In this document: positions 1 to 50,089 of the stretch, piece by piece | Numbering within the stretch: the stretch's first letter is position 1 | Layout: the number at the start of each line of letters is the position of its first letter | Assembly (NCBI GenBank): GCA_013697735.1 | Contig: JACCWH010000145.1 | Span: 1-50,089 of the forward strand | Reading direction: 5' to 3' | DNA: 50,089 nucleotides | DNA from: Trueperaceae bacterium | GTDB lineage: Bacteria > Deinococcota > Deinococci > Deinococcales > Trueperaceae | Notes under the pieces: model-generated | Databases searched by the model: none | What the model saw: only the letters and a program-made list of their open reading frames with translations | Told to the model about the DNA's origin: nothing | Program-made: the position numbers and the translations under genes

Positions 1-58
1 CGCTGTGGCTCTCGCATGCGCTCGGCGCCCCCGCCGTCGGGGCCGCCGCAGTGATCGC

Positions 59-3000
59 CTACCTGGCTGCCGGGGCCGTCCACCCCTCGAGCTCGACGTC
101 CGCGGCGGAGAGCGGCGGCGCGAACAGATACCCCTGACCAGCTTCACAACCGAGCGCGCGCAAGAACTCGAGCTGCTGCCGCGTCTCGATCCCTTCGGCG
201 ACCACGTCGATGCCGAGGTTGCGCGCGAGGTGGACGATGGCGGTGACGATCTCGCGCGACCCCTCGTCGTCCGCGACGCCTTCGATGAAGGAACGATCGA
301 TCTTGAGCGTGTCGATCGGCAAGCGCCGGAGGTACCCGAGCGAGGAGTAGCCGGTGCCGAAATCGTCGATCTGCACCTGGATGCCGCGCGAGCGCAGCTT
401 TCCGAGCGCCTCGACGGCGGCGTCGGCACCTGCCATGAGCGCGCTCTCGGTGATCTCGAGCCTGAGCGCCTCGCTCGGCAGGCCCGCCGCCGCTAGGGCC
501 CCCTCGACGGTGGCGACGAGGTCGTCGAGCGACACGTGCACCGCGGAGACGTTCACGCTCACCGACACGTCCGGCACGACGCGACGCCAGAGGGCGATCT
601 GAGCGCACGCTGCGCGCATCACGAAGCGATCGATGGCGGCGATGAGCCCCGATTCCTCCGCCAGGGGGATGAACTCCCCCGGCGAGATCGCGCCCCTGTG
701 CGGGTGGTACCACCGCACCAGCGCCTCGAAGCCGATGAGGCGCTCGCCGTGCAGCGCGAGTATGGGCTGGTACGCGACACTGAGGTCGCCGCGATCGAGC
801 GCCTCGCGCAGATCGGTCTCGAGCTCGAGGCGGGAGACCGCCCGAGCGTGCATGGCGACGTCGAACACGGCGTGCGGGCGCCCCTCGTACTTCGCGCGGT
901 ACATCGCGATGTCGGCGTCGCGAAGGATCTCGTCGGCGTCGCGGTGGTCCCCGCTCGAGTAGGCGATTCCGATGCTCGCGGTCATGAAGAGCGCTCTCCC
1001 CTCGATGTCGAACGCCGCGCGCAGCGTCGCGTGCACGCGCTCGGCCGCCACGATCGCGTCGTCGTCGTCGAGCAGATCGTCGAGCAGGATGCAGAACTCG
1101 TCCCCGCCGAGCCGCGCCACGGTGTCGACCTTGCGAACCGCGGCCGTGAGCCTGGCGGCGACCGCAGCGAGGAGCGCGTCGCCGGCTCCGTGCCCGAGCG
1201 AGTCGTTCACGGCCTTGAAGCGGTCGAGATCGATGAAGAGGACGGCGAATCGCTTCGTGGGGTCGCGGCTCTCACGCACGAGGACCTGGTCGAGCCGATC
1301 CATCAGCAGCGCCCGATTCGGCAGATCGGTCAGTTCGTCGTACATCGCGTCGCGCCGCAACCGCTCCTCGTACTCCTTGCGCAGCGTGGCGTCGCGCGAC
1401 GAGGTGACGATGCCGACCACGGCGCCGTCGTCGTCGCGCACGACCTGCGAGGTGGTCTCGAGCCACATGGCGCGCCCCCCCTTCGCCAGAGCGCGGTAGG
1501 TGACCGGTTCGGCATGATCGTCACCGAAGCGGAGCGCGCGGAACGACTCCTCGAGCAGCGGGTGGTCGGCCGGCGTCGCGAGGTCGAAGAGGGTGCGACC
1601 GATCAGCTCCTCACTCTCGTAGCCGAGGAGCGACGCGCTCGAGGGGCTGACGTACGTGAAGGGGCCGTCGGGCGAGTGGAGGCAGACGAGATCGCGCATG
1701 TGCTCCGCGAGGAGACGGAAGCGGCGCTCGCTGTCGCGGATGGCGGCGTTGAGACGCGCGTGCTGCACGGCCACCGACACCTGCTCGGCGACCGCGCCGA
1801 GCAGCCGCACGTCGTCTTCGTCGAAGTCGGGACCGACCGCCTCGGCGTTGAGGACGCCCAGCACCTCGCCATCCACGAGCAACGGCACTGCCACCTCGCT
1901 CTGCACTCCGTCGCCCGAGGAGAAGAAATCGGGGTCGCTCGCGGTGTCGAGCACCAGCTCGGCGCGCCCGGTCCGCGCGACCCGGCCCATGATCCCCTGG
2001 TCGAGCCGCATGCGCTTCGGCAGGTCGGCGTACCCCACACCGTGGTGAAGTACGAGCTCGTCACCTTCGACCATGAAGGCGGAGACCATCGTCTTCCCCA
2101 CGAGCCGAGCCGTCCCCTCGACCGCGGCCCTGATCACGTCGTCGACGCCGAGCGCTCGCGCGACGGCGCGGCGGAGCTCGTCGAGCAACGCGAGCTCCTC
2201 GGCGCGCGCGCTCGCCGACTCGTAGAGCTCCTGGTTCGTGCGAGCCTGCTCGCGGCTCTCGTCGAGCAGTTCGACGCGCACCAGCGCCGCGCCGGCTGCC
2301 TGGGCCACGGCCTCGAAGAACGAGACCCGCTCGGGGTCGAAGTCTCGCCCGGGTTCGCAGATCGCGGCCACGAGCGCTCCCGAGGGCTGACCGGCGCGTG
2401 AGCGCAAGGGGACGCCGAGCAGTACCTCGGCAGGGCCGAGTCCGAGGGCGGCGGCCGCAACGGACCCTCCGCCCTCGTCACCACGGGACCACTCGAGTGC
2501 GCCCGCTTCGAGCACGCGCCACGAGAGCGTGTCACCCCGCGCGACGCTCGCACCGACCGTCGCCGCGCCGCTCCCCGACCGCCTGCGCGAATCGACCACG
2601 CGGAGGGCGTCGCCGGACGGTTCGAGCCACAACAGCGTCGCCGTGTCGGCCCGCACGGCGTCGAGGACGGCGTCGAGCACGAGGCGCGCCACGTCGGCCT
2701 CGTGTTCGGCCACCGAGATCTCATCGGTCGTCACCACCAAGCGTCGAAGTCGCTCGACCTGCTCGCGCATACGTTCGCGCTGCGCCTGGTGCTGCAGCTC
2801 GAGCTCGATCCCTTCGGTGAGCGACGAGAGCAGCCCCCGGTCGCGCGGCGAGAAGGCGTTCGGCGTCTTCGAGAAGATGTTGAGCACGCCCCAGGTCGTG
2901 TCGCCGAGGTGCAGCGGCGCCACCTCGACGGATCCGACGATGGCGCGGACGTCGCGGTCGAATTCGACGTCGGCGGTATCGGGGATCGACATCCAGCCGT

Positions 3001-3832
3001 CGCGCCTCAGCCGTTCGATGAGACGCGCGTCGCCCGCACGCTGGAGGTGACCGGCCCCTTCGAGGAGCCGCTCGAGGCGCGGCAACCGCTGCCCGCGAGC
3101 GTCGAGGGCCTCGATCCGCTCTTCGCCGGGACGGAGGTGGAAGATCAGGCACCCGTCGACGGCCAGGTCCTGCGCGAGGCGGCGGGTCAGCGCAGGGAAG
3201 AACTCCGTGATGTCGTCGCTCGCGAGCAAGAGCCGCTCGATGTCGGCGCGCAGCGTCTGGGCCCGCACCGCCTGCTCGGCCCGATCCTGGAGCCGGAGTC
3301 GGCGTACCACCGTGCCGAGGTGGTGGCCGAGCGCCTCCGCGAGCCTGAGCGACTCGTCGCCGAAAGCGTCAGCGTCTTCGAAATTGTCGAGTCTGAAGGT
3401 CGCAGCGATCTGGCCGTCGAGCACGATCGGGAAGGCGAGCGTGGAGCGGATTCGCGCCGTGTCTCCGAGGTCGCGGAGTTGGTCGCTCAGGGGCACCGGC
3501 AGCAACGATTCGTTTCGATCGGCGACGTTCCGGATCAGGAACGCGTGATCGGCGTCACCGAAATCGGCGAGGATGTGCTCCTCGCTGAACACCACGGAGA
3601 CGAGCCGGTCGAGATCGAATCCTCGCGTGGCGGCGAAGCGGTAGTTCCCGTCGTCACCCCGCACGATGAGACTGCCGGCCTGCGCACCCGGGACGAGCTC
3701 GAGCGCGTGCTCGAGGATGGTGTCGTAGAAGGCGGGCGATATGGAGCGTTCGAGGAGGTCGCGCGTCAGGGAGAGGAGCACCCTCGCGAGTCGCGCGTCG
3801 CTCGTGATCGTCGGGTCGTCACGGCTTGACAC
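59..3832 (-). CDS. Multi-GAF/PAS sensor with GGDEF and EAL domains (c-di-GMP turnover)
   Basis: A 1257-residue soluble signalling protein. Four GAF-like blocks occupy roughly residues 25-185, 200-355, 370-530 and 550-695, followed by a PAS domain (about 700-820), a GGDEF domain (about 830-990) and an EAL domain (about 1000-1250). The diguanylate cyclase signature ARLGGDEFC is intact near residue 908, with an inhibitory-site RxxD five residues before it. The phosphodiesterase half keeps GFEALVRW, EITES, DDFGTGYSS and AEGIET, so both activities look possible. No transmembrane segment is seen, so sensing is probably cytoplasmic through the GAF/PAS part. The GTG start is set by a strong AGGAGGT nine bases upstream. 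Which activity dominates and which ligand is sensed cannot be read from sequence. Confidence 0.93.
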   Translation of the reverse strand: MSSRDDPTITSDARLARVLLSLTRDLLERSISPAFYDTILEHALELVPGAQAGSLIVRGDDGNYRFAATRGFDLDRLVSVVFSEEHILADFGDADHAFLIRNVADRNESLLPVPLSDQLRDLGDTARIRSTLAFPIVLDGQIAATFRLDNFEDADAFGDESLRLAEALGHHLGTVVRRLRLQDRAEQAVRAQTLRADIERLLLASDDITEFFPALTRRLAQDLAVDGCLIFHLRPGEERIEALDARGQRLPRLERLLEGAGHLQRAGDARLIERLRRDGWMSIPDTADVEFDRDVRAIVGSVEVAPLHLGDTTWGVLNIFSKTPNAFSPRDRGLLSSLTEGIELELQHQAQRERMREQVERLRRLVVTTDEISVAEHEADVARLVLDAVLDAVRADTATLLWLEPSGDALRVVDSRRRSGSGAATVGASVARGDTLSWRVLEAGALEWSRGDEGGGSVAAAALGLGPAEVLLGVPLRSRAGQPSGALVAAICEPGRDFDPERVSFFEAVAQAAGAALVRVELLDESREQARTNQELYESASARAEELALLDELRRAVARALGVDDVIRAAVEGTARLVGKTMVSAFMVEGDELVLHHGVGYADLPKRMRLDQGIMGRVARTGRAELVLDTASDPDFFSSGDGVQSEVAVPLLVDGEVLGVLNAEAVGPDFDEDDVRLLGAVAEQVSVAVQHARLNAAIRDSERRFRLLAEHMRDLVCLHSPDGPFTYVSPSSASLLGYESEELIGRTLFDLATPADHPLLEESFRALRFGDDHAEPVTYRALAKGGRAMWLETTSQVVRDDDGAVVGIVTSSRDATLRKEYEERLRRDAMYDELTDLPNRALLMDRLDQVLVRESRDPTKRFAVLFIDLDRFKAVNDSLGHGAGDALLAAVAARLTAAVRKVDTVARLGGDEFCILLDDLLDDDDAIVAAERVHATLRAAFDIEGRALFMTASIGIAYSSGDHRDADEILRDADIAMYRAKYEGRPHAVFDVAMHARAVSRLELETDLREALDRGDLSVAYQPILALHGERLIGFEALVRWYHPHRGAISPGEFIPLAEESGLIAAIDRFVMRAACAQIALWRRVVPDVSVSVNVSAVHVSLDDLVATVEGALAAAGLPSEALRLEITESALMAGADAAVEALGKLRSRGIQVQIDDFGTGYSSLGYLRRLPIDTLKIDRSFIEGVADDEGSREIVTAIVHLARNLGIDVVAEGIETRQQLEFLRALGCEAGQGYLFAPPLSAADVELEGWTAPAAR

Positions 3833-3855
3833 GCCCGGGGGACCTCCTCTACCGT
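3826..3855 (+). promoter_or_regulatory. Sigma70-type promoter for the RIO kinase gene
   Basis: A perfect -35 box TTGACA (3826-3831) is followed by an 18-base spacer and TACCGT (3850-3855), giving a predicted start of transcription near 3862. It overlaps the start region of the divergent GGDEF/EAL gene. It is the only classical TTGACA box noticed in the window; the others rely on the -10 alone. Confidence 0.55.
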
Positions 3856-3934
3856 GATCCGCAGTCTACGGGAAGAGAGGTGGTCCCATGGTAGACGCCC
3901 ATGCGCGTTCACCCCGCCATCCGCAGGAGACACC

Positions 3935-4765
3935 CTGAAACGCATCAAACGGCACGTCGCACACGACGATCAGGAAGAGTCGTTCGGCCAGCGCAAGGAT
4001 CGCCGCAGACCGCGTGGACGAGTCCGCGCGGCGAACCTCACCGACGCTGCCGGCGGCGTCGCCGAGGTCGCCTGGCTCATCGAGCGCGGCTTCTTCACCT
4101 CGGTCGAGGGTGAGCTCAAGAGCGGCAAGGAGGCGACGGTCTATCTCGGTCATGGCCCCACCGGCCTCGTCGCCGTGAAGGTGTATCGGGAGGTGCGTTC
4201 GTTCAAGAACGACGCGCGCTACCGCGAGGGGCGCTTCGTGGGCGATGCCCGGACCGCCAAGGCGATCGCCAAGCGCACGGGCTTCGGCAAGAAGGCGCAG
4301 GCCGCCCTCTGGGCCGCGCACGAGTACCACATGCTCTGGCGCTTTCGCGCCGCCGGGATCCCGGTCCCGGAGCCGCTGGTCGGTCCGGAGCGCTCGGAGA
4401 TCCTCAAGTCGGGTGAGGTGGTGCTCATGCGCTACATCGGCGACGAACGGGGCGCCGCTCCGCGACTCGCGGACGTGGCCCTCTCCGAAACTGAGGCGCG
4501 CTCCGCCTTCCAGCAGAGCGTCCACTGGCTCGGCGAGATCTGGCGCGCAGGCTTCGTGCACGCCGATTACTCGACCTACAACCTCCTCTGGTGGGACGGC
4601 GGCGTGGTGGTGATCGATCTCCCCCAGGCCGTCGACGCACGCCACAAGGAGGCGCGCGAGCTGCTCGCTCGCGACGCCGATTCGCTCTGCACCTCGTTCC
4701 GAACCCTAGGGCTCGACGAGGACCCAGCGCGCGTGGTCGCGCAAGCGCTCGGGCCGAAGGGCTGA
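3935..4765 (+). CDS. RIO-type atypical serine/threonine protein kinase
   Basis: RIO1-family kinase-like protein of 276 residues from the start chosen here. Visible motifs are the nucleotide-loop SGKEATVYLG (about 63-72), the lysine in VAVKVYR (about 82), the catalytic loop HADYSTYN (near 208) and the metal-binding IDLPQ (near 229). These are the RIO equivalents of kinase motifs; the bacterial substrates are generally unknown. The start is uncertain. An in-frame GTG at 3854 has no ribosome site and lies inside the predicted -10 box, whereas CTG at 3935 follows AGGAG by five bases, so the rare CTG is preferred. If the promoter is wrong, the protein could be 303 residues from the GTG. Confidence 0.85.
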   Translation: MKRIKRHVAHDDQEESFGQRKDRRRPRGRVRAANLTDAAGGVAEVAWLIERGFFTSVEGELKSGKEATVYLGHGPTGLVAVKVYREVRSFKNDARYREGRFVGDARTAKAIAKRTGFGKKAQAALWAAHEYHMLWRFRAAGIPVPEPLVGPERSEILKSGEVVLMRYIGDERGAAPRLADVALSETEARSAFQQSVHWLGEIWRAGFVHADYSTYNLLWWDGGVVVIDLPQAVDARHKEARELLARDADSLCTSFRTLGLDEDPARVVAQALGPKG

Positions 4766-4792
4766 GCGTTCGGCCCCACCGCGCTCCGCCGT

Positions 4793-5359
4793 CTACTCGT
4801 GCGGCGCGGCTCGCGGCGCGGCTCTCGGCGGGGTCGGCAGCGAGAGGGTCCGCCACGCCGCCCCGCGCAGGTGCTTCGCGAGCAGGACGATCTGGCCGAC
4901 GTGCTGGCCGTAGTGGTCGATCTGCCGCGCGATCGCCCGCGCGACCGTGTGCGGTTCGCCGCGAATGGTCACGATGCGGGCGAGGTCGGCGGGCGCGAGT
5001 GCGTCGACGGCCGCGAGCGTGACGCGCCAAGCGTCGTCCCAGGCTCGCCGAAGGTCCTCCGGTGCGTCGTCTCGGAGCGCGAACTCGCCATTGCGATCGC
5101 GATCCTCCTTCTCACCGTCGGAGGTGAGGAAGTCCGTCCAGCGCGAGCGCATGTTGCCGGCGACGTGTCGGACGATCACCGCGATCGAGTTGGCGTCCGG
5201 GTCGATGAGGACGTGCCAGTCGTGTCGCTCGAGTTGCGCGAGCGCTCCGTCGGCGAGCACCTGCTGACGACGGAGGACCCAGCGCATCTCGTCGAGAGCG
5301 ATGGCGGCGGGGTCCGAAGCGGTGTGGTCCGTAGCGGTGTGATCGGGCTGAGCGTCCAT
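4793..5359 (-). CDS. DinB-like DUF1572 family protein
   Basis: A 188-residue four-helix-bundle protein resembling the DUF1572 branch of the DinB/YfiT superfamily. It carries the typical block NSIAVIVRHVAGNMRSRW (residues 58-75) and likely metal-ligand histidines H65, H149 and H153 (the last two in DHYGQHVGQ). Members bind a divalent metal and some act as thiol transferases, but no specific reaction can be assigned here. The ends are low complexity (HTA/DHTA at the N terminus, PRAAPRAAP at the C terminus). The ATG is preceded by TAGATT five bases away and by no Shine-Dalgarno, so it looks leaderless and divergent from ribokinase. Confidence 0.82.
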   Translation of the reverse strand: MDAQPDHTATDHTASDPAAIALDEMRWVLRRQQVLADGALAQLERHDWHVLIDPDANSIAVIVRHVAGNMRSRWTDFLTSDGEKEDRDRNGEFALRDDAPEDLRRAWDDAWRVTLAAVDALAPADLARIVTIRGEPHTVARAIARQIDHYGQHVGQIVLLAKHLRGAAWRTLSLPTPPRAAPRAAPHE

Positions 5360-5364
5360 GGCCG

Positions 5365-5370
5365 AATCTA
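5365..5370 (-). promoter_or_regulatory. Leaderless -10 box for the DUF1572 gene
   Basis: TAGATT on the minus strand ends five bases before the ATG at 5359. The spacing places the transcription start at or next to the start codon, and no ribosome-binding site is present. No -35 box is evident. Confidence 0.45.
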
Positions 5371-5385
5371 CGCCACACGCCGGGC

Positions 5386-5391
5386 TAGACT
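5386..5391 (+). promoter_or_regulatory. Leaderless -10 box for ribokinase
   Basis: TAGACT ends six bases before the ATG at 5398. There is no Shine-Dalgarno and no clear -35. Together with the opposing TAGATT it forms a back-to-back promoter pair within 38 bp. Confidence 0.5.
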
Positions 5392-5397
5392 GCCGTG

Positions 5398-6360
5398 ATG
5401 AAAAGGGTCGTCCTCGTGGTCGGCAGCCTCAACGTCGATCTCGTGGTCCGCGTGGCGTCGCATCCGCGCCCTGGTGAGACCGTCGCCGGCGGCGATCTGG
5501 CGCGCTTCCCGGGCGGAAAGGGGGCGAACCAGGCCGCAGCCGCGGCACTCGCGTCGGGAACCGACGTGGTGGTACGGATGCTCGGTCGCCACGGCCCCGA
5601 CGCCGACGGCGCCCTCGTGCGCGCCGCCCTCCACGAACGCGGCGTCGATCTCGAGTCGGTGCACACCACGCTCGACGCACCGACCGGCGTGGCGCTCATC
5701 ACCGTCGACGACGAGGGACAGAACGCCATCGTCGTCTCCGGCGGTGCCAACCACGCACTGAGCGCCGCCGACGTCGACGCGGCGCTGCGCGGGGGCGGGG
5801 GCGGGGGCGTCCCGAGCCTCGTGCTCACGCAACTCGAGACGCCCCTGGTCGTAGTGGCCCACCTCGCGGCGCGCTGCGCGCTCGAGCACGTGCCGTTCGT
5901 ACTCAACGCCGCACCACCGCTCCCGCTCCCCGACGGACTCTGGTCGAGCATCGACACGTTGATCGTGAACGAGCACGAGGCGGCCGTACTCGGAGCGTCG
6001 GCCGCGTCTTCGGTTGCGCCGGGCGCGGACCGACGGGCGCGTCGCGTCGCCGCACTCGACGCCGCCGACACCCTCGCCGCACGGGGCGTGGGCACCGTGA
6101 TCATCACGCTCGGCGAGGCCGGCGTGGTGTGGGCGGGAGCGTCTCGTGGGGAGCGGGAGGCGTTCCAGGTCGACGTTCGAGACACGACTGGCGCCGGCGA
6201 CGCCTTCTGCGGTGCGTTCGTAGCCGCGCGCGCGACGGGCGCCGACGTCGAGACGGCGATCGCCTTCGCCGCCGCGGCCGGCGCGCTCGCGGTCGGACGC
6301 GAGGGAGCGATCCCCAGCCTCCCGAGTCGCGCGGAGATCGAAGCGCTCCTCAGTCCCTGA
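5398..6360 (+). CDS. rbsK: Ribokinase (PfkB family)
   Basis: A 320-residue PfkB-family sugar kinase, most like ribokinase, which phosphorylates D-ribose at O5 using ATP. The N terminus VGSLNVDLVVRV is typical, PfkB signature 1 (GGKGANQA) is at residues 39-46, and signature 2 with the catalytic base (DTTGAGDAFCG) is at 262-272. A glycine-rich run at about 131-137 is a local insertion. ATG at 5398 is preferred over the GTG immediately before it because a TAGACT box lies six bases upstream of the ATG, suggesting a leaderless message. The gene is not next to a ribose transporter; the RbsABC-like system lies 25 kb away. A closely related PfkB sugar or nucleoside kinase remains possible. Confidence 0.88.
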   Translation: MKRVVLVVGSLNVDLVVRVASHPRPGETVAGGDLARFPGGKGANQAAAAALASGTDVVVRMLGRHGPDADGALVRAALHERGVDLESVHTTLDAPTGVALITVDDEGQNAIVVSGGANHALSAADVDAALRGGGGGGVPSLVLTQLETPLVVVAHLAARCALEHVPFVLNAAPPLPLPDGLWSSIDTLIVNEHEAAVLGASAASSVAPGADRRARRVAALDAADTLAARGVGTVIITLGEAGVVWAGASRGEREAFQVDVRDTTGAGDAFCGAFVAARATGADVETAIAFAAAAGALAVGREGAIPSLPSRAEIEALLSP

Positions 6361-6365
6361 GCCGC

Positions 6366-7619
6366 TCAGGCAACCAGCCGCGCCTCGTGTCGGCGCGTGT
6401 TCGCCCAAGCGAGCGCGACGATCGCCAGGAGTACGGCCAGCACGATGGCGAGCACGCTGGGAATCGCCTCCGGCCCGGCAGCGGCGGCGGCGATACCGAT
6501 TGCGGGAGCGCCCACCACGGGCCCGAGATTCCCCGCGGCGATCACGAACGGCCCGACGCGCTCGGCACGAGTTCCGAAGCGACGCTGCACCCAGGCGACG
6601 CCCGTGGGGAACACGGGCCCGAGCGCGAGGCCGGCCACGCCGTAGCCCACGAGCGCGAGCCCCGGGAGGTGCGCGATCCCGACACCGACGAGTCCCCCGA
6701 GCACGCATGCGACCACGATGTCGCGCGGCTTCGCACGGCCGCCCAGGGCGGCGGCGCCGAACCGCCCGAGCGTCATGGCGACCCAGAAGACCGACGCCGC
6801 GAGCGCTGCCCGCGCAGCACCCACCTGCTCGGCGAGGTGCGTGGGTGCCCACGCGGTGGTGCCCACCTCCACGGCGACGTAGACGAAGAAGAGTGCGCAG
6901 AAGAGCACCACCACGCCCACCTCCAACGCGGCACGCGCCGAGCTCGTCGACGCGCCGAGCACCGGCGGTAGCCACGGTGTTCGCACCACCTGCACGGCGA
7001 CCGCTACGGCGAGGAGCGCCGAACCGCCGAAGACGACGGCCGTCACCGCCCCGCCGCGCGCATCGCCGCCCACATCCATCAGCGTGGTGGCGAGGGCGAC
7101 GAGCGCGGGCGAGAGTACGGCGCCGACACCGAACGTCCCGTTGATCAGGTTGACGGCCGCCGCCCCACGCGCGGCGAAGACACGCGCGAACAGGAAGTTG
7201 TAGAGCACCACGGCGAGCCCGTAGCCGAGACCGACGAGGAGCGATCCGGCGAGGGCACCGCCCCACGTGGGCGCGAACGCGATCCCCACGCTCCCCACTC
7301 CGACGAGCACGGAGGACGCCAGCAGGGCGGGCCGATAGCCGAAGCGAGCGAGCACCGCGCCCGCGAGTAGCGTGCTCACGAACGCCCCGCCGAAGTGCGC
7401 CGACACACTCGTCCCGACCTCCGCCACGCCGATCGCGTAGCGCGCCTGCAGGGCGCCGAACGACGGGCCATACAGCGCCTGCACGCCGCCGATGTGGAGG
7501 AACGTGAGGAGCCCGAGGAGCATGAGCGCGCGCTCGGCACCACCCGAGGGGGCGCCGTCCGCGGCGGGTGTCGGGTCGGGTCGCGGATCGGGGGGGAGGG
7601 CGCGAGTCACGGCGGGCAT
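6366..7619 (-). CDS. Major facilitator superfamily transporter
   Basis: About 417 residues with around twelve hydrophobic segments after a proline-rich N terminus; helix 1 begins near LMLLGLLTFLHIGGV. The inter-helix motif after helix 2 is seen as ARFGYRPALL. No substrate can be inferred. It lies directly behind, and on the same strand as, an ArsR-like regulator, a common arrangement for regulated exporters. The start is unsure: ATG at 7619 lies within a TACGAT box, and the in-frame GTG at 7610 sits seven bases after that box, fitting the leaderless pattern seen elsewhere here. It is convergent with ribokinase, with only five bases between the stop codons. Confidence 0.85.
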   Translation of the reverse strand: MPAVTRALPPDPRPDPTPAADGAPSGGAERALMLLGLLTFLHIGGVQALYGPSFGALQARYAIGVAEVGTSVSAHFGGAFVSTLLAGAVLARFGYRPALLASSVLVGVGSVGIAFAPTWGGALAGSLLVGLGYGLAVVLYNFLFARVFAARGAAAVNLINGTFGVGAVLSPALVALATTLMDVGGDARGGAVTAVVFGGSALLAVAVAVQVVRTPWLPPVLGASTSSARAALEVGVVVLFCALFFVYVAVEVGTTAWAPTHLAEQVGAARAALAASVFWVAMTLGRFGAAALGGRAKPRDIVVACVLGGLVGVGIAHLPGLALVGYGVAGLALGPVFPTGVAWVQRRFGTRAERVGPFVIAAGNLGPVVGAPAIGIAAAAAGPEAIPSVLAIVLAVLLAIVALAWANTRRHEARLVA

Positions 7620-7644
7620 CGTACCGGGGGAGGTGCGCCCACCG

Positions 7645-8325
7645 TCAGAGCGTGGCGCCGAACGTCTCGGCCAGCCCACGGCGGCCCACCGCCGTCACCC
7701 GAACCTCACCACCGGCGGCCGCGCCGGCGAGCCAACCACGTCGATGCAGCTCCTTCGCCACGTCCGCGCCGATCGCCCCAGCGACGTGGTGACGCCCTTC
7801 GGTCGAGTCCAGGCACGCCAACGCCAGTCCCCGCCGACGCGCCGGCATCGCCAACATGTTGAGCCCGAACTCCCGAAGACGCCGCCGCCCGAGCAGGGTC
7901 ACCTCGAACTCCCTCCCGGCGAACACACACCAGCCGCTCGCCACCATGGCGTCCGCCAGGGCGACGGCGACGGGCCCGCCGAGATGGTCGTAGCACCACC
8001 ACGCGGCATCTGGGGGAGCGAGGGTAACGGACGGCCACGTGGGGCCGACCTCGGGCGCGAGGGCGACGAGCGCAGCGAGCACCCGCGCGACGTCGGGATT
8101 GCTGAGGCAGTAGGAGCGGTGGCGGCCGTGCCGGCGCGGCGTCACGAGCCCGGCGACGGTGAGCGCTCGCAGGTGTCCGCTCGCCGCTTGCGGCGAGACG
8201 TTCGCGCGTCGGGCGAGCGCCCGTGCTGGCAGTCCGCCGACGGCCTCCGTGAGGGCCTCGAGCATGCGCGCTCGAGCCGGTCGAGCGAGGATCCGAGCCA
8301 TAGTTGCGAGACGCTGAGCATCCAT
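7645..8325 (-). CDS. ArsR-like winged-helix transcriptional regulator
   Basis: A 226-residue DNA-binding protein. The winged helix-turn-helix covers about residues 15-70 (recognition region NVSPQAASGHLRALTVAGL). A longer C-terminal half carries CYDHLGG at 111-117, a motif typical of an extended ArsR subgroup (CxDHLxG). A distal HHVAGAIG segment follows. The conserved cysteine/histidine group suggests ligand or redox sensing, but the effector is unknown. It probably controls the downstream MFS transporter, whose gene begins 25 bases after this stop. The ATG is preceded five bases upstream by TAGTGT and by no ribosome site, so it too may be leaderless. Confidence 0.87.
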   Translation of the reverse strand: MDAQRLATMARILARPARARMLEALTEAVGGLPARALARRANVSPQAASGHLRALTVAGLVTPRRHGRHRSYCLSNPDVARVLAALVALAPEVGPTWPSVTLAPPDAAWWCYDHLGGPVAVALADAMVASGWCVFAGREFEVTLLGRRRLREFGLNMLAMPARRRGLALACLDSTEGRHHVAGAIGADVAKELHRRGWLAGAAAGGEVRVTAVGRRGLAETFGATL

Positions 8326-8330
8326 GCTTC

Positions 8331-8336
8331 ACACTA
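8331..8336 (-). promoter_or_regulatory. Leaderless -10 box for the ArsR-like regulator
   Basis: TAGTGT on the minus strand ends five bases before the ATG at 8325. No Shine-Dalgarno and no convincing -35 are visible. Confidence 0.4.
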
Positions 8337-8418
8337 CGTATGAACCGTGAACGCTCAGTGCTCCGCGAGGCCATACCCGAACCCCTCCGGGAGCGCTGCC
8401 GAGAGGGAGGTGCGCCGG

Positions 8419-8424
8419 TATGAT
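8419..8424 (+). promoter_or_regulatory. Probable -10 box of the alaS-ruvX-mltG operon
   Basis: TATGAT lies about 43 bases before the alaS ATG, which would give a short leader carrying the GGAGG ribosome site at 8455-8459. No -35 box is recognisable. Confidence 0.4.
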
Positions 8425-8466
8425 GGCCGGACGGCGCGGGCCCGCCCGCCGCCCGGAGGCTCCACC

Positions 8467-11133
8467 ATGGCGACCATCCGCGAGCTCGACGAGCTCAGGC
8501 GCACCTACCTGCGGTTCTTCGAGAGCAAGAGCCACCTCGTCCTTCCGTCCGCGTCGCTGAAGAGCGACGATCCCGGGCTGATGTTCAACGTGGCCGGCAT
8601 GCAGCAGTTCAAACCCTACTTCCAGGGCGCCGTGCCGACGTTCGAGGGGCACGAGGGCGTCTGGAAGCGCGTGGTGACGTCGCAGAAGTGCATGCGCGCG
8701 GGTGGCAAGGACTCCGACATCGAGAACGTCGGCCGCACGCGTCGCCACCACACGTTCTTCGAGATGCTCGGCAACTTCTCCTTCGGCGACTACTTCAAGT
8801 CGCAGGCGGCGGCGTGGGCGTGGGAGTTCCTGACGCACGACGCGTGGCTCGGACTCGATCCGGAGCGCCTCTACGTCACCGTCTTCACGGACGACGACGA
8901 GGCCTACGACGTCTGGACGACGGAGGTCGGGGTGCCGGCCGAGCGCGTCTCGCGCTTCGGCGAGGCCGAGAACTTCTGGCCCGCGAACGCCGTCGCGGAC
9001 GGTCGTGCAGGACCGTGCGGCCCCTGCTCCGAGATCTTCTACGACCGCGGCCCGGAGTACGGCTCCGCCGACGAGACGGGGCCGAACACCGGCGCGGGCG
9101 ATCGCTACATGGAGATCTGGAACCTCGTGTTCACCCAGTACGACCTCGTCGACGGGGAGCTGCGGCCCCTGCCGATGCAGAACATCGATACCGGGATGGG
9201 CTTCGAGCGCCTTGCGACGGTGGTCACCGGTGCGCACGATGCCTACGGCACCGAGCTCATGCAAGGGAGCATCCGCACGCTGGTCGAGGCGTCGGGCGTT
9301 CCCTACCGCGACCTCGAGAGCCCCGCGCACCGAATAGTCGCCGATCACGCGCGCTCGGTCACCATGTGCATCGCCGACGGCATCCTGCCCGCGAATGACG
9401 GCGCGGGATACGTGATCAAGATGCTCATACGCCGTGCGGCGCGACAGGCGTACCTCCTCGGCGTGGAGGGGAGCATCCTGCACCGGCTCGTGGCCAACGT
9501 CGCGGACGCCATGGGGGGCGCCTACCCGGCCGTGCGCGACGCACAGGAGCGGATCGCCGCGATCGTCCGGACCGAGGAGGAGCAGTTCCTCACCACGCTC
9601 GAGGCGGGTATCGCTCGCGTGAAGGACCTGCTCGACGCCCTGCCGGGCGAGGTGCTCGACGGTGAGACCGCGTTCGATTTGTGGCAGACGTACGGCTTCC
9701 CGCTCGACCTCACGGTCGAGATGGCGGCGGAGCGCGGCGTGGGCGTCGACCGAGTCGGCTACGACGTGGCGCGTGAGCGCGAACGCGCACGTTCGCGCGC
9801 AGGTCGGGCGACGAGCGCCATGTTCGGCGCGGCCGACGTGTTCACCGCCGTCGCGGCCGAGCACGGACCCACCGTGTTCGTCGGCTTCGACGAGCGGGAA
9901 TCCGACGCGAAGGTGCTCGCGATCGTGGTCGACGGCGAGCGCCTCGAGCGCGCTCCCCAAGGGAGCTCCCCGCGGATCGTGCTCGACCGCACTCCGTGCT
10001 TTGCGGAGGGGGGCGGGCAGGTCGGTGACGCAGCGAAGATCACGTGGAGCGGTGGACTCATGGCCGTCACGTCGACCACGAAGGGCGCCCAAGGCGTCGT
10101 GGTCCACCACGGTCGAGTGATTCGCGGCGCGCTCGACGTCGGCGCCGACGTGCGCGTGGCGGTCGATCCCGGCCGGCGCGAGACCGAGCGGCACCACACC
10201 GCTACGCACCTCCTGCACGCGGCACTGCGCGAGGTGCTCGGTGAGCACGTCGCGCAGGCGGGCTCACTCGTCGCCCCCGACCGCCTCCGTTTCGACTTCA
10301 GCCATGGCGCGGCGATCCCCCCGGAGGCGCTGCGCGAGGTCGAGCGGCGGGTGCAGTCGTGGATCCTCGCCGACCTCGCCGTCACGTGGGAGGTGGTGCC
10401 CATCGCGCGGGCGCGCGAGGCGGGCGCGATGATGCTCTTCGGCGAGAAGTACGGCGAGCAGGTGCGCATGGTCCGCGTCGGCGACGACACCAACGCCCCC
10501 TCGATCGAACTCTGCGGCGGCACGCACGTGCGCCGCACGGGCGAGATCGGCACCGTAGCCATCACGCTCGAGGAGGCGGCCGCCGCCGGGGTCCGGCGCA
10601 TCGAAGCGGTCGCCGGCCGGGCCGCATTCGAGCACCTCGCCGACGTGCGAGCGTACGCGAGCGCAGCGTCACGAGCCTTCGGGGCGCGACCCGACGAGCT
10701 CGAGGCGCGCGTCCGGGCGTTGCAGGCCGAGGTCAAGGGGGCAGAGCGAGAGCATGCGCGACTGCGCGACCGACTCGCGGCGGCGCAGACGGGTGGCGGA
10801 GGTGAAACGGAGCTACGCGAGGCCAGCGGCTACCGCTACGCCGCGCTCGCGCTCGACGGGCTCGACGCCGCGGCGCTCCGGACCGCGGCCGACACGCTCC
10901 TTCAACGCAGCGGCGCGGACGTCGTCGTACTCGGCAGCGGTCAGCTCCTCGTGGTCAAGGTCTCCGAAACGGCGCGCGAGCGGGGCGCGCACGCCGGCAA
11001 CCTCGTGCGCGAACTCGCCGCTCGAGGCGGCGGCGGTGGCGGCGGCCGGCCCGACATGGCGCAGGCGGGGGTCAAGGATGCGGCCGGACTCGAGGCCGCC
11101 CTCGGCGCGGTCGGCGAGGTCCTGGCGGCCTGA
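8467..11133 (+). CDS. alaS: Alanyl-tRNA synthetase
   Basis: An 888-residue class II synthetase that charges tRNA-Ala. The N-terminal catalytic core begins IRELDELRRTYLRFF and includes motif 2-like text around RTRRHHTFFEMLGNFSFGDY. The editing domain has zinc ligands in HTATHLLH (near residue 577) and CGGTHV (near 682). The C-terminal oligomerisation/tRNA-binding part ends with the usual glycine run RGGGGGGGRPDMAQAG. Length is normal for the family. The ATG follows GGAGG by seven bases; an upstream in-frame extension of 40 codons is unlikely. It is first in an apparent operon with ruvX five bases downstream. Confidence 0.97.
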   Translation: MATIRELDELRRTYLRFFESKSHLVLPSASLKSDDPGLMFNVAGMQQFKPYFQGAVPTFEGHEGVWKRVVTSQKCMRAGGKDSDIENVGRTRRHHTFFEMLGNFSFGDYFKSQAAAWAWEFLTHDAWLGLDPERLYVTVFTDDDEAYDVWTTEVGVPAERVSRFGEAENFWPANAVADGRAGPCGPCSEIFYDRGPEYGSADETGPNTGAGDRYMEIWNLVFTQYDLVDGELRPLPMQNIDTGMGFERLATVVTGAHDAYGTELMQGSIRTLVEASGVPYRDLESPAHRIVADHARSVTMCIADGILPANDGAGYVIKMLIRRAARQAYLLGVEGSILHRLVANVADAMGGAYPAVRDAQERIAAIVRTEEEQFLTTLEAGIARVKDLLDALPGEVLDGETAFDLWQTYGFPLDLTVEMAAERGVGVDRVGYDVARERERARSRAGRATSAMFGAADVFTAVAAEHGPTVFVGFDERESDAKVLAIVVDGERLERAPQGSSPRIVLDRTPCFAEGGGQVGDAAKITWSGGLMAVTSTTKGAQGVVVHHGRVIRGALDVGADVRVAVDPGRRETERHHTATHLLHAALREVLGEHVAQAGSLVAPDRLRFDFSHGAAIPPEALREVERRVQSWILADLAVTWEVVPIARAREAGAMMLFGEKYGEQVRMVRVGDDTNAPSIELCGGTHVRRTGEIGTVAITLEEAAAAGVRRIEAVAGRAAFEHLADVRAYASAASRAFGARPDELEARVRALQAEVKGAEREHARLRDRLAAAQTGGGGETELREASGYRYAALALDGLDAAALRTAADTLLQRSGADVVVLGSGQLLVVKVSETARERGAHAGNLVRELAARGGGGGGGRPDMAQAGVKDAAGLEAALGAVGEVLAA

Positions 11134-11138
11134 AGCGC

Positions 11139-11621
11139 ATGGATCCCGTTCCCCCACCACCGCATCCGGGCGACGTGGTGATCGCGCTCGACGTCGGCGA
11201 CGCCCGGATCGGCGTGGCTCGCGGCGAGGTCGGATCCCCCTTCGCGTTCGGCCGCGGGACGATCCCGGGCGGGAACGACGCCGCCACGCTCGTTCGGCTG
11301 ACCGAGCTGCTCGAGCGCGAACGGGCGTCGCGCCTCCTCCTCGGGCTCCCGCTGCGAACCGATGGCCGCGACTCGGCGCAGACGACGAGCGTACGTGCAC
11401 TCGCGGAGCGCCTCCGGGGCCTCGCCGTGCCGGTCGAACTCGTCGACGAGCGCTTCACCACGCAGGCGGCGCAACGCCGCGTTCGTGGCAGCGGCCTGCC
11501 GCGCGGAAAGCGCCAGGAGAAGGGGCGGCTCGACGAGGCGAGCGCCGTGCTCATCCTCGAGGGGTGGCTCACGCGCTACGCCCGCCCCGCCGTGCCGCCA
11601 GAGGGGGATGCCCCCGCGTGA
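11139..11621 (+). CDS. ruvX: RuvX/YqgF family Holliday-junction resolvase-like nuclease
   Basis: A 160-residue RNase H-fold protein. Recognisable motifs are ALDVGDARIGVA (first catalytic aspartate), LLLGLPLRTDGRDS, LVDERFTT and LDEASAVLIL, in the order and spacing of YqgF/RuvX. Family members are linked to pre-16S rRNA 5' end maturation and to Holliday-junction cleavage; sequence does not decide between them. It lies between alaS and mltG, a neighbourhood seen in many bacteria. Its stop overlaps the mltG start as GTGA. Confidence 0.92.
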   Translation: MDPVPPPPHPGDVVIALDVGDARIGVARGEVGSPFAFGRGTIPGGNDAATLVRLTELLERERASRLLLGLPLRTDGRDSAQTTSVRALAERLRGLAVPVELVDERFTTQAAQRRVRGSGLPRGKRQEKGRLDEASAVLILEGWLTRYARPAVPPEGDAPA

Positions 11622-12712
11622 CGGACGGTCGAGGATCGAGGCGAGCTGCACCGGACGCACCCCCCGCCGAGCGGCGTCGAGCCCGGCAGCCGGCCGGGCG
11701 ACGGCTCGTGCCGTTCCTTCTCGCGTTGGTGCTCATCACCGCCGCAGCCACCGCCTACGTGGCGTGGGCGCTCCGGCCCGCCGGCCCTTCGGCGGAGCGC
11801 GTCACGTTCGAGGTGCCGAGCGGCGTCGGCGCCCGCAGCGTCGTGCGTGCGCTGCACGACGAGGGACTGATACGCGAACCGCGCGTCTTCCTCGCACTCT
11901 TGATATGGCAGGGCGTCGATCGGCGGGTGGGCGAGGGCCTCTACGACCTCACTCCGGCGATGGACGCGTTCGAGATCGCGGGCGCGCTCGAGCGCGGTGG
12001 TCGGCCACGCACCGTCCGCCTCGTGATCCCGGAGGGGAGCCGCCTCGTCGACGTGGCGCGCCGACTCCACACCCTCGGACTCGCCGAGCGTGACGAGGCG
12101 CTGGCCCTGAGCGAAGCACCCACCCAACGCCCGAGTGGTGTGCCCGACGACGCCGGCCTCGAGGGCTACCTCTTCCCCGCCGTCTACGAGGTGCCGGTGG
12201 GCGAGCCGCCCGAACGGACGTTCGCGCGCATGGTGGCGCGCTTCGAGCGCGAACTCGACGACGAGACGCTCGCGCGCGTCGAAGCGGCCGGTCTCACCGT
12301 GCACGCCTGGGTCACCATCGCGTCGATCGTGCAGTCCGAGGCCGCGAACGACGCGGAGATGCCGATCATCGCGGGCGTGTTCCTCAACCGCCTCGACGTC
12401 GGCATGCCGCTCCAGTCCGACCCGACGGTCGCCTACGGCCTCGGCAAGGACCTGCCGGCGCTCGACTTCCCCGGGGGCGACTTCGCGGTCGATCACCCCT
12501 GGAACACCTACACCCGCGACGGCTTGCCCCGAGGGCCGATCGGCAACCCGGGGAGGTCGGCGCTGGAGTCGGTCCTCGCACCGGCGCGAACCACCGACGA
12601 TGGCACCCTCTGGCTCTACTTCCTCCACGGCGTCTCGGCGCACGGACCGGTGTTCCGGCCGAACGTCGATCTCGACGGGCACGTCCGCGACGTGAATCGC
12701 TACCTGCGCTGA
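11618..12712 (+). CDS. mltG: Endolytic peptidoglycan transglycosylase MltG
   Basis: A 364-residue membrane-anchored YceG/MltG family lytic transglycosylase that cleaves nascent glycan strands. After a basic N terminus, one transmembrane helix spans about residues 31-52. The catalytic domain contains ASIVQSEAAND with the catalytic glutamate near residue 241, then NRLDVGMPLQSDPTVAYG and GLPRGPIGNPG, all diagnostic. The GTG start overlaps the ruvX stop (GTGA), implying translational coupling; an ORF extends upstream but only as an antisense-like shadow of ruvX. The C terminus ends a few residues after the domain, as usual. Confidence 0.94.
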   Translation: MTDGRGSRRAAPDAPPAERRRARQPAGRRLVPFLLALVLITAAATAYVAWALRPAGPSAERVTFEVPSGVGARSVVRALHDEGLIREPRVFLALLIWQGVDRRVGEGLYDLTPAMDAFEIAGALERGGRPRTVRLVIPEGSRLVDVARRLHTLGLAERDEALALSEAPTQRPSGVPDDAGLEGYLFPAVYEVPVGEPPERTFARMVARFERELDDETLARVEAAGLTVHAWVTIASIVQSEAANDAEMPIIAGVFLNRLDVGMPLQSDPTVAYGLGKDLPALDFPGGDFAVDHPWNTYTRDGLPRGPIGNPGRSALESVLAPARTTDDGTLWLYFLHGVSAHGPVFRPNVDLDGHVRDVNRYLR

Positions 12713-12748
12713 GGGGAGGCCACGGGTGACGCGGGCCGGTGGCTGCGG

Positions 12749-12754
12749 TAGGAT
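12749..12754 (+). promoter_or_regulatory. Probable -10 box for the TRAP permease genes
   Basis: TAGGAT lies 65 bases before the dctQ GTG and would give a leader of about 60 bases. No clear -35 is present. Confidence 0.35.
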
Positions 12755-12819
12755 GCGCGAGGCACAAGCCAACAACCGCAACCGGTCGCCCTTTGGGGGG
12801 GCGAAGTGGGAGAGTACCC

Positions 12820-13449
12820 GTGAAGTTCGTGCTCGCTATCTCGCGCGGAATCGACGCCGTGACCGCGCTCCTCGGCAAAGCGGCCTGGTGGGCCGCACTC
12901 GCCATGGTGCTCGTCGGCGTCGAGAACGTGATCGCTCGCTACGGGTACCAGTGGATCAGGCGCACCTTCGGTGACGACGTCGCCGCGGCGCTCTCGAACA
13001 ACACGTACCTCGAGGCGCAGACGGCGCTCTACAACTTCGTCTTCCTCATCGGCGCCGCCTACGTACTGCAGGTCGATGGACACGTGCGCGTCGACATACT
13101 CTTCTCGCGCCTGCGCGCCCGCACGAAGGCGTACGTCGACATCGTCCTCACGTTCGTCTTCCTACTGCCGTTCTGCTGGATGGGGATCTACTTCGGCAAC
13201 GACTACGTGACGCGCTCCTGGGCCCAGGGTGAGATCAGCCCCAACCCGGGTGGACTCGCGCGTTATCCGATCAAGACGATGATCATCGTCGCCTTCGCGC
13301 TCCTCGTCGTTCAGGCGATCTCTCAGGTCATCAAGCACGTTGCCTTCCTGCGCGGCGTCCCCGACTCGGGGAGCCCGTACGAGCGCGATCTCGGCCCCAC
13401 CGACGACGACGGCAACGTGCTGCCGCAATCGGCGAAGGTGCACGCCTGA
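12820..13449 (+). CDS. dctQ: TRAP transporter small permease (DctQ-like)
   Basis: A 209-residue inner-membrane protein with four hydrophobic helices (about residues 15-40, 65-90, 103-125 and 147-170), the normal layout of TRAP DctQ. Between helices 1 and 2 it reads NVIARYGYQWI, a position where DctQ proteins usually have an NV.xRY pattern. The GTG start is chosen because GGGAG lies just upstream (12808-12812); a longer in-frame N terminus runs into the promoter region and lacks hydrophobic character. It overlaps dctM by one base (TGATG). It pairs with dctM and presumably with the convergent dctP to form a sodium-driven organic-acid importer. Confidence 0.9.
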   Translation: MKFVLAISRGIDAVTALLGKAAWWAALAMVLVGVENVIARYGYQWIRRTFGDDVAAALSNNTYLEAQTALYNFVFLIGAAYVLQVDGHVRVDILFSRLRARTKAYVDIVLTFVFLLPFCWMGIYFGNDYVTRSWAQGEISPNPGGLARYPIKTMIIVAFALLVVQAISQVIKHVAFLRGVPDSGSPYERDLGPTDDDGNVLPQSAKVHA

Positions 13450-14822
13450 TGCTCGGTTTGGCGATGTTCGCCGCCGCTGTCGGCTTCCTCCTCGTCGGCT
13501 TTCCCGTCGCCTTCACGCTCGGTGGGACGGCGGTGCTGTTCATGCTCATCGGCTCGGACTTCCTGCCGACCGTCGTGGGCATCGCGTTGCCGTGGGAGGC
13601 AGAGTTCCGCTTCTCGCGCCTGAACATCCTGCCGCAACGCATCTTCGGCACGATCATGGACAACTACACCCTCGTGGCGGTGCCCTTCTTCGTCTTCATG
13701 GGCGTGATGCTCGAGAAGTCGGGCCTCGCGGAGGAGCTGCTCGAGACGATGGGCATGCTCTTCGGCTCGCTGCGCGGCGGCCTCGCCATCTCGGTGGTTG
13801 CGGTGGGCGCGCTGCTGGCCGCGTCGACGGGCGTGGTCGGCGCCTCGGTGGTCACGATGGGCGTGCTGGCGCTGCCGGTGATGCTCAAGTACAAGTACTC
13901 CAAGCCGCTCGCCACTGGCGTGATCGCCTCGTCGGGCACGCTCGGGCAGATCATCCCGCCGTCGATCGTGCTGGTGATCCTCGGCGACCAGATCGGGGTG
14001 TCGGTCGGCGACCTCTTCCTCGGCGCGCTCATCCCGGGCTTCGCGCTCGCCGGGCTCTTCATGCTGTGGGTCGTGTTCGTGGCGCTCACGCGGCCGGACG
14101 AGGCGCCGGCGCTGCCGCCGGAGGCGCGCACGCTCACGGGTTTCCCCTTGATCCTGAAGGTGATCAAGAACCTGATCCCGCCGCTGGTGTTGATCCTGCT
14201 GGTGCTCGGTACGATCTTCTTCGGCATCGCCACCCCAACGGAGGCCGGCGCCATGGGCGCGGTCGGTGCGCTCCTCCTGGCGGTGATCAACCGTCGGCTG
14301 AGCATGCGCAACCTCACCAACGCGATGGATCAGACGGTGCGCCTCACGTCGATGGTCTTCATCATCCTGACGGGCGCGACCGCCTTCGGCATGGTGTTCA
14401 CGGCGCTCCACGGCGACCGCGTGGTGCACGAGTTCCTGCTCAACCTTCCGGGCGGACACGTGGGCTTCGTCTTCTTCGCGATGTTGGTGATCTTCCTGCT
14501 CGGCTTCTTCATCGACTTCATCGAGATCACGTTCATCGTGGTGCCGCTCCTCGCTCCCATCGCACTGGCGCTCTTCGGCCCCAACCTCATGGTCTGGTTC
14601 GGCGTGCTCATCGCCATGAACCTGCAGGCGTCGTTCCTCACGCCGCCGTTCGGGTTCGCGCTCTTCTACCTCAAGGGCGTCGCGCCGCCCTCGATCAAGA
14701 CGCACCACATCTACAAGGGCGTGATTCCCTTCATCGTCATCCAGCTCGTGATGGTGGTCACGATCGCGCTCTTCCCACGCATCGTCACGTGGTTGCCCGA
14801 GCTCGCACGCACAGTGCGCTGA
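13449..14822 (+). CDS. dctM: TRAP transporter large permease (DctM-like)
   Basis: A 457-residue polytopic membrane protein with about 12-13 hydrophobic segments. Typical DctM text includes PFFVFMGVMLEKSGLAEEL, ASSGTLGQIIPPSIVLVILG (around residue 160-180) and the mirrored C-terminal LLGFFIDFIEITFIVVPLL. It forms the transport channel with DctQ. The gene ends next to a bidirectional hairpin terminator. The substrate is suggested by the neighbouring DctP, which is of the 2-oxo-acid/lactate class. Confidence 0.94.
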   Translation: MLGLAMFAAAVGFLLVGFPVAFTLGGTAVLFMLIGSDFLPTVVGIALPWEAEFRFSRLNILPQRIFGTIMDNYTLVAVPFFVFMGVMLEKSGLAEELLETMGMLFGSLRGGLAISVVAVGALLAASTGVVGASVVTMGVLALPVMLKYKYSKPLATGVIASSGTLGQIIPPSIVLVILGDQIGVSVGDLFLGALIPGFALAGLFMLWVVFVALTRPDEAPALPPEARTLTGFPLILKVIKNLIPPLVLILLVLGTIFFGIATPTEAGAMGAVGALLLAVINRRLSMRNLTNAMDQTVRLTSMVFIILTGATAFGMVFTALHGDRVVHEFLLNLPGGHVGFVFFAMLVIFLLGFFIDFIEITFIVVPLLAPIALALFGPNLMVWFGVLIAMNLQASFLTPPFGFALFYLKGVAPPSIKTHHIYKGVIPFIVIQLVMVVTIALFPRIVTWLPELARTVR

Positions 14823-14842
14823 ACGGGCACCCGACGTGAAAG

Positions 14843-14872
14843 CGCCCCCGGTCGGCGAACCGACCGGGGGCG
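14843..14872. terminator. Bidirectional hairpin terminator between dctM and dctP
   Basis: A perfect 13-bp GC-rich stem (14843-14855 pairing with 14860-14872) around a CGAA loop, flanked by AAAG on the left and TTTC on the right. It lies between the convergent stops of dctM and dctP and can serve both directions. The U tract is short. Confidence 0.8.
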
Positions 14873-14898
14873 TTTCCATGTACGGGTGCGGACGGTCG

Positions 14899-15984
14899 CT
14901 AGGACTCGTCGCCGTACACGTAGCGGTGCCACGCGTACTCGCTGACCTCGCTCCAGGCGCGGATGTCGCTCGCGAACTGGCGGTAGTCCTCGAGAACGCG
15001 CGCGTAGAGCGGGTTCGCAGCGGCGTTGATGTCGTGGAGCTCGTTCATCGCCCGCTCGAGGTGTTCGAGCACGACCTGGGGGAACGTCTTCAGCTCGGTG
15101 CCCCCCTCGACGATACGCCGCAGCGCCGGGCCGTTTCGCGATTCGTAGACCGAGATCATCTGAATGTTCGCGGCGCGGCAGGCGACCTGGATGGCGTCCT
15201 GAATGTCGGTCGGCAGGCCGTTGTAGGTGTCGAGGTTGACGTAGGTGCCGAGCGTCGGGCCGGGCTCGTGCCAGCCGGGTGCGTAGTAGAACCGGGCGGC
15301 GCGGTTCAGCCCGAGGATCTCGTCGTCGTAGGGCCCGACCCACTCCGCAGCGTCGACGGTGCCGCGCTCGAGGGCGAGGAAGATCTCACCGCCGGGGAGC
15401 GTCTGCGTGTTGCCGCCGGCACGCGTGAACACCTGCCCGCCGAGGCCCGGAATACGCATCGAGGTACCGATGATGTCTTCGGGCGTGTTGATCTCCTTGT
15501 TGAACCAACCGCCCATCTGGACGCCGGTGTTGCCCGCCGGGAACGCGATCAAGTTGTCGCGAGCATTGATTTCGTTCCACAGCGCCTGTCCGTTGCCGTC
15601 GTAGAACCAGGCGTTCATCTGCTGGACGTTGAGCCCGAACGGCACGGAGGTGAAGAAGCCGTGGGTCGGATCCTTGCCGACGTAGTAGTACGAGGCGGTG
15701 TGGCCGAACTCGAACGCTCCCGACGAGACGGCGTCGTAGACCTCGAGGCCGCCGACCTGCGCTCCCGCCGGGAAGACCTCGATGTCGACGTCACCGTCGG
15801 TGATCTCGCGCAGGAACTTGGCGGTGTCGAGCGCACCGCCGTAGATCGTGTCGAGCGACACGGGCCACGAGGTGACCATTCCGAAACGGAACCGCGACGA
15901 TTGGGCGTTGGCGAACAGCAGCGGAGACAAGCTCGCGCTGGCGGCCACCACGCCGGCCTTCTTGAGAAACTCCCGACGCTTCAT
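14899..15984 (-). CDS. dctP: TRAP transporter solute-binding protein, Tat-exported (2-oxo acid/lactate class)
   Basis: A 361-residue binding protein. The N terminus MKRREFLKKAG followed by a hydrophobic stretch and a FANAQS cleavage region is a textbook twin-arginine signal, so the protein is exported folded. The mature part matches the TakP/lactate branch of DctP proteins: QMGGWFNKEI, RIPGLGGQVF, AAEWVGPYDDEI and APGWHEPG are characteristic, and this branch binds a metal-bridged 2-oxo or hydroxy monocarboxylate. The ATG at 15984 has GGAGG six bases upstream; an upstream in-frame GTG/ATG would spoil the signal peptide. It faces dctQM convergently rather than being in one operon with them, so stoichiometry is set by separate promoters. 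Confidence 0.92.
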   Translation of the reverse strand: MKRREFLKKAGVVAASASLSPLLFANAQSSRFRFGMVTSWPVSLDTIYGGALDTAKFLREITDGDVDIEVFPAGAQVGGLEVYDAVSSGAFEFGHTASYYYVGKDPTHGFFTSVPFGLNVQQMNAWFYDGNGQALWNEINARDNLIAFPAGNTGVQMGGWFNKEINTPEDIIGTSMRIPGLGGQVFTRAGGNTQTLPGGEIFLALERGTVDAAEWVGPYDDEILGLNRAARFYYAPGWHEPGPTLGTYVNLDTYNGLPTDIQDAIQVACRAANIQMISVYESRNGPALRRIVEGGTELKTFPQVVLEHLERAMNELHDINAAANPLYARVLEDYRQFASDIRAWSEVSEYAWHRYVYGDES

Positions 15985-16025
15985 TGAGTCCTCCATCCCT
16001 GAATTGTGGTCGTGAAACCGCACCT

Positions 16026-16031
16026 ACCATA
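16026..16031 (-). promoter_or_regulatory. Probable -10 box for dctP
   Basis: TATGGT on the minus strand lies about 41 bases before the dctP ATG, giving a leader that includes the GGAGG ribosome site. The -35 is not recognisable. Confidence 0.35.
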
Positions 16032-16111
16032 CCCCACTCGGGCCGCCGCGTCCCACACGATCTGAAGGGACCGTTCATCCAGAGGCCATCTGCCCATGAC
16101 GGAGTGCGTGC

Positions 16112-16117
16112 TACCCT
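16112..16117 (+). promoter_or_regulatory. Probable -10 box for phnD
   Basis: TACCCT lies 23 bases before the phnD ATG, allowing a leader of under 20 bases that still holds GAGGAGGT. No clear -35. Confidence 0.35.
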
Positions 16118-16140
16118 CGGGCACGAACTGAGGAGGTTCC

Positions 16141-17013
16141 ATGAAGAGAGTCATCGCTTCGTTCGTCGCCACCGTGCTGGCGGCCACCATGTACGTCGGA
16201 TTCGCACAGGGTGACGTGCCCGATAGGCTCGTGCTCGGTATGGTCCCGAGCCGTGAAGCCGACGTGATCGTCGACAGCCTCCAGCCGATCGCCGACATGC
16301 TCGCGGCCCGCCTGCTGATCCCGGTCGACACCTTCGTGTCCACCAACTTCGTCGGACTCGTCGAAGCCGTCGGCACCGGCCGCGTCGACATCGGCCTCTT
16401 CGGACCCGCCGCACTCGTGCAGGCCATGGACGTCCACGGCGCCGAGGTCATCCTCGCCTCCGTGCGTCGTGGCAGCACCACGTACCGCTCGCAGTTCAAC
16501 GTCCGCTGCGACAGCGGCATCGACGACTTCGAAGACCTCCGCGGCGGCTCGATCGCGTTCGTCGACCCCGGCTCCGCCTCCGGCTATCAGTTCCCCTACG
16601 TCTCGCTCCTGCAGCGCGGCATCAATCCCGACACCGAGATGACCTCGATCTTCGCCGGCTCGCACGACGCCGCGGCGCTCGCGGTCTACAACGGCGATGT
16701 CGACGTCGCCGTCACGTTCGGCGGATCACCCGGCTCCGACGGCCGCGAAACGATCGAAGCCGACTTCCCCGACGTCAAGGACGTCGTCTGCATCCTCGGA
16801 TTCTCCGACGACATCCCCAACGACGGCGCCGTCGTGCGCCAGGGCCTCGATCCTGAGCTCGTCGAACAGATCACGCAAGCGATGATCGACATCGCCGAGA
16901 CCGACGAGGGCCGCGTCCACACGGAAGCGCTCTTCAACGTGACCGCGTTCGCGCGCGTCGACGCGGAAGCGTACGACATCGTGCGCGAGGTGTCGCGGAC
17001 CTTCCAGCGCTGA
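16141..17013 (+). CDS. phnD: Phosphonate/phosphite ABC transporter substrate-binding protein (PhnD family)
   Basis: A 290-residue periplasmic binding protein. A Sec signal peptide (MKRVIASFVATVLAATMYVGFAQG) is followed by GMVPSREADVIVDSLQPIADML, the usual PhnD opening. The ligand-pocket region includes DIGLFGPAALVQA and FVDPGSASGYQFP, the serine-rich anion-binding turn of the family. Substrate may be phosphonate, phosphite or phosphate-like anions; sequence alone does not separate these. No C-P lyase or phosphite dehydrogenase gene is nearby. A GAGGAGGT ribosome site precedes the ATG. phnC follows after a 134-base gap that contains a large hairpin and its own -10 box. Confidence 0.9.
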   Translation: MKRVIASFVATVLAATMYVGFAQGDVPDRLVLGMVPSREADVIVDSLQPIADMLAARLLIPVDTFVSTNFVGLVEAVGTGRVDIGLFGPAALVQAMDVHGAEVILASVRRGSTTYRSQFNVRCDSGIDDFEDLRGGSIAFVDPGSASGYQFPYVSLLQRGINPDTEMTSIFAGSHDAAALAVYNGDVDVAVTFGGSPGSDGRETIEADFPDVKDVVCILGFSDDIPNDGAVVRQGLDPELVEQITQAMIDIAETDEGRVHTEALFNVTAFARVDAEAYDIVREVSRTFQR

Positions 17014-17040
17014 CCTGAAGCGACGCCCTGGGCGACCACG

Positions 17041-17086
17041 AACCGCCCTCCCCCTCGGCTCCGCGCCGAGCCCGGGAGCGGCGGTT
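17041..17086 (+). terminator. Large stem-loop between phnD and phnC
   Basis: A nested stem: 17041-17047 pairs with 17080-17086, 17048-17052 with 17074-17078, and 17054-17059 with 17065-17070, with small internal loops. There is no U run, so it may be a partial terminator or a 3' mRNA stabiliser that lets phnD be made in excess over the permease genes. Confidence 0.5.
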
Positions 17087-17136
17087 CTCGCCGTATGGGC
17101 GCGGCGACGGGCGCGGCGACGAGCGGTGCTGCGGTG

Positions 17137-17142
17137 TAGAAT
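17137..17142 (+). promoter_or_regulatory. Leaderless -10 box for phnC
   Basis: TAGAAT ends five bases before the phnC GTG at 17148. A GGGAG lies too close to the start to act as a normal ribosome site, so a leaderless message is more likely. No -35 box is evident. Confidence 0.45.
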
Positions 17143-17147
17143 CGGGA

Positions 17148-17924
17148 GTGTCCCACATCATCTTTCGAGACGTCGAGGTCACGTACAAGGGTGGCCTGAA
17201 GGCGCTCAAGGGCGTGAGCCTGGAGGTCCCGAAGGGTCAGTTCGTGGTGGTGGTGGGCCTCTCCGGTGCCGGCAAGTCGACGCTCATCCGGACGGTCAAC
17301 AGCCTCGTGGTCCCGAGCGCGGGCGACGTGAGCATCGGGGGCGAGAGCATCACCCGAGCGCGCGGCACCAAGCTCCGGCGCATGCGGTCCGACATCGGCA
17401 TGATCTTCCAGACGTTCAATCTGGTCAAGCGCTCGTCGGTGCTCCGCAACGTGCTCGCCGGCCGCCTCGGCGACGTCAACGCCCTCCTCGGGTTGCTCGG
17501 CTTCTTCCCCCGCGACGACGTCGCGGTCGCGCACGACTGCCTGCGGCGCGTCGGCATACCCGAGAAGGCGTTCGTGCGCGCCGACGCGCTCTCCGGCGGC
17601 CAACAGCAGCGCGTGGGCATCGCTCGCGCCCTCGCGCAGCGCCCCTCGGTGATGCTCGCCGACGAACCGGTCGCGAGCCTCGACCCGCCGACCTCGCACG
17701 CGGTGATGCGCGACCTCCGCCGGATCGCCCGCGAAGACGGCATGACGACCATCGTGAACCTGCACTTCATCGACATGGCACGCGAGTACGCCGACCGGAT
17801 CGTGGGCATGCGCGACGGCGTCGTCGTCTACGACGGGCCACCCGCCGAGGCGACCGACGCCGTCTTCGAAAACATCTACGGTCGACCCATCGACGAGGAG
17901 CAGGACGTCCGTGGGCGTGCCTGA
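17148..17924 (+). CDS. phnC: Phosphonate/phosphite ABC transporter ATPase (PhnC family)
   Basis: A 258-residue ABC ATPase. Walker A is GLSGAGKST (about residues 37-45), the Q-loop is in [10 protein letters not shown], the ABC signature is LSGGQQQR, and Walker B is VMLADEP followed by ASLDPP. The family trait of a long insert before the signature ([12 protein letters not shown]) is present. It energises the two PhnE permeases encoded next. The phnE start overlaps its end by 14 bases. The GTG start is supported by the upstream TAGAAT box. Confidence 0.95.
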
Positions 17925-18723
17925 ACCCGCCCTGGGGCCGACGTCGCCACCCCCGGCGCGCCCCGACACCGCTGGTCGGTTCCTCGATTGGGCGACGTGG
18001 GGGATCATCGCCGCGCTCTTCGCGGTGTCGGTCCGGCAGACGGGCTTCGACCTCGACCTCGTCGCCAGCGGCACCGCCGACTTCTTCCGCTTCTTCAGGC
18101 GACTAGAACCCGACTGGACGGCCCTGCCGCAGATCTGGGCGCCGCTCGTCGAGACGCTCCAGATCGCCTACCTCGCGACCTTCTTCGGCACCCTCATCGG
18201 CCTGCCGCTGATCTTCCTCGCGTCGTTCAACACCACGATCAACCGGCCGATCATGTGGGTCGTGCGGGCGATCCTGACCGTCCTGCGGAGCATCCCCGAC
18301 CTGCTCTACGCCGCCATCCTCGCACCCATCCTCACGCTCGGCCCGCTACCGGGCGTGGTCGCCCTCACGATCTTCACCATGGCGGTGCTGGCGAAGCTGA
18401 CCTCCGAGACGGTCGAATCGATCGACCCCGGTCCGCTCGAAGCGCTCCGAGCGGTGGGTGCGGGGCGCAACCGAACGATCGTCTACGGGGTCCTGCCGCA
18501 GATCTCGGCCACCCTCACGTCGTACGTGCTCTACATCTTCGAGATCAACGTGCGCGCCTCGGTGGTGATCGGCCTCGTCGGTGCCGGCGGGATCGGCAAC
18601 CTGCTCAATCGCTACCTCTCGTTCTTCGATTACGGGGGCCTCGGCGCCCTCATCATCGTCGTCTTCTTCGTCGTGCTCGCCATCGACCAACTCTCCGTGT
18701 GGGCGCGCTCGCGCCTCATCTGA
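17911..18723 (+). CDS. phnE: Phosphonate/phosphite ABC transporter permease (PhnE), first copy
   Basis: A 270-residue inner-membrane permease with about six helices. The cytoplasmic EAA loop that docks PhnC reads EALRAVGAGRNRTIVYGVLPQI, and the downstream [26 protein letters not shown] block is typical of PhnE. A proline-rich N-terminal tail of about 20 residues precedes the first helix. The GTG start lies inside phnC, and the stop overlaps the second permease as TGATG, so the three genes are translationally coupled. Confidence 0.93.
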   Translation: MGVPEPALGPTSPPPARPDTAGRFLDWATWGIIAALFAVSVRQTGFDLDLVASGTADFFRFFRRLEPDWTALPQIWAPLVETLQIAYLATFFGTLIGLPLIFLASFNTTINRPIMWVVRAILTVLRSIPDLLYAAILAPILTLGPLPGVVALTIFTMAVLAKLTSETVESIDPGPLEALRAVGAGRNRTIVYGVLPQISATLTSYVLYIFEINVRASVVIGLVGAGGIGNLLNRYLSFFDYGGLGALIIVVFFVVLAIDQLSVWARSRLI

Positions 18724-19517
18724 TGTCGATCCCGCCCACTCCCGCGCCCGTCCGCCGCGCCACCATGGTGATGTACGGCATCGCCGTGCTCGTGGTGGGG
18801 ATGGTCGTGGTCGCGATCCTGACCATGAACCTCCCCACCTGGACGCGCGTGCTGGGGGGCCTCGAGCGCAACGCCATGCCGCTCCTCCGGGGCTTCGTGA
18901 ACCCGAATTGGGGCGTGTTCGATCTCGCCTCGCGCGCGATGCTCGAGACGGTCTTCATGGCCGTGATCGGCACCGCCATCGGTGCCGTGCTCGCCTTTCC
19001 GATGGCGTTCCTCGCCGCCAACAATCTGCTCGGCAGCCGGCTGCTCGCCTTCCCCGGCAAGACCGTGCTCGTGGCGATCCGGACCTTCCCCGAGATCCTC
19101 TTCGCGATCATCTTCGTGGCCGCGATGGGCCCCGGCCCGGTCGCCGGCATCCTCGCCATGGGCATCAACTCGATCGGCTTCCTGGGCAAGATCTTCTCGG
19201 ACGTCGTCGAGGGGATCGACTCCGGCCCCAGCGAGGCGATCCGCGCCGCCGGCGGCAACGACCTGCACGTCTTCTTCTACTCGGTGGTGCCGCAGGTGCT
19301 GCCCGAGTTCGCGTCGTACGTGCTCTACCGCTTCGAGATCAACCTGCGGGCGGCGTCGATCCTCGGTCTGGTGGGGGCGGGCGGCATCGGCGCCCCGCTC
19401 ATCCAGCGGCTGCAGTTCCGCCGCTGGGACGAGATCTCGATGATCATGATCGTGATCGTGGTGGTCATCATCGTGGTCGACACGCTCTCGTCGAGCGTGC
19501 GGCGTCGGCTGGTGTAG
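18723..19517 (+). CDS. phnE: Phosphonate/phosphite ABC transporter permease (PhnE), second copy
   Basis: A 264-residue paralogue of the preceding permease, with the docking loop [22 protein letters not shown] and the same [20 protein letters not shown] block. Two different PhnE subunits probably form a heterodimeric channel, a common arrangement. The ATG overlaps the previous stop by one base. An extended C-terminal hydrophobic run of isoleucine and valine ([15 protein letters not shown]) forms the last helix. It is the last gene of the phn unit; dcd follows after 55 bases with its own promoter. Confidence 0.93.
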
Positions 19518-19559
19518 CGTCGCTCCACCACCGACGGAGGGGCGCGCGCGACGCATTGG

Positions 19560-19565
19560 TAGACT
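19560..19565 (+). promoter_or_regulatory. Leaderless -10 box for dcd
   Basis: TAGACT ends seven bases before the dcd ATG at 19573, with no Shine-Dalgarno between them. The same hexamer precedes ribokinase. Confidence 0.5.
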
Positions 19566-19572
19566 CGCCCCC

Positions 19573-20121
19573 ATGAGCATCAAGCCCGACTGGTGGATCC
19601 GAGCACGCGCCCGGGAGGGCATGATCGACCCGTTCGTCGAGCACCTGCAGCGCGATGGCGTCATCTCCTACGGCTTGTCGAGCTTCGGGTACGACCTGCG
19701 CGCCGCACCGGAGTGGCGGATCTTCGTGAATGCATTCAACACGGTGGTCGATCCCAAGGCGTTCGACGAATTGAGCCTCGTGCACGCGGAGGGGGACGTC
19801 TGCATCATCCCTCCGAACAGCTTCGTGTTGACACGCTCCGTCGAGTACCTGCGGATCCCCGACGACGTGATGGTGGTCGCGCTCGGGAAGTCGTCGTACG
19901 CACGCTGCGGGGTGGTCGCGAACGTCACCCCCCTCGAACCCGGCTGGGAGGGCAACGTCACCCTCGAGCTCTCCAACACCACGCCGCTGCCGGCGAAGGT
20001 CTACGCGAACGAGGGGATCGTCCAGCTCCTCTTCTTCCAGGGTGAGCGCCCCGAGGTGACGTACCGTGACCGCAAGGGGAAGTACCAGGGGCAGCGCGGC
20101 GTCACCCTCCCGCGCATGTAG
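19573..20121 (+). CDS. dcd: dCTP deaminase
   Basis: A 182-residue trimeric nucleotide deaminase converting dCTP to dUTP for thymidylate synthesis. The signature [12 protein letters not shown] (about 32-43), [20 protein letters not shown] (105-124) and the catalytic glutamate in NVTLEL (E132) are present. The C terminus [15 protein letters not shown] is the usual nucleotide-closing tail, so the gene is complete. There is no strong evidence for the bifunctional dCTP deaminase-dUTPase form. The stop lies 18 bases from the end of the convergent epimerase-like gene, with no terminator visible between them. Confidence 0.95.
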
Positions 20122-20139
20122 CTCGGTCGCGACGACGCC

Positions 20140-20997
20140 TCAGCGCCACAACGAGCGCAGGAAGGCGAGCCCGTCGGCGGCGATCGCGTCCTGACTCGGC
20201 GCCACCTCCCGCCAGAGGCAGACGGCGCCGGCGATGCTCGTGACGGCCGGCGTGAACGACTCGATCACCACGTACCCGCGATAGTCCGTCTCCTGCAACG
20301 CGGTCGCGATCTCGCGCCACGCCACCTGGCCGGTTCCGGGGACGCCCCGGTCGTTCTCACTCGCGTGGACGTGGAAGAGGCGGTCGCCCGCGCTGCGCAG
20401 CGCCGCACCGCTGCTCTTCTCCTCGAGGTGCATGTGGAAGCTGTCGAGCAGCAGGCCGACGGCGTCGTGTCCGACGTCGTCGCAGAGGTCGAGCCCCTGC
20501 CGCGCGGTGTTGATGCGATCCGTTTCGAAGCGGTTCAGCGGCTCCAGAGCGAGGCGTACGCCTCGCGACGCCGCCTCGGGCGCCACCTCCCGCAGCGCCT
20601 GCACAACGCGGTCGCGCTCGGCGCGCCGCTCCTCGGGAGGGAGTGGTCGCGCGAGCCCGACGGAGCCGAAGGCCGGACCGACCACCAGATCGGCGCCGAT
20701 GCGCGCCGCGAGGTCGAAGAGGGCCACGAGGTAGGAGAGGGTCCGCTCGCGCGTGGCGGGATCGAGCGCCCCCACGTCGCGCTCGGGTCCGAACGCTCCG
20801 CAGACGACCGCCCCGAGGCCGCGGGCGTCGAGCGCGGCAGCGAGCGCGGCACCCTCGACGAGCGACGGCTCCTCGACGGCGATCTCCAGCACCTCGGCGC
20901 CGAGCGCCGCGACGTGGTCGACCAGGTCGAGGTCGCTCGCGGTCGAGAAGGGCGAGCGCCAGATGAAGGTGTTGTGGCCCATGCCTGGGGTGGTCAT
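20140..20997 (-). CDS. D-tagatose/D-psicose 3-epimerase-like TIM-barrel enzyme
   Basis: A 285-residue xylose-isomerase-like (AP_endonuc_2) barrel. The four metal ligands fall at E152 (in LALEPLNRFE), D185 (LLLDSFHMH), H211 (FHVHASENDRG) and E246 (VVIESF). The same four residue numbers are known for the Pseudomonas cichorii D-tagatose 3-epimerase, so C3 epimerisation of a ketose is the best guess; other family members epimerise related keto-sugars. The ATG overlaps the stop of the AroE-like gene (ATGA). It is the last gene of the large catabolic operon. No terminator separates it from convergent dcd. Confidence 0.87.
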   Translation of the reverse strand: MTTPGMGHNTFIWRSPFSTASDLDLVDHVAALGAEVLEIAVEEPSLVEGAALAAALDARGLGAVVCGAFGPERDVGALDPATRERTLSYLVALFDLAARIGADLVVGPAFGSVGLARPLPPEERRAERDRVVQALREVAPEAASRGVRLALEPLNRFETDRINTARQGLDLCDDVGHDAVGLLLDSFHMHLEEKSSGAALRSAGDRLFHVHASENDRGVPGTGQVAWREIATALQETDYRGYVVIESFTPAVTSIAGAVCLWREVAPSQDAIAADGLAFLRSLWR

Positions 20998-21944
20998 GGC
21001 CGCAGCGCCGATGCGGCGCGATCGAGAGCGCGGAAGCGCGCCTCGTCGAGTTCGAGGTCGAACACCTCGGCGATCACGGTGCTCCAGCCGTGCAGGAAGT
21101 AGACCCAGCCGTCCTCCACCACCAATCGCCGCGCCTCCGCCTGTCGCCGCGCCTGCTGCAGGAAGTCGAGCTCGCCGCGATAGTTGAGCTCCCAGGCGAG
21201 ACCCCGCTCGGGGAAGCGCCCGGCATCGGTGATGGGCGAACCGGGGCGGTCCTTCCCCATCCCCGTGGCGTTGATGACGAGCGATCCCGGTGGCAAGGCG
21301 GCCATGAGCGCGTCGTTTCGTTCCGGTTCGTCGTGGACGTGGTACTCGCAGCGGATGTCGCTCTCGAGCCCGGCGTGGACGCGACGGAGGTGTGCGAGCC
21401 CCGCCTCGGAGCGGTCGACGAAGGTCATCGCCGCGGGGCGCTCGTCCGAGCCCTCGAAGGCGCTCACGGCGACGCTGAGGGCGACCGCCGCGCCGCCCGC
21501 ACCCAAGCAGAGGACCTCGCCGCCGGCCGACCAGTGCCCGGTCGGCACGAAGGCGCGCCACGCGGCGGCCGAGGTGATGGGGTCCTTGGCGTGGCCGACC
21601 AGGCGCTCGTCGCGTTTCGAGATGCACGAGACCTCGCCGCAGGTCCGGGCGTGAAGGTCGAGCTCGTCGAAGAGGTCGCCGCAGGCCTCGAGCAGGTCGA
21701 TCTTGTGGCTCGTGACGAGCGCGCCCCGGGCGTGCGGGTCGTCGCGGATGTGCGCGACGATCCGACGGTAGTCCGCCGCGGGCGCATCGAGCGGCGCGTC
21801 GTACCCGCGGATGACGGCGTCGGGAATGCCGAGCACCTCCGCCCAGCGCGGGAAGAGGCGCATGATCGAGGACCCGTGCGTCGACACGCCGACGAAGTAC
21901 ATCGTGGGCCGATCGCACGGTGGCAGGGTGTCGGGGGGTGTCAC
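20994..21944 (-). CDS. Shikimate/quinate dehydrogenase-like oxidoreductase (AroE family)
   Basis: A 316-residue two-domain dehydrogenase. The Rossmann part has CLGAGGAAVALSVAVS and the AroE-typical LVINATGMG. The substrate part keeps a catalytic-lysine candidate in VTSHKIDLLEA and an aspartate in HAKDPITSAAA, where true AroE has NTD. The canonical shikimate-binding HSxSP turn is replaced by VGVSTHGSSIMRLFP, so the substrate is probably not shikimate. Position inside a sugar operon supports a polyol- or cyclitol-type hydroxyl oxidation. The GTG start overlaps the preceding stop (GTGA); a shorter form beginning at the ATG of MYFVGVS, 14 codons in, is possible. Confidence 0.83.
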   Translation of the reverse strand: MTPPDTLPPCDRPTMYFVGVSTHGSSIMRLFPRWAEVLGIPDAVIRGYDAPLDAPAADYRRIVAHIRDDPHARGALVTSHKIDLLEACGDLFDELDLHARTCGEVSCISKRDERLVGHAKDPITSAAAWRAFVPTGHWSAGGEVLCLGAGGAAVALSVAVSAFEGSDERPAAMTFVDRSEAGLAHLRRVHAGLESDIRCEYHVHDEPERNDALMAALPPGSLVINATGMGKDRPGSPITDAGRFPERGLAWELNYRGELDFLQQARRQAEARRLVVEDGWVYFLHGWSTVIAEVFDLELDEARFRALDRAASALRP

Positions 21945-22918
21945 GCGCCCTGCTCGCCGGCGGCGCGCACGGTCCGCGCGAAGCGCGCGAGCACGGCGCC
22001 GCCGAGCAGGCTCGCGACCATCTCGTCGTCGACCCCGTCGTCGCACAGGCGCCGCTCGACCTGCGTCACCAGCGCTGCGGGACCGCCGACGCCGTCGGCG
22101 CCCGCGTCCCAGTCCGTGGCGAGGGCGAGATCGAGTCCGATCGCGATCGAGGGTCCGTGCCCCGCTGCGAGCATCGCGTGCAGGAGCGGCCAGGCGCGCT
22201 CCTCGGGGAGGTAGCGCGCGTGCACGAACGTGTCGTACCCGAGCAGCACGCCTGCTTGCGCGAGCTCGCGATGGAGGGCGAGGTCGGCGCGCTTGTCGAG
22301 GTGACAGAGGTAGACGCGTTCGGCGGCGACTCCTTGGTCGACGAGCCACGCGAGCAGCTCGACCACCCGTGCGCCCCGTTCGGTGTGCACGAGGAGGCAG
22401 GCGCCCGTGCGACGCTGCGCCGCCACGGCCGCCTCCCAGCGGATGGCGTCGTCGCCGCCGACCACGGGGCCGCCGTCGTGCGCCGCCTTCAGCGCCGCCG
22501 CCCGCCGCTCGGGGAGCTCGGCGAGCCCCTCGTCGAGTTCACGTACCCAGGCGTCGGCCGCCCCCTCCCCACCCGCCGGCCGACCGTGCGGATAGTACCG
22601 CGCCAGGTGAAAACCCGTCACGCACGCAATCGCCACCTCCGAGGCTCCGGAGAGGGCGGCGAGCCGACGGGCGTCGCGACCGGCCCCAGGGGGTTGGCAG
22701 TCGATCAGGCCGGCGCGGCGTGGGGCGGCCGCGTCGGCGTAGGCACGGAGGCCGAGCGTCCCTCGCCGCTCGTCGTCGAGCCGCAGGGCGTGGTCGTCGG
22801 CGACACCGTCCGGGGGGTCGATCCAGGCGTGCGCGTGGGCGTCGACGCGAGCGGGTGCGCCCGGTACCAGCGGCGGGCCCGCCACCGTCGCCACGTACGC
22901 CGCCCCCGGCACGCTCAC
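21941..22918 (-). CDS. Phosphotriesterase-family metal hydrolase, probable sugar lactonase
   Basis: A 325-residue amidohydrolase-superfamily barrel. The binuclear site is visible: HxH in VDAHAHAWID (H28, H30), the likely carboxylated lysine K144 in AALKAAHDGG, H178 in LLVHTERG, H206 in YLCHLDKR, and an aspartate near residue 263. The HTERGARVVELLAWLVDQGV stretch and the following YLCHLDKRADL are typical of phosphotriesterase homologues, many of which hydrolyse sugar lactones. Beside several sugar dehydrogenases, opening an aldonolactone is the most economical role. No signal peptide is seen. It is joined by 4-base overlaps to both neighbours. Confidence 0.82.
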   Translation of the reverse strand: MSVPGAAYVATVAGPPLVPGAPARVDAHAHAWIDPPDGVADDHALRLDDERRGTLGLRAYADAAAPRRAGLIDCQPPGAGRDARRLAALSGASEVAIACVTGFHLARYYPHGRPAGGEGAADAWVRELDEGLAELPERRAAALKAAHDGGPVVGGDDAIRWEAAVAAQRRTGACLLVHTERGARVVELLAWLVDQGVAAERVYLCHLDKRADLALHRELAQAGVLLGYDTFVHARYLPEERAWPLLHAMLAAGHGPSIAIGLDLALATDWDAGADGVGGPAALVTQVERRLCDDGVDDEMVASLLGGAVLARFARTVRAAGEQGA

Positions 22919-23505
22919 GCGCCGCTCGCCGGCGGGCGGTAGTGCGGGTTGGCGATCACGCGCGGTCCATCGGGGCCGGCGACGACGGCGGAGGCGAAGC
23001 CGTAGGTGGCGATGGTGCCGTAATCGTAGCCGGCGTCGGCCGGATAGACGGCGAGGAAGACGAAGTCCTCCGACCCGGTGTTGATCGTGCGGTGCCCCCA
23101 GTGGGGCGGAACGTAGGAGGCCGCTCCCGGGATCATCGGCTGCACGTCGACGCGCCCCTCGGGGGTCTGGAGCAGCAGCATCCCCTCGCCGGAGAGGCCG
23201 TAGTAGAGCTCGGCGCGGTCGCTGCGGGCGTGGAAGTGCCCCTTGGTCATGAAGTACTCCGCCCCCACCCGACCGGGCTTGAGCACCGTGGTGGAGAAGA
23301 GGAGGTGGCCGTCCTCCTTCGGTCCGTCGGTCGCTTCATGGACCTCGTAGACGAGGGGATCGCTCGCCATGAGCGCCCGCTCCGCAGCGCGATCGACGAA
23401 GAGCCCTTCGAGGTCGCGCAGCCGCCGGGTCTGGACGGCTGCGGCGTCGGGGATGGTGCCGTCGGTGAGGCGGACGTGGCGGGTGAGCGGGTCGAAGTAG
23501 GTCAT
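22915..23505 (-). CDS. Cupin-type (archaeal-type) glucose-6-phosphate isomerase-like protein
   Basis: A 196-residue cupin matching the archaeal PGI family. Metal ligands are H90 and H92 (MTKGHFHARSD), E99 (AELYYGLSGEG) and H138 (PPHWGHRTINTG), and the AGYDYGTI motif is also present. The family interconverts glucose-6-phosphate and fructose-6-phosphate and is quite unlike the common bacterial PGI. Here, within a sugar operon just after an FGGY kinase, it may act on the pathway's own aldose/ketose phosphate. The ATG overlaps the preceding dehydrogenase stop (ATGA). Confidence 0.85.
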   Translation of the reverse strand: MTYFDPLTRHVRLTDGTIPDAAAVQTRRLRDLEGLFVDRAAERALMASDPLVYEVHEATDGPKEDGHLLFSTTVLKPGRVGAEYFMTKGHFHARSDRAELYYGLSGEGMLLLQTPEGRVDVQPMIPGAASYVPPHWGHRTINTGSEDFVFLAVYPADAGYDYGTIATYGFASAVVAGPDGPRVIANPHYRPPASGA

Positions 23506-24515
23506 CGTTCTCTCCTGGGGTCGTGGGATCTGGCACTCTCGGCGCCGGCCCGCGGACCGGCGACCACGTCGGCCTCCCCGTCACCGGTGAGCACGGCGAC
23601 GACGTTCCGCGCCGCTGCCATGCCCATGCGGTGCGCGGCTTCTGCCGTGCCCGCGCCGAGGTGGGGCGTGGCGATGAAGGTCGGCAGCGCCAGCAGCGGC
23701 GAGTCACCCGGCGGCTCGTGCTCGAAGCAGTCGGCGGCGGCGCCCGCGATGACGCCTCGCCGGAGCGCACTCGCGAGCGCCCCCTCGTCGACGAGGCCGC
23801 CGCGGGCGGTGTTCACGAGCACGGCGTGCGGTCGCATGCGCTCGAGCGCCCGGGCATCGACCAGGTGACGCGTAGCGGAGCTGAGGCCCACGTGCAGGCT
23901 GACCGCGTCGCTGGCGCCCCAGAGTTCGTCGAGCGCGACACGCTCGACCCCAGGGACGTCGGGCGCGAGCGGGTCGGCGGCGACCACCCGCATGCCGAAC
24001 GCCTGCGCGCGCGCGGCCACCTCGCGACCGATGCGGCCGATGCCGACGAGCCCGAGCGTGCGCCCGGAGAGTTCCCAGCCGACCGAGCGCGACCAGCCGC
24101 CACCGCGAACGTGTTCGATCGCGGCGGGGAGGCCGCGGGCGAGCGCGAGGAGGAGCGAGAGCGTCAGTTCGGCCACGGCGATGGTGTTGGCGCCCGGCGT
24201 GTTGGTCACGACCACGCCGTGCGCTGCGGCGGCGTCGAGATCGACGTTGTCGACGCCGACGCCGTAGCGCGCCACCACGCGCAGCCGCGGGGCCGCCTCG
24301 AAGACGCTCGCGTCGCAGTGGTCGAGCCCGAGCAGGAGGGCGTCGGCGTCGCGCGCGAGGTGCGCGAGAGCGGGGGCATCGAGGGGCACCTCGGGGGCGG
24401 CGAGCACGAGCTCGAAGCCGGCGTCGCGCAGTAGGTCCTGATGCGGCCCCGACACGGCGCAGTAGCTGCGGGCCGTCGCCACCACCCGGGGCAGCCGTGC
24501 GGCGGCGCCCCTCAC
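23502..24515 (-). CDS. D-isomer-specific 2-hydroxyacid dehydrogenase (PGDH-like)
   Basis: A 337-residue NAD(P)-dependent dehydrogenase. Cofactor motif GLVGIGRIGRE lies at about 155-165; catalytic residues are R238 (VNTARGG), E267 (DCFEHEPPG) and H285 (ATPHLGAG). The substrate loop RYGVGVDNVDL resembles phosphoglycerate dehydrogenase and glyoxylate/hydroxypyruvate reductases. It lacks the ACT or ASB regulatory domains of serine-pathway SerA, which fits a catabolic role. The GTG start overlaps the kinase stop (GTGA). Exact substrate unknown. Confidence 0.88.
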   Translation of the reverse strand: MRGAAARLPRVVATARSYCAVSGPHQDLLRDAGFELVLAAPEVPLDAPALAHLARDADALLLGLDHCDASVFEAAPRLRVVARYGVGVDNVDLDAAAAHGVVVTNTPGANTIAVAELTLSLLLALARGLPAAIEHVRGGGWSRSVGWELSGRTLGLVGIGRIGREVAARAQAFGMRVVAADPLAPDVPGVERVALDELWGASDAVSLHVGLSSATRHLVDARALERMRPHAVLVNTARGGLVDEGALASALRRGVIAGAAADCFEHEPPGDSPLLALPTFIATPHLGAGTAEAAHRMGMAAARNVVAVLTGDGEADVVAGPRAGAESARSHDPRRER

Positions 24516-26053
24516 GATGCCCCCGGTGCGGTGCGCCGGCGGCCGAGCTCGCTCGTGAGCGTCAGGAGGGAGGCGTAGTCGTCGATGCAGGGCGCGTAGG
24601 CGGCGTGGCGCTCGGGATCGGGTTCGATCGCTCGACGGGTGGCGTTGAAGCGCTCGGCGCTCGTGGCGACGTCGGTGATGAGCCCCACCGCCCGCCCGGC
24701 GAGGAGCGCGCAGCCGAGGGCGCCCCCCTCCTGGCGCACGAGCGGGTGGTACGAGACACCGAGCACGTCGGCCTTGATCCGTCCCCAGAGCGCGGACGCG
24801 GCGCCCCCTCCGACGGCGCGCACCGCCACGTCGCCGAGGTCGCGGTGGAGGCCGCGGGTGGCGCGGAGGTAGAGGGCGTACTCGAACGCGACCGCCTCGA
24901 GCAGTGCTCGGTAGAGGTGCCCTCGCCCGTGCGCCCAGCCCAGACCGGTGAACGCTCCGCGTCCGTGGGGATCGTGCGGCGTGACGCGACCGCCGAGGTG
25001 GGGCGACGCGCGCACGCCGTCGGCGCCCGCCGGCACCCCGGCCGCCTCGGCGTCGAGCGCAGCGAACGCTTCGGCAGTGGCGAGCGGCGCGAGCTCGCGC
25101 GCGAACGCGTCGCGGAACCAACCGAGGTTGAGGCCGCCGCCTTGCACGTAGGCGAGGGCGTAGTGGACGCCTTCGAGCGCGGTGCGGGCGGTGAAGAGCA
25201 TGCGGGCGTCGACGTCGGGGTGGAAGTGGGCCACGCACGTCGCCAACACCGACGCGGAACCGGCCACGTCGAGTGCGACACCGGGGCGGACCACGCCCGC
25301 GCCGAGCAGTCCGGCGGCCGTGTCGCCGCAGCCCGCCGCGATCGGTGTGCCGGCGCGGAGTCCGGTCGCCGCCGCCGCCTCGTGCGTGACCTCGCCGATC
25401 ACGTCCCACGGCTGCACGATCCGCGGGAGGAGCCGCTCGGGCACTTCGAGCGCCTCGACGAGTTCGCTCGACCAGACCTCGCGCTCGGTGTCGGCGAGGC
25501 ACGAGAAATGGAGGTACGTGGGATCCACGAACGCGTCGGCGCCCGACAGGCCCGCGAGCCGACCGGCGAGATACGCGCCGGGCATCACCATGGCGCTCGC
25601 GCTCGCCACCTCCTCGGGGCGCTCGCGCAGCCACCAGCGCAGCTTCGGACCGTGGGAGTAGGTCGGGGCGCCGCCGGTGAGCTGGAGCACGCGCTCGGCG
25701 TGGGGGCGCATGGCGGCGACGTCGGGATCGCAGCGCGTGTCGAGCCAGGAGTCGTAGGGGCCGCGGGCGCGGCCGTCGCGGCCGACGAACATGATCCCGG
25801 CCATCTGACCGTCGCACGCGAGCGCGGCGACGTCGCTCCCGCTCGCACCGGCCCCTGCGAGCGCCCCCCGCACGGCCTCCGCGAGCTCCTCTTCCATCTC
25901 GCGCGGGTCCTGCTCGACGCGCCCCGCCCCATCGCGATGGAGTCGCGAGGGGACGGTCGCTGCGCCTCGCAGCGCGCCGCCGAGGTCGTAGAGCGCGGCT
26001 TTCGTCCCTCCCGTGCCGGCGTCGACACCGAGGAGGAGCTCGGGGTGTCTCAC
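24512..26053 (-). CDS. FGGY-family carbohydrate kinase (xylulokinase-like)
   Basis: A 513-residue two-domain sugar kinase. The phosphate-binding loop is VDAGTGGTKAAL (about 10-21). The sugar-contact region CDGQMAGIMF, the catalytic-base region GCGDTAAGLLGAG, and the C-terminal adenosine motif VGGGAASALWGRIKADVLG are all present. The GQMAG variant (xylulokinases usually read QMHG) implies a ketose or polyol substrate other than, or besides, xylulose. The GTG start overlaps the upstream dehydrogenase stop. It is the obvious phosphorylation step of this operon. Confidence 0.9.
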   Translation of the reverse strand: MRHPELLLGVDAGTGGTKAALYDLGGALRGAATVPSRLHRDGAGRVEQDPREMEEELAEAVRGALAGAGASGSDVAALACDGQMAGIMFVGRDGRARGPYDSWLDTRCDPDVAAMRPHAERVLQLTGGAPTYSHGPKLRWWLRERPEEVASASAMVMPGAYLAGRLAGLSGADAFVDPTYLHFSCLADTEREVWSSELVEALEVPERLLPRIVQPWDVIGEVTHEAAAATGLRAGTPIAAGCGDTAAGLLGAGVVRPGVALDVAGSASVLATCVAHFHPDVDARMLFTARTALEGVHYALAYVQGGGLNLGWFRDAFARELAPLATAEAFAALDAEAAGVPAGADGVRASPHLGGRVTPHDPHGRGAFTGLGWAHGRGHLYRALLEAVAFEYALYLRATRGLHRDLGDVAVRAVGGGAASALWGRIKADVLGVSYHPLVRQEGGALGCALLAGRAVGLITDVATSAERFNATRRAIEPDPERHAAYAPCIDDYASLLTLTSELGRRRTAPGAS

Positions 26054-27105
26054 GCCCCCTCCTCGGGGACGAGCAGCACACGGGCGTGCTCGCTCCGGGC
26101 GGCCGCCTCGAAGGCGTCGACGGCGCGCTCGAACACGAAGGTCGCGCTCACCATGCCGTCGAGCGAGACGCGACCCGCCGCTAGCAGCGCGAGCGTCGTG
26201 CGGAACGTGGGGAGCGAGGCGCCGGTCGTACCGAGCACGGTCCGATGCCGGTAGTGCAATGGATTCGGATCGATCGAGAGTCGCGCACCGGCAGGAACGC
26301 CGGCGAAGACGTTGAGGCGCCCGCCGGTGGCGAGCATGGCGATCGCCGCCTCGATCGCGCGCGCGTCGCCGACCGTGACGGCCGCGACGTCGACGCCGTC
26401 ACCGCCCGTCGCTGCCAGCACCTGGGAGGCCACGCCCTCGGCGTCGTCGGCGGCCTCGTCGATGACGACGGCCGCGCCGAGGGCTCGAGCGTGCTCGAGT
26501 CGCTCCGCGTTCCGACCGATCACCACCACGCGTCCCGCCCCGAGCGCGAGCGCGGCGGCGACGTGCAGACGCCCCATCGCACCGGCGCCGACCACGAGCA
26601 CGTTCTCCCCCGCCCGCAGACCGGACGCCGTGAGCCCCTCGACGCAACAAGCGAGCGGCTCGAGGAGCGCGGAGCGTTCGTCGTCGATGCTCTCGGGGAG
26701 CGGGATCAGGTGCCCGGCCGCCGCCGCGTGACGCGGTACCAGCAGGTACTCGGCCATGCCACCGTCGAGGTGGATGCCGAAGGCGCGGAACTCGGCGCAG
26801 TAGTTCGTGGCGCCCGCCTCGCACCAGCGGCACGTCCCTTCGCCGACGTTCGGTGCGACCGCGACCCGGACGCTCGCGCCGCCGCCGCCGGCGACGACGA
26901 TCTCGCCGACGATCTCGTGGCCGAGGATCCGCGGATCCGTCCCCGGGGTGCCTCGCGCGGCGAGCTTTCGGTCGGTCGTGCAGATGCCCACGGCGCGCAC
27001 GCGCACGAGCACGTCGCCGGCACCGGGAACGGGCACCGCGACGCGTTCGACGCGGAGGTCGCCGGGGCCGTGGACGCGTACGGCGCGCATCGTCTCGGGG
27101 ATCAC
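26050..27105 (-). CDS. Zinc-dependent medium-chain (MDR) dehydrogenase
   Basis: A 351-residue alcohol/polyol dehydrogenase. Catalytic zinc ligands are C42 (GICTTDRK) and H63-E64 (LGHEIVGE), with E149 in LLEPLACCVEG; the NAD loop is VVGAGAMGRLH (about 171-181). The structural-zinc lobe reads GEGTCRWCEAGATNYC, with only three of the usual four cysteines, so that zinc may be absent or completed by another residue. The closest groups are sorbitol, threonine and inositol-pathway (IolM-type) dehydrogenases. The GTG start overlaps the GntR stop; an ATG six codons in is an alternative. Confidence 0.88.
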   Translation of the reverse strand: MIPETMRAVRVHGPGDLRVERVAVPVPGAGDVLVRVRAVGICTTDRKLAARGTPGTDPRILGHEIVGEIVVAGGGGASVRVAVAPNVGEGTCRWCEAGATNYCAEFRAFGIHLDGGMAEYLLVPRHAAAAGHLIPLPESIDDERSALLEPLACCVEGLTASGLRAGENVLVVGAGAMGRLHVAAALALGAGRVVVIGRNAERLEHARALGAAVVIDEAADDAEGVASQVLAATGGDGVDVAAVTVGDARAIEAAIAMLATGGRLNVFAGVPAGARLSIDPNPLHYRHRTVLGTTGASLPTFRTTLALLAAGRVSLDGMVSATFVFERAVDAFEAAARSEHARVLLVPEEGA

Positions 27106-27899
27106 GATGTGCTCGCCACCCCTGGGCGCACGAGGTCGACCTCGAGCACGGTCCGGTCGCCGCGGTGCTTCGCCTCGTAGTACTCGACGGCGAGCCCGTT
27201 CGCGAGGAAGGTGACGCTGCGTAGGAAGAGCAGCGGGTCGCCCTCCTCCACACCGAGGAGGGCGACGTCGGTCTTGGCGGCGGCGATCGCCTCGAGGGTG
27301 CGGCGCCCGTAGGCGATGTGGAGGCCACCCGTCTCGGCGAGGTAGGCGTAGAGCGAACGGTCACCGAGGTCGGCGTGCGCGAGCGGTGGGCAGAGCGCGA
27401 GTGGGATCCAGGTGGTGACGAGGACGATCGGTTGCGGATCGTGGTCGACCGATCGGAGCCGTTCGATGCGCACGACGTCGGTCCCGACGGGGATCTCGAG
27501 TTGCGCGGCGACGGCCGACGGCGCACGCACGACGGCGTGGTTGAGCACGACCGTGTGCGGCGTCCTCCCCTGCTCGGTCATGTCGTCGTGGAACCCGGTG
27601 AGGGTCTGGACGAGCTGGCCACGGATCTTCGGCTCGGCCACGAACGTACCGAGGCCCTTGCGGCGGAGGAGGAGTCGCTCGTTCTCGAGCTCGCCGAGCG
27701 CCTGACGCACCACGGTGCGGCTCACGTCGAAGAGCGCGCAGAGCTCGAGTTCGGATGGGATGCGCGTGCCGGGGGTCCAGCGACCGCTCACGATCTCGTC
27801 GCGAACCAACTCCTTCAGCTGGTGGTAGTAGGGCATGGGGCTGTCGCGATCGATGCCGCCATCGATCCCGCTCCGGTCCCACGTCTCGCCGTCCGCCAC
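27102..27899 (-). CDS. GntR-family transcriptional regulator (HutC type, UTRA domain)
   Basis: A 265-residue regulator. The N-terminal winged helix-turn-helix covers about residues 22-90 (PMPYYHQLKELVRDEIVSG and the recognition helix near SRTVVRQALGELENE). The UTRA ligand-binding domain covers about 105-255, ending YYEAKHRGDRTVLEVDLVR. Such regulators usually bind a pathway sugar phosphate or related metabolite and repress their own operon. The GTG start has a strong GGAGGAGGGA upstream. Its probable sites are the two repeats in the divergent control region near 34.9-35.0 kb. It is the only regulator gene in the cluster. Confidence 0.92.
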   Translation of the reverse strand: MADGETWDRSGIDGGIDRDSPMPYYHQLKELVRDEIVSGRWTPGTRIPSELELCALFDVSRTVVRQALGELENERLLLRRKGLGTFVAEPKIRGQLVQTLTGFHDDMTEQGRTPHTVVLNHAVVRAPSAVAAQLEIPVGTDVVRIERLRSVDHDPQPIVLVTTWIPLALCPPLAHADLGDRSLYAYLAETGGLHIAYGRRTLEAIAAAKTDVALLGVEEGDPLLFLRSVTFLANGLAVEYYEAKHRGDRTVLEVDLVRPGVASTS

Positions 27900-27919
27900 C
27901 TCGTTCCCTCCTCCTCGCC

Positions 27920-29083
27920 TCAGCCCTGCTCGACCGTGACGCGCACGCCGTCGGCCGCGGAGCGGAGTGCCGCCTCGAGCACCAGCGTCTCACGCAGGCC
28001 GTCGTCGAACGTCGGGGCGATCGCGGCACCATCGGCCACCGCAGCGACGAAGTCGACCACGGCGTGATGGAAGGTGTGTTCATAGCCGATGGTGTGACCG
28101 GGGGGCCACCAGGCGGAGATGTAGGGATGCTCGCTCTCCGTCGCCAGGACCGTCCGGAAGCCCTGGAGGTAGGACGGATCGTGCCGCGAGAAGACCTCGA
28201 GCTCGTTGAGGCGTTCGAGGTCGAAGGTGATGCTCCCCTCGCTCCCGTAGATCTCGAAGGTGTGGTGGTTCTTGCGTCCCGAAGCGAAGCGCGACGCCGA
28301 GAACGAGCCGAGCGCACCGTTCTCGAACTCGGCGAGCATGAAGGCGGCGTCCTCGACGGTGACCTCGCCCGTCTCACTCACCTCGCCGGCACCCGCGGAG
28401 AAGGTCGCCGCGCCGGCGCCGGGGAGGGGACGCTCGCGAACGAACGTGGTGGTCATGGCGCTCACGCTCGCGATGTCGCCGACGAGGAAGCGCGCGAGGT
28501 CGATACTGTGGCTGTTGAGGTCGTGGTGCGGCCCCGAGCCCGCGGCGTCGGCCTGGAGGTGCCAGGTGAGCGGGAACGAGGGATCGACGATCCAGTCCTG
28601 CAGGTAGGAGCCGCGCCAATGGAAGATACGTCCGACGAATCCGTCGTCGATCAGCCGCTTCGCGAGCATGATCGCCGGAACGCGTCGGTAGTTGTGGTTG
28701 AGGTAGTGCACGACGCCGGCGTCGGTGGCGGCGGCGAGCATGGCGCGCGCCTCGGCCGATGTCCGTGAGAGCGGCTTCTCGCAGAAGATGTGCTTGCCGG
28801 CCTCGGCGGCGGCGATCGCGATCTCGGCGTGGAGGTTCGTCGGGACGCAGATGTCGATCACGTCGACGTCGTCGCGCGCCACGACGTCGCGCCAGTCCGA
28901 CGACGTCTCCTCCCACCCCCATGTGTGGGCGAAGCGTTCCAGCGTCGCCTGGTCTCGGCCGCAGGCGACCTTGAGCACCGGCCTCGCCCCCATCTCGAAG
29001 AAGCGTGGCGCGTTGCGCCAGGCGTGCGAGTGGGCCTTGCCCATGAAGTTCTGCCCGATGATGGCGACGTTCAAGCTGCGCAT
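27920..29083 (-). CDS. Gfo/Idh/MocA-family dehydrogenase (operon copy)
   Basis: A 387-residue NAD(P)-dependent sugar or cyclitol dehydrogenase. The Rossmann motif is IIGQNFMGKAHSH (about 8-20), the catalytic lysine lies in CEKPL (101-105), and the proton-relay region is GPHHDLNSHSIDLARFLVG. The substrate could be a sugar, sugar acid, inositol or glycoside-linked sugar; related enzymes oxidise C1, C2 or C3 hydroxyls. The GGGGAGGATCGCC leader before the ATG is a strong ribosome site. It lies between a TIM-barrel isomerase gene and the GntR gene. Confidence 0.9.
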   Translation of the reverse strand: MRSLNVAIIGQNFMGKAHSHAWRNAPRFFEMGARPVLKVACGRDQATLERFAHTWGWEETSSDWRDVVARDDVDVIDICVPTNLHAEIAIAAAEAGKHIFCEKPLSRTSAEARAMLAAATDAGVVHYLNHNYRRVPAIMLAKRLIDDGFVGRIFHWRGSYLQDWIVDPSFPLTWHLQADAAGSGPHHDLNSHSIDLARFLVGDIASVSAMTTTFVRERPLPGAGAATFSAGAGEVSETGEVTVEDAAFMLAEFENGALGSFSASRFASGRKNHHTFEIYGSEGSITFDLERLNELEVFSRHDPSYLQGFRTVLATESEHPYISAWWPPGHTIGYEHTFHHAVVDFVAAVADGAAIAPTFDDGLRETLVLEAALRSAADGVRVTVEQG

Positions 29084-29099
29084 GGCGATCCTCCCCCCA

Positions 29100-29960
29100 T
29101 CACGCGAGGCTCGCGGCGATCTTCTTCAGCGCGGCGACGCTCTTGCGGGCGGCGGCGTGTTCGTCGTCGCCGTAGTCGGGGTGCAAGAAGTCGGTCTCAG
29201 CGGCGAGGAACCCCTCGTAGCCGGCCTCCTCGAGTTTCCGCGCGAGCGCCTCGTTGTCGATGAGGCCGTCGCCCACGGGCACGCTGGAGAAGAAGAACCA
29301 GTCGTCGGGGGCCGCGTCGGGGTTGACCTTGAGGTCCTTTATGTGGGTCGCGAAGGTGTACGGCGCCAGCGCGTCCATCCCCTTCACCGGGTCGTCGAGC
29401 AGCCGCAGGAAGTTGCCGGTGTCGAAGTTGATGCCGAAGTTCGGCGAGCCGACCGCCTCGATCATCCGGACCATCTCGGCGGCGGTGAAGTCGATGTGGT
29501 TCTCGACGGCGAGCTTGACGCCGGCAGCTTCGGCGATCGGGGCCGCCTCGCGGAACTGCGCCACGAGCGCGTCGATCTGCGGACCGTGCGGTTCGAGGCG
29601 GTACATGTGGCTGCAGCCGACCACGCGCATGACGTCGGCGCCGATGGCGACGGCGCGGTCGATCGAGGCGATCATGTCGCGGAACTCGCCGGGGTTCTGG
29701 CCGCGCTCGAGACCGTCGGGGTGGCCCCAGGCGTAGACGCGGTCGAAGCCGTACTCGTCGAGCTTCGCCTTGAGGTCGGCGAGGTAGGCATCGTCGAAGC
29801 TCGGGAAGAAGCACGATTCGAGCGAGACGCCGTCGACGCCGAGCTCCTTGGAGAAGTCGAGGAAGTCGTCCATGGTCATTCGGAAGGGCGCGGGCTGCTG
29901 TTGCGGGTAGACCTCACCGAAGAAGCGGTGGAAGCAGTAGGAGTCGATGCCGATCTTCAT
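29100..29960 (-). CDS. Xylose-isomerase-like TIM-barrel sugar isomerase/epimerase
   Basis: A 286-residue AP_endonuc_2 family barrel with probable metal ligands E153 (LAVENHIDF), D180 (INFDTGNF), H206 (FATHIKDL) and E255 (LAAETDFLH). It differs clearly from the D-tagatose-epimerase-like barrel at the other end of the operon; in similar operons such proteins are isomerases, epimerases or inosose dehydratases. A GGAG site lies before the ATG. It is the first enzyme gene after the transporter genes and is separated from the binding-protein gene by a hairpin. Confidence 0.85.
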   Translation of the reverse strand: MKIGIDSYCFHRFFGEVYPQQQPAPFRMTMDDFLDFSKELGVDGVSLESCFFPSFDDAYLADLKAKLDEYGFDRVYAWGHPDGLERGQNPGEFRDMIASIDRAVAIGADVMRVVGCSHMYRLEPHGPQIDALVAQFREAAPIAEAAGVKLAVENHIDFTAAEMVRMIEAVGSPNFGINFDTGNFLRLLDDPVKGMDALAPYTFATHIKDLKVNPDAAPDDWFFFSSVPVGDGLIDNEALARKLEEAGYEGFLAAETDFLHPDYGDDEHAAARKSVAALKKIAASLA

Positions 29961-29988
29961 GGTGCTCCGTTCCAGGTGTGGGGTGGGC

Positions 29989-30014
29989 GGGGCCGCCCAC
30001 TTCGAGGCGGCCCC
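29989..30014 (-). terminator. Stem-loop between binding-protein gene and first catabolic gene
   Basis: A 9-bp GC stem (29989-29997 pairing with 30006-30014) around an 8-base loop, inside the 75-base gap after the binding-protein stop. It lacks a U tract, so it is more likely a 3' mRNA stabiliser or partial attenuator, as often follows binding-protein genes in ABC operons. Confidence 0.55.
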
Positions 30015-30035
30015 GCGGTGCGTGTGGCGATGGGG

Positions 30036-31163
30036 TTAGCGGCCGCCCCAGCGCTCGGGGAAGCCGGGCATCTCTTCGCAGCCGCAGAGCGCGTAGTGCA
30101 GCGGCGGCATGTTCGGCTGGATGTACTGGTCGAGGTTCTCCTCGGTCACCACGGGCTGCGGGAGCACCCAGTGCCCGGGGACGCTCTCGCCGCCGAGGAT
30201 CATGGTGGCGGCGATGATCGGCGTGCGCCACTGGTAGGTCGGGAAGGTGGGGGCGACGGCGGTGAGGCCCTCGTCGCGCCACTTGATGAGGAAGTCCTGC
30301 TGATCCTCACCGGTGATGATCGGGTAGGGGGCGCCGAAGTCCTCGAACGCCTCGAGCGCGGCGACGGCGGTGGCGCCGGCGTCCATCCAGATGGCATCGA
30401 TCTGACCGAAGAGCTGGATGTAGTCCTCGACGATCGACTTGGTGTTGGCGGTCGAGCCTTCGGTGAACTCGGAGCCGACGACGTTCACGCCGGCGTCCTG
30501 GAAGATCCGCTCGGCGCCCGACCAGCGGTGCTCGAGCACGTCGACACCTGGCAGGATTCGGAGGGCGAGCACGTTGCCGCCGTCGGGGAGGTTCTCGACG
30601 ATGAAGTTCGCCGCCGCCGCACCGAAGGCGTAGCCGCCGATGGGGGTGATGAAGGTGACGGGGCAGTCGGTGTTGACGCCGCGGTCGAAGACGATGACGG
30701 GGAGCTGCTCGCAGGCGGCCTCGACGGCGGGCGTCAGCGCGGCGGTGGTGTTGGGCGAGACGATGAGCACGTCGCAGTCGCCACTGGCGAGCAGGCCGTT
30801 GATGTCGCTGATCTGCTTGTTGTCGGAGCCCTCGGCGTCGACGTGGATGAAGTTGGTGATCTCCGGGTGCAGATCGACCTCGGCTTGCATCGTGGTGTAG
30901 CCCACCACGCGCCAGGGGTTGTTGACGCCGGCGTTGGAGAAGCAGACGGTGTAGGGGCCTTCGGTGGCGTACTCGCTGGTATCGACGTACTCGGGCTCGA
31001 TCGCCTGAATCCAGGGCTGATCGGCCGGGCCCTCGGCCTCCATCTCCATGGCGTCGAGCTGGAACTGGAGATCGTCGGCGTCGAAGAAGTCGTTCTGCGC
31101 CACGACGAACGTCATGGCGATGGCGGCGAGCAGGGCGAGCATGATTCTGATCGTGCGGTGCAC
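30036..31163 (-). CDS. Sugar ABC transporter substrate-binding protein (RbsB/Peripla_BP_4 type)
   Basis: A 375-residue exported binding protein. The signal peptide is MHRTIRIMLALLAAIAMTF ending VVAQ. The ligand-binding fold shows YTVCFSNAGVNNPWRVVGYT, LLASGDCDVLIVSPN, PVIVFDRGVNTDCPVTFI and AIWMDAGATAVAALEAF, the RbsB-type pattern. An acidic 35-residue extension lies between the signal and the fold. Aromatic (NPWR) and acidic residues fit a cyclic sugar or polyol. The GTG start has AGGAGG six bases upstream. Ligand unknown; this is the most useful protein for finding the operon's substrate. Confidence 0.91.
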   Translation of the reverse strand: MHRTIRIMLALLAAIAMTFVVAQNDFFDADDLQFQLDAMEMEAEGPADQPWIQAIEPEYVDTSEYATEGPYTVCFSNAGVNNPWRVVGYTTMQAEVDLHPEITNFIHVDAEGSDNKQISDINGLLASGDCDVLIVSPNTTAALTPAVEAACEQLPVIVFDRGVNTDCPVTFITPIGGYAFGAAAANFIVENLPDGGNVLALRILPGVDVLEHRWSGAERIFQDAGVNVVGSEFTEGSTANTKSIVEDYIQLFGQIDAIWMDAGATAVAALEAFEDFGAPYPIITGEDQQDFLIKWRDEGLTAVAPTFPTYQWRTPIIAATMILGGESVPGHWVLPQPVVTEENLDQYIQPNMPPLHYALCGCEEMPGFPERWGGR

Positions 31164-31238
31164 GTGAAACCTCCTGATTGGATGGACCGGCCGTGGTGGC
31201 CTGTTGGAGTGCCGATGCCGTGCAGTACGTCGCGTCGT

Positions 31239-32258
31239 CTACGCACCCCTTTCCTGACCTGCGCGGACGGCACGCCAAGCGGCGTACGCGACCGCGCCGA
31301 TGATGATGGCGCCTTGCACGGTCACCCGGATGGGTGACGGGAGGCCGAGGAAGTTGAGCAGCGTGAAGAGGGCCTGGAGCGTGAGCGCACCCGCGAGCGC
31401 CGCGGGCATGTTGCCGCGTCCGCCGAGCAGCGCCGCACCACCGAGCACGACCGCCGAGATCGACTCGAGCTCGAGCCCATCGCCGACGTTGATCGACACG
31501 CCCGAGAAGCCGCCGAGCATGATGCCGGCCGTGACCGCGGCGAGCGAGGAGATCACGAACGCCGAGATGCGCACGAGTGACACGCGCACGCCGGCGAGCC
31601 GCGCGGCGTGCTGGTTGTCGCCCACCGCGAGGGCGTGCTTGCCCAGGACCGTGAAGTGGAAGAGGTAGATGAAGAATGCCGAGAGCACCACGAGCGCGAT
31701 CACGGCCCACGGCAAGCGCCCCACGAAGGGGACGCCGTCGATCGTCGCGCGACCGAAGGCGCGAAAGTTGTCGGGGAGCGCGCCGCGGGGGGCGCCGCCC
31801 GTCCAGAGCAGGGCGAGCCCTTTGAGCGACAGGAGCATGCCGAGGGTGGTGATGAACGACGGCACGCGCAGGAAGCTCGTGACCGACCCGTTGAAGAGCC
31901 CCACGAGGAAGCCGATGCCATAGAGCAGGGCGATCACCCACCAGGTGTTGCCCGGGTCGCCGAATGCGAGCAAGGCCCCCGCTAGCACCGTGAGCGTCAC
32001 GAGTGAGCCCTGCGAGAGGTCGAAGCCGCCGGTGACCACCACGAAGAGCTGCCCCGCCGCGAGGATCATGAGCGGAGCAGCGCGGCGGAGGAAGTTGAGG
32101 AAGAACGTCGGCTCGATGAAGCGCGGATTGAGGTAGGTGATCCAGGCGATGAGGATCACCAGCACCAAGAAGACCGGCCCGACCTTGCCGATCGCGTTCA
32201 GCACGCTTCGCCAGACGGGCGTGGGGTTCGGTGCCGAGCTCGCACGGGCGTCGCTCAT
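31239..32258 (-). CDS. Sugar ABC transporter permease (RbsC type), second
   Basis: A 339-residue inner-membrane permease (BPD_transp_2 family) with about eight to ten helices. FVVVTGGFDLSQGSLVTLT and the later AVVLGGAALLGGRGN are the family's paired signatures. The ATG has a GGAGG upstream and overlaps the stop of the first permease (ATGA). With its paralogue it likely forms a heterodimeric channel driven by the double ATPase. Confidence 0.92.
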   Translation of the reverse strand: MSDARASSAPNPTPVWRSVLNAIGKVGPVFLVLVILIAWITYLNPRFIEPTFFLNFLRRAAPLMILAAGQLFVVVTGGFDLSQGSLVTLTVLAGALLAFGDPGNTWWVIALLYGIGFLVGLFNGSVTSFLRVPSFITTLGMLLSLKGLALLWTGGAPRGALPDNFRAFGRATIDGVPFVGRLPWAVIALVVLSAFFIYLFHFTVLGKHALAVGDNQHAARLAGVRVSLVRISAFVISSLAAVTAGIMLGGFSGVSINVGDGLELESISAVVLGGAALLGGRGNMPAALAGALTLQALFTLLNFLGLPSPIRVTVQGAIIIGAVAYAAWRAVRAGQERGA

Positions 32259-33238
32259 CCGACCACCTCCTTCGATCGGTAGGCGTAGACGGCGACGGCG
32301 CCGATGATGATGAGACCGCGCAGCACCTGCTTGAGGTAGGAGTCGACGCCGAGCTGGTTGAACATGGTGTCGAGCGTGGCGAAGATCAGCACACCGGCGA
32401 CGGTGCCGAGCACCCCGCCACGCCCGCCGGCGAGGACGGTGCCACCCACCACCACGGCGGCGATCGACTCGAGGTCGTAGACGCCGTCGGGGCCGATCCA
32501 GGGCGCCCCCGACGAGAGCCGGCTCACGAGGTAGAGGCCGGTGATCACGGCGGTGAGGCTGGTGAGCACGTGGGCGCCGATCACGATGCGGTCCGAGCGG
32601 ATGCCGGAGAGTCGGGCGGTGGCGCGGTCGCCGCCCACCGCGTAGACGTGCGCGCCGAAACGCGTGCGCATCAGGATCCAGGCGGCGATCGCGACCACCA
32701 CGGCGAAGAGCAGCATCGGCACCGGCACGGGGCCGATGCTGCCGTAGGCGAGGTACTGGAAGGAGCGCGGTACGGAGCCGGCGAAGTTCTGGAAGGAGGC
32801 GTTGAGGAGCCCGCGGAGGATCAGTCCCACGCCGAGCGTGGCGATGAGCGGGTTGATGCGCAACTTCGTCACGAGCAGACCGTTGACGAGGCCGACCACC
32901 ACGCCGATCCCGGCCACCACCGCGATCGCGAGGGGAACGCGACTCGGGTCGCCCTGCATGATGTACGACGCCATCACGGCGGTGACGCTGATGAGGTAGG
33001 CGACGGAGAGGTCGAGCGACCCCACCAGGATCGCGAAGGTCTGCCCCACCGCGACGATCCCGAGCGCGGTGGCGCGCTCGACGATGTTGTTGAGGTTCGA
33101 CGGCGCCACGAAGTCGCCGCGGCCGTAGAGCGTCACGAGGAGCCACGCCGTCAGGAAGGTGACGAGGAGCAGCCACCAGATGATGGGGATCCGCACGCGC
33201 CGGAGACGCTGCGGCAGGCTCTGCGTGGCGGCGCTCAT
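32255..33238 (-). CDS. Sugar ABC transporter permease (RbsC type), first
   Basis: A 327-residue permease paralogous to the next gene. Family signatures are FAILVGSLDLSVAYLISVT, RFGAHVYAVGGDRATARLSG and AVVVGGTVLAGGRGG. The N terminus is cytoplasmic and basic (PQRLRRVR). The ATG overlaps the ATPase stop by four bases, showing tight coupling. Length is normal for the family. Confidence 0.92.
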   Translation of the reverse strand: MSAATQSLPQRLRRVRIPIIWWLLLVTFLTAWLLVTLYGRGDFVAPSNLNNIVERATALGIVAVGQTFAILVGSLDLSVAYLISVTAVMASYIMQGDPSRVPLAIAVVAGIGVVVGLVNGLLVTKLRINPLIATLGVGLILRGLLNASFQNFAGSVPRSFQYLAYGSIGPVPVPMLLFAVVVAIAAWILMRTRFGAHVYAVGGDRATARLSGIRSDRIVIGAHVLTSLTAVITGLYLVSRLSSGAPWIGPDGVYDLESIAAVVVGGTVLAGGRGGVLGTVAGVLIFATLDTMFNQLGVDSYLKQVLRGLIIIGAVAVYAYRSKEVVG

Positions 33239-34833
33239 GCGCTCGCCCCGCGCTCGGCGGTAGCCGTTGCGGTCTGCCGGGCGCGTGGGTCGCCGCCGCC
33301 GTGCGTTGCCAGCGCCATGATCTCGGCTTCGCTCGCGCCACCGGGGAGCTCGCCGGCGATACGCCCCTCGCGCATCACCACGATCCGGTCGCTCATGCCG
33401 ATCACCTCGAGCAGCTCCGAGGAGATCATGATCACGGCCATGCCGTCGCGGGCGGCGTCGCGCACGAGATGGTGGATGCTCGCCTTGCCGTTGACGTCGA
33501 TGCCGCGCGTGGGCTCGTCGAAGATGAGCAGGTCCTCGGCGGTCGCGAGCCACTTCGCGAGCACCACCTTCTGCTGATTGCCGCCGGAGAGGAACTGCAC
33601 CTCCTGCTGCGGGCCGCTCGCGCGCAGATCGACGGAGGTGGTGAGTTCGCGCACGCTCGGGTGCCCGGGCGTGCGCTCGCCGCCGAGGCGCGCGAGGGCG
33701 GGGCGCAGGGCGCGGTAGGCGAGGACGACGTTGTCGTAGATCGGTTGCCGGAGGGAGAGGCCTTCGCGTTTGCGGTCCTCGGTGATGAACCCGAGGCCGA
33801 GCCGCACCGCTTCACGCGGTGAGCGGAGCCGGGCGGGCTTCCCCTTGATGGTGACGTCGCCGGTGGTGAAGGGATCGACGCCGAAGAGCGCGCGTGCGAG
33901 CTCGGTGCGGCCGGCGCCCTGGAGGCCGGCGATGCCGAGCACCTCGCCGGCGCGGACCTCGAGGTCGATATCGTGCAGGACGTGGTTGCCTCCGCCACGC
34001 ACGCGCACGACGACGTCGCCGAGGTCGTCGGGATTCGCGCGCGGTGGGTAGAAATCGGCGAGGTCGCGGCCGACCATCAGCCGCACGAGTTCGTCGCCGT
34101 CGAGTTCGTCGCCCCTGCGCGTGTCGACGTGTTGGCCGTCCTTGATGACGGTCACGCGATCGGCGATTTCGAAGATCTCGCGGAACCGGTGCGAGATGTA
34201 GACCACCGTGACGCCCCGTTCACGCACGTCGCGCATGAGTCCGAAGAGGACGTCGACCTCGGGCCCCGAGAGCGCCGCGGTCGGCTCGTCCATGACGATC
34301 ACGCGCGCGTCGAACGACATCGCCTTGGCGATCTCGACCATCTGCTGCTGGGCGATCGAGAGGTCGCGGACCATGGCGAACGGATCGACGAGGTGCTCCA
34401 CGCCCAGCTCGCGCAGGAGCGTGCCGACCTGCCGGCGCAGCGCGCGGTCGTCGATCATGCCGAAGCGCGTCGGTTCGCGGCCGAGGTAGATGTTCTGCAT
34501 CACGGTGCGGTGCGGGAGGAGGTTGAACTCCTGATGGATGACGCTGATGCCGGCCTGCTGCGCCTCGAGCGGGTGGCGGAAGGTGACGGGGCTTCCGAAG
34601 AGCGTGACGTCGCCGGCGTCGGCGGTGTAGGCGCCGCCGAGGATCTTCATGAGCGTCGACTTGCCGGCGCCGTTCTCCCCGACGAGCGCGTGGATCTCAC
34701 CCACGGTGCACGAAAAATCGACGCCGTCGAGCGCGGTCACGGCGCCGAAGCGCTTGACGATGCCCCGCATCTCGAGCGCCGGGGTCGTTCCGGCTCCTAC
34801 TCGCGCGCTCGCGTCGCGTGCCGCTCCGGTCAA
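33235..34833 (-). CDS. Sugar ABC transporter double ATPase (RbsA/MglA type)
   Basis: A 532-residue protein with two ABC domains. The first has Walker A GENGAGKST, a degenerate signature LSIAQQQMVEIA and Walker B VIVMDEPTAALS. The second has the usual degenerate Walker A GLQGAGRTE, signature LSGGNQQK and Walker B LLIFDEPTRGID. This is the standard CUT2 architecture that imports monosaccharides and polyols. The TTG start is chosen because GAGGAG lies five to six bases upstream. It is the first gene of the leftward operon, just inside the divergent control region. Confidence 0.94.
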   Translation of the reverse strand: MTGAARDASARVGAGTTPALEMRGIVKRFGAVTALDGVDFSCTVGEIHALVGENGAGKSTLMKILGGAYTADAGDVTLFGSPVTFRHPLEAQQAGISVIHQEFNLLPHRTVMQNIYLGREPTRFGMIDDRALRRQVGTLLRELGVEHLVDPFAMVRDLSIAQQQMVEIAKAMSFDARVIVMDEPTAALSGPEVDVLFGLMRDVRERGVTVVYISHRFREIFEIADRVTVIKDGQHVDTRRGDELDGDELVRLMVGRDLADFYPPRANPDDLGDVVVRVRGGGNHVLHDIDLEVRAGEVLGIAGLQGAGRTELARALFGVDPFTTGDVTIKGKPARLRSPREAVRLGLGFITEDRKREGLSLRQPIYDNVVLAYRALRPALARLGGERTPGHPSVRELTTSVDLRASGPQQEVQFLSGGNQQKVVLAKWLATAEDLLIFDEPTRGIDVNGKASIHHLVRDAARDGMAVIMISSELLEVIGMSDRIVVMREGRIAGELPGGASEAEIMALATHGGGDPRARQTATATAERGASA

Positions 34834-34905
34834 GGGTGCTCCTCACGTGCGGGTGGTTCGTCGGGTCGCGGCACACGGCACGCGCGTGCGGCCGGCCTCC
34901 GGTTC

Positions 34906-34932
34906 GATGTCATGTTGTCATTACAAGCTAGC
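34906..34932. promoter_or_regulatory. Operator-like repeat, copy 1
   Basis: A 27-base element containing ATGTTGTCATTACAAGC, whose core TTGT-CATT-ACAA is a short inverted repeat. It matches copy 2 (35003-35029) at 24 of 27 positions, in the same orientation, 97 bases apart. It sits 70-100 bases before the leftward ABC operon. AT-richness stands out against the surrounding GC-rich DNA. The cluster's GntR protein is the natural candidate to bind it; overlap with promoter elements is possible (TAGCTT lies beside it on the minus strand). Confidence 0.6.
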
Positions 34933-35002
34933 GCGGCAGCGTGGGGGTGTCAAGGGCGGCGATCGGACCGTGGCGTGCGCGCGCGCTGGGCTCCCGCTCG
35001 AG

Positions 35003-35029
35003 GATGTTATGTTGTCATTACAGGCAAGC
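35003..35029. promoter_or_regulatory. Operator-like repeat, copy 2
   Basis: Second copy of the 27-base element, containing TTATGTTGTCATTACAGGC, differing from copy 1 at three positions. It ends 25 bases before the ATG of the rightward Gfo/Idh gene. TATGTT within it fits the TANNNT -10 pattern used in this genome, so a bound repressor could cover the rightward promoter directly. Confidence 0.6.
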
Positions 35030-35054
35030 TCGGGAGCTGCCCTCGGGAGGCGAC

Positions 35055-36077
35055 ATGGCACACGTCAGGGTCTGCGCGATCGGCACCGGCAGGGCCGGCA
35101 TGGTCCACGCCCGCAACTTCCGCTGGCACGTCCCCCATGCGGAACTCGTAGCGGTGGTCGACACGAACGCTGCGTCGGCGGCCACGGCAGCGCTCGAACT
35201 CGACCTCCCCGGACGTGGCTTCGCGACGCTCGCCGAGGCCACCGCCGCCGTCGACGTCGACGCGGTGGTGATCACCACCCCCACGTTCACGCACGAAGCG
35301 CTCGTTCGCGAGGCCGCGGCGCACGGCCTCCACGTCCTGTGCGAGAAGCCCATGGCGCTCACCGTCGCGTCGTGCGATGCGATGATCGCCGCCTGTGATC
35401 GGGCTGGCGTGCTGCTGCAGCTCGCCTTCATGCGGCGCTTCGATCCCCCCTTCGTGACGGCGAAACGCGACCTCGACGCCGACCTCGTGGGCGCGCCCCT
35501 CATCGTCCGCTCGCTCACGCGCGGGCCCGGGCTCCCTCCCGCCTGGGCGAACGACGTCGCCACCAGCAACGGCATGCTCGCCGAGGTCAACAGCCACGAC
35601 TTCGACACGGTCCGCTGGCTCGGGGGCGCCGACATCGTCGAGGTGTACGCGCGCGCGAGCGCCCGAAAGCGTCCCGACCTCCTCACCGAGCTCCCCGACT
35701 TCTACGACACCGCGATCGTGAGCGCCACTCTCGGCAACGGCGTGTACGCCATGATCGACGGCATCTGCCCCGCCGACTACGGCTATGATGCGCGTGCCGA
35801 GGTGGTGGCCGAGCGAGGCGTGCTCTTCGCCGGCGAGCTGCGTACGGACGGTTCGCTCCGCGTCACGCGTGACGGTGGCGAAGCGCGCGACCACTTCGTG
35901 AGTTGGCGCGACCGCTTCCGCCGCGCCTACGAAGCGGAGGCCGAGCACTTCGTGCGCTGCGTTCGCGATGGCGCGGTACCCTCCGTGGGTGGGATCGACG
36001 GCCGTGCGGCGGTGGCCGCGGTGGTGGCCGCGAACAGATCGATCTCGCAAGGGCGCGCAGTGCAGGTCGACGCCTGA
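35055..36077 (+). CDS. Gfo/Idh/MocA-family dehydrogenase (divergent copy, inositol 2-dehydrogenase-like)
   Basis: A 340-residue NAD(P)-dependent dehydrogenase. The N-terminal Rossmann motif is [14 protein letters not shown], the catalytic lysine lies in CEKPM (96-100), and [16 protein letters not shown] is the substrate/proton-relay block, closest in style to inositol 2-dehydrogenases. The ATG has GGGAGG four bases upstream. It is divergent from the ABC operon and shares its control region, so co-regulation is likely. A D-lactate dehydrogenase-like gene follows 47 bases later. Confidence 0.9.
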
Positions 36078-36124
36078 GGATCGCTGCCGGCACGACCCGC
36101 TTCGCGCCGGGAGGAGGAAGCGAC

Positions 36125-37132
36125 GTGAGGGTCGCCGTCTTCAGCACCAAGAGCTATGACCAGCGCTACCTCGAGCTCGCCAACGCCCTGCACGATCACG
36201 GCCACGAGCTCACCTTCTTCGAACCACGCCTGCTCGAATCGACGGCGCCCCTCGCGGCCGGCTTCCCTGCCGTCTGCGCGTTCGTCAACGATCAACTCGG
36301 CGGCCCCGTGCTCCGCGCGCTCCACGCGCAGGGGACGGAGCTCGTCGCGCTGCGTTCCGCCGGGTTCAACCACGTCGACCTCGCGGTGGCGTCCGAACTC
36401 GGCATGACGGTGGTGCGGGTTCCGGCGTACTCGCCCCACGCGGTCGCCGAGCACGCCCTCGCGCTCGTCATGGCACTGAACCGGAAGACCTTCCGAGCCT
36501 ACAACCGCGTGCGCGAGGGCAACTTCTCCCTCGAGGGGCTGCTCGGCTTCGATCTGCACGGCAAGACCGTGGGTGTGATCGGAACGGGCAAGATCGGCCT
36601 GATCTTCGCCCGCATCATGCGCGGGCTCGGTTGTCGGGTGCTGGCGTTCGACCCCTACCCCAGCCCCGAAGCGGAGGAGTTCGTGACGTACGTATCGCGC
36701 GCCGAACTCTTCGCGGCGGCGGACGTGATCTCACTCCACTGCCCACTGACGCCCGAGACGCACCACCTCATCGACGACGACACCGTCGACCAGATGAAGG
36801 ACGGCGTGATGCTCATCAACACGAGCCGCGGCCAACTCGTCGACACGCGCGCCGTGATCGAGGGGCTCAAGTGCGACCGAATCGGGCACCTCGGCCTCGA
36901 CGTGTACGAAGAGGAGGAGGACCTCTTCTTCCAGGACCTCTCCGACCGCGTGATCCGCGACGACGTCTTCTCGCGCCTGCTCACCTTCCCGAACGTCCTG
37001 ATCACGGGGCACCAGGGCTTCTTCACGCGCGAGGCCGTGACGAGCATCGCCGAGACGACGTTGGCGAACGTCACCGCGTACGAGCGCGGGCACGGCACCA
37101 TGCACGTCGTCACCGCCGACAAGATCGCCTGA
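36125..37132 (+). CDS. ldhA: D-lactate dehydrogenase-like 2-hydroxyacid dehydrogenase
   Basis: A 335-residue NAD-dependent enzyme of the LdhA type, reducing pyruvate to D-lactate or acting on a similar 2-oxo acid. The start [16 protein letters not shown], the loop [14 protein letters not shown], the cofactor loop VIGTGKIG (151-158), and catalytic R235 ([10 protein letters not shown]), E264 ([10 protein letters not shown]) and H296 (ITGHQGFF) match LdhA closely. The GTG start has GGAGGA upstream. It is probably co-transcribed with the Gfo/Idh gene, which would place it at the reducing end of the sugar pathway; a housekeeping fermentative role is equally possible. Confidence 0.9.
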
Positions 37133-37198
37133 CGCGGTCCCCGTCTCGTGAATGGCGTGAGGCTGGCGCCCCGCGTGTTCGCCTGAGTCGCGTCGCGA

Positions 37199-37558
37199 CT
37201 ACCGATCGCCGACGAGCATCGCGAGGCGCTTCGGTGCCACCGTCACGTACGCATCGTGCAGAAGGGCGGTGACATCGTCCCAGTCGACGTCACCGTCGAG
37301 GTAGACGCCGAGCCAGCCACGATGCCCGACGTAGGGGGGCCGGAAGAAGTGCTCCGGCCGCGTGGCGATGAACGCCTCCTGCGCGCCCGGCGGCGCGGCG
37401 CACCAGAGCGCCCGCCGCATGTCGTGATGGCCGTGGTGGTACGAGGCGAATTGGGGCTTCTCACGCACGAACCAGGCTGGGTGGCCATGGCTCGTTCGCT
37501 CGGTCGCCTCGGGCAACGCGAGACATGCGCGGCGGAGTTGCTCGAGGGCCTCGTCCAT
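37199..37558 (-). CDS. MmcQ/YjbR family protein
   Basis: A 119-residue small protein with the CyaY-like/MmcQ-YjbR fold pattern: LALPEATERTSHGHPAWFV near the N terminus, FFRPPYVGHRGWLGVYL in the middle, and a C-terminal WDDVTALLHDAYVTVAPKRL. The family is often described as DNA-binding-like, but its function is not established. The ATG is preceded six bases upstream by CAGACT, a weak version of the leaderless -10 box. It stands alone between two rightward genes. Confidence 0.82.
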   Translation of the reverse strand: MDEALEQLRRACLALPEATERTSHGHPAWFVREKPQFASYHHGHHDMRRALWCAAPPGAQEAFIATRPEHFFRPPYVGHRGWLGVYLDGDVDWDDVTALLHDAYVTVAPKRLAMLVGDR

Positions 37559-37628
37559 GGGCCGAGTCTGGCACGGCGAGCGTGCGCTGGGCGCTTGTGC
37601 CCTGGACCCGGGCCCCGGGCCCCGGCGG

Positions 37629-37634
37629 TACCAT
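37629..37634 (+). promoter_or_regulatory. Leaderless -10 box for the potassium channel gene
   Basis: TACCAT ends five bases before the ATG at 37640; no Shine-Dalgarno is present between them. Confidence 0.4.
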
Positions 37635-37639
37635 GACGG

Positions 37640-38500
37640 ATGCCCACGCGCGAACGCATCGGACGGGTGATCTTCGGAACCGACACGCCGGCCGGACGCG
37701 CCTTCGACGTGATCCTGCTGTGGGCGATCGTGGTGAGCGTGGTCGCGGTGGTGCTCGAGAGCGTTCCGTCGATCCGCGCGACGTACGGCGCCGAGCTCGT
37801 CGTCGCCGAGTGGGCGTTCACCGTCGCCTTCACGGTGGAGTACGCCTTCCGCCTCGCGACCGCTCGACGCCCCCGCCGCTACGCCTCGAGCTTCTACGGC
37901 GCCATCGATCTCTTGGCCGTGCTCCCGTCCTACCTCGGCCTGCTCTTCGGCGGAGCGCCGTTACTCGTGGTGCTGCGGGCGCTGCGGCTGCTCCGGGTCT
38001 TCCGGGTGCTGAAGCTCACGCGCTACCTGGGGGAGGCGGGCGTGCTCTCGCGCGCGCTGGGGGCGAGTCGCGTAAAGATCACGGTCTTCCTCACGTTCGT
38101 GCTCACGGTCGTGCTCGTCGTGGGGTCGTTCATGTACGTGGTCGAGGGCCCCACGAGCGGCTTCGAGAGCATCCCCGTGAGCGTCTATTGGGCGATCGTG
38201 ACGCTCACGACCGTGGGGTACGGCGACATCACCCCGCTGACACCGCTCGGCCGCACGCTCGCGGCTGCGCTGATGATCCTCGGCTACGCCGTGATCGCCG
38301 TGCCCACGGGGATCGTGACCACGGAGTTGGTGCGGGCGGGCGAAGCGCGCGATGGAACCACGGTTCGGGAGACACCGGGGCGTGCGGCGCCCAGGCGCGA
38401 GTGCATGGCGTGCGGCCTCGTCGGGCACGGGAGCGACGCAGGCTTCTGCCGCCGCTGCGGCGCCGCTCTCGACCAGAGCGAGGCGTCCGAGACGGAGTAG
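37640..38500 (+). CDS. Voltage-gated potassium channel with C-terminal zinc ribbon
   Basis: A 286-residue Kv-like ion channel with six helices. S4 (about 109-130) carries arginines at regular threes (R113, R116, R119, R122) in VLRALRLLRVFRVLKLTRYL. The pore loop has the potassium filter TVGYGD at 191-196. After the last helix a cytoplasmic tail holds a CxxC-x11-CxxC zinc ribbon (C255, C258, C270, C273; CMACG and CRRCG). The ribbon may mediate assembly or metal/redox sensing. Start ATG fits a leaderless TACCAT box. Confidence 0.92.
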   Translation: MPTRERIGRVIFGTDTPAGRAFDVILLWAIVVSVVAVVLESVPSIRATYGAELVVAEWAFTVAFTVEYAFRLATARRPRRYASSFYGAIDLLAVLPSYLGLLFGGAPLLVVLRALRLLRVFRVLKLTRYLGEAGVLSRALGASRVKITVFLTFVLTVVLVVGSFMYVVEGPTSGFESIPVSVYWAIVTLTTVGYGDITPLTPLGRTLAAALMILGYAVIAVPTGIVTTELVRAGEARDGTTVRETPGRAAPRRECMACGLVGHGSDAGFCRRCGAALDQSEASETE

Positions 38501-38519
38501 ACCCTGGGCCCAGCCGACC

Positions 38520-42368
<3,849 letters not shown>

Positions 42369-42408
42369 ACGACCGACGCGACCACGTCGCGTTCCTGACA
42401 CATCACGA

Positions 42409-42460
42409 CGAGCAGCTCCTTCTGGGGCTGCTCGCGAGCAGCTCCTTCGGGGGCTGCTCG
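42409..42460. terminator. Tandem twin hairpins (bidirectional terminator)
   Basis: Two adjacent 26-base hairpins, 42409-42434 and 42435-42460, identical except for one base. Each has an 11-bp stem beginning CGAGCAGCTCC; the loops are TTCT in the first and the very stable TTCG tetraloop in the second. TTTCG follows on the plus strand. They lie between convergent CHRD and MFS genes. Confidence 0.8.
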
Positions 42461-42498
42461 TTTCGTACGTCGACGCCTCCGCGGCGGCATCAGCGCGC

Positions 42499-43821
42499 TC
42501 ACGATTCGTCGCTGGACTCGACACGTGCCTCGGCGACGGGCACCTCAGGTGGTCGCCGGCGCGCGACCAACGCCACCCCCGCGTACGCCACCACGCTCAC
42601 GAGCGTGAACACCGCGCCGATCGCCAACGCCAGGCGCGGGTCACCGAGCGAAGCGACGAACCCGAGCGTCCCCGAACCGATCGCGATGCCCAGGAAGAAG
42701 ACCAGCGAGTTCAGGCTGAGCATGATCGAGCGTCGCTGGCTCGGCACTGCGTCGTTGAGGAGCGCATCGTGGGGGACGTTCTGGGTGGAGATCGCGAAGT
42801 ATGCCAGGCCGAGACCGATCGCTACGCCGGCGCCGCCCGCCTGCGTCGCCAGCACCAGCATCGCTCCCCCCTTCAGGATCTGACTCGCCGCCGCCAGGGC
42901 GACCGGGCCGCCCGGGAAGCGGTCGCCGAAGTGCATCACGGCCAAGCTGCCGAGCAGCCCCGCGGCGCCCAGCACGAATCCGAGAAGACCGAACACGCCG
43001 CTCGACTCGGGGTCGGTCCCGAAGGTGAGCCCCGCGATCGGCTGCCAGAACGTCTCGAGGCTGATGGTGGCCACACCCATCGCCACACCGGCCAACAACA
43101 GGTACGGCATCACGGGAATGCTCCGCGCAAGCCGCAATCCGTCGCGGATCACCGCCGGTGTGCCCCGTGCCCGCGACAGGGTACGCGCGCCCGCGTACTC
43201 GGGTTCCTCGACGAGCGCGAGCGTCAGCCACAGCGCCAGCGCTCGCAGCACCAGACCGGCGAAGAGCGCGATCCCGAAGCCGGCCAGGGGCCACGGCAGG
43301 TTCCAGCCACTCAGGAGCGACGGGAGCACGCCACCGATGGCGGCGCCCGCGAGCATGGCCGCCGTCTGCGCCACGCCGATGCGGGCGAGGTTCTTCTGGA
43401 GGCTGACGGGAGTGTCGAGCGCCGTGAGCTTGTCGACGTACCACGCGTCGAGCGCGCCGCTGTGCAGCGCCGCTCCGATCCCTTGGAAGACCGCGTAGAG
43501 CAGCAGCATGAAAGGCCCGCCCACGAAGAGGAGCAGCGCGAACGACACGAAGGTGCAGGCCTGCGACACGAGCGCGATCGGTTTGCGACCGATCGCATCC
43601 GCGAGGCCTCCGGTCGGGACCTCGAGCAGCACGACGAAGATCGCGCGCAGCGCGAAGGCGAATCCGATCGCCGCGAGGTCGAGTCCGCGGTCGGTCATGT
43701 GCAGTACGAGCACCGGCAGGGGGAGCCAGATCGCGAACTCCTGCAGGCCAGCGAGCAGTGCGAAGCGCCCGGTGACCCCGCGTTCGCTCGTCAGCGGCAG
43801 TCGGCGCCGAAGACCCGTCAC
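42499..43821 (-). CDS. Major facilitator superfamily transporter
   Basis: A 440-residue membrane protein with about twelve helices. The loop after helix 2 carries the MFS motif GGLADAIGRKP. The general pattern (LEVPTGGLADAIGRK, LDAWYVDKL) resembles the drug- or metabolite-efflux subgroup often annotated as DHA1-like; substrate unknown. The GTG start lacks a good ribosome site and the nearby TAGG is a poor -10, so the exact start is uncertain. A hydrophilic tail rich in serine and glutamate ends the protein. Confidence 0.87.
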   Translation of the reverse strand: MTGLRRRLPLTSERGVTGRFALLAGLQEFAIWLPLPVLVLHMTDRGLDLAAIGFAFALRAIFVVLLEVPTGGLADAIGRKPIALVSQACTFVSFALLLFVGGPFMLLLYAVFQGIGAALHSGALDAWYVDKLTALDTPVSLQKNLARIGVAQTAAMLAGAAIGGVLPSLLSGWNLPWPLAGFGIALFAGLVLRALALWLTLALVEEPEYAGARTLSRARGTPAVIRDGLRLARSIPVMPYLLLAGVAMGVATISLETFWQPIAGLTFGTDPESSGVFGLLGFVLGAAGLLGSLAVMHFGDRFPGGPVALAAASQILKGGAMLVLATQAGGAGVAIGLGLAYFAISTQNVPHDALLNDAVPSQRRSIMLSLNSLVFFLGIAIGSGTLGFVASLGDPRLALAIGAVFTLVSVVAYAGVALVARRRPPEVPVAEARVESSDES

Positions 43822-44007
43822 CTACGTGGCTCCGAGTGGCGACGAGCCGCCCGGAGGATTTGGCCTTCGACGCGAACGCATATGGTTCAGGGTACCAATA
43901 GTTTCGCTGCACGCGTGCGTGACCTTGGCAGGTTCGCCCCGTGAGCGTCTGGTGGTGGGGGGGCGCTCGCGACGACCCTCGGACGCGGTAGGTCTGACAC
44001 CACCACG

Positions 44008-44013
44008 TAGGAT
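44008..44013 (+). promoter_or_regulatory. Leaderless -10 box for the GNAT gene
   Basis: TAGGAT ends seven bases before the ATG at 44021, with no ribosome site between them. Confidence 0.45.
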
Positions 44014-44020
44014 GCGCCCC

Positions 44021-44680
44021 ATGCACATCCCCAGCCTTCCTCGTCCTCGACCCGAGTGCGTGACGCTCGAAGGACGCTACGCACGCCTCGAGCCCCTCGA
44101 TCCCACACGGCACGGGGCGGCGCTGCGCGAGGCGACGTTCGCCACCGGCAGCGAGGCGCGGCTTCGGTACGTCCCCGACGTCCCTGCCGACGCCGTCGGC
44201 TACCGATCGTGGCTCGAGGCGACGGCCGCCAGCGAGGACCCGCTCTTCTTCGCGGTGATCGACAGAGCGGGCGAACGCTGCGAGGGACGGCAGGCGCTCA
44301 TGCGCGTGGACCCCGAGCACGGGGTGATCGAACTCGGCCACATCGTGTGGGGTCCGGTGATCGCCCGCACGCGCGTCGCGACGGAAGCCTTCGCGCTCGC
44401 AGCCACCTATGCGCTCGACGTGCTCGGCTACCGGCGGCTCGAGTGGAAGTGCCACGCAGAGAATGCCGCCAGCCGCCGCGCCGCCGAGCGCTTCGGCTTC
44501 ACGTACGAAGGCACCTTCCGTCAGCACATGGTCGCAAAGGGTACGAACCGCGACACGGCCTGGTTCTCACTGCTCGACCACGAGTGGCCCGAGATTCGTG
44601 AGCGCCTCGACGCCTGGCTGGCGCCGACGAACTTCGACGAGGCGGGCCGGCAGCGGGCGTCACTCGCACACGTTCGCTGA
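44021..44680 (+). CDS. GNAT-family N-acetyltransferase (RimJ/RimL type)
   Basis: A 219-residue acetyltransferase. Typical features are TLEGRYARLEPLD at the N terminus, ELGHIVWGPVIARTRVATEA for the beta-4/acetyl-CoA region, the block LGYRRLEWKCHAENAASRRA, and AERFGFTYEGTFRQHMVAKG. This pattern is common to proteins annotated as ribosomal-protein-type or small-molecule acetyltransferases; the acceptor is unknown. Upstream in-frame extension exists, but ATG at 44021 is set by the TAGGAT box and by similarity of the first block to family starts. Confidence 0.9.
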   Translation: MHIPSLPRPRPECVTLEGRYARLEPLDPTRHGAALREATFATGSEARLRYVPDVPADAVGYRSWLEATAASEDPLFFAVIDRAGERCEGRQALMRVDPEHGVIELGHIVWGPVIARTRVATEAFALAATYALDVLGYRRLEWKCHAENAASRRAAERFGFTYEGTFRQHMVAKGTNRDTAWFSLLDHEWPEIRERLDAWLAPTNFDEAGRQRASLAHVR

Positions 44681-44712
44681 CGGCAGGGCTCCACGAGCCC
44701 ACACCGCTGCCG
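44681..44712. terminator. Hairpin after the GNAT gene
   Basis: Directly after the stop, 44681-44686 pairs with 44707-44712 and an inner GGCTC-CAC-GAGCC hairpin lies at 44687-44699. No U tract. It may end the GNAT transcript and the opposite micro-gene transcript. Confidence 0.45.
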
Positions 44713-44721
44713 GCATGAGAA

Positions 44722-44811
44722 TCACCACATCCATGGGAAGCACGCGGCGAGCGTCGGGGCGGTGATGAGGAGCACGAGGATGAATCGGAACCGTCGGAGC
44801 CGTCCATGCAT
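44722..44811 (-). CDS. 29-residue lipoprotein-like micro-gene
   Basis: A 30-codon frame reading MHGRLRRFRFILVLL, then a hydrophobic run to TLAAC, then FPWMW and TGA. It has a basic N terminus, a hydrophobic core and a LAAC lipobox with the cysteine near residue 24, so the mature product would be a lipid-anchored peptide of six residues. AAGGA lies seven bases before the ATG. It lies 42 bases after the short BTAD regulator on the same strand, so it may be co-transcribed with it. Its size recalls entericidin-type lipopeptides, but no homology is claimed. Confidence 0.45.
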   Translation of the reverse strand: MHGRLRRFRFILVLLITAPTLAACFPWMW

Positions 44812-44853
44812 GTCGAATCCTTTCGCTCTCGTGGAGTGTGGTGCGCCTCGAGG

Positions 44854-45669
44854 CTACGATCGGGGGCGTTGATCGAGCGTTGGTACCGAGCGGTCGTCAT
44901 CGCTGCGGATCGATTCGGCCAGCCGGCGGGTGTCGCGGCACGGCTCGACGTCGTACTCCTCACGAAGACGTGACACGAAGCGCGCGAAGAGGGCGAGTGC
45001 TCGATGCCCGTCCCCGACTCGGGCGAGCGCTTCGATCGTCTGGTGCGCCACCTCCTCGTCGGTGATGTCGTCCTCGATGAGGTCGCACAGCAGCCCGACC
45101 GCCGCGGCGTGGTCGCCGCGGTCGCCGTGTTCGGCCGCAGCCCGGAGCAACCCTCGGCGCCGCCACTGCCGTACGTGCTCGCGCTCCCCAGTGAGCCACT
45201 CGCCGAAGGCGCCACCACACGTCACGAGACCGCCGAGGAGGTCGCCGCGATGGCGGGCGACGTCGTGCCAACGGCCCGACGAGCATGCCTCGCGGAGGTC
45301 GAGGGCGTCGCTCGCGACGGACCAGCGCACGGCACTGGCCGTCGCCTCGAGTTCCGTCGCTTGCGCTCGGCGCCCGAGCGTGTGGATCAGGTGCCTGAGG
45401 TTGCGACGTGCGGCCTCCTCGGGTAGATCCGCCCACAGGAGGTGGGCGAGGCGGTACCGCGGAACCCAGTCGGCCACGTACGCAAGGTAGGAGAGGAACT
45501 GGAAGCGGCGCTCGGGAAGGACCGGCACCCATGTCGACGCCAGCCTGAGCCGGCCGTGCCCGAGGAGTTCGGCGCACCGATCCGTCGCGAGTGACGCTCG
45601 CAGCGCGGTCGGATTCCACGCGAGAGCGCCTCCCTCCATCCCCGAGTCGGTCGCGCCCTGGTCAGCCAT
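44854..45669 (-). CDS. Short BTAD-domain regulator (SARP-like), paralogue of the upstream gene
   Basis: A 271-residue protein matching only the N-terminal part of its upstream neighbour: a winged-helix region (VLPERRFQFLSYLAYVADWVPRYRLAHLLW) and a BTAD/TPR-like block ending EALARVGDGHRALALFARFVSRLREEYDVEPC. It has no NB-ARC ATPase and no C-terminal TPR part. The ATG overlaps the upstream gene's stop by eight bases, so translation is coupled. It is either a reduced duplicate or a partner of the full regulator. Longer readings that start further upstream lie inside the neighbour's coding region. Confidence 0.8.
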   Translation of the reverse strand: MADQGATDSGMEGGALAWNPTALRASLATDRCAELLGHGRLRLASTWVPVLPERRFQFLSYLAYVADWVPRYRLAHLLWADLPEEAARRNLRHLIHTLGRRAQATELEATASAVRWSVASDALDLREACSSGRWHDVARHRGDLLGGLVTCGGAFGEWLTGEREHVRQWRRRGLLRAAAEHGDRGDHAAAVGLLCDLIEDDITDEEVAHQTIEALARVGDGHRALALFARFVSRLREEYDVEPCRDTRRLAESIRSDDDRSVPTLDQRPRS

Positions 45670-48600
45670 GGTCGGCAGGGTCGTGCTCGGTTCGGTCGTG
45701 CTCGGCTCCCTGCGACGCGGCGTCGGGGATGGGCCTCGATTGGAGCAGTCCCTGTGCGACGACGTCGAGCCGCATAGTGCGCCCCCGCTCGAGCGCCGCG
45801 GCCACATCATCGTCGGGCAGGCGCGAACCCGCATCGCCGATCAACGCCAGCATCTGATCCTGGTGGATACGCTCCGTCGCCGCGTGGTGACGCACCATCG
45901 ACGCGAGCTCGAGCGCAACGCGCTCGTTCCCCTGCCGCGCCCTGAGCTCGGCGAGCCCCGCGACCGCGGAGAGCTGATGTGCCCACCAGCGATGGCGCAC
46001 GGAGCGTGCGATGCTCTCGGCAAAGCGCGCCTCCGCCGCCTCCTCGTTGCCCAGGTCGGTTTCGATCCGCCCGAGGTCGGCGAGGTACATCGGCGTGGTG
46101 AAACTCTCCTCGAGACTCCCCGTGGTGACGGCGAGCGCCTCGAGGTGGAGCTCGCGCGCGAGGTGGAGGTCGCCCCGAGCGTGGGCGAGAAGCCCGCGGT
46201 GCGCCGTGATCAAGGAGACCTGGAGGGTGTCGTCACGTCGGCGAGCCCGTTGCAGGGCGAGCGCCATCACGCCGTCGGCCTCGTCGACGTGGCCGCTCCG
46301 CAGCGTGGAGAGGCCGAGCCAGATGAGCGCCCAGACCTCGCCGAATTCGTCCGGGAGGGTTCTCCAGACGTCGAGCGCCTCGTTCGCGAAGCGGATCGCC
46401 TCTTCGTAGTCGCCACCGTCTTGCATGAGCCGCGCGAGGTTCGTGAGACAGTCGCCGCGCGCCCGTTCGTCCCCTTCCTCGCTGGCGAGGAGGAGGGTCT
46501 GCTGGTAGTACTCGCGCGCTTCGTCGCGCCCCCCCGTCCAGGCGGCCGAGAGCCCCAGCACGTAGAGCCCCCACATGATGCCCGTCCCCTCCTGGACCGG
46601 CCGTAGGAGTGCCAGGCCCGACTGCAGTACCTGCATTCGCTGCGGGTCGCGCCGGTGGAGGAAGAAGCCGTGGCTCACGAGCGCATACCCGAGCGCTGCG
46701 CGGTGATGTGGGTCGGTCTCGCTGAGCGCGGCGACCATCTGTCCAAATACCTCGGCTCCCTCGCGCCCGCGGTCCTGCAGCGCGAAGAATTGCTGCAGCG
46801 GCGCCGTCGCCTGTTGCAGCTCGCGCACGCGAACCGTGGTGATCGCCCACCGCCACGCGGTGAGGACGTTCTCGAGGTCCTCGCCGATCACGGCCATCGC
46901 CCGTTCGTGGAACGCTCCCTGGAGCTTCGCGCCCCACTCGATGAGCAGTCGGAAGTAGTACTCGGCGTGGCGCTCCTCGAGGCGCGCCTCCTGGTCGGGG
47001 CGCTCGGCGAGCTTCTCCCGGGAGTAGCCATAGAGGAGCGGATGCCGATCGTAGCGACCGCCGGGAGCGACCCGCAGCATCGACTTGTCGACGAGCGCCG
47101 CCAACACCGGAATCGGCACGCCCGCCACCACCGCCGCTCCCTCGCGCGTGACTCCGCCGCGGAACACGGACAGCTTCCGCAGGCCATCTTGCTCGACCTC
47201 GCCGAGGAGCCGCCACGAGTGCTCGAAGGTGGCGCGGATGCTGGCGTGCCGCTCGGTGGCGTTGCGCGCCGAGGCGGCCAGGAAGTCGATGTTCGCCGCG
47301 AGCTCCCGCGCGATCTCGGCGCACGGCATCAACCGTACCCAGACCGCCGCAAGCTCGAGCGCGAGCGGGTTCCCCTCGAGGAGGCGGCAGATGCGCAGCA
47401 CGTGCTGCGCCTCGTCGTCGCGCAGGGTCCAGTACGGAGCATGCTGCTGCGATCGCTGTACGAAGAGCTCGACGGCGTCGAACGCCATCGCCGTCTCGGC
47501 CGTCGCCGACTCACTCGGGAATGGCAGCCCTTCGATCGGCAACAGCCACTCTTCGGCGAGGTTGAGTCGCTCACGGGAGGTAACGAGGAGATCGACGTTC
47601 GGGCACCGGTTCAGGAGCACGCTCGCGATGGCTGCGCCGGCCACGAGGTGCTCGAAGTTGTCGAGCACCAGCAGGAGGCTCGAATCGGCGACGTGGCCGA
47701 CGACCTGCTCGAGCGGATCCTCGCCTGCAGGCTCGAGCTCGAGCGCCTCCGCGATCCTCGCCGGGATCGCCTCCGGGAGCGCGAGCGACTCGAGGGTCAC
47801 GAAGCAACACCCGGCGTCGTAGCGTCCGTCGAGGTCGTGCGTCACATGCCGAGCGAGGCGAGTCTTGCCGATGCCGCCGGGGCCGACGAGCGTGAGCAGG
47901 CGCCGCTCGGGAGACGCGAGCAGGCGCGCGATCTCGGCACGCTCCGGCAGTCGCCCCACGAACGACGACGGGACCGCATGCAGGCTCACGGTTGCAGCCG
48001 GGGCCGACCCATCGGGCTGGGCGACCGCGACGCCGATCGCAGCGAGCGCGGGGTTCGCGGAGTGCTCGTTCTCGATCTGGCGCGCGAGGTGCTGGGTGCC
48101 CTCTGCGGGCTGGAGTCCGAGCTCACGCTGCAGATGCTTGGCGAACTCCGAATAGACCCGCAGCGCTCGCTCACGTCTCCCCCCTCGCGTGGCGACACCG
48201 AGGTAGAGCCGCACCACCTCCTCGTCGAGGCCGTCGCGCGCGAGCACGACCTCGAGGAGACCGAGCGCGCCGTCGGGATCGGCGCGATCGGTACTGAACT
48301 CGACCTGTCGGAGCATGCCCTCGCGCCAGCGGCCGTAGAGGTGCTCGCGCTCGAGGTCGAGCCAGTTCCCGAACTCGCTGCCGTCGTAGCTCTCGAGCCC
48401 CGTGAGCAGCGGCCCCGCGAAGAGCGTCACGATGACCTGCGGGTCGCCTTCCGGGACGCGCTCGAGGGCGGCCTGGAGCGCGGCGACGTCGGTGGTGACG
48501 TTCCAGCGGAGGCGATTGCGCTCGATCTCGAGCGCGGTCAGCCAGGTGACGCCTCTGACACGCTCGAGGAGGCTGCGCAGATTGCCGCGGGCGGTCTGAC

Positions 48601-48769
48601 TCACGGCGCGCGGCCAGAAGAGATAGGCGATCTGGTCGCGGCTCACCCAGTCCCCCGCGTACGCGAGGTAGGCGAGGAGCTGGTAGCGCCGCTCCGGCAC
48701 GAATTCGTGCCAGGTGCCACCCGCCTCGACACCCGAGCGCCCCAGCAGTTGGACGTGCGGCCTCGCCAC
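45662..48769 (-). CDS. AfsR/SARP-type regulator: winged helix, BTAD, NB-ARC ATPase, TPR
   Basis: A 1035-residue regulator. Winged-helix DNA-binding region about 1-95 (FVPERRYQLLAYLAYAGDWVSRDQIAYLFW), BTAD about 95-235, NB-ARC/STAND ATPase from about 270 with Walker A GPGGIGKT (296-303) and Walker B LLLVLDN (365-371), and a long helical TPR region from about 650 to 1000 (repeats such as EYYQQTLLLASEEGDERARGDC). Such proteins switch between ADP- and ATP-bound states on sensing an unknown signal and control target promoters. The GTG start lacks a strong ribosome site. It is followed directly by a shortened paralogue. Confidence 0.88.
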   Translation of the reverse strand: MARPHVQLLGRSGVEAGGTWHEFVPERRYQLLAYLAYAGDWVSRDQIAYLFWPRAVSQTARGNLRSLLERVRGVTWLTALEIERNRLRWNVTTDVAALQAALERVPEGDPQVIVTLFAGPLLTGLESYDGSEFGNWLDLEREHLYGRWREGMLRQVEFSTDRADPDGALGLLEVVLARDGLDEEVVRLYLGVATRGGRRERALRVYSEFAKHLQRELGLQPAEGTQHLARQIENEHSANPALAAIGVAVAQPDGSAPAATVSLHAVPSSFVGRLPERAEIARLLASPERRLLTLVGPGGIGKTRLARHVTHDLDGRYDAGCCFVTLESLALPEAIPARIAEALELEPAGEDPLEQVVGHVADSSLLLVLDNFEHLVAGAAIASVLLNRCPNVDLLVTSRERLNLAEEWLLPIEGLPFPSESATAETAMAFDAVELFVQRSQQHAPYWTLRDDEAQHVLRICRLLEGNPLALELAAVWVRLMPCAEIARELAANIDFLAASARNATERHASIRATFEHSWRLLGEVEQDGLRKLSVFRGGVTREGAAVVAGVPIPVLAALVDKSMLRVAPGGRYDRHPLLYGYSREKLAERPDQEARLEERHAEYYFRLLIEWGAKLQGAFHERAMAVIGEDLENVLTAWRWAITTVRVRELQQATAPLQQFFALQDRGREGAEVFGQMVAALSETDPHHRAALGYALVSHGFFLHRRDPQRMQVLQSGLALLRPVQEGTGIMWGLYVLGLSAAWTGGRDEAREYYQQTLLLASEEGDERARGDCLTNLARLMQDGGDYEEAIRFANEALDVWRTLPDEFGEVWALIWLGLSTLRSGHVDEADGVMALALQRARRRDDTLQVSLITAHRGLLAHARGDLHLARELHLEALAVTTGSLEESFTTPMYLADLGRIETDLGNEEAAEARFAESIARSVRHRWWAHQLSAVAGLAELRARQGNERVALELASMVRHHAATERIHQDQMLALIGDAGSRLPDDDVAAALERGRTMRLDVVAQGLLQSRPIPDAASQGAEHDRTEHDPADHG

Positions 48770-48920
48770 GGTGCGCCTGCTCTCTGCGCCCCGGTTCCGG
48801 GGACGGTGCGAACCGAGTTGGCGTCAGTATGGACCCTCGGTACGTTCGTGTGGCGAGGTTTCTCGGAATGGCCGACACGAACGCCCCTACACCGCCAGGG
48901 CGTGGTTGCGGATTCGGCGC

Positions 48921-49883
48921 TCACGACGACCTCTGGCGCAGGTCGAGTACGTGACAACCGTTACGCACCATCTCGGGCGTGGCGAACTGCCAGAGCTCGA
49001 TGTCGGTGCCGTTCTCCTCACAGGTCGTGTCGCGCAGCCATCCCGCACCGCGGCCCGCATACTCGATCGCCCCTTCGAAATTCCCCCGCAGGACGTTCCC
49101 CACGAGGACGGGTCTGGCGTCGCCGCGCACTTCGAAGCCATTGTTCCCGTTGCCGACGACGGCGTTCGCCCACGCGACCCCACCGCTCGATTCGATGTAC
49201 ACGACGCCGCTTCGCCGGTTGGCTCGCACCGTGTTCGCTTCGAGACGTGGTGTCGCCGACCCACTCACCAGGATTCCGAAGCCGTTCTCGACGATGTCGT
49301 TGGCGAGCGCGAGGCCCCGCGAGGTATCCGCGAAGTGGAGCGCGACGCCCGGCAGGCCGGTGAAGACGTTGCCTTCGATCGAAACGCGACTCGCGGACGC
49401 CACCACGACACCGTCGAACGTGCCGGTGATGTGATTGTCGCGGATCGTGCCCGAGGCGACGTCGACGATGCGGAGCGCCTCGCCACGCGTCTGGCGCCCC
49501 GACGGTGCCTCGAAGCGAGACGCCAGCACGATCAGCTCTCGCGTCCCTTCTACCACCACGGTGGCAGCGTCGTGCCCCGAACCTTCGAAGGTGATGCCTT
49601 CGAGCACCACGCGCTCGCCGCGGAAGACGAGGGGACGATCCGCGACGACGCGCGTCACCTCGGATCCGGCGCCACGGAGGTGGACGCTGGCGCCGACGAC
49701 GAGGCCCCCCACCAGACGGTGCTCACCAGGTGCGAGCGTCACGACGCCACCGGCGGGTGCTGCCGAGATGAGGAGCGCGAGCTCGGACCGCTCGACCTCG
49801 CCTGGTCGCGCCACCGGCGCGCACGAAACGAGCAGGAGGGCCGCGAGGGCGGCGGCGACGGTGGGCGCGCGAGTGCAGTCCAT
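48921..49883 (-). CDS. Right-handed beta-helix repeat lipoprotein
   Basis: A 320-residue exported lipoprotein. The signal ends LLLVSC (C21). The mature part is a series of about 20-25-residue beta-helix turns with recurrent G.I..N.I or G.VFTG patterns (GTIRDNHITG, SIEGNVFTG, LANDIVENGFGI, EANTVRANRRSG, WANAVVGNGNNGF, VGNVLRGNFEGA), as in NosD/polysaccharide-binding beta-helices. No catalytic residues of a pectate lyase are evident, so it is more probably a binding or structural surface protein. The ATG has GGGAG upstream. It lies upstream, in transcription order, of the BTAD regulator genes, 151 bases away. Confidence 0.85.
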   Translation of the reverse strand: MDCTRAPTVAAALAALLLVSCAPVARPGEVERSELALLISAAPAGGVVTLAPGEHRLVGGLVVGASVHLRGAGSEVTRVVADRPLVFRGERVVLEGITFEGSGHDAATVVVEGTRELIVLASRFEAPSGRQTRGEALRIVDVASGTIRDNHITGTFDGVVVASASRVSIEGNVFTGLPGVALHFADTSRGLALANDIVENGFGILVSGSATPRLEANTVRANRRSGVVYIESSGGVAWANAVVGNGNNGFEVRGDARPVLVGNVLRGNFEGAIEYAGRGAGWLRDTTCEENGTDIELWQFATPEMVRNGCHVLDLRQRSS

Positions 49884-50089
49884 GTGGACTCCCTTCGTTC
49901 GGCCCGGATCGGGCGTTCTCGAAGGCTAGTGCCGAGGCCGTCGCGCGAGCGTGGCATGCGTGAGAACATTCACGAGCGGTGCTCCGAGGATCCATTCGCT
50001 CGTCTGGCCGCACTTCCGTGGCCCGACCCGTTGCGCTGTCGCTCGTGAACTTCGGCACGAGTGCCACGGCGATACGACGCCGGCTCGCC
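49884..50089. other. Window-end region without a supported gene
   Basis: About 206 bases. It contains the GGGAG ribosome site and a TAGCCT box for the beta-helix gene on the minus strand. Reading frames here lack coding character or a ribosome site, and any gene would run past the window. Confidence 0.4.

Follow-up and report, generated by a model that had tools for sequence, protein, structure and literature searches.

Two predicted operators of a GntR/UTRA regulator in a divergent control region of a Trueperaceae genome

RESULTS

Gene cluster and regulator

The window (the whole stretch of 50 089 nucleotides analysed here) carries a sugar-transport and catabolic gene cluster that is split by a divergent control region (Table 1). 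The leftward operon runs from the ABC ATPase gene through gntR and beyond the FGGY kinase gene with gaps of at most 75 bp. The enzymes of the cluster appear to point towards inositol-like chemistry, with all matches below curated cut-offs: the best NCBIfam model for the Zn-dependent dehydrogenase is scyllo-inosose 3-dehydrogenase IolM, the divergent Gfo/Idh/MocA dehydrogenase best matches inositol 2-dehydrogenase IolG, and a further best match is to a levoglucosan-dehydrogenase-like enzyme. Gfo/Idh/MocA and Zn-dependent dehydrogenases together with an FGGY kinase and a sugar ABC transporter are also what we take to be the make-up of the Thermotoga maritima inositol cluster, which the window thus resembles.

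The regulator has the domains of the HutC subfamily, an N-terminal GntR winged HTH (PF00392, E = 5e-20) and a C-terminal UTRA domain (PF07702, E = 3e-38). Its scores against the NCBIfam equivalogs HutC, PhnF and TreR (130, 126 and 115 bits) lie under the respective cut-offs (220, 157 and 212).

The gap after the substrate-binding protein gene (29961–30035) holds a G+C-rich hairpin (GGGGCCGCC..GGCGGCCCC). Hairpins of this kind often raise expression of the binding protein over that of downstream genes.

Table 1. Genes and predicted control elements of the cluster
Feature	Position	Strand	Details or basis
Zn-dependent dehydrogenase (26050–27105) and FGGY kinase (24512–26053)	24512..27105	-	
gntR, GntR HTH and UTRA regulator, HutC subfamily; proposed O1/O2 repressor	27102..27899	-	Pfam
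TIM-barrel isomerase (29100–29960) and Gfo/Idh/MocA dehydrogenase (27920–29083)	27920..29960	-	
Two ABC permease genes and substrate-binding protein (30036–31163, Peripla_BP_4)	30036..33241	-	
Sugar ABC transporter ATP-binding protein, first gene of leftward operon	33235..34833	-	
O1, operator site 1 (predicted)	34906..34927	-	CTTGTAATGACAAC-ATGACATC; core 34914–34927, third half-site 34906–34913
Putative -10 TAGCTT (weak, 3/6), leftward operon	34925..34930	-	17 bp from -35; overlaps O1 edge
Putative -35 TTGACA, leftward operon	34948..34953	-	Sequence
O2, operator site 2 (predicted)	35003..35024	-	CCTGTAATGACAAC-ATAACATC; core 35011–35024, third half-site 35003–35010
Putative extended -10 TG-T-TATGTT, rightward gene	35005..35013	+	Inference; TG at 35005, TATGTT at 35008–35013; overlaps O2, no good -35
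Gfo/Idh/MocA dehydrogenase, divergent gene (proposed O2 control)	35055..36077	+	
D-2-hydroxyacid dehydrogenase, downstream of divergent Gfo/Idh/MocA dehydrogenase	36113..37132	+	

A repeat pair between the divergent genes

The 20-mer GATGTyATGTTGTCATTACA occurs twice in the control region, at 34906–34925 (GATGTCATGTTGTCATTACA) and 35003–35022 (GATGTTATGTTGTCATTACA), on one strand and offset by 97 bp; between 34906–34932 and 35003–35029, 24 of 27 positions are identical. The pair had been pointed out by a model that read the letters alone (the sequence-only reading), and its positions, equal orientation and identity are confirmed here. When the 221-bp region was shuffled 500 times with dinucleotides preserved, the best 27-bp self-match had a mean of 16.9 and was at most 20. 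The window was also divided on a fixed grid into 226 consecutive pieces of 221 bp, and no piece reached the 24/27 that the intergenic region itself reaches.

Each core is a partial inverted repeat, as that reading had also noted, self-complementary at 10 of 12 positions in site 1 (TTGTCATTACAA) and at 8 of 12 in site 2 (TTGTCATTACAG). Because the core is near-palindromic the shared orientation of the repeats says little; their direction comes from the flanking GATGTyAT, which we call the third half-site. One copy does lie by each divergent gene: 73 bp separate the start of site 1 from that annotated for the ABC ATPase ORF (34833, minus strand), and the end of site 2 is 33 bp from the ATG at 35055 (plus strand).

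Genome-wide statements are based on pattern searches. Exact matches to the 14-mer ATGTTGTCATTACA in the 3.52-Mb genome are the two repeat positions only, and allowing up to two mismatches adds one further place. The core TTGTMATKACA is found at the two window sites and once on contig C176. A genome-wide motif search, which the sequence-only reading had put forward as a check, thus showed no scatter over unrelated loci.

Conservation among relatives

Within the family, four genomes only, that of the window included, encode a GntR ortholog with an identity of at least 63%. The divergon is shared by three relatives (G012, G016 and G035, the cluster contig of the last ending inside the binding-protein gene), whose intergenic region has a perfect 14-bp palindrome and a flanking half-site (CTTGTCATGACAAG-ATTACATG; ATGTAATCTTGTCATGACAAG). 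Both window sites read GT-CATT-AC, those of the relatives GT-CATG-AC. In G021 gntR adjoins the rightward dehydrogenase gene, and a site CTTGTCATTACAGGATTACATG (CTTGTCATTACAGG-ATTACATG) lies between the two, at 144 bp upstream from where the matched part of gntR begins. Regulator and site are together here too, although the neighbourhood has changed.

Mismatch-tolerant searches of the relatives with the 14-mer gave mostly chance matches in AT-richer genomes, so the extended motif and the protein orthologs were used instead. The extended pattern YTTGTMATKACARNNTNACAT matched G000, G012, G016, G021 and G035 only, once each, among 111 genomes of the phylum, and its reversed control gave 0 matches in the same 111. 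These five comprise every genome with a GntR ortholog, four in all, and G035, where the divergon stands on a contig ending in the cluster. A position matrix built from seven sites of other genomes, none from the window, ranked the window sites 1 (O1) and 2 (O2) of about 100 000 positions on both strands, with scores of 30.6 and 26.5 against 10.1 for the best unrelated position; ranks 3, 4 and 7 are alternative readings of the same two sites. Scored by itself, the third half-site ranks within the top 0.04% and 0.02% of positions.

The one palindrome of the relatives is perfect; the two of the window are imperfect, and the gap to the rightward gene is longer there. O1 and O2 resemble each other somewhat beyond the operator itself (29/36 overall, 11/16 after the core), which hints that a local duplication may have given each promoter its own operator.

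A TTGACA about 17 bp from a TAnnnT adjoins the operator in G012, G016, G035 and G021. The putative -10 elements of the window are weak, and a generic promoter scan found no promoter above threshold in the window's control region, the TAGCTT -10 included; the case for the putative promoters rests on this layout recurring in relatives and on a perfect promoter at a Bacillota locus (below). In the relatives, possible -10 elements of the two divergent promoters apparently face each other across the single operator (compare 34906–34930), so that two polymerases might exclude one another there.

Recognition helix and other phyla

In a Syntrophomonadaceae MAG the gntR homolog (45% identical) is preceded at 47 bp by CTTGTAATTACAGG-ATAACATC; at a Bacillota/Clostridia locus (49%) there are two sites, one of which directly follows a perfect TTGACA-N17-TATAAT promoter. 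The recognition helix of both regulators is SRTVVRQ, identical to that of the window protein. All loci with this helix have a site in the cluster, against one of about 30 with other helices (G027), in a comparison for which the G012, G016, G021 and G027 loci, unlike the Bacillota ones, were fetched partly for holding the motif and in which many other-helix loci extend no further than about 1.5 kb to either side of the gene. Such co-variation is what a cognate pair would be expected to show.

No site was found in the loci of a Candidatus Methylomirabilota homolog (55% identical, helix SRITVRQ) and of a Thermotogota homolog with helix SRSVIRQ; another Thermotogota locus (SRSVVRQ) has only a different palindrome, ATGTTATAACAT, 8.9 kb away. 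The G027 case is a GntR paralog (35% identical, helix SRTTIRE; L065:5976) preceded at 26 bp by the same palindrome, TTGTCATGACAA, which shows that the site also occurs outside the orthologous group of the window GntR. This palindrome adjoins another sugar ABC transporter, which may reflect cross-talk or shared operator ancestry.

A third genomic site

The core site on contig C176 (CTTGTCATGACATC, C176:16184) lies about 90 bp upstream of the gene for a 441-aa orphan protein (L102:6290-7615) that has no Pfam or PDB match. Orthologs among 39 genomes of the family are confined to G000, G012, G016, G021 and G062. Upstream DNA is available in G000, G016, G012 and G062, and TTGTCATGACA is present in 4/4 at about equal distance, the site being perfect in G016, G012 and G062. 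By inspection, each of these sites offers TTGTCA as a possible -35, 17–18 bp from a TAnCAT. The G016 gene is inside the sugar cluster. Orthologs adjoining that cluster are seen in G016, G012 and G021.

DISCUSSION

Comparison with known systems

HutC operators are palindromes with GT and AC 4 nt apart and a centre consensus MTAK that has published exceptions and is not a strict requirement (PMC4494728). Both window sites have the GT-N4-AC spacing, and their centre, MATK, departs from MTAK, a departure that the spacing and the published exceptions make compatible with HutC membership; the regulator itself has the domains of the subfamily. Suvorova et al. 2015 described HutC divergons with 'separate double sites', each near its own operon, and, in four HutC groups, additional weaker half-sites at 7–12 nt from the site centre (PMC4494728). 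The window pair and its third half-site fit these descriptions: a GT-N4-AC palindrome, a UTRA regulator, double sites of a divergon by their own operons, and an extra half-site, which differs from the published ones in being rather well conserved in the window's group. Since relatives use one perfect operator for both directions and the window has two imperfect ones, the term separate double sites describes the pair best.

The nearest solved homologs are NagR/YvoA of B. subtilis and DasR of Streptomyces (E about 1e-38 to 1e-36), regulators with dre sites. In NagR, Arg38 reads G-5 and Arg48 reads G-4 of the TGGT half-site (PMC4333415). Arg48 is kept as Arg61 in the alignment with the window protein and Arg38 is replaced by Leu51, in agreement with a half-site that keeps G-4 and has T at -5. 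The window system thus differs from NagR and DasR in having TTGT in place of a TGGT-type dre site and one of the two reading arginines, and its cluster has no recognised amino-sugar genes. A literature search with the site sequences found no GntR paper.

Proposed mechanism

We consider O1 and O2 to be, with a probability of about 0.93, operators of the cluster's own HutC-subfamily GntR repressor. The sequence-only reading had named this protein as the likely binder, and its proposal is supported by several independent lines: divergon conservation, the site beside gntR in G021, motif–regulator co-occurrence, helix co-variation, the GT-N4-AC rule and the regulon-like extra copy. From these observed features of the DNA and proteins we infer the following scheme of binding, repression and induction.

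A repressor dimer would bind each GT-N4-AC near-palindromic core (consensus CTTGTMATKACARS), the third half-site (NNNACAWS) lying 8 bp beyond. O1 would abut and overlap the -10/start of the leftward operon (TTGACA-N17-TAGCTT), which comprises the ABC transporter, the catabolic genes and probably gntR, so that GntR would control its own synthesis; O2 would overlap the -10 of the rightward dehydrogenase gene. Without inducer, the repressor would block RNA polymerase at both promoters, and it would leave the DNA once a pathway sugar, cyclitol or phosphorylated intermediate had bound the UTRA domain. O1 would act on the leftward operon and O2 on the rightward one, the part of the second site being a proposal because relatives have a single site in the divergon. 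The regulon would include at least one more site, on another contig, and the orphan protein there is a candidate for a new enzyme or accessory protein of the pathway.

Alternative explanations

A variant compatible with this scheme is that the pair works as one unit, two dimers binding cooperatively (for example across a 97-bp loop) and controlling both operons jointly. The window does have the paired arrangement, and co-operative common double sites are known in HutC divergons (PMC4494728), but 97 bp is about 9.2 helical turns, which is not clearly in phase, each site sits on its own promoter, and a single site suffices in relatives; we regard the variant as rather improbable. A role for GntR as activator, or as dual regulator, of one of the two promoters is unlikely. 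The absence of a good -35 from the rightward promoter, common in activator-dependent promoters, would suit such a role, yet the operators do not stand upstream of the -35 but overlap either it or the -10/start, where repressors usually bind, and NagR and DasR, the nearest characterised homologs, are named repressors.

Control of the cluster by a different or global regulator of the LacI, ROK, AraC or CRP type has a precedent in Thermotoga, where the inositol regulator IolR is a ROK-family protein (PMC3750489), so that regulator and operator in T. maritima are unrelated to those of the window; the G027 palindrome, moreover, adjoins a different GntR. Against this, some three core sites in the genome are too few for a global regulator, the motif co-occurs with the GntR orthologs and co-varies with their recognition helix, and the site stands directly before gntR in G021 and in the Syntrophomonadaceae locus, all of which makes another regulator very unlikely. 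Least credible of all is that no regulator binds the repeats, which would then be promoter elements in common or the product of a recent local duplication: the similarity beyond the core is compatible with local copying, but across genera and phyla with differing promoter contexts both the palindrome and the third half-site are conserved.

The third half-site

Paired operators of the cluster's GntR repressor would be a well-supported, ordinary bacterial gene switch, the conserved third half-site being the sole unusual detail. It is found 8 bp away at nearly every site (absent at the G012 orphan-gene site, weak at one Bacillota site). Reading it as a mere -10 of the divergent gene is possible at G012, G016, G035 and O2; at the Syntrophomonadaceae and Bacillota loci it is found downstream of the core and towards the regulated gene, and for this reason the -10 reading cannot explain all cases. 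We suggest tentatively, as a possibility short of an expectation, that an operator of three half-sites (TGT..ACA..ACA, the second and third being 8 bp apart) is characteristic of the group and conserved in the window's phylum and Bacillota alike, and that it would be bound otherwise than by one dimer on one palindrome, for example by a dimer with an extra subunit or by overlapping dimers.

With O1 and O2, an operator, and hence a regulon, would be assigned to an uncharacterised GntR/UTRA regulator that is common to several phyla. The assignment would link the orphan protein family to the catabolic pathway of the window, and the sites offer a clean natural case for probing the role of extra half-sites near HutC operators.
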